Shown here in pieces: positions 1 to 64,000 of a stretch of 64,000 nucleotides of DNA (position 1 is the first letter of the stretch; the number at the start of each line of letters is the position of its first letter). Made by a program: the position numbers and the translations under genes. The notes below the pieces were generated by a model. That model was given only the letters and a program-made list of their open reading frames with translations, searched no databases and was not told where the DNA came from. The stretch lies in NCBI GenBank assembly GCA_949317995.1, contig OX439037.1, positions 18,526,324-18,590,323 on the forward strand. The letters run 5' to 3'. This stretch comes from Acholoe squamosa (lineage: Eukaryota; Annelida; Polychaeta; Phyllodocida; Polynoidae).

Positions 1-41
1 ATTGGGGTAAGTACTTCAATAATACTAATTTCAGCACCTAC

Positions 42-121
42 CTGTACGAAGTCAAATGTTTTCTCCTGTGTTGTCTGGTCCATATCGTCAAAGAAGATAC
101 CACCTACTCCTCGCCTCTCAC
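42..121 (-). CDS. CPOX: CPOX exon i (last visible exon)
   Basis: An 80-bp exon that completes the split Gly codon and reads GERRGVGGIFFDDMDQ and then TTQEKTFDFVQ in phase 0. It holds the GGIFFDD part of the family signature. The donor is GTAGGT at 41-36. The rest of the protein (about 130 residues, including the C-terminal RGTKFGL-type motif of the family) must lie to the left of the window. Confidence 0.98.
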
Positions 122-3100
122 CTAGGGTAGAGGGGAGACAAGGGTAAAGGAAAATACATTTGATGCAAATGTAGAAATATAATTAGTACACATGCTCCAC
201 TGTGATGGACTGTGGGATAACACCCACTCAGCTTAAAACAGGCAACTGGCTGTCACAGAGAGATTTCTTTTTCACTTCCTTTCAAATCTGAAAATTTATA
301 GGGAGGCCCAGAGTTTTAGTGCATGATGCACCTTTTCGTCATGATGCAAGAATGCAGACATTGAAGAGATTTTCAGTGATACATTAATGTATCATGCTCA
401 GCCTAGGGTGTTTGATAGTCATGATGTAGCACTGTTGTGCTGGCGAGTTACTCACAAGCATTGGTAGGAGGTATAATACATTGTATAACTAGAGGAATGC
501 CCGAAAGTCGCACCCAACTCGGAAGAGGAGGGGTGGCTCGTGATAGGGGCCATCCACAAATGACATCATGCTCTAGGGGGAGGTCAAATATGGTCAGATT
601 GGGCATGACACCATTTATGGATGGCCCCTATTACATCAGCAATGCCATGGTTAGTACACCACAAAAAGGGCGGGAAAAAAGGTTTCCAAATGGAATGCAT
701 ATACTTTAACATTGTGGCAAAGAAGCGTTGCCTTACAGTGATGACAGGCATGCCTTCAGCTTCAAACTGACAACAGCTTATCTAAACCAAATTCTGGACC
801 GTATTATATACCTCTATGATTTATACATTCCAGGCTATATAGACAGCACAAAATGTTTATTAATATACACTGGAAATAACCTTTCATTTGTTGATGAATG
901 TGAAGTTTTGCCCCAATTTTGAGGCGTCTTAAATGTCTTAATCCATGGTGGCTCCTATAACTCTTCCGAGTTAATTATATATCATATGTCCATGCGACCA
1001 GGCGGGATGGTCTAAATAAAGAATCAAACTTACATCCATGTCTTACTTTTTTTTATTTCCCACACCAAATAAACATGCTATGATGCTGCAGCACTTTGTT
1101 GTGATAACAGTAGTTATACTATCTTTTTTTTTTATTGAAAACCATTTGGTTCACAACACCATGGACAAAATACTTTAAACTTAAAACCACGTGTGTAATT
1201 GAATACTTTAGATTATATTTACAAGCCTATCCTAGAATTAACGCAAGAAGAAAGAGAGGGGAAAAGTTCATATTTTAACTCCCATAGAATACACATGCCC
1301 GTATCTAAACAGTTGTTGTTTTTGGGGTTTTTTTTTTTCAAGAAAAAAAAAAAGGATTAACATCCAGATAAATAATCATTGTTCATTTTCTTCCATGATA
1401 TTGGATTTGAGACAGAAGGAAGACGAAATAAAGCCTCCAATTTAAGGAGAAACACAGACCTGGGGAAGCTTTTTGCATTTGGACAAATATTTGTGTTTTG
1501 TCCAATTAATGAGTAGGAGGAGGGTCGTATTGATTGAAGGCAGCACCTTGGGTGGCTTGTAGGGGGGAACTGGGGATAAAGGTTGGGAGAGGGTCTTGTG
1601 TTAATGCTCATAATATGGGGAAAACTATGGCAATCCCTCACTTCTCACAAGGCCATTCCATAATACAATGCTGATAATGGTCGAGTTTATGTTGGAACGC
1701 AAGAAGGCAAGTTTAAATAAATATTTCATTCTGAAAAGAAATCCCTGTAAATTTGCCAATATCATAGAAGAACCCTGAAACATTAGCATTCTGATATCTC
1801 TATTTCTGCATATTCTTTCAAAGCGCTGCAAAATAGAACCTCCTTTATTCTCCCAGTCCCAGTATTTCATATTGGTATTAGTATCTATGATAAAGCTTCC
1901 AACCCTACTATAGGTCCCTAACAAGCAGGTATCATGCAGCTTCCTTCCTCTGACCCCTATCAGTATCTGCCCTACCCTGACCGCTGTCCCTGTAGTCTGC
2001 CCCACCTCTCTATACCCTGTCCATGCCCCTGACCTTAACCTTGTCTGCTACTACCAGAAATACCAGCCACAACTAAACATTGGCAACATGGCTCTCCAGC
2101 AGTGCTGCCCATCGACTGAGGTTCGGGGTCATTTTGATAGGGAAACCTGTAGTAAAGTTGGGTCCTTATCGCTTGTGTAGCTGTATCAGGGATGCCAGTG
2201 CCCAATGTTGAAAATGTCGGAAATTCAGGCCACCTCAAAGTCTATGTGATATATTCATTACCCAAGGTGTGAGGGCCTGGGCAGAGAGCTTGTACAGCCT
2301 GGACCTTGTAGTAATGTACTGGTCTATAAGGTATGTGGGGGGGGGGGGTGGCACTGAGTAAGCTGATACGTCACCAGCCTGAACTCAGCCCCAGTCAACA
2401 CTGCGGTCACCTCTACAGTCAATACAGGAGAATTTGGAGCTGAGAAATAGTAAACCACAAATAAGGGTTCTTGTTAACATTGGATAGCATCTCCTCAGAC
2501 AATAAGAATACCACAGTGAATTAGTGTAGACAAATCCATATGTATTTACTCAACACTCATTTATAAAAGCCTGCTTTCCTCCAGGGTGTCCTGTTTGTTG
2601 CCAACTTCTCCCAATTTAACTATATTGATACCACTTCCTGCAGCCTGCACTTCTCCTACAAACACTAGTACCGGGGGTAGTATCTGACAGACAGGATTGT
2701 TTGTAATGGGCCTCTGTCTATGGACACTGAGTGATATATTTCCGACCCCAGAGTCTTGTGGCTGCATGGGACCATGGTACCATCTGTCCCCCCATCTGGA
2801 AGTATAGAAGTGGGCTCTGTGTCAGTCCTATAGAGGTCCAATCTAGACCAGCTATGGGACCATTACATGTAAAAGGGAACCAGGCACTGTGTTAGCGGAT
2901 ACAACTCAGATAAAGTAATAGGAAATGTCCTGGGTATAACATTGTTAAATTTTTATTTTTTTATTTTTCAATTTTCCAAATTTCGGAAAATAAAAAAACA
3001 AAACAAACGGAAGACTGGCATCCCTGCTGTATATATTGAAGTTTTCTTAATTAATATGGCCCCAGTGTGACAAATTATACAATGCTATTTTTGACACTTT

Positions 3101-3486
3101 GTATATCGGATGGTATATGCTCCATGGGAATTTTGAATTTCAATCCTTTAGATGGCTTACTCTCAGGAGTTTAGAAGTGGAGGTTAAACCAACCAAACCA
3201 AAGGATATGATATGAAGGATAGGAAAACTCAGAGGAGATTCTGCATTTCTATCATTTGGAGGCCCGGGCATATCATCCTAGAAAAAAATTCTAGATCTGG
3301 ATTGACATATCCTATAGTACTTTCAAATTCTAGAACTCAATTTTTGAGGTATAGCTCCAGGGAATATTGTAATTTCATCATTTCCTTGGTTTATGCTAAA
3401 GTGTAACAGACCTGGATCTGCGAGCCCCAGAGGTTGGTGTAAAGATATAGTTAGGTAATTTTCTTATATATAACAATGTTGTGTAC
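122..3486 (-). other. CPOX intron i/h
   Basis: 3.4 kb without recognisable genes. It contains a CATGATGCA-type repeat near 325-400, homopolymer runs (1118-1135, 1328-1352, 2337-2349) and otherwise unique-looking AT-rich DNA. The small open frames here are short, overlap in opposite directions and show no domain. Confidence 0.8.
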
Positions 3487-3598
3487 CTCTGAATTTGATG
3501 TGGAAGTAGTCATCACACCAGGCCTTGAAGCGCTTGTAGTACTCCGGGTTGTGTTTGTCACATGCTGCCTTCAACGTACTGTGGAAATGGGACGCGTC
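3487..3598 (-). CDS. CPOX: CPOX exon h
   Basis: A 112-bp exon (37 codons plus one base) reading from DASHFHSTLKAACDKH to KAWCDDYFHIKFR. The last part is the beginning of the family signature K-x-W-C-x-x-Y-x-x-I-x-H-R-G-E-R-R-G. The usual His before the Arg is Phe here (TTC), an unexpected change at the position equivalent to human His327. The split Gly codon continues correctly in exon i. The donor is GTACAC, which is weaker than the others. Confidence 0.97.
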
Positions 3599-4586
3599 CT
3601 GTAGGGAAATAAATTAATTTTACTGGTATCATATAATAGACCCTTGGCACATTGCCAATAACACACAGGTCTTTGCACTAACTTCATGAATGAATGGAAA
3701 GTCGAGGGTCATCATCAAGATATTCCCCACGACTCGAACATTAATTCCCCAAACAGTCTTTCGTTATTATCAGTAAACGTAATACTGTAATTAGTGTCAG
3801 GCATTGAAATTTGAGTAAATATGGTAGTCTTATCCTACATAAGTATTTAAGGAGCACCCCCTGCCCCACAAAAATATTTATAACTGTCCAAAATTTACGG
3901 ACCAAAACAAATCTAGGTCAGTCTATTGATAAAATTGAGAAGCCTCTCCCCTAGGCTAATGGCGTCAGAAATATATGATTTCTGGGACCTGCCAAAAAAG
4001 GTTATAACCCGTTGTTGAAATAGATTTCTGTCTTAGGACTCCGATAACAAAGTGCTTTCTGCAGGCCTGCCTTATTACAGGTATGCCCATTGGGAGGCTG
4101 ACAGAGCTGCAGACATTGTCTAGTATTTGCCATATTACAACATCTAGAATTACATCTCATTACGCAGACATCGGAAACGCGGCTGTCGTCTTCACTGTAA
4201 TGACCACATCTTTTTGTCGCTTAGCTAAAACACACCTTGCTATCTGTTCTAATTAGTTTTGTTTCAATGTTTAAAGAAATGAATGATGCTGCTGGAATGT
4301 AGTTTCTTCACCATAATTTTTCCTAAATGTAACTTAGATAAAGGGTTTAGTCGTTAACCAAACCATGCATCACACTCTACCGCATCCTACGACTGTATAT
4401 ATTACCACTGTGTTCTCTATTTTTGAGGAGATCATGCTATTAACCATTGAAAGGCTTTGATGTTTTACTGTGTTTAATTTGATTTAATTGTCCTCCTGAA
4501 GTAGATTGCGGACCTGATGGGCAACTCAAGATCACTGCATTCATGATTCATAAGTTGCATATAATTATGGCGTGGCTTAAAACCTT

Positions 4587-5325
4587 GCATATAAGGCATA
4601 GCTTCTTTACACCCTTGCTGCACATATAAGGCATAGCTTCTTTACACCCTTGCTGCACATATAAGGCATAGCTTCTATACACCCTTGCTGCACATATAAG
4701 GCATAGCTTCTTTACACCCTTGCTGCACATATAAGGCATAGCTTCTATACACCCTTGCTGCACATATAAGGCATAGCTTCTATACACCCTTGCTGCACAT
4801 ATAAGGCATAGCTTTTTTACACCCTTGCTGCACATATAAGGCATAGCTTCTATACACCCTTGCTGCACATATAAGGCATAGCTTCTTTACACCCTTGCTG
4901 CACATATAAGGCATAGCTTCTATACACCCTTGCTGCACATATAAGGCATAGCTTCTATACACCCTTGCTGCACATATAAGGCATAGCTTCTTTACACCCT
5001 TGCTGCACATATGAGGCATAGCTTCTATACACCCTTGCTGCACATATAAGGCATAGCTTCTATACACCCTTGCTGCACATATAAGGCATAGCTTTTTTAC
5101 ACCCTTGCTGCACATATAAGGCATAGCTTCTTTACACCCTTGCTGCACATATAAGGCATAGCTTCTATACACCCTTGCTGCACATATAAGGCATAGCTTC
5201 TATACACCCTTGCTGCACATATAAGGCATAGCTTCTTTACACCCTTGCTGCACATATAAGGCATATAGCTTCTTTACACCCTTGCTGCACATATAAGGCA
5301 TAGCTTCTTTACACCCTTGCTGCAC
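4587..5325. repeat. 35-bp minisatellite, about 21 units
   Basis: Unit CACATATAAGGCATAGCTTC + TTTACACCCTTGCTG. Units alternate irregularly between CTTTACAC, CTATACAC and TTTTACAC variants; one unit has a 4-bp insertion (about 5254). Because 35 is not a multiple of 3 and the minus strand lacks stops, it produces two long but meaningless Cys-rich open frames. Confidence 0.97.
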
Positions 5326-5387
5326 TCTGCTTCAAGTCAGGTGGCGCCTTATAGGCGAGGCTTTTAGACTAAGTAACAGTATGAAAA

Positions 5388-5473
5388 TAACCATAATCTC
5401 ATCTAAGATGCATCTTATAGGTCTGGATGCGCCCGATATGCGAGATGCGCCTGATATCGGAGTGATTATGGTA
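5388..5473. mobile_element. short foldback MITE
   Basis: About 85 bp with ends ACCATAATC / GATTATGGT and internal GATGCGCC/GGCGCATC-type motifs, directly following the 35-bp minisatellite. Possibly a degenerate relative of the CGTATAAG family. Confidence 0.5.
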
Positions 5474-6898
5474 ACCAATGGATCAATGCACATAAAGCAA
5501 AGCTTGTAATTTGGCTGACATTACTTGATGAACCATTACATGACCACAAATGAACCTTCAAACTTGAGGGATCACTTTGTCCTTATAGACTTAATGACCC
5601 TTTATTTTCGTTACTCTATCACTGTATAGTAGTGTTATAATTTCGTGCAGGACAAGGTGAAAAAGAAAAAGAAATTAAAAATTGACAAATTTTTCTATGG
5701 ATATTTCTAGAAGAAGTAAGAATTCCAACACAGATAGGAGAAGATACACATCCAGCATCTTTAGGGGAGATAGCTGGCTGTAAGCGTGTAACACGGAATT
5801 TCATATTTCTCTCCAGTATAGCCGAGTAGTGTTAATACATGAGTGAGGAGGGCTCAAGTCGTATCATTTTCATATGCTGACATTATAAGCCGCTGTGTAA
5901 CCTTGTTAAATTGTATTTCATGAGATTAGATAAGAACAGGAATCCTGAGCATGTAACTCGATTTCCTCCTTGAGACCTGTTTCAAGAGACGCAAATCGGG
6001 CCCTGGGGTAATTAGATCAGGCTGACGACAAGTCGGGTACTTTTTTTGTAGTATTTAATCATTCCAACTGTCCGAGAAGCCATCTGCCCATATTCTGTTA
6101 TCTTTTAATTCAAAGAACCCTAAATCAAAAATATAACAGCAAGGCAAATATTTGCATGTGCTTGAGAACCCACCTCTCCATGTCTAATCATTACCTCCTG
6201 AAGTTCTCGCAACTTCAGTTTTTCTTTTGAGAAAATGATTACACAACAGAAAATCATCGCAATAAGGCACTCACCACAGTCTCCTTCAAAGAAGAGAAAA
6301 TCTCCCAATTCCATATCTTTTCCCCCCTAAAAGTGCTTTCTTCCTTCAGCATCTATTTTTGGACCCACACATTAACATATGTGGTACATTACTCAATTGT
6401 TCGATACCTGGACGATTTGCCATGGGAGTAGAGTATTTTTGGATCATTTTTCACAAAGTAGGTCTGAGAACTATCCCTCTAGCCTATGGCTTCAAAGGAA
6501 ATGACTGAAATTACCGCAACAATACTACATGCAGTGGTACCTATATGTTTCCATTACATGGTTTTACTGTCTAAAATGGGATTTAAGACAATGGCAAACA
6601 CTTAATTCTGATGATCATGACAAAACACAATCAGAGGCCATTGACTGACTGCAGCATCAAACTCAATGGGCACCATGGAGCACAGAGCTACATGGGTCTT
6701 ACATTACAGGGCTCTATCAGTATTATAGTAAGGTGTTAAAATGTTACAATCGGGACGACTGGTGGTGAAATAGTCAACATTCTGAAACCAGTTGTAAATC
6801 ACCTTTTAATGTGTAATACCGGCCCCAAGAGTTTTATAGTACCACTTTTTCAATTGATTCTCGCTAACTGCTTGAGGGCTGCTTAGTCCAACTGTTAT

Positions 6899-6957
6899 CA
6901 TGATGCAGGAATGCAGCCCTGGCGAGCAACTCATCATTGCTGCATTCATGCATCATG
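6899..6957. repeat. palindromic CATGATGCATGAATGCAGC repeat
   Basis: 19-bp arms (CATGATGCAGGAATGCAGC and the inverse of CATGATGCATGAATGCAGC) separated by 21 bp. Single arms or pairs recur near 330, 13960, 29300, 42430, 42690, 46180, 46570, 47590 and 52560, often next to AAAGGGTTAA or GGGTCGGC. Confidence 0.75.
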
Positions 6958-7710
6958 CTGAACCTATGGGTTTGATACACTCCCAAATGATCAGCATGAT
7001 GCTGAAATCAATGCTGAACTGTTGATGCACCAAGCAGCCAAATGAACATAAAGACTTGGCTTCCACTTGCTGCATTATGTCACCCTTAGAGGGCTAAAAC
7101 AAATTAATGGTAATTATGGTTGGTTGGAAACCCTCGATGACACCGAGGCATCGCATGGTCGTAATGAAAGCGTTTTTTATCGACAAATTCCTGTGTTTGC
7201 CTTTGATTTTTGTTTAGCAGAACAATAATTATGATTATGGTATTTACGGGCACGGACAGACATCAGGTTTGAATAATAAGCACCTCCACATCACACAAAA
7301 GGGGAAATTGTAAATTGTAATTCCTGTACACCTAATCCCACCCTTTTAGATTTTTTTGCTATAAATTAATTTCAGAATTTTTTAATGCATTTTTATACAC
7401 CACAGCCTAATTCAATCTATGGTCCTACATTTTTACTTCCTTCCTTATTTAACCGGTTTCTTACCTCATGTTTTCTTTTAAGTAAAGATAATATTCTTTT
7501 CAAGCATCAAGGCAACAGCTGAGTATATATGACGATGACATCGTAATTAAAGTATATTACTTAGAACTACAAGGGGCATCTCACAAACAATATAGTATGG
7601 GAATTCTATCAGAATCTGCTTAGACAGAAAACTACTTCACAGTTGTCCATATACCAACCTACCTGGTTATAATTCACAGTTTTATAAAGACCTTATATAT
7701 CTCTACTCAC

Positions 7711-7836
7711 CTCCTCATCCAGGTAGTAAGGTGTGAGGTCGGTGCCACCTCCAAACCACCATTGGGTCTTACCGGGGCTCTCCTCTACCTCAAAGTAACG
7801 GTAGTTAAAGTGGATGGTAGGCACGTTAGGGTTCCG
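7711..7836 (-). CDS. CPOX: CPOX exon g (catalytic core)
   Basis: A 126-bp exon, 42 codons in phase 0. It contains [19 protein letters not shown] and [17 protein letters not shown]. It keeps the residues equivalent to human His258, Arg262 and Asp282, of which the Arg and Asp are tied to substrate binding and decarboxylation in published work on the family. This is the most diagnostic exon of the window. Splice sites are canonical (GTGAGT donor, ttgtAG acceptor). Confidence 0.99.
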
Positions 7837-9156
7837 CTACAAGATACAACAAAAAACACACTTTGATACAAATAATAAAGAAACATTATTTAAGGTGTTT
7901 GGTTGACACACAAGGTTAGCACTACGGACAGATTACACACAGAGAGAATAACTTGCCAGCACATGCTGACCCTCTATCATCTAAATCAGTCCTATAGGGT
8001 CGACATAAAAGTGATGCACTTGCTATGTGGCTGGTAAAGGAGTAAAGTCTGAAAAAGGAGCAATCCAATACATCAGTGGACTTGTGAGTGCCAGAGAGGA
8101 AAGGCTATACTTTTCTCAGACCACTAACACACCTTGATCATTTTACAGAAGACTGTTAACAGTGAATTGGGTACACTAATATCGATTTGTCACACTCATT
8201 CATTTTTCCAATTCATATCATTTCTGCCTGTCGTTCCCTCACTTGGAAATGTCATGTTAGAATGTTGAATTCATAAGTTTATTGCTAGAATAGTTATGGC
8301 ATAACTCGTGTCATACCTTTATCCAAACTAATATGGCCTTTGTGTGTTCCTTAGTGGGCCGACCCCTGCTGAAGCTGATACCTTCCGAGATAAGGACTGA
8401 AAACAGCGAGCTGATGGGTACCAGGTATTACGTAATGCACCCTGAAAAGTCGGCAGTGAATGAAGGGAATTTTCTCATTGGTCAATAATGTATCCCGCTA
8501 AGCCGAAATAGCGGTGAAGCGGGAACTGTGGGGGTTGAAATAAGCATGCAGAAAATCTTTCTACCACCCCCCCTCAATATCTAAAGGGGGTCCCCCTTTT
8601 ACAAAGACCCTGGCCTGACTTAGCTATATTACTTATCATTTATCTGACAAAAGAGAAAATAACATCACCCCTTCCAGGGATCAAACCTGTGTTGCCCCCC
8701 CCCCCCAAAAAAAAAATCATTGTTGAATAATGCTTGCTTCCTATGCACACGTCCATAATCTTTCAGTAGAATTTATCCATACCCTTTGTCACACCATCAT
8801 GCAGTTTGCCTCTTGGTGTTTGGTGACTGTGCTGGCTGTGACTGTGAGGTCTGCCAGCATCTACACACCACAGCCTGCAGCCACTAGTCTTCATTATCTT
8901 ACCCATTCTACAGTCCCATTCTGTACCAATTAGGGACTTCTCATTTATTACCAATGTGGGGAGGAAAGATTGGGATGCTTAATGGATTAGGGGTGCGTGG
9001 GTGGTGGGAGGGGTTTTAATACTCAGAGGATGGCACTGAGGAATTGTTATGTGCACTTTGGCAATGTATTGTATTTCTAAATACCTCACACACAAGCTAC
9101 ACCAAGATCCTAAATGCTGTTGAAATAATGACGGTCCTCCAGCGACATTGGCACCA

Positions 9157-9339
9157 TGTGAGTGAGAGTGAGTCATAGATGTTTAATGCCATTTTGACAG
9201 CTAAGGTCATATTCATGGCAAGAACTACATTACACAATTTCACAGATGAATGTGTCGGTGCCGGCACATATGTGCTCCACACACATCCGAGGGGATAGGA
9301 AAGAGGAGATATAGACCCTTAAGTGGGATAGGGATGCCG
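9157..9339 (-). mobile_element. SINE family S1, copy 1
   Basis: About 183 bp. In sense orientation it starts at a GGGCTTCCC-type head and ends with the tail CATGAATATGACCTTAG.. ending in ACTCAC repeats. Target duplication ATTGGCACCA at 9147-9156 and 9340-9349. It is a diverged copy (head reads CGGCATCCC). Confidence 0.85.
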
Positions 9340-10979
9340 ATTGGCACCAAGTTTCTACTGTTATTTCTTATGGAGATTCCCTGCAACAATGTGCTTGTGC
9401 TGTTTTCTAAGGCTTCATTGTAAAAAATAACACTGATTCACTGTAACACAAATATGGTGGATCAAGGTACAGTGTATAATTTACAGGGATGCCTGAGGAT
9501 TCAACAGTCTTTTTTTTTACAGTGACAAGGTGCACTGCCAATGTGATTCATATACTATATTCAACCCTTTTGGACACATTTTACATCAGAAATGATAGAA
9601 TAGATAGTTTTTGGAGGGCAATTTAAGATTTAAATGATGGAAATCAAATGCATTTAACATAATTATTTTTCAGGCGCACTGTGTCCGGTGCCAATTACGC
9701 CGAATACAAATTTTCTATAATTCACAGTAGGCCTACCGTTATTCAAATTGTTCAATGATGGAGATGGGGTTAAAACAAAGACAGCAGCAAACAAACCCCC
9801 CCCTTCCCTTATCTAACCCATTCTTTTAGATTGTGCACCAATTTTTGCACCAATTACCAGAGTTGTGCTAATTATTCTGACATTCTGTGGTGGTTTTGGT
9901 TAGGACTTGGGTCTTGGCGGTGAGGACACGACACACAACAGGCCCGAATTGACAGCTGGCAGCGGTGAACGGCTCAGCTGACTGGTAATGTTCAAAAGAC
10001 TGAGAAATAGAACATGGACTCACATAGACATGAGCAAGTCTTGAACATCCAACCTCAAAGATGCTACTACATGTATACTCTTCTTGCCAACCTGATAAGA
10101 ATACAGTCTATAACTTATGTTATACTCTGCAGTTTTCCGTTCAGAATTTTGTACCACGTGACCTCGGCTAAGCAATCCATGTCACAGAAAGCTCCTTAGT
10201 TTAGCTAATTCCATAGATATGCATACATGCTCACTCATTGGTTATTGCTGAGAGTAGTTCCAGCACCACTGTATGGCATATAGAGATTTTTAAAAAAAGA
10301 TTTCAACAATCCGAGCATGTTCACTTTGATTTTCTAGATGTAAAAGGGGAAGAAGCGCACTGAAGGGCCCTTGGTGTGGCCCTAAAAACCTCTAGAGTGT
10401 GGAAGGGCAGGACTAGACAGAGTGTTTGATTGGATATCACTGATATCACACTTAAGACGCTGTTAGAGAGAAAACGCACATGAGTCCTTATCTAGGATAC
10501 CCAGGGAACATCCCACTGCCTGCTTCATATTTCATCACTGCCTTGTGACACTGGCCATGCGCTCTGAGATGTTAGGATTATACACTAGCAATGCCATCTT
10601 CTCTAGCCTTCCCTGCCTTGGGGGAAGATAGGAGACAACAGTGATTGGCTAAAGTAGTTACAATCCATTACATTGACAAAATAGATGAAAACCCGGTATA
10701 TGTGGCATCTCTGAGTGATTTCGAAATTACCCCCTGAATGCTTTGTCAAATAAGGACATAATTATTCTTCAGTGGCTAATATGATGTTGAATTTGTTCAA
10801 AAATTCACACAGAGGGGGGGAAGTCCACTACCACAATCCCTCCTCCCCGTATGATTACTTGATTCGCAGATGAATCCTTCATGCTTTGAGAAGCCAGATG
10901 TACCATCAGGGCCCTTCCTAAATTGATATCAACTCTAGACTTGGACTACCAACATGCTTATGGCAGTGCACCACACAGG

Positions 10980-11075
10980 GAGGTGGGGTGGGTAGCAGTG
11001 GGGACTTATTGACAGTGTAGGGGGAGTGAGTGGGTAGCAGTGGGGACTTATTGACAGTGTAGGGGGAGTGAGTGA
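10980..11075. repeat. 45-bp tandem duplication
   Basis: Two copies of GGGTAGCAGTGGGGACTTAT + TGACAGTGTAGGGGGAGTGAGT. Confidence 0.85.
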
Positions 11076-11479
11076 ACACCAACCAGATCTGAGGAAGCTG
11101 CACCTTAGGAGTTCACACTGTATATACCAATATAGCACTGATTTCTTTACTCTGAGTAACTCTGTCATTGCATTAAGTAATATCCCATATTAAGCATAGG
11201 CCTCACAGTGCCATAGACTTCTTGTATAGCCTTAGTATGGACGCCTATTGGGTCGGCCATTGCTTGATCTGGTCCCTGGAGAGATAAGCACTGATAATAA
11301 CCGGCATGATGGGTACCAATTGTTACATAATGTATCCAGAATGTCTGCAGTGAATAGAGGGAATTATCAGATTGGCTGATAATGCATCACGCTTAGTTCC
11401 TGTAGTGCTGGCTCAGAAGGCCTAGTATTCATGACCATTACAGTTCCGATCTCAGAATTTCTAGTGTCATTTATGTAGG

Positions 11480-12660
11480 TACCGTAATATCCCGCGTATA
11501 AGGCGCATCTTATACGCGAATCAGATCGTGAGTGGGTCTTATACGCGGGAGGTAATTGCCTTGAGTTGGGGGTGCGCCTTATACGCGGGGTACCTCCAAC
11601 TTCCAAACCAATATGATGTACACAGGGTCATGTATTTCATTTAACCAAAGAAAAGGTGTAGTCAAACTCATGGTGCTGTAAATACCCTTAAACTGATGAA
11701 TGAAGCATGCTTTTCTGCTCACCATAAAAGTGTTTGGAAATATATGTACACCCCACTCACTGAGAGCTTTGTTAATTATATTTTTGACCTTTTAACCAAG
11801 AGAATCCATGCAGCATTATAATCAATAATCCTGCCATGGTGTGTGCTGCCACCTAGTGTTATTCTAGGAATCATTTAACTCATTTACTACTATTAATGCC
11901 AATTGTCTTCATATGGCCCACAACTGATGTTACTTGGCATCATTTTGAAAGGTACAATACTGTTAATTTTTTTAAAGAAATAATCCTCTGATTTGCATTA
12001 TTTGTTAACAAGTTATAGATAAGACAGGTTCAAACCAATTTTGTTATTTGTTCATATCATACCCTCCCATTGATTATCTAGACCCACACTATTATAACAG
12101 GGAAATAGGCCTGTCTTCTAGAGACATGGCATGCTGGGATACCAGTACGTTGTAATGTTGAGAATAGAGAATGACATACAGCTCATAACACCAGGTGGCA
12201 GCACACACTATGGCAGGATTATTGATTATAATGCTGCATGGATTCTCTTGGTTAAAAGGTCAATAATAAAATTAACAAAGCTCTCAGTGAGTGGGGTGTA
12301 CATATATTTCCAAACACTTTTATGGTGAGCAGAATAGCATGCTTCATTCGGCAGTTTAAGGGTATTTACAGCACCATGAGTTAGGACTACACCTTTTCTT
12401 TGGTTAAAGAAAATATATGACTATTTTGGGTGTTGGGTCTAGGTTGAAATTGATTATACCTAGGTATGGTCTACCCTGACACCCTGGGGTGCGCCTTCTA
12501 CGTGAAACGCACCCCAGCAGTAAGGGGTGCGCCTTGTACGCGGGTTTTTCAAAATACCAATTCAGAGGAGATAGGTGCGCCTTCTACATGAACCAGCCTT
12601 CTCTGAGTTGGGGGTGCGCCTTCTACGCGGGCTGCGCCTTTTACGCGAGAGATTACGGTA
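11480..12660. mobile_element. 1.18-kb foldback DNA transposon (pogo/Tigger-like ends)
   Basis: Terminal inverted repeats TACCGTAATATCCCGCGTAT (11480) and, reversed at 12660, TACCGTAATCTCTCGCGTAA, followed inward by several copies of a TGCGCCTTATACGCGGG-like motif on both sides (11500-11600 and 12485-12645). Further in lies a long inverted repeat: 11629-11862 pairs with 12185-12420 (about 235 bp per arm). No transposase frame, so it is non-autonomous. TA at the ends fits Tc1/mariner/pogo-type insertion; the superfamily is an inference. Confidence 0.8.
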
Positions 12661-12924
12661 CCTTAATTTAAAGCTGTATTACATGCCAGGAACAAGCCTG
12701 GTTACAAGGTCAGAACTGGAAGTCTCTGATGTCAGCATGCATGTGGTGTTCCTGGGAACCAGTCCGGTCCCGAAAGAATGTTATAAGGTGCGGCTTGTAT
12801 GTGAAACAAACTCTATGATCGACCTACAAGACTGTGGTATCTTTTATATACACTGAATTTGACTTCCACTAGTCAGCGGCAAGGAAATTATCAATGTATG
12901 ATATAGATAAAACCTTGGACTTAC

Positions 12925-12991
12925 CGGATGGACGACTGAGCTGATTCCAAGGGCAAAGAAGGGCAACTTTCCTTCTTTCAACTTCTTCCCT
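12925..12991 (-). CDS. CPOX: CPOX exon f
   Basis: A 67-bp exon beginning with the third base of the split Arg codon and ending in phase 0. It reads GKKLKEGKLPFFALGISSVVHP, matching the family stretch that ends in GVSSVIHP just before the HFNYRY strand. The donor is GTAAGT; the acceptor follows a pyrimidine run. Confidence 0.96.
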
Positions 12992-14957
12992 CTGAAAAAA
13001 GAGGGAACAGGGGTGATGGCATGGGAAATTATGGACAGTTAAATGAAGCACTACTACATGGACGTGTCAATATACAAGCAAGCTAGGTCTTGGCACTTGC
13101 TCTGAAGATGAATCATGGAAATATTAGAAAATAGGTCGGCTTAAAGGAGCTTGGCAGATATAAGATGTTCATGTATTATTTCTTCATTCATATCAGCTTC
13201 TTTATCCAGAATTCCAGTAGCCCTGGCAGCAGTGGCGGATTTAGACGGGGGGCGTCCCCCACCTTTTTGTCCATAGTTGAGAGTTTATTTGATTATTTTG
13301 AACCCCAAATGATGCTCAAAATAATGCCTCGCTGCGCCCCTCCTTTTCCAAGCGGCCTATACCCCACCCCTGAATCTATACAAGACTGTTGTTTATTCAA
13401 AGGCCCGAAACTCATTCAGGCCAATACAGTAATTCTGACTGACAAATGACTTTTGATGTCCTAAAATCTAGGAAGACTGAAGGACTTTTATACAGTTCTA
13501 CTTTCAGGATCAACTTACATCCAGCCCTACCTTAATCCATGCTTTATTTATGAAAGTTTATATCATATCAACTATTATCTTCAGCGCCTTTGCTTGAGAT
13601 CTAAGACACATACAGGGAGGAAAACATTCCCTGAGGAGATGAGGATAGCCAAGGCACAGGCACAAGATGCACCAGACACTACAGGACCTAACTACACCAG
13701 GGAATACAAAGAACCTAAATGTTAACCCTTTAGGGACACCTAAAGGTTAATCCTTTAGGGACAGTATGATGTCTCAATACTTCATGTACATGCTCACCAG
13801 TCGTTATGACGCACTAATGCAATCCTAGTAAGTAAAGTAATATGCCATGCCGACCACTTGACAAAAGTATCAAACCAGCAAGGACATCATGATCAATGAT
13901 ACATGATAGTGAAACTGGAAAGTTACTTATCAGGACTGCATTCATGCATCATGCCAATAATGGGTTATGGTGATGCACTATGCAGCCCTTAAATGGTTAC
14001 GTCTGAGAACTTCCTCAGTATTCGAGCTATAGCTATTAACACAAATGTCTCTTAGCACACTTAAAACAGGTAAAGTAATGCGTGGTAGTGTAAGAGGCTT
14101 TTAGTTTGTTACTTTGAGTAATTCACCGAACAGCAGGGCCTCTCCGGTTCAATGCAAACTTTCACAAGGTTAAATTAATTGCTTGTACCAGACAGGTATA
14201 ATTTAAAATGCTGCTTTTCTGACACAGGAGTGATCTTGTCAAATGGATCACATAAAATAGACCATATCGTTGACCTTCTCCTGAAGAATTCCTCTATTCC
14301 TTCCTCGTGATAAAATTGTTCTAATATTTCTATGGCCTCATACACTAGGCTCAAACCCTAAAATAGACGGGGTCCAATGAACCACAGGCTTTGTTAGTTC
14401 ATACCTCAATTCACTGGGGAGGAAACCATTAGAATGTAGGCCTGGACTTGCCAAAGGTTTGCAAACCGCTAACATATTTGCAGCCAGTTCCCAGAATCCT
14501 TAATGTTTTTGTCATCTTTTACTTTTCTGATGCAGAAATTGTCAGTATGGAAGGTTCCCACGTTAATAAAGATATTCCAGCCCTTCAGGCTCTCTTCATG
14601 AAGTTCCCTTTCCACAAGGGAGGGAATTTCATTGAACACTGAAAGTACATTTAGTGAAGTTTCGGCCTCAAACAATAGCTTGCGCATTACTGCTGTAAGG
14701 TGGGTTATTATAAATCTTATTATTGATGCATCTCATTTCAGGGACTATAAAACCTATAAAGGTTAATAAACTTTCATATATCTTTATCAATTTTAGTATT
14801 AGTCAAGTCTAGTGGTGAGTGGCAATATACACGTATGCATGGTAACTGCAAACTGTTGACACAGTTAATGGAAGATGTTAGAAATACTGGCTATTAAACA
14901 TAGCCTTGCATATGAGGAGTCAAATGCGGACCATTTCCTCATAACAACAGTAAAAAG

Positions 14958-15362
14958 AATTGAAAGACGTGCATTGGCACAGAGGGCTCAGGGCGACTTT
15001 TTCCGCATCTTTTTTAAAGGCTTCTAAAGCGTCTCACTTTTAGACGCTGCTTTCAAACCAAATAGAAACAAAGAGAAAAAAAATCCAGCCCAGAGGTAAA
15101 CCTATGGAGGACTGGTTTGGAGAAGATATTTTTATGAAATGACTTTTTTCTTTATTTAATTTTGTATAAACTCATGGATGGATTTTTGAATTTTTTTCTT
15201 TACTGTAACTAAAGACTGATATATGGACTACTCATGTATGGTACTTTTATTAGTTTACATGCTTTGTTTCTTGTAGAAAATTGAGATTGAAAATTGTATA
15301 ACTGACTTTTTTCCAATGCCACCACCTACCCGGCGGTATAGACTCAGGGTGGTCCCTGAGCC
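14958..15362. repeat. 400-bp dispersed repeat, copy 1
   Basis: Begins near GTGCATTGGCACAGAG and ends at GGTCCCTGAGCCAACAATG. It matches 43250-43656 over its length with scattered differences. Class unknown; no open frame. Confidence 0.88.
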
Positions 15363-16607
15363 AACAATGTAGGAGAAAATGGGAATCTATTATGGTACAC
15401 TTATCCCAGGCTTAGTACAGGCACAGTAGATATCGTGACTTCAGGCCATCAAATAATATGAAGTGGAGCGGAGCAGCCGAAAGTATATGGGAGATAAACA
15501 GGTAGATTTTACTCTAATTTATAGTTTCAACCTGATGCACCACCAACATCTCCATACAAAACATCATGGTGGTCTAGCCATGCATACAATGTGCTCACCC
15601 ATCGTCAGGACCTTGCACGGTATACCCACGGCTGTGTAAGATTTGAACAGAAGTAAGGTGCTAAGATCTTATACATGGTTTTTACAGCATAAATGACAAG
15701 TACTAAAAACCAAGCGAGCATATGCTTTCTACGTCCCTCCAGAAAGCTGAGTACAGATTGATTTAGAAATGGCACTGCAAAAAGCAGGCGACAAAGTGGC
15801 ATATATAAAGTTATAGCAAACAAAAAATGTAATGATACTATTTCCTTTCATATATTTTCAGTAGTTGCTGAATATTACAATAGGCCATGCAATACATGTA
15901 ATATGACATCTACTGAAAATCAGATCCAAGGCACTGTTCTCAATTCCCAGTGTTGTTTCAACTTTACCATGTTGCCATCATCAATTGCGCTGCCATTGGG
16001 AAAATTCCTGCCATTAGCAACCTATCAATTAAAAAAGTACCCAAAAGCAGCCCATCAATTATAAAAACCACCAAAAACTCTGGTTCTGTCGCGCAACAGA
16101 ATCTAAACACAATCTGGAAGTTTCACTCGCAGCGGTTGGTGGTGTTGGTTAAGTAGCATGGAAGATTGAGATGACCAGACGAAGTCAGTGCCAACTCTTG
16201 AAGAATTTTCACTTCTATTTTTCCTGAGGTGAATTCTTACTGAATCCTCTGGCTGGTGGCTTCCGGCCAGGTCCCGGGTGATCCATCACGGCTGAGACTT
16301 GCTCGACAAATCTCACCATCATGAAGCTTGGGGACACCTTAACATGGGATAAACACTTTAAAATGGCCTAATCCATGTGAACTGACACGAATAAACTGGA
16401 TTAACCATAGTGGTAACTTTAGATGCCGTTTTTTTTTATATATATTCTGTCCCTTTATTTGTTACAACTCTGGGACATGGGAACCAATTTCAAACTGGAG
16501 GCCCAAGGGGTTCCAAACTAGATTATATCCAGCCCTCACCATCTCGGATTTAGAAACTGCAAAAGGAAATTGTTCAAAATCATCCGAGTTTCTAATTTGA
16601 AACCTGA

Positions 16608-16768
16608 TCGAATCAGGGTCGGATCCAGCATTTTGAAAAGGGGGGGTGCCCCTCATTTAGCCCCTAATTTTGGCCAAATTCTAGGGTAAAAAAGTTGGGT
16701 AAACTCTTAAGTACAGGGAAAGGGGGGGGGGCGCAGCCCCGCCCCCCCCCCTCTAAACCCGCCACTTT
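16608..16768. mobile_element. MITE with GGCGGATCC/GGCGGGTTT-type ends
   Basis: Left end AGGGTCGGATCCAGC, right end on the other strand AGTGGCGGGTTTAGAGG, then long G and C runs inward (GGGGGGGTGCCCC; GGGGGGCGCAGCCCC). A related fragment is at 13215-13270 (AGTGGCGGATTTAGACGGGG). Confidence 0.65.
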
Positions 16769-18201
16769 CGAATATACAAGGTCATTTGCAGTAGTTCATG
16801 ATCCCAGGTTATGATGGTAAAGGAACTGAGGAGTGTAACATGATCCATAGGATCACCATGATGCCTGGATGAAATAACACTGGCTCTTAGACACCAGGGT
16901 TGTATTCATCATGTTGTTAAATGGATATCGCGTATGCTATGTGCCCTTTAGGGGGCTTCCACGAAGTGTGTACGCACTGAGGTGGGGTTGGGGCTTTTTT
17001 CTGAGGAATATTACTCACAATTACCCTTCATTTGACTGTGTACAAGAATTTCAGGAGGTGGTCGGAGGTCAATTTATGGGAAAATGTGCTAATGAAGCCC
17101 ACTTAAAGGGTTGACCCCAAGACATGACACTGCCCCTAGAAAAGACATTATGGACCAATTATATCAACAAAATTGGGATGTATGTCTAAAGGACTGCCCC
17201 GAGATATATAAGAGTCGTTAAGTCGTAGTAAGAGAAGGTTGTGTTTAGATCCACTTGTACTTTCTGGCAGATAGAGACGCAGCTTCTTTGATGTCGTGCC
17301 TTCATCAATACATTCAATAAGACATGGCCGACAGGTAGCCAACCCCCCTCAGTCCCAGTCACTAATACCCCCAGACGGAGACAGACTTCTGTCAATACTA
17401 GCATCTGCACCCATATATAAACAGACCAGCTGAAAGGATGGTCCGTGTTGGGGCCTGGAACTATCATTCCTATTGGCCTGCTCTAAATAGAGGTCAGACT
17501 GGTCGATTGCAGCGACACTGATTCACCTAGTGGCAGCTGTGTGAAATAGTTAGATTTGGACTATTTTGTCAGTGTTAGTTAAATATGATGCACTATTTCT
17601 CCTGGAATAGATTTGCCCTATCTTATACGGTGGGATTGAAAGTGATTTTCCCATCACATCCGATCTGGCTGGTGGTTACCCTTGGTATCCAATTCTCAAA
17701 ATTGGCACAAATCAAGTTTTTGAGAAGTGCTGTATTCAGGAGGTTACACTGCTTTCCACATACTTTGGTTGTTGATTATCTGAGATGAGAACAAAATCTG
17801 ATGTTTGTGGCGAGGATAGAGTTTTAGGCAAAGGTAGAAGCAGCACTGCTGAGTTACTTGCTTATCTGAAAGTCTTATGCGTGGAGTATTTGATACATAA
17901 ATCACAATTAGATACGCCTTACATTTCAAACCCCTCCCCGCCCAAACCTTCAACCAGCAATCTATTTTCAGTAATTCATGCCCTTTCGACTATGCGTTGA
18001 TTTGTTAAAATTCCCAAATTTGCTAAAATGGTGTAGATGTAAGCGTGGAATGATGTGCTGCCAGGAGTGGATCTTGGATGTCTAACCTTGGAGGTTTTAA
18101 CAGCCCCATCAAGGACCGTTTTTCCAAAATTCCACCAGCATTTTTATATCCAGCCCTAGCAATAATGAATGACTGAGTTAAAACATGGTAGCAGTACATA
18201 C

Positions 18202-18320
18202 CTGGCCCTCATCTGTTGAGCTGCACCAGATGGAAGCATTCCATGCACCACAGAGATGTTAACTCCTGCCTTCTCAAACACAGTACCATCCTGCATAACG
18301 CACGAGATGCCACCTCCTCC
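18202..18320 (-). CDS. CPOX: CPOX exon e
   Basis: A 119-bp exon (39 codons plus two bases). It begins with [19 protein letters not shown] and includes [18 protein letters not shown], the Gly-rich loop and beta strands that line the substrate pocket in the family. Its last two bases combine with the first base of exon f to make an Arg codon. The donor is GTATGT; the acceptor tract is tttgtAG. Confidence 0.98.
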
Positions 18321-18454
18321 CTACAAACAGAACAGCATGTTAATCAATCATTATTTTTCACCATCACAACATATCAATACAAAAAAAAAAACACTCAAAA
18401 ACTCAATAATTCACCAAATTGTGTGACGGGTGAGTGCGTCTGTGATCTTGGATA

Positions 18455-18542
18455 AATAAAACCATAGTGTTGTAGATTTTAATACAATAGTAGAGAATAG
18501 TCCTGTGAGACATGGCGCGGCAACTTGTAATCTTGTGTCTAG
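18455..18542. repeat. 90-bp repeat, copy 1
   Basis: AATAAAACCATAGTGTTGTA to GTAATCTTGTGTCTAG; second copy at 20292-20381 with few differences. Confidence 0.9.
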
Positions 18543-19146
18543 TTTCAGTTGGTGAGACAGATAGGGCATACTATCATCTGGGCTTTTGGTAGTATATCGC
18601 ACAAATTCAACCTGAACTACCCACTGCAGCTAAGTACTAATAGTCTGTAGACTGTTCATTCTGCATGCACCTCACTCAGCTGCCACAGGGACCTGTCTTA
18701 TTCAATGTTCAATGCCATAGTCAACAGGTGTGTCATTATGAGTGTACACTGTCTCAGATTGCCAGGAGCCTGCTCTGCCTGCCCCCCCCCCCACACACAC
18801 ACACCCAACTGCCAATCACTTGTAATAGTCTGTACCTCATCACGCGCCAGTGGTCAGCAAACCGGCCAGATCACTCCACCTCTCTGTAGAGGGGGAGCAC
18901 AGTGTAAGTACTTCGGTGTACATACATCTTTTCAGTGTTCCACAAAATCGTTTATATAATGAAAGGAGTAATCAAATTAATCTTTCATCACCAATAGTAG
19001 ATACATATTCTGAGAAAGCATTATTTCAATGTAAACTAAACAATTTACACAGAAAAGAATGTAGCAGTTCCACAAGTTGGCCTTACACTTCAACCTCCTC
19101 TGATTTACAAAAATGCACATATGGCAACACACACTTTAGCACTGAT

Positions 19147-19510
19147 TTCTCCATAGAGATCTTTGACAGTGAATACTTTGTTCAAATACAGAAAATATGA
19201 TCCAGTTGTACCATAACCCACTGAGATAAAAACCTGTACTACATATATATAGTAGTTTCAAAACGAACAATTCTAAAACAAAGGCTACAGGGATGCATTT
19301 CTGAATCTTAAAATGCTCTAATGCTAATCTGCCATAGGGCTCCAAATGATGAAATGTCTTATCTGCGAATAAAATCAAAAGTATGAGATATATTCTGAAA
19401 ATTCCTTCACTGATAAGTAAAGTACACAAACTGTTGTTATTACATTAGAATAGTGAGCAGGAATAGTCCATAGCAGAGGAGCCACAAACAAAAATAGATT
19501 GCAAGGCCTC
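19147..19510. repeat. 370-bp repeat, copy 1
   Basis: Begins TCTCCATAGAGAT; shares ATATGATCCA, GTACCATAACCC, ACAGCAATTT/TAGTAGTTTC and later words in the same order with 20700-21075. Diverged by roughly a quarter. Confidence 0.75.
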
Positions 19511-19824
19511 CCTATCCCTTACACCGTGGCGACTGTGAACCATACACTAGTCTACTCATCTCACGAGTAGTACTCACTAGTCGCCGCGCTAATAAGTCAG
19601 TAATCGAACTAGACAGCAATCTTAAGTGAGAGCAGTTCAAATGGTAACCAGTTACCAGTATGGGGGCCGTTTAACAAGAGAACAGAGAAAGTGTGTGTGT
19701 GTGTGGGGGGGGGGGAGGGAACCAGGATTTCATTAGTCCCATCCAAAATTCATATACAGCCTTACTGATATCTTAACATCAATCTACACCTGTAGCATGA
19801 ACACAGGTATAATACAATCTTACT

Positions 19825-20040
19825 GAGATATAAGAGTGGTGACGGATGGGTGGTGGGTGGGACCCTCCCTCTCCCACCCACTGCTAGACAATTACCAGTG
19901 AGGGTACTAGGCAGGGTGAGGGTGGGTGGGTGGTTGTAGGTAGCCAGACACAGCACTGGGTGTAAGAGGTTGGGGGGGGGGGGGGACTCAGAGCTCTACT
20001 CCTCAGCAGTCCTGTGTGGGTGGGTTGTGGTGGGGGGCTA
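19825..20040 (+). repeat. G-rich tract with quadruplex motif
   Basis: GGGTGAGGGTGGGTGGG at 19914-19930 has four G3 runs with short loops; more G-runs (GGGTGGTGGGTGGG near 19847, G12 at 19972) lie around it. Confidence 0.7.
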
Positions 20041-20291
20041 CTCAGTCATGCCTCAGTAGTCCTAGTTGGGCAGGAGTAGTGTCAGTGGCTTAGTAGATGC
20101 CCACAGGGGCTATCAGAGTAGATGGTGTCACCACCTACCCACCCTCCCCCTGCCTTTACACCCATCTGGTTTAATGTGTTTGGTGACAAATAGGTAATTA
20201 TAGCTGTGTCTAGACCAATCAAGCATCAGTCATAGCTGTCCCTGATCTTCAAGGCCAAACCAACCAGCCATGTTTCAATTTGTGCCTAGTT

Positions 20292-20381
20292 TTAATAAAA
20301 CCGTAGTGTTGTAGATTTTAATAGAATAGTAGAGAATAGACCTGTGAGATATAGCGCGGCAACTTGTAATCTTGTGTCTAG
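20292..20381. repeat. 90-bp repeat, copy 2
   Basis: See 18455-18542. The pair is followed in both cases, after about 700 and 300 bp, by the 370-bp repeat, which suggests an old segmental duplication. Confidence 0.9.
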
Positions 20382-20699
20382 TGATAGAATAATAGGAAAG
20401 CTAACTTCAAAGGCAATTAAAGGTTGTACCATCTGGCTCACCCTGTAACTCTTGTGCTGCCTTGTACTACTAGGTCTACTACCGAGAAGTTCTGCCTGCC
20501 CATAGATGACCACTACAAATGGTAGAGGTGGGCATGTTCAATGACCCAGAACCATATGCACCAAGGACCCCAGAATGACTAGGGTTGTATGTGGCAGTCT
20601 TACCAACCCCAACAGCACAGAGCTGGTCACAACCCCCTCCCCACCAAACTGGTAACCCCCTCCCCTCTGTAGACAGGGTACACCAAGTTTAGCATTTGT

Positions 20700-21075
20700 C
20701 TCTCCATAGAGATTTATAGAGATTCTAAACAGTAAATATCTTCTTTAAATACAGAATATATGATCCAAATGTACCATAACCCTGTGAGATGAAACCTTTA
20801 GTACATATATACAGCAATTTCAGACCACAGAATTATCAGATAAAGCCTACAGAGATGTATTGGTGAATCTTAATTTTGTCTTATGCTAATCTTCCATAGA
20901 GCTCCAGGAGCTGAAACGTCTAATCTAATCATAAAACCCAAACTAAACATATATCACAAAAACAAGTTATCTACCATTAGTACATACATATGCTGATAAC
21001 AATGCCTCAATATTGTGCCAAAATAGTCCATAGGAGAAGAACAGTGAACGAAAATAGAAATCAGGGCTTCGCCGC
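20700..21075. repeat. 370-bp repeat, copy 2
   Basis: See 19147-19510. Confidence 0.75.
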
Positions 21076-22040
21076 GCTAACAACAATATCTCAATTGTTT
21101 CTATTCATATATGTGTACTTATCACTTCTACATATGACCAACAAACACATTGTAAGGGAATAATAAAAATTCATGCAATAGTGTCTGTTCTTCTTTGAAA
21201 TCAAAATACCACAAAAAGCGAAAATATGGCCACTACTCCCTGAAACCAACATTACTTTGGTGAGGCCAAAAATCAAAATACAAAAATGTGAATATCTCAT
21301 AAACTGCCTATTAGAAACCCATGAAATTTCTCACACATTCTCTTGATAAACACTACTAACATCTGTCTTAAAAGCAACTTTCAACCTATAGTAGCAAAAA
21401 AGTCAATTTACTATAGATATGTATAGGGAAATTGGACACCTCTTACAAACCTCTGTTTTTCTACAACTTTCCTAACAAATTCCAACAATCTGTGAAAACT
21501 GTACATCCCAAAAATGTTTAACTTTCTCCTAGTATTCTCAGATTAACTGAAATTCCCTTCATTGTTCCATTATTAAGCACCAACTTTTTTGGCCAAAGCC
21601 CCCTATGCATAAAATGGGGGTCGTTCTGTATAGCCAGACAACCATAAAGCAAAGCACGGCCCCCCCATAAAAAGTTCTTGAAAAGAGGCATTGAAATAGG
21701 ACCTTCAGCTCTATATATTGTTTGTCTTTTCTGAAAAATGTCAACAACCAACCATTAGGCGATACAGGTATCATTGGTATGTGTCTAGATCAGAGATGCA
21801 CTATGTGGCCTTAAAGGTTAAATCTTAGGCTCAGCGTTTGACACTGCCACTGAGTCCATGAGGGCAGGTCCTGTTTCCTTAAGGGCTGTATTCACTGCCA
21901 ACGGATAGACCATCCATGTCATTTCATCCGTATTTCTCCAAAGAAACAATTCATAAATAAAACAAATGAAGCCCACGGATAGACCATCCATCCCTTCATC
22001 CATTTTTGTCTCCATAGAAATGAATGGTAAATAAGCACAC

Positions 22041-22390
22041 TGAAGCTCATACTTGTGAGATAAGGACTTACAACAGCCATTGGGATGGGTACCAGTCGCA
22101 CCCTTTGAATTCAGCAGTGAAGAGAGGGAATATTTTCATTGTTCTAAAATCTATCCCGCCAATCCGCATATCAATCAATGTGTTTTAAGGGCTGGTTCCA
22201 CCGCGTCGGTCAGGTCCACTTTCTGATGAACTGATGATTTTTTCCATACATTTATACATGAAAATTGGTAGGATTAGCATAAAAATGGACCCGACAAACA
22301 TAATGGACCCAGAAATAAGAAGGATGAAGGCCACCCATGGTCCACCAGAGGGTAGTTGATGCGGCCCTTTATTCCCCATTTCAATGAAAC
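22041..22390. repeat. 350-bp direct repeat, copy 1
   Basis: Nearly identical to 23161-23509 (first 80 bases the same, few differences after). Each copy keeps on the minus strand an open frame with MGNKGPHQLPSGGPWVAF followed by a hydrophobic stretch. Part of it (near GGGTACCAG..ATCCCGC) resembles repeats at 8420, 11310 and 36180, so it is probably a transposable element. Confidence 0.9.
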
Positions 22391-22449
22391 CAATATTTGG
22401 TAAATTCTGTTTAAAAAAAAACAGCAAACATTTTAGTTATCAAACTTAC

Positions 22450-22521
22450 CTCTTCTCGATGCCATCTATCCACTATGAATTTGTTTTCGTCCAATTCTTC
22501 AAATGCTCGACAGATATCGGC
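22450..22521 (-). CDS. CPOX: CPOX exon d
   Basis: A 72-bp exon, 24 codons in phase 0, reading from ADICRAFEELD to the family motif VDRWHREE. Donor GTAAGT and a good acceptor are present. Two copies of a 350-bp direct repeat lie on either side of it (22041-22390 and 23161-23509), so it is exposed to deletion by unequal recombination. Loss of this exon would keep the reading frame. Confidence 0.97.
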
Positions 22522-23160
22522 CTGCGAGAACAAAATAGAAAAGAAACCTTATTATCACTGTGCAGAGTCCATAATTGATTCATTTATCTACAGACTGCAA
22601 GGAAGTGCATGAGGAAGGCGCCAAACTGTTCTTTAAATTTACCCGTTTTGGGAAATTTTCATATTATTACTGTCAAGGCCTTTTTTTAAATTTATATATT
22701 TCCTGGCATTGCACTGTGCATGACTTAATGTCATTGTCCTTCTCAAAAAGACATGGGCTACATATCTGTGTTTTGAGATTAGAAAAACTTTGACATTTCA
22801 CACTTCACAGTTTGAAGCTGCTAACATTCAGACACTTTCCATGTACATAAATGTCTCCGTGTCTAGCAGGCTATTGAACAGAGATGTTTGAAAGTTACTG
22901 AACACAAAAAAAACCCTGAAATGCTCAAGTCAAACACACCTCTCCCCCATCTCTTCCCACATTAACATTGTAATTACTGTTTATGTAAATACAAGCAAGT
23001 AACTCTGTACTAAAGTTAGTAGACATGTATCAACCAATAGAATATGCATGACGCATGAGTGAAGCACTGGTGAGTCATTCGCACTTCCATTCATAACCAA
23101 TTCCTATACTTGTTGTATCTATAGGGCTCTCCAACACTGTCCAGTGGGTGCATCCATCGC

Positions 23161-23509
23161 TGAAGCTCATACTTGTGAGATAAGGACTTACAACAGCCAT
23201 TGGGATGGGTACCAGTCGCACCCTTTGAATTCAGCAGTGAAAAGAGTGAATATTTTCATCGTTCTAAAATCTATCCCGCCAATCCACATATCAATCAATG
23301 TGTTTTAAGGGCTGGTTACACTGCGTCAGTTGGGTCCACTTTCTGATGAACGGTTTTTTCCATACATTTGCTATATGAAAATTGGTCGGATTAGCATAAA
23401 AATGGACCCGACCGACATAATGGACCCAGAAATAAGAAGGATGAAGGCCACCCATGGTCCACCAGAGGGTAGTTGATGCGGCCCTTTATTCCCCATTTCA
23501 ATGAAACCA
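23161..23509. repeat. 350-bp direct repeat, copy 2
   Basis: Second copy, on the other side of CPOX exon d. Its hydrophobic open frame is cut shorter by a stop after PIFI. Confidence 0.9.
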
Positions 23510-24849
23510 TTACTGGGGATCCTCTTACTTCTCAAACTAATCCCATCACTGTATAATGACAAGTCTCCTGTTCCACTACAGTCGGACTTACCCAGTCTCC
23601 CTGCCTTACATAGCAGCACACAGACGATTCTCATAGTTGTGGCTAAAATCACACAGAAATTGATTTTTTTTTTAAATATGCCTTTCATGATATATAATAG
23701 AAACGACTTTGGACAAAGATGGGGACAGTGGCTACAGGTACTTGATTTATTCAGTTTTTTTTTCTCTCTTCAATAGCGGGATGAAAGTGAGAAAATGTGT
23801 AGAGGTAAGGAGAAAGGGTGCTCCGTGCTAAAAGTCAATTTTAAAATTCAGATCACTAGCTTTCCAGTGATATATTGCAAGAGAAGATACTCCTGTTAGT
23901 TTCAGGGGAATGGTTTGCTAAATATGGGTAGGTATGACCATTTCTGAATGGCAATAAGCTCTATGCTCTAATTAACTAAATAAGCATAATTTTCTTATTC
24001 TTTTGCCTATAACTTTTGATCTAGAAATGGTACTTTCCTTCTGTTTTCACCATAGTAAACCTGGTGAAACATTCTTTCGAATAGGATCATTGATTTTCCT
24101 ATTTAGAATGGAAATCATGTTTCCATGGTAACAGAAATCAACAAAAATACCTATTTAGGCCCAAAAACGTTCTTTTTACAAGCCTAATTTGGAACCTTTT
24201 CATCCAAAATATAACATTCTATCAAAAATCATTGAATTCTCCATAGAAAAGTACCCTATAATTGTTTTAGGCATATCTTTCCTATTCTAGCCCATAGTGG
24301 TGCCCCCTGGTGGCTAAAACAGGTACTAAATCCCGCAGGAACCCCCATTTCTGCTTGCTGGCTCACAAATGTAAAGTTGTATATAACTACACCAGGAAAT
24401 ATCAACTAAAAACCTAATGTGGCTGTGGGCAGATACTTCTTTTCATCAGTATGTACAGTATAGGTATCACACATATATCTTGACTAAACCTGTGAGAGTG
24501 GACCACCCAGCGCTGACTCAGCATAAATTTCAGTCTTTATTTGGAGGGTGGAGGGCAGGGAGGGGGGGGGGGCTAGACAACGGTATGGTGTATGTATCAG
24601 GCAGTTACATATCTCACTGGAATTGTGGATAAGTTGAACAATACCTTTTCATGAAAAAAATAGTGAGTCCTTTATTGGCTCTTCTGTGTTGCCCCTTTAT
24701 CTAGTTTTAATGGTGGAATGAGTGGGGTGGGGGACGGGGTGCTGCTTCTAAGGGGAAGTGCGGACTCAGTTACACAATGAATTATCTATCACCCAATGTG
24801 CAACACAGCTATATGATTGAGGGTGACAACGCCACCCCATGTCCAGAAA

Positions 24850-25205
24850 TAGACGTGGTGACATTAATAGACATCACAGGCCTGAACAACATAGAATTCT
24901 ATGCTGCTAGTACATGGTAACGTATAGTACAACGGTAGGACACTCTGGCCTTGGTCGAATTGCAACACAATAGGTGGCCCTACCCTCTATGCTAATACAT
25001 ATAGACAGTGGTGCCATCGAGTGGTGCAAAGATGATCATCTTTGCACTGTCTATGGGTTCATGCATAGACAGTAGGGCCACTTATTGTGATACAAATAGA
25101 CCGAGACCAGTGTCTTACCTTCACCATTACACCCAACATATTCCATAAGCAGCCTAGTATTCTATATTGTTTCAGCCTGTGATAGACACTATTGACAAAG
25201 TGCAA
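24850..25205. mobile_element. foldback element with perfect central palindrome
   Basis: Two arms of about 175 bp pair over most of their length; for example ACAATAGGTGGCCCTAC at 24967 pairs with the segment ending at 25088, and AATAGACATCACAGG at 24862 pairs with the region near 25180. The centre is a perfect 24-bp palindrome (25024-25047, half-site GTGCAAAGATGA). No coding capacity. Confidence 0.75.
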
Positions 25206-25795
25206 GATAGCATACATCTATATAATTGATTATTTTGGTGACATTTGAAATCACGTTTGCCCTGTAGAGAAGGCTTGTAACTTTGCAAGATTATTAGCCA
25301 GGGTTAAATCCCATTGAGAGAGCAGCTTTCTCGGATTTCCGAGTTAGCTGTAATCCTGGCACAGGGGTCCGGGAGGACGGTGGGGGAGCTGGACAGGAAA
25401 GGCTAGGGGAGGGGTAGACAGAATGAGGACATGCACTCTGGTCACTGCATGATAATATGACGTTGTACATAAACCATCATGTTTATGTAGACCATTTACT
25501 AGAATAATAACTCCAAATTAGCCATAACCTATATCTACTCCCAGGGGTGCTGGTTGTTAGGGTGATCATGTCAGGTGGCAGCATCCATAGGTTTGAGTTT
25601 AGTATAAAAATACCTCCTCACATCCATAGAAATATCTCCTTTTCTCAAAAATATGTTAAAAGAATGATTTCCTATGTAGATCTAAAAGATAGTGATCGAC
25701 CATACTTGTAAATCCTGAGGAGAAAGGCCATATCTTCCACCTCAAAAGGTGAAGTTTTCCAAGAGGTGTCCACTTTCCCCATAGATTTCCCCCCT

Positions 25796-26135
25796 AGAAT
25801 ATGATATTCTTTCACAGATATGACCTTGACCTTGATCAAGTGACCTTGTAAATGACCTTGAATTAATCTGACCCTCATGTACTGAATCAGCATCCTAAAT
25901 AACCCCTAGTTTGATGTACAGCTCAAAAAAATCAAGCGATTTCCTCCAAAAATATGATATTTCATTCCAGTTATGACCTTCACCTTGATGGGGGAGCAGG
26001 GAAGGAGGGTGATCTTTCACCTTGATCCAATGACCTTATAAATGACCTTGAATTGATCTGAATCATCCTCGAAAACCCTTATTAGATGTAAAGATCATCA
26101 AAATTATCCATTTTATCTCTAAAATATGAGCCAAA
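25796..26135. repeat. two-copy repeat rich in TGACCTTGA
   Basis: Two diverged halves (25796-25950 and 25955-26135) each contain ATATGATATT, then TATGACCTT, then AAATGACCTTGAATT. TGACCTTG occurs at 25821, 25841, 25853 and 26043, which equals the nuclear-receptor site TCAAGGTCA on the other strand in two cases. Confidence 0.6.
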
Positions 26136-26519
26136 GTCTACTCATTGGTGAAAAGTGCCCCAAAACGGGTGTTATTGATCCCGAAAAAAATGGACCCTAA
26201 AATCTTCTGTTAATTAGGTCCTTTTCCCTTCCAATTTGCACAGGATATTCCTACGGGAACCCTTGTGTGAACACAACATTCTGCACTATATCATGCTCAC
26301 CCTCCTTCCCTGCCCCCCCCCCCCCCCATCTTCTGGTCAGAAATACTGCTACACTGAGTCCCTGTGCCAGAACTGCTTTACCACAGGCAGGAACTCGAAA
26401 CTCACGTATTGGCGACGATCCTTGGGCATTAGAGACAACTTCAGGACAGTCTAAATAAGGTGAGCCTTGTTCCCCAAGCATTAATCTATCTGGCACCTGC
26501 TGCCCCATACGGCGTCTTG

Positions 26520-26815
26520 CCCAACTGTGTTGCCTGTGCCTGACAGGATCCTGCCTGGCCCTAAGAAGGCCCTTCCTAGTACTGGTGGCATCTTGCCTTG
26601 CTATGGACGCATCTCCTCTGGCTATGATAACATTAATCTACATGGCCACCTAGGTGACCCTACCTGGCCCTGAGAGCCCTAATATTTTTCTTTTGTCTAC
26701 TCCTGTCAGCATCTTGCTTGAAACTGATGGCATCTTGCCTAGCCCTAAAAGCACCCTGTCTGCCTGGGCAAGATGGCATCTTGTCTCTGCATGACAGCAT
26801 CACCCCTGCACACAG
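26520..26815. repeat. degenerate GGCATCTTGCCT repeat
   Basis: Repeated words GGCATCTTGCCT, CCTGGCCCTAAGA and AGCATC at 25-60 bp intervals: an old, decayed tandem array. Confidence 0.5.
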
Positions 26816-27198
26816 CATCCTTTAACCTCAAATCTATACCAAATGCCTTTATTTAGAACAGTAACTTAACTTTCAGAAAAAAGTGGTCTTAAGAAATGAT
26901 ACTTGAATGCCTTCTGGGGAGACTTGTCTAAAATCAAACACAAACTGTGATACATTTTGGCAGATTTTCCCTGACTTTCCCTGACTCGCAGCAAAAATAA
27001 CTCCCTGTACTGACTTTCCCTGATTTATCCTGACCACTTTATTTTCCGACTTTCCCTGATCGTACTAGCTCCTTCAGTCATGGCATAGACACAGAATGGC
27101 ACAGACAATTTGACAGTCAGACATACCAATACACTGATAGTATAAAAGGCAGAAAGAGGCCCAAAGCATGTCAAGTTGTCACTGTAAAGAATCATATT

Positions 27199-27435
27199 TA
27201 CCGTAAACTCCCGCGTATAAGACGCATCCTCTACGCCAAACAAAATGCTGGGGAGTCTTATTGGATTTTTTCAAGTTGGGTGTGCGTCTTATACGAGGGG
27301 TAATTTTACTATAGAAATGTACTAATCTTACAAATTTCAGCCTTAAAATGTGCGTCTTATACGCGAAAATGCATGTGCTCAGTTTGGGGTGCGTCTTATA
27401 CGCGCAGCGCGTCTTCTACGCGGGAGATTACGGTA
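27199..27435. mobile_element. MITE of the CCGCGTATAAG family
   Basis: 237 bp. Ends TACCGTAAACTCCCGCGTAT and, on the other strand, TACCGTAATCTCCCGCGTAG, with internal repeats of the TGCGTCTTATACGCG motif. Same family as 11480-12660 without the long arms. Confidence 0.85.
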
Positions 27436-28952
27436 ATACGACACACACAGAATACATCCGGAAGAAGTATTTTGGGGGACTTTGCTTAAAACACCAGAAA
27501 TTCACCAACCAAGCGCCCCAGGCAAAAACATCAGCGCCACAAAACAAACACTTGATGAATGAGTGCCTCTCCTCCATCATATTCGATCATTCATCAAAAG
27601 TTGCTTTTACAAAATAAAGAGCAATGCAGGGATATTATAAGCCTGTTTAACTTCACACGTATGTAATTACACAGGACTCCCTACTCTCTGTAGGAGGAAT
27701 GACTTAACTGTCTCTTAATGCCACCAAAGAGCACAGAAAACTAAGAGTGTTCACTTTCATAAATTCATTGTAAAACGATTTTTCTTTGGGCGGTTAACAC
27801 GCTACACACAATGAAGAGTACAGCACAATATACAGCTGTTGTCCAAAGCAAGCCATAACCTTGTAAAAACTTTTGATTCGAACTTCCGAAATTAATCAGG
27901 ATACTTGAACAAAACGTCAGAATTTTTATCAAGTCGACAGAACGTGCAGTAATGCGAAGGGGTATTCAATTAGGTTTGTGAGATATGAGGCTCATGGCCC
28001 AGTGGGAATAAGAAAACTGATAAGTGAAACCTCTTTGTTCTTTGATGCCTCTTTGTTCTTTGAAGCCACCCACGCACACTCATTATTGTAGTAATGTTCC
28101 AACCTGCCACCTTGTTCGTAAACAGCATTAATCAACATTTCGTTGTATTTTGTGGGCCATAACATAATGCCATAAAGCCATATATCGAGAGGGTAAGGGA
28201 GTGATCATTTTTTATCAATGGAGGGTGGGAGGTTGGTGGGTTTATGCACGTATCTGTGAAAAAGAATTTGACCCCCCTCTTTTTTTTTACCCCCCCCCCC
28301 CCAAAGGAGACAAAAATCATGCGTGAATGCCCCCTTTTAACGTATAGTAACGTGTGGGCTTTTCTCTAAAAATTATTCTGACCCCTCAGAGGGGTTGAAA
28401 GATTTCGACCCCCAGTCAAGGGGTCGAAAAGATTCTGAGCCCCCTCAACCCCCACCCCTGTTGTTGAGAAATGATCAGTCCCTAACACAGTAAGAGGGAG
28501 GGTGTTTGTGTTTGAAGGGGCGGTCCTCCCAAATGGAAATTTAAGAGAAATTCTGCCACATCCAACCCCTTTAACAAAGGTCACTTATAATCCATACAAA
28601 GATCGATATTAATTTTTGTCTACCTATGAGGGATTGGTAAGCCCCATATTTATGACCTATATTGGGCCTGTCAATCCACCACTCATACTAAATATTCCTT
28701 AACCTCTGCATCACTAAACATACACGTAGGGCGTTGAATAAACAAGATGTCCTTGGTCCTACTTCGAGTTACTGTTCTCAATAATTCCAGACGTATAACA
28801 AAATTGTCAATAGCCTTTACAATGCGCCGGTATCCTATTACCAAGGACTGTAAGATTCATTACTTTCTCTCACCCCACGTAAGGTCCAACGAATCTTAAA
28901 TCAAGTGTTCTAGATAACACCCATGGCATAACTCACAATCAAACAGAAGTAC

Positions 28953-29135
28953 GGGCTTCCCTATAGCCCACTTAAAAGGGTCTATATCTTCTCTTTCCTA
29001 TCCCCTCGGGATGTGTGTGGTGCACATATGCGCGGGCACTGACACATTCCCCTGTGAAATTGTGTAATGTAGTTCTCGCCATGAATATGACCTTAGCTGT
29101 CGAAATGGCGTTAAACATCTATTACTCACTCACTC
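28953..29135 (+). mobile_element. SINE family S1, copy 2
   Basis: Head GGGCTTCCCTATAGCCC (2-bp insertion) to an ACTCACTCACTC end. Target duplication AAACAGAAGTAC on both sides (28941-28952 and 29136-29147). Confidence 0.9.
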
Positions 29136-30347
29136 AAACAGAAGTACTGACCGCAGCAGTTCTCTAAGTGCTTTGGGCTGAACCTATTAAGGACGGCATG
29201 GTGCCCCAGGGCATGTTCTTTTCTTGGCATCATGCACCCAGACAGTGCTGTAAAAAAACTACTAGTCATGGTAGCCAACGCTGTAGTATAGCCTATAGGG
29301 TCGGCATGATGCATGAATGAAAACCAGGAACGCCACAAGCCAGTGCTGCATTCAGAGATACTGCTGACAACAGGGTTAATTGTTTTAAAGAATGTTGCTG
29401 CCCTTAAAGGGCTCACCTTCACTTCTTATCACAGCCAGAGTCAGGGAAATAATTATTCTTGAGGAGATAGTGCAGCGTTTAGTGTGTGACAGGTAAAAAC
29501 TACCTGTGGTCTGATTGGTGTGGAGGTAAACCTCCATCCCTGCCCTGTGAAGTCAGGGTAAAAAAACTACCTTCAAACATGTCCACCAAACTAGTCTTCT
29601 ACTCAGACTTCAGGGGGTGTGAACATCAGTGGGGTCTGTCACGGTGTATCCGAAGACATTCTAAAGAGTAGGAAATTCTCTGCCCAAGATGGATGCTATT
29701 CCGCTGCAGATGGGATTCATGTGGAGATTGTCATCCTTTGGTACCTGGGGTATAGTCAGTGACAGACTGTTGTGAACAGAAGTATGGGACATAGTGTGTG
29801 AAAGGACTATTCCTGGAGAAGAGCATCAAAGCTGCCCTACAAAAAATACTGTCCCTTTCAGCACTTCAGCATCTTTCTTAAAGATTTACATTTTAACATG
29901 TGATGGAGTTAGTTTTCAGTTATAAACCTTCAGGGATGGCAAGATGTCTCGAGGCTCCATGTTGACTTATTTTCATGATACACTAAAGCAGTGCAAGGGG
30001 ATGACTTTGCTGGAACTGCGTTGGTGCATTACATAGACAAAAGATATCAAATTACCATAGGTCCTGTAAGCTGATTTATGAATGCAATGCTGACAAGTTA
30101 CTCGCTAGAATGATACCCTTACTTCATGAGGACAAAGGGGTATAGTGTATTTAGGAACTAGGTGTCCTTAAGGTGATGAAAGTTTGCAACAAGTGGTGAG
30201 TGGCCATAGTGTGGACATAGATATGTTGCCAACCCATCGTCGCCCAACACCTTCGGGTACCATTCGTGCATGAAAACCTAGCTGTCACAAGACAACCGAC
30301 ACAGCCATGTCTGCAACTGGGGGCTATAACAAAACAACTTTATTGAA

Positions 30348-30349
<2 letters not shown>

Positions 30350-30440
<91 letters not shown>
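30350..30440. repeat. (TA)n microsatellite
   Basis: About 44 TA repeats; interrupted only at its ends. Confidence 0.98.
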
Positions 30441-30441
<1 letters not shown>

Positions 30442-33400
30442 TATATATGTGAGGGGCATCTACTTTACCAAAAGCCGAGTAGACAACAGCCATCAAACAA
30501 TGCATTCTTGTCTGAAAAGTGACATTTTCTTTCAGTATATGCCTTCCTGCTTGATCCGTCTGGTGTTAATGGAAGGAGTGCCTCTTTGTCATAGATTGCT
30601 TAGCCGGCCAATGGCATGTTAGACATCTCAGGATATTACAGCTAAAATCAGAAATGAAATGCCACAGTCGTAGCACTGAGTGCTAAGTCCCTGTCCTCGA
30701 TGTCAATTTGCTCATCACTATATCAAATAATATAAAACAGTAAAAAATAAAGGGTCTGTGAAACATGTGTAAAGCAGATGCATAGATGCTGTCCGTAAAG
30801 GGTTAATGACTGGTTGCACTGATCTCTGTTTTTTTTTGTAGATGTCAAAGCAGCTGGGGAAAGTTAACCCTTGATAGACTGCACTCGTGCCAAGTTGCCC
30901 TTCTGAGAAATCATAATTTTGATGTAAAAAAAATCGTAATTTGAGGTCAACATTTGTAATTCTCAGTACCAAAAATCGCTATCTATTTTTTTAATATTTT
31001 GCCCTCATGCAAAATGATGATAAAGAGATAAAGTTTATTACAGCACTATGCAGGCATGTAAGGGTTATAAGGGACTGTACTACAGGTTTGTAGGGCCAGC
31101 CTATTGCGAGGTGAGAAGCTAAATTTACAGCTAGGCCAAACATAGGGATTGGTGACGGGCACTCCAAGAGCCAGGGAGCAGTCCGCTGTTGTTATGTAGG
31201 GTTTGCTACGATGGTAGACACACCATGAATAGGCCAACGATGGTAACCAAGCATATTCAATCAATACAGAGTGGGCAGACTACAACAATACAAATGTAGG
31301 TGATTCATAGGCAATTTACCATTGCGATTTCATACTCTGCAAATTCCCAGTCCTCCTAACTAAATATCCTTGACCACTCGAGTGGACAGGGACAATAAAC
31401 TATTTTTCCCCTTATAAATAGGATGACACAGCTGATGAAGACGGTTCCAACAATTTTCTACGACTGAAATCCTCTGACATTCCATGAGCGTCCATGGCAA
31501 AAAAAAATCTTGATTTTCCTGATATAAGTGTAGATCTTTTGGACAGTCATACATGGCCTGTGACAACGCTTCTGCAATCATGGGGAGAAAATTGGCACAT
31601 TTCAATCAATTTTCCCATTTTCCTGACTCATGGTGAAATTTCCCGGAACTCTATGACATTCCATGAATTTCTCTGACGCCTTTCTTTCCCATGGCATTTC
31701 ATGACTTTCCAACACATGTGAGAAACGTGGAAGATGAATCATTAAGTAGTGATTATAACCAGAAAGCTAATAACATTGACCTCATATATTTCTGCTATGA
31801 CACTGACACTATATGGACCTTTCCCTATTTGTGAGGAAGGACCAGATTGTGGATACCCAGACACATACTGTATTTACCCACTATATGGGGAGGCGTACAG
31901 CGCTTTATATCCCTCTTTACAACCTCACACTACAATGGGGCCGGCTTTCCCGCCAAAAGGCAATCAATAGGATGCTACAGAGCAAAGTCGTCTGCTCCTG
32001 CACGGGGCGGAGGCAGTGACATCAGATTGGGTATTTATCTAAAGGTGCACAATTTATTTTGATCCTTCAGCGCCATCGAATTATTTAGGCCTAGTTCCTT
32101 CAAAAGAAGCTCTCCGTTTAAGTTAAAACAAAAAAATATTCATGCAAGTTAAGGCAGAAGTAATCGCATGAGATCAAAAGAGATTTTTCATGATAATTCC
32201 ATTATAAACGTGTTTTCTTTTTTTTGTTAATTACCGTAACCCCTAAAAGAGATTGAAGTAGGTCAGCGGCATCATTGAAGTAGTTTTTCTATTGGCCAAA
32301 AACCAACAAGTAGTATAGAATCAGTCTAGTTCATTTCTAAAGAAATGAGGAGTCGAAACCGTTAGTGAAGGATTCTTATCAGTGGAAAGATAATAAATGT
32401 CTCACTCCCACTTGCCCTACAGACAAAACTTTTTGCCTACCTCCAAGATGAATCCACTGGTGTCCAGCCAATCAGGGGCATGTGATCATGTGGCAAACAC
32501 ATGGATGACAATATTGGGCCAGTTAGAGGAGAGCAACCACATGCACGACATGCATGCAACACTGTTACAGTCATTGAGAGAGCATGTTATGTAATAATGC
32601 AAGAAAATTGGCTTCCTGGATTAAATTCTTCAAAAAGGGTGATCAATTAGTTCAGATCACAATTTCCGTAGGTGCAATTAATACAGATCGATAATATACA
32701 TGTACCCCTCTAGTAATACATCTCTGTTGCAAACTCTCACTATCTACCTCTTTAGGTTTACACTGGATGAGGTATATGTAATAAAGACAAGACTTGCTCT
32801 TCTCCCTCTCCTTGGTTTACTTACAGTTGGGAGCAGTACTTCTGTCCAAACTGCTCGTCAATCTGGTCTGTTGTCCCTGTGGGAGGGGAGGGGAGATATC
32901 GGACTGACAGGTGCTGATCTAGTACCTCACCCTGTCTGTCAGAATATACCAACATAGCTAATAAAGGAGGGGGAGAGAATGTTACCTTTTAATCTAACCA
33001 TATTGGTGTTATCTACTGCAGATGAAGTTACTTCAAGTCATCAGGTTCAGTCCAGGGGACAATTACCGAACTTTCGATTTTAGATTCCCTGTCTCTTCCC
33101 TTAGCATTTTATTTGCCAAGAAGGTTTTCTCTGTGCATCTAAATCTCAAATGATCATGATGACGTAGTAAGGACATAATGCATGGCTAAAATCAGGGAAA
33201 TCCCTGAAGACTTCTATCCCTGGTAATTAGCTGGGTCTTTATGTCATTGTCTGACACAGTTCATGAGATATTTCTGTTGAAAAAAATGGTAATCCTGGAC
33301 TGATGTTGCTTGAGGCATGCTTTTGAATCCAAGCCATCCATAAACACATGATGAACTACAGATCTTATGACCATGTCTGGGGAACCAGCTAGACCTACTA

Positions 33401-34220
33401 GAGCCAGCTGTCCCCATGTTAGCATTCACCTGCTTATAACATTGTCCTTGGTGCCTGGTGGTTGACACTTGGACCACATCCAGCTGTCCTTCACCATGTA
33501 CCATGTACCATACAGGCAGAGCATGGATGACCAAGGTATTGGTATCAGTACAGGTTTTGCACCGCTGAGTAGTTCTTGTATCCCAGTAACCTAAGCTATT
33601 TTTGAAATTACCGCATTTATTAATTAAGGAAGAAAGAAAAGCTACCATTGCATCTTACCTAATCTTTTCTAATGATAGCAAAATTATTCTTTTATTTGGT
33701 CCTATTGACTATAGAGCAGAAAACCAAAGACGTCACCCACTGAGGTGGAATCCCCAAGCATGCAGGACAGGACCAATAAATATGAAAGCCACCTGCCCAC
33801 TCATCTGCATCAAGACATGCGACATCCTGACGTTCTGTTATGGAAGGTTCCCAAGACTCCTAAAGTTAGTCAGCTCCTTCATATCTTTAGCAGGAAGGTC
33901 CTTCTATATCTCCTAGAGGGGTGTGACTGAGTCACAACAGCAAGCGTTATCACAATAGCTAGCACTAGTGGGTAACTCACCAGTGCCACATGAGTGGATT
34001 ATGATTATCTTCTGAAGGGTATCAGACTAACAGGGCTTGTATGCTGGTTGCATGAATATAGCACAAGTAATATAAACATTACTTACTAGGATCGACATCC
34101 TTCAATCATGCTGAAAAATGGATGTTTTATTGTACTCTGCTACCTTGGAAGAGTTAGTTATAGGATAATTGTCTGTAGTCCATCTGGCCACTGAAGGTCA
34201 AGCGTCGGCTACAGCTAAGA

Positions 34221-34399
34221 TTGATTGATTGATTTGTGTTTTACAGCACTTTAGCGGCACTAAGTGGCTATCCCGTGCTTCACAGGTTGATAATTTAACA
34301 GAGGAATGTGTCAGTTCCCGCGCATATGTGCACCACACACATCCTGAGGGGATAGGAAAGAGGAGATATAGACCCTATTAAGTGGGCTAGGGAAGCCCG
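34221..34399 (-). mobile_element. SINE with S1 head but a different 3' tail
   Basis: Target duplication CTACAGCTAAGA at 34209-34220 and 34400-34411. From 34399 down to about 34300 it matches the S1 head. Beyond that it switches to an unrelated tail containing CCGCTAAAGTGCTGTAAAAC and ending in (AATC)n instead of ACTC repeats. It is therefore a head-tail chimera relative to the other copies. Confidence 0.88.
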
Positions 34400-34933
34400 C
34401 TACAGCTAAGAGCCGCATGGTCTGGAATAGTTTCTGACTGTAGGAACAAGGGGTTCAGATCTAGTCTACACGATGTGACCTTCTTGTCCACTCAAGGTCT
34501 AAATAAAAGGGCCGGCCTAGATTTCCTCTCTGCCACAAGGAAGACCTCCACCATCCACTCTCATCTGCACCAATAGCCACCTATAGAATCCCCCCCCCCC
34601 TTCTGCAGTAAAGACTGCCTCCAGTAAATCCAACCAGATCCTTCCTCCCTACCCTCAGTGAACCCCACCTAAATCTCATTTCCCCCAGTGAAATCATGTT
34701 TATACCACCAGATCCCCTCTGTGTCCCCAGTGAAATTGACGACCTTTGAGAATAAAAAAAATCTGGAAGACACGACATGCCCTGCCTACCCCCCCCCCCA
34801 CCCTCAGTAAACGTTTCAGTCACCCAGATTCCCCAGCCCCCAGTGAACGCTGTCCCAGAGCTTCCCTCAATTCCCAGAAGTAGCTAACCTTTAGGTATTT
34901 CGTTATTCGATACTAATACCAGAGACCTTCAGA

Positions 34934-35117
34934 GTGAGTTGGTGAGTAATAGAGGTTTAAAGCCATTTCGACAGCTAAGGTCATATTCATGGCGAGAACG
35001 ACATTACACAAGTTCACAGAGGAATGTGTCGGTGCCCGCGCATATGTGCAGCACACACATCCTGAGAGGATAGGAAAGAGGAGAAATAGACCCTTTTAAG
35101 TGGGCTAGGGAAGCCCG
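34934..35117 (-). mobile_element. SINE family S1, copy 4
   Basis: Full-length copy with a perfect 13-bp target duplication AGAGACCTTCAGA (34921-34933 and 35118-35130). Confidence 0.93.
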
Positions 35118-36838
35118 AGAGACCTTCAGAACCGGACGTACAAAAAAAAGAGACCGTAGATAACAATTCATACCTTCCCCATGAGACTATCACGAAGGCA
35201 CTGACGAGTTATCCCTGAACTAAAAGATATTTAACCATCATGATTCTTATTTTTTTTTGCAGCAACTGAAGACATAATGCTGGCAAACAACACTACACAT
35301 CAAAGTGGTCTACTGCTGCATTGTTAATTTCTACAGGAGGGTGACTACCAGGTGATACGAAGTAACAGACATAACTTTTATTGTGGCTTCAGATCTCTAG
35401 TTATTCTCACATTTCAGGCACTACTGGTACATTGCAAAATATAAGTATTATCTTAAACGAATCATTTATAGCTGCTTATTAATTCTATCTCTTTACATTG
35501 AGAGAAGCGCCCGCGACAAGGGTAGTTCAGAGCCGCACTGACCAGACAGCTGTCCAAAAGCAATTTACATAATTTAATACAGAAATCCGTCCTAAAATAG
35601 CCTCTTTGATACCTTAAACATAGTCCCAGTCTGTCATAAGGTGAAATTCGAAATCCCCCTAGCCTATCGCAAGGAAGATGAAACTGAATCTACGTGGAGG
35701 AGAAAATAAAAACAGCAAAAGACACTCGAACTGCCAAACACAAGGAAACAAAATCATAACCAAAGAAACCTTCTTGCTTTGCTTCCATTCCCCTGGAAAT
35801 ATCTGATTTAAACCCAATGGGAGGGTGCTATACAGATCACATTCATTTCAGCTGATTGCAGTGACAACATTCATTAAGATATTGGGGAATGCCATAGTTC
35901 AGAATTTCACCCTTCATCTCTATGACTAATACAGCTGTCCTACAAGGTCTAGATTGTACTGGTGCCATTCTGTAGCCTGTTTTGTGACCAGCTTCAATAA
36001 CATGGGTTTACCATAATCCATGTAGAATGGAACATGGTAAGCACCTAACGATTTCATTTCCTATGGCGATACCCTACAACATGACTTTGCAATGAAGGAG
36101 ATACAGGAATATATTTTCAACCAATGAGGTAATTTTCCCCATTCACTGCGGAATATCTAGGGCACAACTGGTACCCTTTATCGGCACCTTTCTTGCAGGT
36201 ACCAAGCTAAAAAATGGAAACACCTACTGGACAATGAGGGAGAGGCCTAACACACGACTCTGATGAGGCACATGACGTTAGCTATGTGTCACCCCATCAA
36301 AGGACATAACTAGGGTGATCAGAATGGTCAACTTAGGATTCAGTGAATCTTTGCTTGTTAAGATGGCCCCAGGTACACAGTGACAGACTATAGTCATGTC
36401 CTAACACCTCAGTGTTAGTACCACAGGGCAAGCCTCCATTCTCCTATAATACAATGTAGCATTCCTACACACAAGTCCCCTTCTTATCTCAACTTCTCCA
36501 GTTTGGATTCACTCCACTATTCAAGGTGGCAGGTTAAAAAGAGAGAGGAATTAAGACAAGAATCAATCAGGCTGAATCCCTAAGCAGGGCCTTAATAAGG
36601 CCAGGGCTAACCAGCGCCTGTTGTGTGTATAAATCAACACGACGTGCCACAACTCAGGGCCTTCATCAAGTCACATTTGAGAATCAAAAATTCATGAATA
36701 CACGACATGCCCTGCCCACACAATGAAAAAAGTGCTGACTAAGGGGAAAATGATGACCATAATCCTTGCTGGTGCCTGCTGCCATGGGTGCTGTGTGAAC
36801 AGAATGTTAAGGAGGCACCTAAAGATACCAAATGGTAG

Positions 36839-37594
36839 TTAAGGTGGGTCGCTACCATTGAAATTGAGCCTACTGCACAGGTTTCTGCACGTATAGGTTT
36901 TTTTCTTCAAATGCCCTAAGTGTCTAGAAAATTTCTTTGAGGGATTTTGATCAAGACTTTAGATTTACATCTGAATTATTTTCTTCATTCTCTGACATTC
37001 TTTTGGACCTTACAATTATACCCCTCGTATTACCTAGACAATGCTTTAATAGTGATATACTGCTCACAATGATTGAGGGCATATAATGATACAATGTTTT
37101 GCCAAGGATTTATATATTTTACCCATCATGCAGTGCTTTAAATATGGATTTTAGTTAATTTTTTAGATATCTTTTTATTTCAAATGGCCCAAAGTATAGA
37201 ATTATGCATGGGACCCCATATCAAAATTACTCCTATTTAAAAGCAAATTATCTGAAGAATATTTCAGATAATTTTAAGAAAAATATAATGTTTAGAAATG
37301 GATGATCTAATCTTTTTCTCGTAAAAAATTAGGAAATTTATCCTCCTTTTTGCCAAAATGTGAGAAATTCACCCATAACCCCATGTAATTGGAGAAAAAA
37401 GAAAAACTCTTGATAAATTAGGATATTAGAACGTTCACCTTGTGAGCTTTCATATTTCTGTGTTTGATAGTTGTGTAGCTCGGGACCCCCTAATTTTGTT
37501 TTCATATTCTTATTCTAGATGATTTTTTTACGACTCCGGGAGAAAAGTAAAGGAAATCTAGGAGCTTTGATTCAATGGTAGCGACCCACCTTAA
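36839..37594. mobile_element. TTAA-flanked DNA transposon, 748 bp
   Basis: Perfect 20-bp inverted ends GGTGGGTCGCTACCATTGAA (36843-36862 and complement at 37571-37590), flanked on both sides by TTAA (36839-36842, 37591-37594). TTAA duplications are typical of piggyBac and Kolobok elements. Inside is AT-rich and non-coding, so it is non-autonomous. Confidence 0.88.
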
Positions 37595-37849
37595 GGAATG
37601 ACTGCAGACATCAAAAAGCAGGAAGTCCTTTCAAATACATATGACATCAGTAGAATTTTAAGGCCCTGTGAAGGAGGGAATATCTGATCAGGCCTTTTGA
37701 TGTTACAGTTATGCCTACAAATGCTGCACTAATGCCAGCTGAATGTCAGCTGAAGTTTGCATGGAGGCAGTATTAGGCAGTATTAAGGTTATGTCACGGT
37801 CAGATGAAGGTTACAAAAAGGCAGCATTATGGTTATGCCAATGCAGGTT

Positions 37850-38140
37850 TTCCTATATTTATGAGTCATGGTTTTAACTGACTTTTACCTGATATTTCTC
37901 GGTTTTATCTGACCAAATATTGGGTAATTTAAGGGGCTCACAATAAAATTCTTCCACTCACAAATGAGGGCGATCAAGATATTTTGCAAAGTCCATTTGA
38001 AATCTTGACAATCAACCCCATTATTAGTCAAAATACCATCTTCAACTGACTTTTATTATTTTTTTTTTTTAAAGAGAAAATTTTCTAACTGACCTTTTAA
38101 GAAAAATATGTTTAACAGACTTTAACTGACCAGTGGGAAC
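37850..38140. mobile_element. hAT-like MITE (ACTGACTTT repeats)
   Basis: Ends CAGGTTTTCCTA and, on the other strand, TAGGGTTCCCACTGG; the interior repeats AACTGACTTTTA-like words. An approximate 8-bp duplication (TGCCAATG / TACCAATG) flanks it. It interrupts old units of the 44-bp array. Confidence 0.6.
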
Positions 38141-38197
38141 CCTACCAATGTCAGCTGAAGGTCACGGACAGACAGCACTAAGGTCATGTTACAGTGT

Positions 38198-38967
38198 ATA
38201 CTCCCCATATTTGACTATTGTTGCTTTATCACTGACTGTGCTAATGTAGCAGATATTGCAAGGTTACAAATAATACAAAACCAGGGATTAAGAATCTGTC
38301 TTAAGGTGAAAAAGATTTTGACAGGGCTAGTTTAAACCGACCTCTCTGCACGACGCTACCACTTTGAATGACGCAACGGCCCGGGGGCTGTGACGTCACT
38401 CAGAATACCATTGCTTGGCAACAGTCACAAGTGTTAATGTTACTCGGTAACACCGTACACATGTATCCATGGCACTGGGTGCTATGGAGATATGCTGTCA
38501 AAATTGGATATGACAACAAAATGGAACAGTTTCATCCCATGGGGACTCATCAGAAAAAAGAAAAAGAAAAAAGAATTAAGGTGAAAAAGAAACATGAAAC
38601 TATTGTGGGGCTACATGCCAGATGTGAAGTACCAATGCTGGAGGCACAGAGAAAGGAGCTGCTCACTTCATTAATGTATAGGAAGGCTCAGATACAGAAA
38701 ATAGTCTTAGAGGAATTGTATACTCATACAGACAGGAGGACAAGACAGAATGATAAGATAGTTTTCTTTGAGAGGCGGTATAGACTTCAATCATCCAAAA
38801 AAAGTCCACTTTATAGAGGTATAAAATTGTGGAACGAATTACCATGTGAGGTCCAGTATATATCAGTGAAGGAAAAATTCAAAAAGGAGATCAAAAAGCG
38901 ACATGGTACAGATATGAAAGGTATGAAGGAGAAATATATACAAAAGATAAGAACTAAAAGGCAGTAA
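38198..38967 (+). mobile_element. LINE reverse-transcriptase C-terminal remnant, interrupted
   Basis: Before the interruption a frame reads IFDYCCF and ARLQIIQNQGLRICL. After it come LHARCEVPMLEAQRK, SLMYRKAQI and LYRGIKLWNELP. These are the typical thumb and C-terminal motifs of non-LTR retrotransposon polymerases. A 260-bp insert with a 15-bp duplication (38316-38575) separates the two parts; without insert and extra duplication (275 bp) they are in the same frame. The 199-codon open frame at 38368-38967 is therefore a chance fusion: its first 70 codons come from the insert. The rest of the LINE upstream is absent (5' truncation). Confidence 0.85.
38316..38575 (+). mobile_element. retroposed insert inside the LINE remnant
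   Basis: 260 bp ending in an A-rich tail (about 38551-38575) and flanked by the 15-bp duplication TTAAGGTGAAAAAGA (38301-38315 and 38576-38590), so it came in by target-primed reverse transcription. It contains the CRE palindrome TGACGTCA (38391-38398) and the RFX-like palindrome GTTACTCGGTAAC (38439-38451). I see no tRNA boxes; it could be an unusual SINE or a processed copy of a cellular RNA. Confidence 0.8.
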
Positions 38968-39929
38968 ACTCACTTACGATTAAAGACCTAATGAGTCTTT
39001 GCTCTTCAAAGCTAAATATTGTAATGTTACTAACTCATGCGCCACACAAAACTGTGATTATTAGTCCAAAAGAGATGAAGAGTGATCCATCAGTACCTCA
39101 TACATTACTATTTAAAGCGAAACATGTGTTAACCTGTTGATTATCATCAAATGTAAATAATTTCATCCCTGTTCATATTGTTCATAGAAATGTTCTTAAA
39201 GTGGCAGGCAGGTAAATTGAAAATATAATGCAGCAATGTAAATTGCTGATAACTCGAAAAGTGAAAAGCCTGTGATCGGCTCCCATGAGTTGTGCACTCA
39301 CCCTGTTGCACCAGCACTCCCTCACCCAGGTTATTTGCACCACCAAGCCACTATTCGCATAACTGCTGCCAAAACTGTACTATCTGCACCACATTGCCAA
39401 AAAAAGCAGGAAAGTTGATACATAAAATCATATACCTTCACCATTGGAGGCAAAAAGCTTCTTATGGCTGCCAACCAACTAAGTCTATACAATATTGACA
39501 ATTTCTCAAAATTTACAAAACTTTGTAATGAAATACCTTTTCCTGCAAGACCCCTACATCTCCTTCTTTAATAACACTACAAGTTCATTCAGTAATTCTG
39601 CCTCTTATGTACAAAATTTCCATCTTTTTCTAAACTTATTTGTACCACCAAAATGACTGAAAGTGCAGGGCCCCAGGGTGTCTCCTTATAACTCGCTTTT
39701 CGAGTTAATGACTATAATATATGTGATTAGAATTATATTGTACTAGAGATTTCTTGAAATCATACACAAACACAAGCTTTGTAAACCCATAGAAACACCA
39801 TTGGATATGCTATATAGTAATTTACTGGAATTACCGACATACCAACATGATGCCAATATGCTTTTTGTGAAACTGTTTTTATATCTATTCCAGGAAACAA
39901 ATGTATCCAATCTTGTATATACTCCCGCA

Positions 39930-41060
39930 CCAAAATGCAGTAGAAAATCAGTATTTAAACAGTAGAAAAACAGTGTGGTGTGACAGTAGTCATTCAGTGT
40001 GAAAGCAGCATCAGAAACAGTACCATATCAGCATCTACTGGCATTCTACTGCTCAGCACACAGAACATGGCAGCGCTGGTTCAGTAGCAGAACAGTAGTA
40101 TTAGCAGCATGCAAGCAGTATTGAATCAGTTGTCCCAATTATGTAAATGAGATGGCAGCATTTAAACAGTATCTACTTATTTAATGCTGCATGACCATAT
40201 ATGGGGTTGGGGCAGTGTTCAATCAGCGCTACTGCATAACTGCTGCTATAGCAGTAGGTGAGCAGTAGATCATACTGAAAACTACTGCTGGGGGCAGGTA
40301 GAAGCATAAAAGGAGCAGCCGCTGCTTTAGTACTGGCACTACCAATGCCTTTCTAGGTGGTCCTTGCTAGATTTGAACTTGTGATCTTCTGATTACTGTA
40401 CCAACGCATTAGCCCCCTGAGCCACCACCCCATCAGATATGTGGAGCTGTCATTACTCCCTAGTAGTGCATGCAACTCATATAGGAGGGGAGCAGTATTG
40501 ATTCAGTAGTACTGGGTAACTTCTATCATAGCAAGAAGGTAAGAGTAGGCATGTCTGATAAAGTACTGCTATAGTAGAATGCCTTGCATTTTATTGATGT
40601 TAAGGTGATAAGACAGCAGCTTTGTAATTATCAATGATACATGTATACTATGTAAAAAAAGTGGCATGATGGTGACCAAAATAATACTTGATGATACTGT
40701 TCACAACCATACTGACATTCACACTATGGACTGTCTCAGAAGCATCAGGTCAGTAGCCCAATAAATAATCGATGAATGGACAGGGCGATACCAGTAGATA
40801 GTCAGTATACTACTGCATCTATGCTGCTGCACAGAGTGTGACATTTTTGGTATCTATTAAGATTCAGTTGAGAGTGAGTAGACTACTGATTCTTGCCTGA
40901 AAATGCAGTGCATACTCAGTTGATAGTCAGTACACTACTGAGCCTATACTGAAAATGCAGTGTAGAGTCAGCTGTTTTGGAAGTATTTCAGCAGTACCTA
41001 CTGCAAAATGCAGTTGTTGATCAGCATATTCTCAGTAGCTACTGATAGGAGAAGTAGATA
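39930..41060. repeat. CAGTA-rich cryptic repeat region
   Basis: Words such as CAGTAG, CAGTA, TACTG and CTACTG occur dozens of times at irregular spacing over 1.1 kb, with the tRNA-like head inside. No clear unit length. Confidence 0.6.
40356..40429 (-). mobile_element. tRNA-like SINE head
   Basis: On the minus strand: GGTGGT acceptor start, A-box-like TGGCTCAGGGGG, B-box-like AAGTTCAAATC, and closing ACCACC. The anticodon arm is decayed (position near Thr AGT). This is the usual form of a tRNA-derived SINE 5' region rather than a working tRNA. It sits in the CAGTA-rich stretch 39930-41060. Confidence 0.55.
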
Positions 41061-41192
41061 CTGCCTTCTGGTCCGGGCTGTCTTCATATTGTAAGAGAAA
41101 ATTGCCATGTGTAGTTACAATAAATGCCTATTTTATAGGACATAAAAAAAATGTTAATGTCAGCTGAAGGTTAAATACAGGCAGCACTAAGG

Positions 41193-41373
41193 AGTGAGTG
41201 AGTAATAGATGTTTAACGCCATTTCGACAGCTAAGGTCATATTCATGGCGAGAAAGACATTACACAATTTCACAGAGGAATGTGTCAGTGCCCGTGCATA
41301 TGTGCACCACACACATCCTGAGGGGATAGGAAAGATGAGAAGTAGACCCTTTTAAGTGGGCTAGGGAAGCCCG
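41193..41373 (-). mobile_element. SINE family S1, copy 5, inside a minisatellite
   Basis: Full-length copy inserted in the degenerate start of the 44-bp tandem array. Target duplication GGCAGCACTAAGG (41180-41192 and 41374-41386). Confidence 0.93.
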
Positions 41374-41385
41374 GGCAGCACTAAG

Positions 41386-41990
41386 GTTACACCAATGTCA
41401 GCTGATGGTTCTAGACAGGCAGCACTAAGATTATGTAAATGTCAGCTGAAGGCCACGGACAGGCAGCACCAAGGTTGTGTCAATTTCAGCTGAATGTTAG
41501 AGACAGACAGTACTTAAGTTATGCCAATATCAGCTGAACGTTACCGACAGACAGCACCTAAGTTATGCCAATGTCAGCTGAACGTTACCGACAGGCAGCA
41601 CCTAAGTTATGCCAATGTCAGCTGAACGTTACAGACAGACAGCACCTAAGTTATGCCAATGTCAGCTGAACGTTACAGACAGACAGCACCTAAGTTATGC
41701 CAATGTCAGCTGAACGTTACAGACAGACAGCACCTAAGTTATGCCAATGTCAGCTGAACGTTACAGACAGACAGCACCTAAGTTATGCCAATGTCAGTTG
41801 AACGTTACCGACAGACAGCACCTAAGTTATGCCAATGTCAGTTGAACGTTACCGACAGACAGCACCTAAGTTATGCCAATGTCAGCTGAACGTTACAGAC
41901 AGGCAGCACCTAAGTTATACCAATGTCAGCTGAATGCCACAGGTAAACTGCGCTATGATTATGTCAACGTCAGGCCAGACAGGCATCAAT
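41386..41990. repeat. 44-bp minisatellite
   Basis: Unit CACCTAAGTTATGCCAATGT + CAGCTGAACGTTACAGACAGACAG. About 9 regular units (41520-41930) with degenerate ones on both sides. Further old units occur at 37735-37850, 38140-38195 and 41148-41192, so the array was once longer and was split by insertions. Confidence 0.92.
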
Positions 41991-43249
41991 TAGGTAATGT
42001 CAGCTGAAAGATAGAGAATCATAGTTGTAGCTTTGTCAGCTGAGGACTGCAGACCTTTCCATGGCCAAAAAATCTTCTTCCGTGACAATATCCTCCTGAC
42101 ACATGACATTTTGAAGACATTTTTCGATCGGCTTTTAGTGTCCCCATGATTTTCTCTTACTTTCTCTCACCGTGAAACTGCCATGTCCCATTCTACTAAG
42201 TGTAATAGCAACTGAAGATAACATTTGGAGCAGTTGATTCAACTTCCATCATTCACATCTGCCACAGATGAAGAAACTCCCCTCTAGTCAGCATCATGGG
42301 CATTACTGCCAAATGACATCGTCTGCTGCAAACAATAATTGTTAAATGTCGTCTGCTGAGGTGATTACTGTGACTGATGGCTCCCTCAGGGCTGGTTAGC
42401 TAACCCTTCACTCACAGCATGATGCCTTGATATCCAATGCATCATGTCCATTGCTAGTTACGATGTAGGAATGCATCCATGCACTAGGCAGCCCATGGGT
42501 AATGACTGGATGGTCGGCTTGATGCTTCATTGCAGTGCACTGCATTGATGTGACCATAGGCATGGAACTGTTGGTGTCATGCGGCCTGCCATTTGCCATC
42601 ATGATGCACCCCTGCATCATGACAAGTAACACACTGGCATTGCATAGTGCCAACATTTCAGGAGTGTTTTAACGTCATAGGGTCGCATGATGCATGAATG
42701 TAGCACTTGCGAGTTACTCGCCAATGCAACATTGGTGAAACGACTAAAGGGTGCAATCTATTTAACCAGTCAAAGGAAACACTGTGCCGCCCTTACAGGG
42801 TTAGAGTTGTTGCAGCTGTCACAGTGTGCTGTCACTTACTGAAGACTGTTTTATAAACATGATGTACGAGCTAAGACCATAAAGGTGAAGCAGACTAAGA
42901 AAGCCATCATTTTTTTTTTATAATACTCTTCATTGATCAATCCACCACATGCTGTAGTGATAATAAATGTTGATCAATTTATGTGGCTTGAAAATTTCAT
43001 TTTGCATCTTATATTTAAAAAAAAAAAATAAATAAATATACACACACATATATATACACACACACATATACAAACACATACATACAATGATCGATGAGTT
43101 CATGTTTTCAATATCTAAGGATAATATGCCAGTTGCATGTTCATCCTTTATAGATGATCCATAGATCTAGTAGACACAAGAACCAAGAGGGACAAAAGAA
43201 GCCATTTGGTCCACAACACAGTGATTCTTTTTGAGTGACTGCAGTTTGA

Positions 43250-43656
43250 GAAAATTCAACGATGTGCATTGGCACAGAGTGCTCAGGGTCAATTTTCCCG
43301 CGTTTTTTGAAAGGCGTCCGAACCGTCTCACTTTTAGACGCTGTTTTTGAGACAAATACCGCGTAGGTTCAAAGAGAGAAAAGTCCAGCCCAGAGGTAAA
43401 CCTATGGAGGACTGGATTGGTGAAAATATTTTTATGAAATGACTTTTTTCTTTCTTTAATTTTTTATGAACTCATGGATGGATTTTTGAATTTTTTTCTT
43501 TACTGTAAGTAAAGACTGATATATGAACTACTAATTTTATTTATTTACATGCTTTATTTCTTGTAGAAAATTGAGATTGAAAATTGTATAACTGACTTTT
43601 TGCCAATGCCACCACCTACCCCGTGGTATAGACTCAGGGTGGTCCCTGAGCCAATG
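43250..43656. repeat. 400-bp dispersed repeat, copy 2
   Basis: Same as 14958-15362 but interrupted at its end by SINE copy 6 (43657-43837). Confidence 0.88.
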
Positions 43657-43837
43657 TTGGGCTTCCCTAGCCCACTTAAAAGGGTCTATATCTCCTCTTT
43701 CCTATCCCCTCGGATGTGTGTGGTGCACATATGCGCGGGCACCAACACATTCCTCTGTGAAATTGGTAATATAGTTCTCGCCATGAATATGACCTTAGCT
43801 GTTGAAATGGCGTTAAACATCTATTACTCACTCACCC
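43657..43837 (+). mobile_element. SINE family S1, copy 6, nested in another repeat
   Basis: Target duplication CCCTGAGCCAATG (43644-43656 and 43838-43850). It interrupts the 400-bp repeat at 43250. The other copy of that repeat (14958-15362) shows the corresponding unoccupied sequence CCCTGAGCCAACAATG. Confidence 0.93.
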
Positions 43838-44412
43838 CCCTGAGCCAATGAGAAAAGATGAGGCCCAATTAGGTAATCTAGGAAGCGTTACAAAAACAGG
43901 AGTATCCAGTTTATAGTGGGTAGGGCAAGTCTACCTGATTTTAATCACACAATGTCACCTGTACTCAAGAAATATTCACCACCAAGCCACATAAAAAGAT
44001 GTATCCTCTACATGATAGAGTGAGTTTATCCAATTGATATACTCTTGTAGTTATCAAATAAAAGGCGGTAAAACTAGGAAGAAGAGCAAGTCAATAAGTG
44101 AAATGTAAATCAGTCTTCAATGATCAATGAGTCCAGTTGACTCATTGATGCTAGGAATGAAAAGAAAAACGATTTATAAACCTGGTGAGATTATAAATTC
44201 CACAATTGTAATCAGGCATGGATTCACATTTAAATTCTAAACTGTTATGTATAGGTAGGTACATGAGTATTTCATTATCTTGTTTTGTATTAATTTCTAT
44301 CTGACTGCTTCTAACCTTTAGCACCTGGGTTATATTACACCGATGGAGTATTAGATGTTACTTAATACCCCGGTTGTACGGAGTAAGGAGTCTATAGATA
44401 CATGTGGTTGTA

Positions 44413-44594
44413 GGGCTTCCCTAGCCCACTTAAAAGGGTCTACTTCTCCTCTTTCCTATCCCCTCGGATGTGTGTGGTGCACATATGCGCGGGCACCGAC
44501 ACATTCCTCTGTGAACTTGTATAATGTCGTTCTCGCCATGAATATGACCTTAGATGTCGAAATGGCGTTAAACATCTATTACTCACTCTTACTC
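44413..44594 (+). mobile_element. SINE family S1, copy 7
   Basis: Full-length copy, head missing its first G. Target duplication ACATGTGGTTGTA / ACATGTGGTTATA (44400-44412 and 44595-44607). Confidence 0.92.
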
Positions 44595-45618
44595 ACATGT
44601 GGTTATATTAATGTCGATACATTTACACAATATGACCCTTGATATGTGCAGCAGTAGCACTGGTTCTGTAAATATTAACACCTATAATGATATGTCTAAA
44701 TATCAATACCTGTTATAGTAGGTATTTCCCTTGGAGCCCTCCTAATATACTAATTAATGTAATATGAAACCATCGGGGTTCAGGTTGACAAGTGTCACAA
44801 ATATCGGGATGATAAATCGCTTGATAATTTCAATGATTTTCCGCATGGATCTATTTTGAAAAATTATTTCATTTCAAATTTTCAGGAGAATGAGATCAGA
44901 TAGTGTAGGTTGGAAACAATTAGTTAGATAGTCTATAATCCTATAAATTGCCCTAGAGTAACTAATGACTTTCTATAACTGTATCGTCCAGTAGAATAAC
45001 GTTTGCTACTACATGTAGAATGGAGTTATTAGCTATCATAGTGTTTATTCATCAAGATATCTCCACGGCTGCCATTAATATAGCTGCTACTTTAAATGTA
45101 ATATGTATATCTATAAGCCCTAATTCCATCATTCAGCCACGAGTTACCTTAATATGGTATTAATTTCCGAGTTTAAATTAGCTCACTGAGTTAGTTGTTT
45201 AATGGTTGATGGTCTCCATCTCCTTATTTCCGGGACGCCTGGTCAGGAGGCAGCCATTGATTTACACCAGGCATCTCATGGCCCTTAATTCATCCAAGGG
45301 AATGGTTCTATTAACGGTAGCAGTATGATATTCTAGTATCAAATTCAACTGGAAGGGTTGCTAAAAATATAACTAATGTAGTGTTAGCTTATTATCAATT
45401 CACTTAATCTTATTTCATCGTTACAAGTATCTAGTTCTAGCAAGTGACTTGCTCTTGTTTCAATAAGGAATCAGAATAATAACACTGAGGGATTGACACT
45501 TCTGAAACAATGGCCGCTGTATGAACCCCACACTATTTCAGGTTGAAACTATAGATGATAATATAACCTACCAGAATTCACACAATTAATCATTCTCTAT
45601 AGTTCAAGGAGAGAACTA

Positions 45619-45716
45619 CAGTAATACTTGTTTAATGTCATTTCAACAGCTTAGATCGCATTCAGGGTAAGAAATCTACATCAACTGAAGTTTTAAAATG
45701 GCCTAGGGGAAGCCCA
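45619..45716 (-). mobile_element. SINE family S1, degenerate copy
   Basis: An old copy with a large internal deletion. The tail (TTTAATGTCATTTCAACAGC) and the head end (GGCCTAGGGGAAGCCC) are still visible. Confidence 0.6.
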
Positions 45717-48210
45717 TGTCACTACATGTATACAACTAATAACTATGCATAGGCGACCGTTTAGTCCACTTGAATAACTTTCTAACTATTAATCTGACAA
45801 TCGTGGTGTTGGCTGGTGGACATAGATATATTTATACCATCATCATTCCAGACTATGCCTTTTATTCCTCACCATCCTTCCCACTTGGTACACAAAGACC
45901 AAAATCCATGCAGGTAGCCTGTATTCCTTGCACAAATAGACAGCACTTTGCCAATATATATCAAGCCATTTCCTACCTATTAATCTGGTTTTCTACCTAT
46001 AATTGGACGCCTGGGATTGGACACAATTTATTCTAGTCTGCATCTCCTTCCTTTTCTGACATTATTCTTGCTTATCACCAAATCAATTTTTAACAACAAA
46101 CCATGTCCACCGTCCTTTCTACTTCCGCTTCACAAATAGGGAAATACTTCATCTACAAATTAATCCTATAAGGACCGCATGATGCCTCCAGGTCCATGTT
46201 CCTTTGTCATCATGTGCTGGAGAGAAGACTTACGAGCACGGTATTGGTGCATCATGCTAACCCTTTGTCTCTCTGACATACATGGATCATTTGGTCTAAA
46301 TCTCAATCATGAGGAGGTTCCCTATATAAGCCTATATAAAAATATTGCAGGCCCCTCCCAACCGAGACCCCTGCCCCCCCCCCCCAATGAAAATTTGCTT
46401 CCTACGCCCCTGGTGTATCGTATAAACTTGATTTCTATTTGATATATTTGGTTGAAACGAATAACTTACGTAACTACAGGTATAATCTTTTGATAAATAA
46501 AACTTTTTCAAACTCAAAAACTCCAATCAAACTCTCTGGGCATGTATACATTCTGAAGGGCCAACATAATGCATGAATCCAGCTCTGGTGACCAATGCTC
46601 ATTATGCATTAATTACATCATGCGGCCATTAGAATGTTATACCAGCTCATTACTCCACATTCAATACTACTGCAATGTCTGCTTACTAGCGCCCTCCCTT
46701 TTTTTACCCCCTCCTACTACAATGTGGGACCTTTTTGATATTCTGATCTCGCTCATCTAAGAGGCTTTACCCACATTACTTAGCTCTAAAGAAGACAAGA
46801 TCGATATGACCGCCTCCAGCAAGCAGACATCTTTTGTCAATACAATGCTTTCAATAGCAATGTGGTTATAATATACATGTACAACGTTTGTAGGCTATAG
46901 TTATTCTGAGGCAAGGTGGAAAGAGGAATTTAAACTCTGGGTTTCAAATCTGTCGCAAAGATGTCACTCTCCGAAAACACTCTCGGTCCAGATTTCATCT
47001 ATATCAGTCACATACATTAGTACGTGTATAGGACTACAGAAATTGTCAGTGGTCCAAGAAAAGGATACTTTTTTTTTACCTAGTGAAGTCTATACCTTCG
47101 CAACAATGGCAAATAATGTCTATCTAGATAGCAAATGTTCTTTTTTTATCGGTACTACAATCTACACTATTTTCATTAGTACAGGATAATACTAAGGCCC
47201 AAGGAATATTATTCATGAGAGGGATAAGTGGATGAAATATGTACTTAAAATAAATTATTCTTGTTACTACGCTGTAGAACTTGTGATATTATATAGCACT
47301 ATAATCTCATAGATTATTGAGGTGTGTCCTCTATTAATAGTGCCTTGTCTAGTATTACTTTCCTCAAGTGCGATGCTTGATCCAGAGAAAACACTCCTAT
47401 TTCACAAGTTAACACGATATGGGTATGATGCCTTCAGGTTTATATTCCTTAATAGTCCCCAAAATAACGCTATAGCGTATCATTAACTAGCACTACATTG
47501 GTGTATCATGCTGACTCGCTGGAGGTATCAACCACACAGGATCGACAGCAGACATCAATGCAGGGTGGCAAGTAGACTTGTCAAGGCTGCATTCATTCAT
47601 CATGACGACCAAAAGGTAAATAGACAAGAGTTCCACTAATTAAGTAATTATGTAAAGGTAACCAAAAATCATTTTTGCTATGGGGTTCGAGACTATTTCA
47701 GTGACGTCAGAGTGGACAATGGCGTCATAGTGAAAGGGATGTGTTTCCTCACGCTCTTGTAAAGAATATTGTTCCCCACATGAAATAAAATGAACTAATG
47801 CATCACACAACTCTCAAAGACTAACAAGGTGGATATTTTCCTACTATGTGGGAGGAACGGTAGAATTTGCTTGTGCAACACCTTTAGAGACATCTCATAT
47901 TGATCGTTGAAACAAACGAAAACTAAAATTCTTTGCTGACTGAGAGTACCTTTCCAGGTTTTTTTTTTCTTCTTTTAGAATTACCTCGTTCAAAAGGGAT
48001 AAAATTGCCCCACCGCCCACACTAAGAATTAAGAAAAGTAGCATATTTGTAATCATGTTAAGGGAAATATGATACCATCATTCAGATAGGAAAGTTGGTC
48101 ACCATGGTGCATTTAAAACAGCACAGAGAAGTACGCGTTGTCATGGCCAAACACATGCTCATTTCTTTTTGATTTACGTCACCGTGGGCCTCTATGATCA
48201 CCTATACAAG

Positions 48211-48431
48211 TGTAGGGGACCAGAAATCCCCGTACCTGGTAGATTGACCCTGAGGGGCCAGTTACCTGGTAATCACTGCTCCCCTAGTATGTATCATACC
48301 GATCCAGGTGTAGTTGGAAGGTGGAAATATCAGGCAAGGGATCATGGTGTAATGGTTAGCATGCTGGAATGTCATGCCAGAGATCTGGGTTCAAGTCCTG
48401 GTGATCCTAGATATTTTCACCATCCTCTACA
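48211..48431 (+). repeat. 5' LTR of the TRIM-like element
   Basis: 221 bp, starting TGTAG and ending CTACA (inverted 5-bp ends as in LTRs). The first part (48213-48286) is a 74-nt block closed by the 7-bp stem TAGGGGA/TCCCCTA with internal repeats of ACCTGGTA. The second part is the tRNA-like gene. A TTTT run at 48414-48417 follows the tRNA by a few bases and would stop RNA polymerase III. Confidence 0.85.
48338..48409 (+). tRNA. tRNA-Asp(GTC)-like gene in the 5' LTR
   Basis: 72 nt fold as a cloverleaf: acceptor GGGATCA/TGATCCT (first pair G.U), D stem GTGT/GCAT, anticodon stem CTGGA/GCCAG with one mismatch at the loop end, a 7-nt loop ATGTCAT with U33 and anticodon GTC, and T stem CTGGG/CCTGG containing two wobble pairs. 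A box TGGTGTAATGG and B box GGTTCAAGTCC fit the RNA polymerase III promoter. The discriminator is A, not the G usual for tRNA-Asp, and the acceptor differs from ordinary animal tRNA-Asp, so a role in translation is doubtful. It is more likely a domesticated promoter, a primer, or both. Confidence 0.7.
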
Positions 48432-48432
48432 C

Positions 48433-48446
48433 TGGTAGGATCACCG
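48433..48446 (+). other. primer-binding site complementary to the LTR-encoded tRNA
   Basis: TGGTAGGATCACCG starts one base after the 5' LTR. Its complement is CGGTGATCCTA followed by CCA. That is the last 11 bases of the tRNA-like gene of the 3' LTR (10 for the 5' LTR copy) plus the CCA that is added after transcription and is not encoded in the LTR. The match is 14 of 14 with the 3' LTR copy, then diverges. Confidence 0.75.
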
Positions 48447-48649
48447 AGCCGGTCCTCGCGCGACTTAATAGGAAGATCGGGGGAACTCGGTGCCTGGGCC
48501 GGTATGATACAGATATGCTTCGACCCTGCCAGTACTATGTACTGGTAGGTCAACTGGGAATCAGGAGTGCCTCAACACTGCTTGATAAAGCCCAACCAAT
48601 CTGGTTGGGAGGAATGCTTGATGCTGGTTGGCCATGGTTGAAGCTGGTT

Positions 48650-48657
48650 GGGAGGAG
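48650..48657 (+). other. polypurine tract of the TRIM-like element
   Basis: GGGAGGAG lies directly against the TG of the 3' LTR, the normal position of the plus-strand primer of LTR retroelements. It is short but ends exactly at the LTR boundary. Confidence 0.7.
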
Positions 48658-48878
48658 TGTAGGGGACCAGATATCCCCGTACCTGGTAGATTGACCCTCA
48701 GGGGCCAGTTACCTGGTAATCACTGCTCCCCTAGTATGTATCATACCGATCCAGGTGTAGTTGGAAGGTGGAAATATCAGGCAAGGGATCATGGTGTTAT
48801 GGTTAGCATGCTGGAATGTCATGCCAGAGATCCGGGTTCAAGTCCCGGTGATCCTAGATATTTTCACCGTCCTCTACA
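48658..48878 (+). repeat. 3' LTR of the TRIM-like element
   Basis: 221 bp, same length as the 5' LTR with six substitutions and no indel. Three of the six lie in the tRNA-like gene: one in the D loop and two in the T stem. The two stem changes turn G-C pairs here into G.U pairs in the other copy, so pairing is kept. Confidence 0.85.
48785..48856 (+). tRNA. tRNA-Asp(GTC)-like gene in the 3' LTR
   Basis: The better preserved copy: the T stem CCGGG/CCCGG is fully Watson-Crick; the other stems and the GTC anticodon are as in the 5' copy. A TTTT terminator lies at 48861-48864. Same doubts about translation apply (A discriminator, atypical acceptor stem). Confidence 0.72.
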
Positions 48879-49371
48879 CAAGGAAGCCAAGATTTAAAGG
48901 GAAACAGTACCCTATATTCATGACATCGTATTTCGATAGCCTTTTTATCAAATAAAAACAATCTGGCATTGTTATTTAGATAGGTATCACTATAGAGGAG
49001 AGCAGCAGGTTTGTGTGGTGAATCTGATGACGTCACAATTGGGCTAAATACTACCATCTAATGCTTGCACAGCATTGTTCACCTACAATCAGATAATGTT
49101 TGTAGCATTTCACTGGCACAATTTGTCTATTTTCTTTGAGATATATTACAAGATAACCCTACCGAAGGTTCTGGTATAAGATCATGATGATGTATAATTC
49201 ATTATTCTTATTATAATACATTTTATCATGCCCTCCATGCATAAACAATGCTACAACTGATGCATTTAGCCCAACTGTAACATCATCAGCTGCACTGCAT
49301 TAACCTGCTGCCAAGGAGCTTAGACACAGTAGGAGGGGTCACTGAGAGTATAGTCTATGGGTAGACTGTGA

Positions 49372-49500
49372 CAGGCCACCCCCTCTACCCCCCCTTGAAA
49401 CTAAGCTACCTTGTGGCTTCAGTGTATATTTCTATAGAGGATTTGGTGGTTTATGGAGCTGTGGTATTCCTTTATCAGGGTGATACCAAAGGGGAAGAAG
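49372..49500. repeat. dispersed repeat, copy 1
   Basis: CCACCCCCTCTACCCCCC, then AAGCTACCTT, GGTGGTTTATGGAG and TTTATCAGGGTGATA occur in the same order at 59107-59225. Confidence 0.75.
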
Positions 49501-50536
49501 GAACTACCCAGACCAAAAAATCCTGCTGAATCCAGAATGCGTGATCATGATTCTCAGAAATTGACCAAAAGTACCCAAAAATGAAGTTTGATGATGAAAA
49601 TATTTCAAAATGTACAAAAGTAATATTGAAATGATTAGAAGTCTTTTTAAATAAATAAATGTAATACAGAGTTTGCACCCCGGTGTACATGTCCAAATGT
49701 CTACCTATCTCCCAATCTGACAAATACTCTAACTGTGCATTGCTCTGCCTATCCCACATACTGCCTATCCCTTAGTCTACCTATCACTCATACTACCTAT
49801 CTTTTAAATCCAAAGCATCCTGAGCAATGTAGGACTATCTCCCAAAAGGCCTAAATACTGAAGCTTACTACTTACCTTACCTATTCTCCTCTGTAATCAC
49901 TTTCCCATAGTGTACCTATCCTCAGTCTGCCTATCATTCATTTTACCTGCTCTCCTCTATGGTGATTTATACCTTGATAACAATGCCATATTCTTTTCAT
50001 TTGATGCGAAGTCTATCAAAATACGATATTATGAGAGTAGGGTACTGTTTCCCTTTTAAAAAAGGGAAATGTCAGAAGACAAAATATTGTGTAAAATCCC
50101 ACTATTCTTGACTTAATCAGCATAGCCTTTGGTCAGCTGTTGGTAGATTGTATGTATACGCCCAGTAAAATTAGAGCATGGTTTATGAACACAGTGCTGT
50201 TCTTCACCAGCCTGTATTCAAGCATCACAACTGTGCATTAGCACACCATTAGGTCATAAAGGGTTAACGTTCAAGGAGACACCTTCTGCAAGGGTTAAGA
50301 TTCGTTCAGCTCTCCACCACAGACCAAAGGACACGGTCTCCTATCTGAAACCTTTCTAATATTACCTTCCTGTTAATGGCCATAATTCAGCTCTTCCAAT
50401 GCTACAAAATGATTTCTTTAATCAAGCACAACATTATTCATATTGGCCAAGATTATGTACTAATCCTCCCCTGGGAAACTCACCAGGACTTGATACACTT
50501 CAAAGATCTTCATGATGCGCCAATGCAGTGCTGGTG

Positions 50537-50640
50537 AGTTTGTTTGTTTAGTTTTACGTCTAGGGGCCATCGAGGAACTCATTCAAGGGTTCTCGGACAT
50601 TAAGTCCTTTCTTTTCTTTTTGGACAGGTATTTATATGCT
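50537..50640 (-). mobile_element. SINE or LINE 3' end with GTTT tail
   Basis: Begins on the plus strand with GTTTGTTTGTTTAGTTTTAC, the complement of the common 3' end ACGTAAAACTAAACAAACAAAC-type tail of invertebrate SINEs and LINEs. The head was not delimited. A short repeat of GACCGAATCTATGA follows at 50660-50715. Confidence 0.5.
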
Positions 50641-51639
50641 GCTTGCCTGACACAGCAGTGACCGAATCTATGAATGACCGAATCTATGAGATGAATGACC
50701 GAATCTATGAGGAGGGTTGAGGGGGAAAACTGCTACCGGGGCTTCATTCCCCTACTCTTTTCGAAGGATAGCAAGTGTTCTTTTATTTGCCTGGTCCCAT
50801 AGGCAGGGCCAGACAAACCACAGCCTTTGATCACTCAGACATGGTTCACTGAGGGGGAATCCAATGGCAAAAGACAAGCATGTAGACCCGGACCCGCCCA
50901 TATGGACACCAGCTGCCCACATGCTCACCCCAAGCCACAAGAAACCCCAGCTTTGTAGCCCTTTACGAATCTCGTATGCCCGCTGTCAGTATGGAAGGAG
51001 ATTTCTCCTTGTGGACTCCCGATGAAGTTATTCTGCTCCTCCATGCCCTCACATGAAGGTCCCCACTCCACAGGGGGACATTGGCGCATCATGACGACCA
51101 AGGAAAATGACTCGTGCAGTATTTTTCAATCTTTAAAGGGTTAAGCAATGAGAGGAAAACGGATGGAGAGCACCATTTCCAATTGCAATTTAACGGTAAC
51201 TGGTTTTACAAAAGGCAGAGGAATAGTTTTATCGTGATCGGTTTTAACCTCAGCTCATCAGGAGAATGCCTGTCTGTGGGAACTGAAACAAAATAGTTAT
51301 CTTTCACCAACTGTTATTTACAGTGATTTAACACTAAAAGGGCTTCATCTTCTAATTCCCACACATCTTCCTCTTGAGGCATACAATTTTCAATTCAATT
51401 CAATACCGGTATTTACCTTTTCAACTCAAGCCAAGAAAAACACAAAATATTTCGCTGATTGAAAGTATCTTTCCAACTTATTTCCTTTAAAACCTCTTTC
51501 ATTAATTGCCAAAATGTCTCACATTTTGAATGTCATACATCCCATCTTATGACATCCTAGCATAGTTCCTGAATATGTCTGTCGCCCTCAACCCCCATCC
51601 CCCCCAAAGCCCCAGCGGGTACCATCCGCCTCCAATCAA

Positions 51640-51915
51640 GATTTTCTTTCACAGGCTTCTCCCAAAATCCCTAGACTCAAATTCCATGACTTTCCATGAC
51701 AAAAATCTAAATTTTCCATGAAATTTGTAACTATGATTGGACATTATCTGGGTAGGCCTCCCAGCAAAATTCCTGCAATCAAGGTGGAGAAGTCTACTCC
51801 AATGGATTTTTGCAATAGATATTCAGTTTTCCCATTTTCCATGACTTTCCATGACTCAAGAAGAAATTTTCAGAAATTCCGTGACATTCCTTGACAACTT
51901 TTCATTCCATGACAT
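51640..51915. repeat. TTCCATGAC-rich MITE
   Basis: Many copies of TTCCATGAC and TTCCATGACTTTCC, ending GTGGGAACCCTG (hAT-like end on the other strand CAGGGTTCCCAC). Relatives at 31465-31715 and, with TTTCCCTGAC instead, at 26960-27062. Confidence 0.6.
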
Positions 51916-52643
51916 TCCATGACGCGTGGGAACCCTGTTTCAGAGCCTCTGAACTCTGTTCAATTGCATCAAGACGTCACAAAATACTGATGCATTATAA
52001 TACATTGTATGACCTGTAAATAAGATATGTCTGCATTTGGCATGGCATGATATAAAACGATTGTCAATAGAGAAACCATTTAAGTATGAACCACAGCAGC
52101 CATACTGTTTCGATGGTCGCATGGAGTAGTGTTAGTAAAATATTGGATCAAAGAGACGTTTTCTGGAACCCACAGACTAGGACCTTGAGAGAGGCTGATT
52201 GAACTTCTCAAGGACAAACGGTTGACACAGAGATCACACAGCTAGGGAGGGGGCAGGGGTGGGCAGGGTTACCAATGCCAAGTAACAGTCAAGTACTGAA
52301 AAGGACTTCAACTATACTCAATGAATGATTTTCATTTCTTAGGTTTTTCTTTTATATTCTTCTACTTTTGAGTGTGTACATACATGTAAATTCATCTTGA
52401 AACCAGGACCATGGGCTCAAATCTAATGGTCTAAACTAAGATTTGTTTATCATCTGAAAAGCGATTCTCTTGGTTATCATGGGTAGGGAAGCATAAACAT
52501 GCCACAGAACAGTATTCCTTTGTATGGCTTTTTGTATTTAAAGCTTTAAGTCCATTTATCATAATGCACGAATACAGCCCGGCAAGCAGAAACTGCAATG
52601 ATTCGTGTATCCATCATGAAGACAAATGTATGAACATAAAGCT

Positions 52644-52900
52644 TAAACCGTCACACTCCACGTATAAGTCGCACCCTTGGACTTGGCCAAAAGAAATACA
52701 GATGTCATAATCTTTGTTCTACTCAGTGAATTTTCAACAATTTAAAAGACTACGTGTAGCATATACCCCAGGACCCCCATATGCTGCTGTAGGAGAAGAG
52801 TAATACACCAAATGAAAACTGTTGCTGTCACCCTTGTAGATCCTGGCAAAATTATCGTCCTAGCATACAAGCGGTGCCTTATACGTGAGATAATACAGTA
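52644..52900. mobile_element. MITE of the CGTATAAG family, diverged
   Basis: Left end ACCGTCACACTCCACGTATA, right end on the other strand ACTGTATTATCTCACGTATA. Lies 50 bp from CPOX exon c on its downstream side. A fragment of the same end type (CTCGTATATAAGGCGCAC) is at 53354-53371. Confidence 0.7.
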
Positions 52901-52949
52901 TATAAAGGGTTAATAAGACCATGTTCGTACTGAGTAAGGTGGGCCTTAC

Positions 52950-53000
52950 CTGTATCCGCATACATAGGAGCTCCATCTTGGTACGAATGTTGTCTGGGGT
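52950..53000 (-). CDS. CPOX: CPOX exon c
   Basis: A 51-bp micro-exon of 17 codons in phase 0: TPDNIRTKMELLCMRIQ, matching the conserved M-K-T-K-M-E-L-L helix of CPOX. The donor is GTAAGG; the acceptor has a poly-T tract on the coding strand. It sits between a 7.9-kb and a 30.4-kb intron and would be easily missed by ORF scanning. Confidence 0.95.
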
Positions 53001-54479
53001 CTGGAAAAAAGAGAGATCAAATTACAAATAAGTAACCTTTATGTGATACCTCAACCTAGACAACTGTACAAAGTTTTATTGCTTTTTTTTTAAAAATTTC
53101 ATTTTGCCTCAAACATCAGAGAGGGATCTGCGATTGTGTGCCAATAATACTGTCCTTGGGAGTGACATTCTGCTATAGGCTGGGGCGTGGGGGGGGGGGG
53201 GGTCATATGATTATGAGCTATTTCTGACACGTAGATACGCGTGTTAGGTATGATAATAAACCTCTCGATTAAGCTGCATCTGAGATACAAGATTTTAACA
53301 ACATTCCTTGGGATAGATGTGCCTTTCATTAGTATAGTCTATATCAAATATGCAGTGTCTCGTATATAAGGCGCACTCCTGCATTGGGGATAAGCTATAA
53401 ACCACCCCAGACATCGTTTCAAGTAGAAAGCATGGCATAGGTTTCACAGTGCTATAAATGAAAGGACTAACCCCTAAACCATTAACTCTAAATAAGATAC
53501 CACTAGCCTTGTACTTGACCTGACTCTATGATTAAATTCAGCTCATTCTGGCTTTAACAGAATGAATGCCAAGTTAGCTGCAACGTCTAAACTTATTTGC
53601 TAACATACTTGAAAATGGGGAAAATCAGAATCAGATCAGGGGAAATCCAGAACCTAAATATTCAACAGTAGTATGAGTATCAGTCTATCACAAAATTAGA
53701 GGCAAATGAAAAATCACATTTACTGCCTTTTCACAACGGTGAAATCAAATAACCATTACATAGGGTAATTTCCGCCATCATTAGCAGCAGTTATAATTTT
53801 CCTATTCTGGCCTACCTGAGATGCTGGAAGCAGAGGGAGAGAGGGAATCGCATATTTCCTTATTTAGAGCCTGGCTAATTGCAAATGATGAGACATAGGA
53901 GGCGGCACGTCTAGTCAACAATCTATCATTAAGCGGAGCAGCGGTTTACGGTCTGTGATGGCTGCTGGCGGCCATGTTGATGCACCTGCTGGCGGCCATA
54001 TTGGATTACCTAGAATTTTCTTCATTCTACTGGTTCAAGATCATATATGAGTAGTAGCTATGGAGATTGAATGGTTCCTTTATAGAAACATTTTATTTCA
54101 TTTTAATCAAAATAAAAGACTCCAGGCATAGTATAGGGGTTTGATCTTTCTTGAACTCATCCACTGAGTGTCAAGAAACTTCCCTACGGACAGCCAATCA
54201 AATCACAAAGAACCCTCTTTTCAACATAATTTCTTTGAAAAATCACCTGAAAGCAGGGAAGTCCCCGCCCTGTTTGTGGGAATTCACGAGATGGTGTGTA
54301 ACAGACTAAATGCAATGTGTGTAAGGTAGAAGTAGTGGTGGAGAGGCGTTAATAAAAGCTGGTAGTGTGAGACAGGCAGACAAGGAACTGCTGTCACTGT
54401 CCTGTCACAGCCACACACAGGGTACTACTGCCACTAATAGGACCAACACTAGGTAGGGCCTATCATGGATAGACGTTGT

Positions 54480-55460
54480 GTTAGCCCTTTAATGGCCGTC
54501 ACTGACACTACCATGGTACCATATATAGACATGAGTCCTAGCCCTTTAGAGACCAACACTGACACTACCAAGGTACCAAGGATAGATGCAGTATTAGCCC
54601 TTTATAGACCAACACTGACACTACCAAGGTACCAAGGACAGACACAGTATTAGCCCTTTAGAGACCAACACTGACACTACCAAGGTACCAAGGATAGATG
54701 CAGGATTAGCCCTTTAGAGACCAACATTGACACTACCAAGGACAGACACAGTATTAGCCCTTTAGAGACCAACACTGACACTACCAAGGTACCAAGGATA
54801 GACGCAGTATTAGCCCTTTAGAGACCAACACTGACACTACCAAGGTACCAAGGATAGATGCAGGATTAGCCCTTTAGAGACCAACACTGACACTACCAAG
54901 GACAGACACAGTATTAGCCCTTTAGAGACCAACACTGACACTACCAAGGACAGACACAGTATTAGCCCTTTAGAGACCAACACTGACACTACCAAGGTAC
55001 CAAGGATAGACGCAGTATTAGCCCTTTAGAGACCAACACTGACACTACCAAGGACAGACACAGTATTAGCCCTTTAGAGACCAACACTGACACTACCAAG
55101 GACAGACACAGTATTAGCCCTTTAGAGACCAACACTGACACTACCAAGGTACCAAGGATAGATGCAGGATTAGCCCTTTAGAGACCAACACTGACACTAC
55201 CAAGGTACCAAGGACAGACACAGTATTAGCCCTTTAGAGACCAACACTGACACTACCAAGGTACCAAGGATAGATGCAGGATTAGCCCTTTAGAGACCAA
55301 CACTGACACTACCAAGGACAGACACAGTATTAGCCCTTTAGAGACCAACACTGACACTACCAAGGTACCAAGGATAGATGCAGTATTAGCCTTTTAAGGG
55401 ATAACACTGACACTGCCAATGTACCATGGATAGATGCAGTATTAGTATTAGTCCTTTAAA
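54480..55460. repeat. 56/48-bp minisatellite
   Basis: About 18 units of AGCCCTTTAGAGACCAACAC + TGACACTACCAAGGTACCAAGGATAGATGCAGTATT. A 48-bp form lacks one GTACCAAG. Long and short forms, and the GATAGATGCAG / GACAGACACAG end variants, alternate in blocks, indicating higher-order duplication. Confidence 0.95.
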
Positions 55461-56163
55461 GACCAACATTGGGCAAAAAAAAAGGTGTGTTTCCAGTTAC
55501 CGGTACATGATCTAAATTGCTCTCAAAAGCTTGCATTTCCCCTCAGAGGAATCGTACACCTGTCCAATATAGACATGTTGTATATCAAAAGAAACGTAAG
55601 GAGAATTTGAGAGGATATGTTGCCAAGCTATGGGGTTGTAATACATGTACCATAAATTTTCTCGTATAATGATTTCAATTTTCAAGCCTTTGGTATAGCT
55701 TATTGCTATATGTGTGGAACGATGGTAGTTGAACCTCTGATATTTAAAATTTAGTTTTGACACCCCCCCCCCCACTGTCAATTTACAAATTTAGAAGGCA
55801 CTCTTTATCAAAATGCCCCCCCCCCGCCCTATATCTAACAAGCCCCCCCTCCCACACATACACCTGGCAATATGTCTCGATCCATAGGACCATCCAAAAA
55901 TTGTGTAATCTCATCCTGCATCTTTTTACCTGTTAATGATAAATTGTGTTGATGTACAGTTACTTGCCAACCTTGGGACCCTGACCTGAGATACATTTTG
56001 GTTTTTACAGCTTACAAATTGGACCATTATTAAAGAATTTACAGCCTAAAGCAAAAGCCACAGTTCGTCTTAGTCAGACACATTTTTGTATTGCTCCTAA
56101 AAAAAAAAATTGGCCTTGACACAACCAAGGTACCATGGATAAACATAATATGTTATTAGCCCA

Positions 56164-56323
56164 TTAAAGGGGGGCTTGCACGGCAAAATACAATATGGGT
56201 ACCTGATCAAAGAACATTCATAAATCCAGCGGAAAAATTGTGACTCCCTGATTGGTCAAGGGGTGGTCACATCCCGTGACTTGCTAAGGCGGGTGCGTCT
56301 TAGCCATGCTAGCCCCCCTTTAA
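56164..56323. mobile_element. TTAA-flanked MITE, 152 bp
   Basis: Inverted ends AGGGGGGCTTGCACGGC and AGGGGGGCTAGCATGGC with TTAA on each side (56164-56167, 56320-56323). Different ends from the 748-bp element. Confidence 0.82.
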
Positions 56324-57120
56324 GGGCATGAGTAATCATGTTTCTTTGTCGTCGTGATACATCAATGACGTCCCCAAAAATTCACATCTTGGCGCCGACT
56401 GCAGACTACAGTACTTGAACTAGATAGCCATGGCATTGCATGAATTGTAGATTGTTTCATATATATTTATTCGTGCACATTGGTGACGCCATTGTAACGC
56501 CAATGCTAAATTTGATCTCCTCTCTATTTCCCTTTACCTCGAACGAGGACGTTAATAACACTAAATGGAAAACTGCATCATCACTATAGGGTCCACTTGG
56601 TGCATAATGAATTTGGCTTTTCTAAGTCAGTCGCCAGTTCTGTATTCATGTATCAAAGTGGCCAAAGGCATACCATTAATGTATTTTATCTGTACATGTG
56701 TATGAAGTTAAAAATGCCAGTAACTTTCTGCACTACCGTAGTTACATTTGCTCTTCTCGGACAGGGCCTTATTGTGGTTTCTTGGTAAAGTTATTTAGTG
56801 TGATACATGCAAAGTCCTGGAACACTAAACTAGAGAATGCTGTTGGCAGTTTCTCATTCTGGGAACTTCACATGTGGGCAAATGTGTGACGTACTAGTCG
56901 GTGTTCTCTGACGAAAGTTTCTCCTGTTATTCAAGAGTTAAACTAATGATACACTTCTCAAGTACATGTTTCTAACAACAGGGCGGTTCTGAACGGCTAA
57001 ATGGTACCAAAATTATTGGTCCCACCTTATAGCCTATGCAATGACATACAATCAAATTAAATTACATAATTTAATTCGATCTGATGGCCTGACAAAATGG
57101 TGCAACATATATATCGTCGT

Positions 57121-57184
57121 CCTGGTGCAAGGATGTTGTAACTACAGTACATATCACTGTCAGTTACAACCTCCTTGCACTAGG
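57121..57184. other. long near-perfect hairpin, miRNA-precursor-like
   Basis: Arms 57121-57143 and 57162-57184 pair over 23 positions with one mismatch (CCTGGTGCAAGGA and AGTTACAACC ends); the stem continues ACAGT/ACTGT to a 7-nt loop, with weaker pairing outside. It could equally be a small MITE. Strand of any RNA is unknown. Confidence 0.5.
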
Positions 57185-57402
57185 GCAACAGTATTGTAAG
57201 TACAGACTCAGAAATACTTATGTAGCACACAGTGACATGTAGGTTAGTGCACAGAATATGCCAAATCCAAATACTATATTGTTTACGTATAGAATCAGAA
57301 TGTCATAAGCACTTTTTCAAACAATAGTTGGCTCCTTATTTGTATGTGTTCATATAATAAATTTATATGGTTTATTTAACCCTGTAAGTGTTATGTAAGG
57401 CA

Positions 57403-57555
57403 CTAATGCACTAAATTCAGGGTGCGGCATATACATGTATGCGGGTATTTTGACCAGTACTGAACCATCAATTTTCACGTCCCAGGTGCGGCTCATAGCA
57501 TTTACCTAAGTATGGCTTAAACGCAGGTGTGGCTTATACGCAGGATTTTATAGTA
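57403..57555. mobile_element. fragment of the CGTATAAG MITE family
   Basis: Repeated motifs GGTGCGGC..AT and GTGGCTTATACGCAGG, ending in ATTTTATAGT. Only the right end is clear. Confidence 0.55.
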
Positions 57556-58748
57556 TGTATCGATGGTATGCCAGGCAGTTGCTTACCGTCGCTGCATTCG
57601 TGCAAAGCCACCATAAAAGGGTTATGTCTCCACTTCAGGCATCACAATACAAATACGACAAGCACACACCAACCCCAACGTGGGCAGTAAAAGTAGCAGT
57701 GTGTATTTAATTCTGTATCCATATATGGATAGGCACACAGACCTCTCCACTGCAAACACACATAGAAAGGCAAACATGGCAAAAGTTAAACTAGATTCAC
57801 TGAATATTGTCTGTAAAGCATGCAAGTCAACTTGCTGCCTAGTGAAGCATACATGGGAGGCGGGCATGCTGATTGGTATGCATGGAAACATTGTAGAACA
57901 TTGTGGCAAGGGTTTTTGTTGTTTTAGGGACGCGCCACGGGCTATGCAGGGGAAATTAAAAGTCATACCCTCCAGCACAGGCCCTAATATTAGTCCCATA
58001 CAAAGAGGCTAGGGACTTTTAGATAGGACACGGACAGAGACTAAAGGGCCTACTCATATGTAGAAAGAAAATGTCATGCATTAGTCATTTCAAAATGTGT
58101 ATTGGATTTTCTGTGGACTTAAGACAAGATGTGAAGGCAATTAATTATGATTCTATTCCAGAATCACAGATGGCACCCACTAACCCACATAAGGGCTGAT
58201 TGATAAAAAGTACTGGGCACCAGATGGCCTTGGTTCTAGCTAGACCATACATTCTAGTGATGGTAGCCTGAAACTTGAATCAAGTTTCTACGTGTGTGTG
58301 CAGGGTGGTATAAAACAGGGGGTAGGGGGGCTGGCAAACATGGCTCCAAATATTCATCCAGGATGGTGTTACCTCTGACCAACCATAGAAAGAATGCCTC
58401 GCAGCAAAACAAGCCGCTTTTGAACTTCTATTCAGGAAATATGGGGGTGACTCCAAATATGGGAGCAGCTCCTATTGTAGAGTGGGAGCTGCTCAATGAA
58501 TTGAATTTGAATTTTATTTGGCAAAAACATCATACAATAGTGGAAGCTTTTCTCGTTAGCCAAAGATGAGAAGATCAAAAATTAAGTAATACCATAATAC
58601 AGTGAGATAAAGTTGAAGAAAAATTGGACGTACTGTTAGTCAGGACATTACACAGTATTGGTACAGGTGGTCACAATGTCGATTCTCTCAATGTTAGACA
58701 ATGGTTATAGACTACAATACATAAGTCATGTAGACAATTACAGTACTT

Positions 58749-59114
58749 TCAGATTACACAGCATTCAGTTTTTTTAATAAAGTCGGGTTTGTCAATTGCT
58801 CGCTGCTGTTCCGCGTCCAGGAGGTCCCATAGTACTCTGCCCCTCCATAGAGGGCTTTTGGTATATAGGATACCTGTCGGGCACTGAACAAGATGGCTAC
58901 TTCTTAACACACGTCGAGGTTCCAACACATTTCCCATCTCTGTTGATATTTCATACATTTTGCCTAGTAAAGACTGTCTTCTTCTACACATTAGCCATGT
59001 ACAGCTTGTTTGGACAAGGAGATCATGTCGTGTGATGTCCAATGGCAGCTGGGTCAAGAATAGTATAGGTTCCCTAGGATATGTTACTCCATAGAGTCCT
59101 ATAGTGCAAGCCAC
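58749..59114 (-). mobile_element. second LINE polymerase C-terminal remnant
   Basis: A 121-codon open frame on the minus strand ends with YTKSPLWRGRVLWDLLDAEQ and a short Lys-containing tail. This resembles the KSPLYRG-x-LW ending of non-LTR polymerases and the fragment at 38.2-39.0 kb. No catalytic motif is present; the frame is only the far C-terminus, and the sequence from 58748 to about 58500 would be its 3' untranslated part. The open frame may partly be luck. Confidence 0.55.
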
Positions 59115-59225
59115 CCCCCTCTACCCCCCCTTAAAAGTAGGCTACCTTTTGTGTTCAATACTGATTCCTATGTTAGATAAGGGGGTTTATGGAGATGTCA
59201 GGAATATTTATCAGAGTGATATCAA
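59107..59225. repeat. dispersed repeat, copy 2
   Basis: See 49372-49500. It adjoins the LINE remnant at 58749-59114 and may be part of the same element. Confidence 0.7.
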
Positions 59226-60871
59226 ATGGAAGCAAGGGGCCACCTTTACCAGAAAATCTCTATAACCCCTCTTATCCTACACAGGACTCAATACTGAACA
59301 CAAAAGGGAGCCTACTTTTAAGGGAGGTAAAGGGGGGGGGGGGCTGTTACACTGTGTCCATAGGTAAAGCTCTGAGCTTCACCTCCTATCTATTGAAGCT
59401 TCTTGGCTGGGTTGTCACCAGGTGGTGCATATGGATGGATGGATGGATGGATGGATGAGGAAGCCACCACTCTGCAGACTGAAAAGCCTTGTGTATTTAA
59501 AACTAGGGTTTTACATGCACCTTCCAGGCAAGGCTGGATAATGACTCAGCATAATGGCAATTAGATGAGAGTGAAAAGAAAGCTGGCTCAGTTCAATGGT
59601 TTATTGGGGAATCATCCCTGTATTCAGGGCATCTAGCACTGCTTTACGTAAAACTCAATGTGTGGGCACAGTATGAATAATATTTTACATCATTCCAATT
59701 TAGGAACATCATAACAAATGCATTCATCGTCAGTAAGGAATTGTATGAGCCAGTTGGAGTGAAAGGGGGAGGGAGGGATCACCTTCGACTGGCTTTCTTC
59801 TCTTTTATTGGTAGCAAAAGCTGGGACAGAACCAGAGTGGGCCAGTAAATCATTATCTGCATATATTTTCTACTGTGTTTATTAATTGTGTCATTATTTT
59901 GATTACCTTTGAAACACTGTTCACACTTGCCAGTTCAGCGTCTGTGAAAGAGCCCTCAGAATATCGATTTCTTTTAATGCTGTGCAAATGCAATGAGTTT
60001 TTTGTCTTCATTATCTGTGAATAAATCCCTACTGAGTAAGTAGGTAGGGCGACATAAATGTAACGATAGCCTAATTTGGGAAGGCGGGGGGAGTTCGGGC
60101 CAACAGTAACACACAGACCTTTTTAAAAGAAAAAACATGCGCCCGCACTAGCAATTGGTCCCTGGGTCATCATTAGTGTCGACCCTTGCCAAATGCAGGG
60201 CATAACTCACAAGTGCTGCACTAGTGCATCATCAAGCCTGCAAATATGGACTTGGTGGTTATAATGCAATCTCTGAAGGGTTAAAACCCTACCTCAGGCT
60301 ATTGTCATCAATAAGTTGTGTGAAGATGCTGACTCAGTGATTTCTGAGACTATGTAAGTTGTAAGTCATTGACAGACTTTACACATTACCCACCTCACTT
60401 GGTGACCAATATTTAAGACACCCGCCAAGTGTGAGGAGTAAGACGCCTTCTGCCAGAGTGTCGGATCGTCTTTATCCGGTCGGATGATTCTTAAAGCTGC
60501 TATACAACTTGAAATATGTGGAAGCGAATTTTTGATAGAAAGTGCACAACATGTATTATTTAGCCGATGCACTCATATTTTATTACCCGTAGTATTTCTT
60601 CCTTTTTTCCCTCAAAGTGTGCCACTTTTGATCTATGCATTTGGCATGCTGAGTAGCTCACCAGGGCTGCATACATGCATCCTGTGGACAAAAATATGGA
60701 TGGGCCATTACTGACTATGTGACCTTTACAATGCATAAGATGCTCAAATGTCAATGGGTTCCTATAGCTGCATCAATGCATCATAGTACTTCATGATGAT
60801 GAATGAACATGGTGTCACAATCAATAAGGGATTAATGATTACAAATACAGTATAGAATCATATAGCCTCAC

Positions 60872-60949
60872 CTTTTCCAGTTGTTCCATTCCGCTGACAG
60901 GTTCCGCCATGAACTGGTGTGAAAGGGTTGCTGCCTGCACCGTGTGCCA
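60872..60949 (-). CDS. CPOX: CPOX exon b (start of mature enzyme)
   Basis: A 78-bp exon in phase 0 at both ends, 26 codons. It contains HQFMAEPVSGMEQLEK, which lines up with the FMAPPVTDL segment at the start of the conserved region in the human enzyme. The donor is GTGAGG and the acceptor is preceded by ttattccAG. The intron to exon a is only 540 bp, the shortest seen here. Confidence 0.93.
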
Positions 60950-61081
60950 CTGGAATAAAGTATGAATAAAGAAAATCCTGACTTACTCTCTATTTTCTGG
61001 ACGTATTTATTATGACAATCATTCTTTTCAACAATTGATAGGCCTTTTGATAACATTTCCCCCTCAGTTTTTCAACATAAG

Positions 61082-61084
<3 letters not shown>

Positions 61085-61174
<90 letters not shown>
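61085..61174. repeat. (TA)n microsatellite
   Basis: About 44 TA repeats, inside the small region between CPOX exons a and b. Confidence 0.98.
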
Positions 61175-61177
<3 letters not shown>

Positions 61178-61490
61178 CTTCAAATCTTTTAACACGTGAC
61201 AATGTTGTCTGTAATCAATCAATGGGTAATAAAATAAATTCTACATACTCAGTGCAATGGATATTGAATAAAATACTTGTTCTTATCGATTAAGATGTCA
61301 TTCCTTTTTATACATGCACCAATTCCTTGGCCTTGATCAGGACAGACCATGTTTGCTTTTCTGAAGGCTGACACTGAACATACAAAGATAGCTACATGAC
61401 AGAACCTTGGAGCACTCACAGAATGCATAGCATTACAAGGTAGGCAGGCTGTATATCTACAAAGGAATACAATATGAATGGCAAACCTAC

Positions 61491-61551
61491 CTTGGCTTTA
61501 GTTGAGGCATAGAGAGCAAGCGACCCGGCAGCGGCCCCGCCCAGCATATAC
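61491..61551 (-). CDS. CPOX: CPOX exon a (mitochondrial leader segment)
   Basis: A 61-bp exon reading YMLGGAAAGSLALYASTKAK after one base that completes a codon begun in the previous exon. The small-residue-rich, Gly/Ala/Leu stretch ending in lysines fits the hydrophobic part of the bipartite leader that takes CPOX to the intermembrane space. Acceptor (gacAG) and donor (GTAGGT) are good. The leader is not conserved in sequence, so the assignment rests on phase agreement with exon b, splice sites and composition. It is the least conserved of the nine exons. Confidence 0.8.
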
Positions 61552-63315
61552 CTGTCACAGAAATGGAAGATTCATGTAATAGAAGTAAAATCAGGATAAT
61601 CACATAACATGGTTAATATCTATAAAACATCAACCAGACGAGGACATTATGTAATCAGAGCCGTCTGATATGTGAGGATAGAACAAATATAGCAATGTGA
61701 ATGAATGGCCTTTGTTACCAATTTACCCATACTCAATTAACCCCATAACAAAAGGAATTAATATACAAAGAGAAGGATATCTTTGTTTCAACTTATTTGA
61801 CAAGGGCTGACCTTAAATCATTTGGAAGAGATTAAAGAAATCTTCGACTATAGTCCAGATGTGGTCCTTAGGAAATACTACCCATATATATCGGAACGGC
61901 ATATTGACTAACAGGGTTTTCCAAAAGGTGATATTCTATGAATCATATCATCTAAATCAGAAGACAGCTGAAAGGGGTCGGGGTTAGATCATGTCTGATA
62001 TGAGTGCGGCATATCTGATATGAGTGGTGTATATCTAACGATCCACAGAAGACCCTGGCTATACCTTTTCTACTCTTTTTTTTTCCTTATTTTCAAATTC
62101 ATCAGTTAAGGTTTGTTTACATGGCCTCTTCGCTCAAATTCGCCAGATAAGGCATCTGACCCACCTAAAATAGATTCTCATAAAACACGTCTAAATATGC
62201 TATCTCATCTGATCCAAATTCCCAAATCTCCTCGGACCTTTCTTCACTATGTTGACTATTGAGGGAAGGTGAACAGGCCAGTGTAATTTGCTAGATTAAG
62301 CACCGCTGGTACCTTTAACCTTTTTGTGAGTGGAGAATGCTGGGGGCCTCCCTAGGCAGGTAAAGAGGACGACAACCGCCAGACATGCTTGACATTATCA
62401 GACCTGTTTTGATGGTGGCAGAATCCAAGGACGTTCACCACTCACACAAGATTCACAGAGTCATGAATGAATAATGCTGATAAAACGATAGTATGCATCT
62501 TCTTTTTGTTAAAGATGAATTCGTAGGTCTTTGGTGTCTAATGTCTTTATTTTGATGTCATATTTGTTTCATTTAAAGATGGGTTAGCTGCTATTTCATG
62601 TCTCATTGTTCTGTCAGTTGGTGTCTTCACTCTCTGTCTCTGTCTCTCTGTCTCTCATCGTGTTTGGATGTTTGGAAAGGAAAATTCATAAACCAATATA
62701 CCGGTATGTTATGTGGCCGTGTATAGAAAGTCCTCTGGTGAGTGTTTACCTAGGTACAGTTGTATAAACATTATCTCAAAACTGATATCCCATCTTTAAA
62801 AAAAAAAACAAAAAAAAAAACAGGCTTATCTTATTATTATGCTGACAATCTATTCGCAGAGCCTTACGGTGGGTCCTGATATTGAGGGAGCGGCCGACCA
62901 TTTCTGTGGCATTGTGTCTAGTATGAGTATTGAACAGCCAGATGGCTGAAATATTTATGCCTTTTATTGCAGGTCAATAATCCAGATATGGGACAGTGGC
63001 AATATAGAGGCCTCGTGTGGTAATTACGGTTGGACAGCCTTAGATGTGGCTAATGAGAAGGTGCAGATATGTCGGGCGGCAATACACCATATTGATGAAT
63101 CTGTGCTTATTGTCAGTTGCTTTAATATGTTTTCCTTCATTCCCTTATTGATGTATCTCTGCTTTATTTCTGAGTCAGTGGTTTCAATATATCATAAACC
63201 TGCATTCTATCTAAATCCACAATGTGGAAATACAACATTAAGTTTAACACAGAGAACAAACACCAAATCTTGTATAACTGCAGATTTGGAAAGTAAGGCA
63301 AAAAAAAAAAAAATT

Positions 63316-63572
63316 GGTTGTTTCAGGTAACATATTGAAAAAAATTAGATAGGGTAGGTCGGATTTTTTTTTTATTTTGTAAATTTTTTTAAATACTACA
63401 ATGACTTGCGACTCAGTGTGGTGACTCGCGACTCGCAGCGGTGACTCACCGATCACTGAATTAACTTTAAAAAAACACCCAAAAATAAATATTTTGTTGA
63501 AAATTGGAGAAAAAAAAGCTAGGGTCGGCCCTGTTTTGCTAGGTAGGGTCGGGTTACCTGAAACAAACAACT
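63316..63572. mobile_element. MITE with GTTTCAGGTAAC ends
   Basis: Ends TTGTTTCAGGTAAC and its complement near 63555-63572, followed inward on both sides by AGGGTAGGTCGG-like sequence. AT-rich centre. Confidence 0.7.
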
Positions 63573-63577
63573 GCTTT

Positions 63578-63833
63578 TTGGGCCTATATACCTATTATTA
63601 TTTTGGTATACCAGAGTACACAATTTGAAGTCTAAAACATTGAAATTCCGATCTTCCCGCACCCCCAACCCCTGCTACACAATCCTGGATCTGCCAATGC
63701 GGTTGTGTATCATGGTTTTAAGGTCTAAGCTGCACGACCAGGGGTTTGCTCCAAGAATAAACTATGTCTTATACACTGTACTCCAAATTGTGTACTCTGG
63801 TATACCAAAAATAATACTAGGTATATACCACCT
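63578..63833. mobile_element. inverted-repeat MITE
   Basis: Arms of about 48 bp: 63582-63632 and 63781-63832 share TTTGGTATACCAGAGTACAC in opposite orientation, with about 150 bp between. No gene inside. Confidence 0.75.
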
Positions 63834-64000
63834 ATAACAACGTATCTTAATGTCCGCCTCATTCCAGTTATTGTTACATCGTTTAACCTTTCTGAAGATG
63901 CAAATTTTGCTGCTCACTCTGAATGATATACAGGTATATCTTATCATTTTAGATATCCTATGCTGCACAGTCCTGCATGACTGAGTGATAATGATTAATG

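Follow-up and report, generated by a model that had tools for sequence, protein, structure and literature searches.

Structure of the element

The window, by which we mean the whole stretch of 64,000 nucleotides analysed, carries at positions 48207-48882 a miniature LTR retrotransposon (TRIM) that measures 668 bp between its target site duplications (Table 1). The landmarks named in the original prediction (221-bp TG...CA direct repeats, a CAAG duplication, an adjoining polypurine tract and a site one base past the 5' LTR) are all present, and the two repeats are 97.3% identical. Each LTR harbors a tRNA gene that exceeds the 29-bit cut-off of Rfam family RF00005, and the 5' copy contains at 48388..48398 the motif GGTTCAAGTCC, which we take to be a box B-like element of a pol III promoter. 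Aragorn labels the tRNA "Asp", but an identity with host tRNA-Asp was rejected; the label rests on the GTC triplet only. Between 47800 and 49300, Rfam at E<=1 returns tRNA only and no 5S rRNA match; a ribozyme-bearing LTR element (retrozyme) was rejected on the same result. The stop-to-stop frames that cross the element, known by length alone, reach at most 121 aa.

Table 1. Features of the element, in window coordinates
Feature	Position	Strand	Remarks
Target site duplication CAAG, 5' copy	48207..48210	+	
5' LTR, 221 bp	48211..48431	+	
Imperfect inverted repeat around the tRNA, left arm TGTAGTTGGAAGGTGGAAATATC	48309..48331	+	Right arm GATATTTTCACCATCCTCTACA at LTR end; read in the sequence, also antisense matches
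tRNA gene in 5' LTR, 3' end CTGGTGATCCTA	48338..48409	+	Aragorn; Rfam RF00005, 52.4 bits
Box B-like motif GGTTCAAGTCC	48388..48398	+	Read in the sequence
TTTT, presumed pol III terminator, just 3' of the 5'-LTR tRNA	48414..48417	+	
Spacer between LTR and PBS, one base (C)	48432	+	
Internal region, 226 bp	48432..48657	+	
Primer binding site (PBS) TGGTAGGATCACCG, 14 nt	48433..48446	+	Complement of tRNA end CGGTGATCCTA + CCA
Polypurine tract GGGAGGAG, adjoining the 3' LTR	48650..48657	+	
3' LTR, 221 bp	48658..48878	+	
tRNA gene in 3' LTR, 3' end CCGGTGATCCTA, exact PBS fit	48785..48856	+	Aragorn; Rfam RF00005, 54.1 bits
TTTT after the 3'-LTR tRNA	48861..48864	+	
Target site duplication CAAG, 3' copy	48879..48882	+	

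Copies in the genome

Forty candidates, scored among 2257 first-look candidates, gave 43 matches: 41, counting the copy in the window, are close to full length and 93-100% identical, and two are short. Identical 4-bp target duplications were read in 29 of approximately 38 elements with both ends read, a count drawn from 45 rows of which 7 are second readings of one element. The exact PBS of the window copy, which represents lineage 1 of the five described below, occurs at 126 sites in the genome, against 5 for the reversed-pattern control; the 50 of these 126 places that were examined all belong to this TRIM family, no autonomous element with the exact site was found among them, and they include nine segmental copies of one fragment (L191-L199) and two pairs that are one locus each (L172/L173 and L179/L180). 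The form of box B is kept in 90/122, 25/25 and 13/16 distinct copies of lineages 1, 2 and 3, and the TTTT after the tRNA in 119/132, 24/25 and 15/16 copies of the same lineages as well as in 15/15 windows of lineages 4-5.

Among the 63 best RF00005 matches in the genome, 29 were read (24 stretches), and 29/29 carry the leader and tRNA start of a lineage-2 LTR, which is a warning for tRNA annotation. As to other collections, 113 IMG/VR stretches contain the 14-mer and none resembles the element; a conserved 19-mer was found in no viral contig and in one bacterial contig (taken as chance), and phage records gave no match.

Pairing between the LTR tRNA and the primer binding site

In the window copy, the 14-nt PBS TGGTAGGATCACCG is the complement, at 14/14 positions, of the 3'-LTR tRNA end CGGTGATCCTA followed by CCA, a triplet absent from the LTR after the tRNA end, where GATATTTT comes next; the claim that the site is an exact complement of the LTR tRNA 3' end plus a CCA not encoded there was thus borne out. 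The 5'-LTR tRNA end (CTGGTGATCCTA) has one change and therefore fits the PBS at 13/14, and elsewhere in the window no place fits the 14-mer at 12/14 or better. The same 14/14 relation between the PBS and the tRNA end of its own LTR plus CCA is found in five lineages, each represented by one tRNA and one PBS type; tRNA end and PBS are CGGTGATCCTA/TGGTAGGATCACCG in lineage 1, CGGTGTCTCCA/TGGTGGAGACACCG in lineage 2, CGGTATCTCCA/TGGTGGAGATACCG in lineage 3, CGGTTTCTCCA/TGGTGGAGAAACCG in lineage 4 and CGGTTTCCCTA/TGGTAGGGAAACCG in lineage 5. Copies whose PBS fits another tRNA, which the original prediction had singled out as a check, exist in the form of these other lineages, but there too every PBS matches the tRNA that its own element carries in the LTR, which amounts to covariation.

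Among 5'-LTR junctions, restricted to those in which the final seven bases of the tRNA are identical to one of the five lineage ends, the copy's own lineage supplies the tRNA end that fits best in 87/87 cases (49/49, 14/14, 7/7, 15/15 and 2/2). The fit is exact over 11 nt at 18/49, 8/14 and 3/7 junctions of lineages 1, 2 and 3, and extends to at least 10 of the 11 nt at 42/49, 12/14 and 6/7. L257-L260, four lineage-2 copies recovered with a pattern that required a mismatch at PBS position 9, have a changed PBS and an unchanged tRNA in their own 5' LTR.

When 43 junctions (38 distinct) are aligned, 97.1% of cells are paired and changes on both sides are seen in 6 of the 10 tRNA-PBS pairs; the cells changed on both sides number 83, against 27.4 in shuffles (0/500 as high) and 0-13 with a slid partner, counts that rest on few independent changes. 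This set leaves out five lineage-2 junctions of an earlier, less selected one (three with uncompensated PBS changes), together with three lineage-3 junctions, the decayed copy L256 and 23 lineage-1 junctions; the earlier set of 60 junctions from lineages 1-3 gives 93.4% paired, 6 pairs, and 75 cells against 24.4 shuffled and 2-19 slid. Acceptor pair 6:67, read in one copy each, is C-G in lineage 1, T.G in lineage 2, T-A in lineage 3 and A-T in lineages 4 and 5, and the PBS base follows. In the lineages compared, LTR tRNA and PBS changed together; the paired changes keep the acceptor stem, and use as a promoter alone would not require such keeping. Two further sets were examined and discarded. 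CpG variants of the lineage-1 tRNA end and PBS are complementary as sets but unlinked copy by copy and for that reason were not counted as covariation; three apparent lineage-1 junctions with a lineage-2 PBS, none of them in loci before L232, are lineage-2 loci caught by a loose pattern.

The PBS types of lineages 3, 4 and 5 were predicted in writing before the confirming reading or search. For lineage 3, the predicted site is exact in L262 and has one change in L266, and L261 is without a site. The first lineage-4 prediction failed literally in 20/20 windows because the pattern used for the search required a mismatch at one PBS position, and it was replaced before the next search; the lineage-4/5 types were recovered at 1536 places (control 0), with no mixed type among the places listed, and the LTR tRNA ends in 15 fetched lineage-4/5 windows are exact in 11 and carry one mismatch in 4. 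Since lineages 3-5 were found partly through PBS patterns, their exact fits were not sampled at random. Chance agreement, or a repeat-structure artefact, for which no evidence was found, has a negligible probability of explaining these fits: an 11-nt fit, whose probability at a fixed site is 2.4e-7 (4^-11), recurs in five lineages with different sequences, the reversed-pattern controls stand at 0 vs 11, 0 vs 1536 and 5 vs 126, and we consider this explanation already refuted by the lineage-4/5 search, the fetched LTR ends and the covariation test.

Two loose exploratory patterns were noisier, with controls of 2 vs 5 and 13 vs 33. As for size, this one genome holds 1536 lineage-4/5 PBS places and 126 exact lineage-1 sites, plus two more lineages.

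Search for a host primer

LTR tRNA and PBS could also agree through shared descent from a host tRNA, the primer being an ordinary host tRNA and the LTR tRNA serving only as a promoter; we consider this very unlikely. In line with such descent, the tRNA starts and acceptor stems of lineages 2 and 3 are Ala-like, and 12/14 and 13/14 of their PBS positions, respectively, still match the host tRNA-Ala end. However, the host tRNA-Ala genes (a tandem array on C15; L271) end in CGGCATCTCCA, unlike the Ala-like lineages and unlike the ends that the PBS fits, and the Ala-related PBS places are of the self type in 11/11 cases and of the host tRNA-Ala type in 0/11 (reversed-pattern control 0).

For lineage 1, the tRNA end not followed by G lies within family LTRs at 17/17 places in the genome; followed by G[CGT], it occurs at 10 further places, of which five were fetched and are LTRs (5/5) and a sixth falls, judging by its coordinates, within the LTR of L204. 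The check for a host tRNA gene with the same 3' end thus yielded family LTRs at 17/17 and 6 of 10 further places and no host gene, with 3'-end patterns that would miss a gene followed by GA or one with another T-loop. A host primer is somewhat less unlikely in lineage 2, where the roughly 100 places listed out of 150 include ends not followed by G that may belong to host genes, and in lineages 4 and 5, whose ends lie outside the patterns of the host-tRNA searches; against this, the explanation would require, in every one of the five lineages, a host tRNA with an end identical to that of the LTR's own tRNA.

Proposed mechanism of priming

The reading that we favor, with a probability of roughly 0.85, is that of a Helenus-type TRIM encoding its own primer for reverse transcription. 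From the sequence features, we infer pol III transcription, CCA addition and priming as follows. Boxes A and B in the LTR tRNA would recruit pol III; transcripts ending at the TTTT a few bases past the tRNA would give rise to the tRNA, whose ends would be trimmed and to which CCA would be added, and read-through transcripts that end only at the TTTT in the 3' LTR would constitute the genomic RNA, in which the tRNA region would act as the terminal repeat R. The CCA-tailed tRNA would anneal as a primer to the PBS, which lies one base past the 5' LTR, consistent with their 14-nt sequence fit, and an autonomous LTR element would provide, in trans, the reverse transcriptase that extends it. The tRNA-PBS fit stops at 14 nt; that of retroviral primers is usually longer, at 18 nt.

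In favor of this reading, four loci, three in lineage 1 (L172, L208, L214) and one in lineage 3 (L277), show the LTR tRNA end followed by CCA, then by G or A, complementary to the spacer base of the respective lineage, and then by an antisense LTR end; in L172, L208 and L277, internal region and the LTR sequence leading to the tRNA end come before the CCA, the spacer complement and the antisense LTR. Another possible origin of such CCA chimeras is strand switching where LTR tRNA and PBS share 11 nt of homology, in which case the CCA would be copied from the TGG of the PBS. The chimeras also reach upstream of the tRNA into the LTR, farther than a 72-nt primer by itself would explain. L172, L208 and L277 are what priming in cis would produce, namely a first cDNA attached to the complete RNA as far as the tRNA end: RNase Z would cut the 3'-LTR tRNA of the genomic RNA, CCA would be added and the RNA's own 3' end would prime or, in a variant, the 5'-LTR tRNA end and the PBS would form a hairpin that serves some other function. 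Pairing over the same 11 positions is possible in cis as well, yet we regard this explanation as quite unlikely, as the TTTT directly after the tRNA favors a short free transcript and RNase P is expected, in tRNA maturation, to part the tRNA from the genomic RNA; a hairpin alone would moreover not require the TGG with which the common PBS type opens in 5/5 lineages.

These elements probably form a large clade of TRIMs with their own primer tRNA gene in the LTR, in which a lock-and-key relation between primer and site would move to new tRNAs and free the element from those of the host; the LTR tRNA gene would be promoter, primer source and terminal repeat at once.

Relation to known elements and significance

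In the textbook account, LTR retrotransposons and retroviruses need a host tRNA as primer. In Tf1 and related self-priming LTR retrotransposons, the 5' end of the element's own mRNA folds onto the PBS; the independence of a host tRNA primer proposed here is shared with Tf1, whereas the involvement of a tRNA gene is not. In a 1997 J Virol article by Lund et al., cited in PMC3185771, and going by its title, an engineered tRNA-like primer reportedly complements an MLV vector with an impaired PBS; the principle of a supplied tRNA-like primer works there, but that vector is man-made and the primer is not part of a natural LTR.

TRIMs with tRNA-like LTR sequence have been published as Helenus (Kojima 2024, PMC10886601). 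As characterized in that paper, Helenus shares with the present element a length below 1000 bp, a tRNA-like sequence in both LTRs, a PBS and a purine tract, and animal Helenus also shares the 4-bp target duplication (CAAG here). The element is a short, coding-free LTR element with a PBS and a polypurine tract between its LTRs, and both LTRs hold a tRNA-derived sequence with box B and a presumed box A (Aragorn, Rfam and box B counts). Helenus and TRIM elements are further characterized by mobilization through an autonomous Gypsy element, which may apply here as well. The paper names host tRNAs as primers (in bivalves those for Lys, His, Ile, Pro, Glu and Ser), states that a search for complementarity between the LTR tRNA and the PBS found none and assigns the LTR tRNA no part in initiating reverse transcription; here, in contrast to Helenus as reported there, PBS and LTR tRNA of the same element fit each other and covary in five lineages. 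Cassandra and Ajax, described in that source as TRIMs with 5S rRNA sequence in the LTR (Ajax with a PBS for tRNA-Leu; PMC10886601), likewise place a pol III gene, expected to drive transcription, inside the LTR of a coding-free element, but it is a 5S rRNA there and a tRNA here. The interpretation given in the original prediction is supported, though not in every detail: tRNA-bearing TRIMs had already been published as Helenus, and what is new, in contradiction to the statement of PMC10886601 for the same element group, is the match between a PBS and the tRNA of its own LTR.

If true, this would be a natural element that brings its own primer, coevolving with its site, and thereby ends its dependence on host tRNAs; it would explain why an intact acceptor stem is kept in the LTR tRNA and would provide a natural case of primer switching.

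Structure of the window element

The TRIM (miniature LTR retrotransposon) in the window belongs to lineage 1 of five element lineages in this genome, each with its own LTR tRNA end and type of primer binding site (PBS). Each of its LTRs carries one tRNA gene (Aragorn; Rfam 52.4 and 54.1 bits), with TTTT four bases past it. As originally predicted, the PBS is the exact complement of the 3′ end of the 3′-LTR tRNA, CGGTGATCCTA, plus a CCA that is not encoded after the tRNA in the LTR; the 5′-LTR tRNA copy is one base off relative to the 3′-LTR copy. The lineage-1 tRNA has a D-arm that may resemble that of tRNA-Gln.

Features of the window element (window positions)
Feature	Position	Length	Remark
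Element between CAAG duplications	48207-48882 (duplications included)	668 bp	
LTRs	48211-48431 and 48658-48878	221 bp each	97.3% identical to each other
Interior		226 bp	between the two LTRs
PBS TGGTAGGATCACCG	48433-48446		in the interior
Purine run GGGAGGAG	48650-48657		in the interior

A 19-nt inverted repeat (89% complementary) joins the LTR (48290-48308, TGTATCATACCGATCCAGG) to the interior (48493-48511, CCTGGGCCGGTATGATACA); because its arms lie in or near segments common to lineages 1 and 2 (LTR 78-123, interior 52-82), the repeat possibly forms an RNA structure that has been conserved. The tRNA is itself enclosed by an imperfect 23-nt inverted repeat of the LTR flanks (48309-48331 and 48410-48431), and leader and trailer of a pre-tRNA could therefore pair. 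Elsewhere on the minus strand of the window are a minisatellite-like array (4548-5331), translated as repeats such as LCLICAARVYRSYALYVQQGC, and three segments (3-182, 3464-3613, 7693-7836) whose translations presumably resemble exons of the host gene coproporphyrinogen oxidase.

Lineage 1 and the search for a host primer

In the host genome (1.48 Gb, 63 contigs), 40 of 2257 candidates for the lineage-1 family were scored and yielded 41 matches close to full length (93-100% identity) plus two short ones. The two 4-bp target duplications agree exactly in 29 of about 38 elements, and identity reaches 100% in five LTR pairs, so the family has moved recently. The exact PBS 14-mer occurs at 126 places, against five for the reversed control; all 50 places examined lie within the family, and neither an autonomous element nor a free tRNA gene was found at these 50 of 126. 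Nine of the 50 are near-identical segmental copies of one fragment (contig C6, 2.03-3.76 Mb), a region with one truncated element.

The original prediction took the primer to come from the LTR and not from a host tRNA with the same end, and the places read with that end agree with this: GTTCRANNCCNRGTGATCCTA not followed by G is present at 17 genome places, 17 of them in family LTRs. Followed by G and then C, G or T, the end occurs at 10 places, of which five fetched are LTRs and one lies by coordinates inside the LTR of locus L204 (6/10 covered); a gene continuing with GA would escape a search over these followers.

Lineages 2 and 3

A profile search with RF00005 scored 63 of 97,417 candidates, and the 29 of these 63 matches that were read (eight in four paired stretches, 21 in 20 windows) all fall in lineage-2 LTRs, some pairs being spaced 458-459 bases. 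The lineage-2 tRNA, Ala TGC by Aragorn in most copies (68.8 bits at loci L232 and L233), ends in CGGTGTCTCCA; its PBS, TGGTGGAGACACCG, is the complement of its own end plus CCA at 14 of 14 nt. The host tRNA-Ala genes, with the end CGGCATCTCCA, fit this PBS at only 12 of 14 nt. Lineages 1 and 2 have in common an LTR module (85-92%) and the interior ends. The host genes form a tandem array (contig C15, 5088374-5123238); the part read as L271 holds two types, TGC and CGC.

Besides this array, scattered copies carry the tRNA end CGGTATCTCCA (lineage 3), for which the PBS TGGTGGAGATACCG was predicted in writing before the copies were read. It proved exact in L262, with one change in L266, and was absent from L261; the remaining windows of that set were not 5′ LTRs or had no PBS within reach. 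A genome search for this PBS that permitted the base of the own tRNA as well as that of host tRNA-Ala returned 11 places (L262 included), 11 of the own type and none of the host-Ala type (control 0). Nine stretches were read, and all have a GTATCT-type tRNA end upstream, changed in some.

Lineages 4 and 5

When PBS position 9 was required to be G or C, five places were returned (control 2); four are lineage-2 copies in which the change is uncompensated, and the fifth is a lineage-1 copy that has decayed. A second pattern, excluding G at PBS position 6, found 33 (control 13), of which 20 were fetched. The first lineage-4 prediction failed as worded (exact complement in 0/20 windows) because the search pattern itself forced a PBS position off. 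The LTR tRNA end was CGGTTTCTCCA or a variant in 18 windows and CGGTTTCCCTA in two (L300, L301); the PBS departed from the complement at the forced position alone in 12, with 2-4 mismatches in the other eight. The revised prediction, PBS TGGTGGAGAAACCG and TGGTAGGGAAACCG with few mixed forms, gave 1536 places (control 0). Among about 100 matches listed, all were of one or the other type, nine of the second (counted by eye), and none was mixed. In 15 windows from these places the tRNA end was exact in 6/8 (lineage 4) and 5/7 (lineage 5), with one mismatch in each of the other four, and TTTT followed the tRNA in 15/15.

Covariation of tRNA and PBS

Whether PBS and LTR tRNA covary was the test originally proposed, and between lineages they do: lineages with other PBSs exist, and each PBS fits its own LTR tRNA. 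A 5′ junction was classified only if the final seven bases of its tRNA agreed with one of the lineage ends. At all 87 junctions so classified, the own lineage's end fits best of the five, the lineage-4 (15) and lineage-5 (2) junctions carrying the pattern-forced mismatch; the fit is exact over 11 nt in 18/49 junctions of lineage 1, 8/14 of lineage 2 and 3/7 of lineage 3. For lineages 1-3, a set of 60 junctions, 53 of them distinct, shows pairing in 93.4% of cells and changes on both sides in six of ten pairs; both-side-changed cells number 75, where shuffles give 24.4 and a slid partner gives 2-19. A second set, of 43 junctions from all five lineages with 38 of them distinct, shows 97.1% pairing and again six such pairs; both-side-changed cells number 83, where the shuffles give 27.4 (s.d. 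7.8) and a slid partner gives 0-13. This second set holds 12 lineage-1 rows found by whole-element similarity, 10 lineage-2 rows by tRNA score, and six lineage-3 and 15 lineage-4/5 rows mostly by PBS pattern; it omits 23 lineage-1 rows, the decayed copy L256, five of lineage 2 (three uncompensated) and three of lineage 3. Both-side-changed cells and covariation score exceed the shuffles (0/500 as high); the number of both-side-changed pairs does not (reached in 341/500 and 57/500, respectively). These counts go back to a small number of evolutionary events that many copies have inherited.

The acceptor stem is maintained, with all seven pairs intact in 108/132 lineage-1 copies. From lineage 1 to lineage 5, acceptor pair 6:67 reads C-G, T.G, T-A, A-T and A-T, with the PBS base tracking tRNA position 67 (one copy each). 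For a tRNA kept as promoter only, this stem would be dispensable.

Junction chimeras

Four loci (L172, L208 and L214 of lineage 1, L277 of lineage 3) read LTR tRNA end, CCA, complement of the lineage's spacer base (G or A), and antisense LTR end. Searching the genome for the lineage-1 end plus CCA (up to two mismatches) returned four places (control 0), namely the three lineage-1 chimeras and an unrelated insertion, L213. By their sequence, the chimeras look like primer-cDNA junctions; strand switching within the 11-nt homology would yield an identical product, and LTR sequence upstream of the tRNA is present in them, so they are taken as consistent with self-priming and not as proof. In L208 (C5:42726091-42727391), inverted tRNA/U5 ends flank the element, whose left edge begins at TCCTACCAG; this is reminiscent of a cDNA that folded back with remnants of the primer still attached and was then integrated.

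Relation to known elements and proposed mechanism

TRIMs with a tRNA-like sequence in the LTR have been described as Helenus (Kojima 2024, PMC10886601), and the window element has the Helenus features tested. Section 3.6 of that paper reports that complementarity between LTR tRNA and PBS was not found and infers that the LTR tRNA has no role in the start of reverse transcription; contrary to this statement, the fit is present in the window element. The open-access titles and abstracts searched describe no natural LTR element with a self-encoded tRNA primer; among the references of PMC3185771 is one whose title names an engineered tRNA-like primer for an MLV vector.

In the mechanism that we propose, RNA polymerase III would transcribe the LTR tRNA, a stop at TTTT yielding the primer and read-through the genomic RNA. 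After end trimming and CCA addition, the LTR tRNA would prime reverse transcription of the element that encodes it, by a reverse transcriptase presumably supplied in trans.
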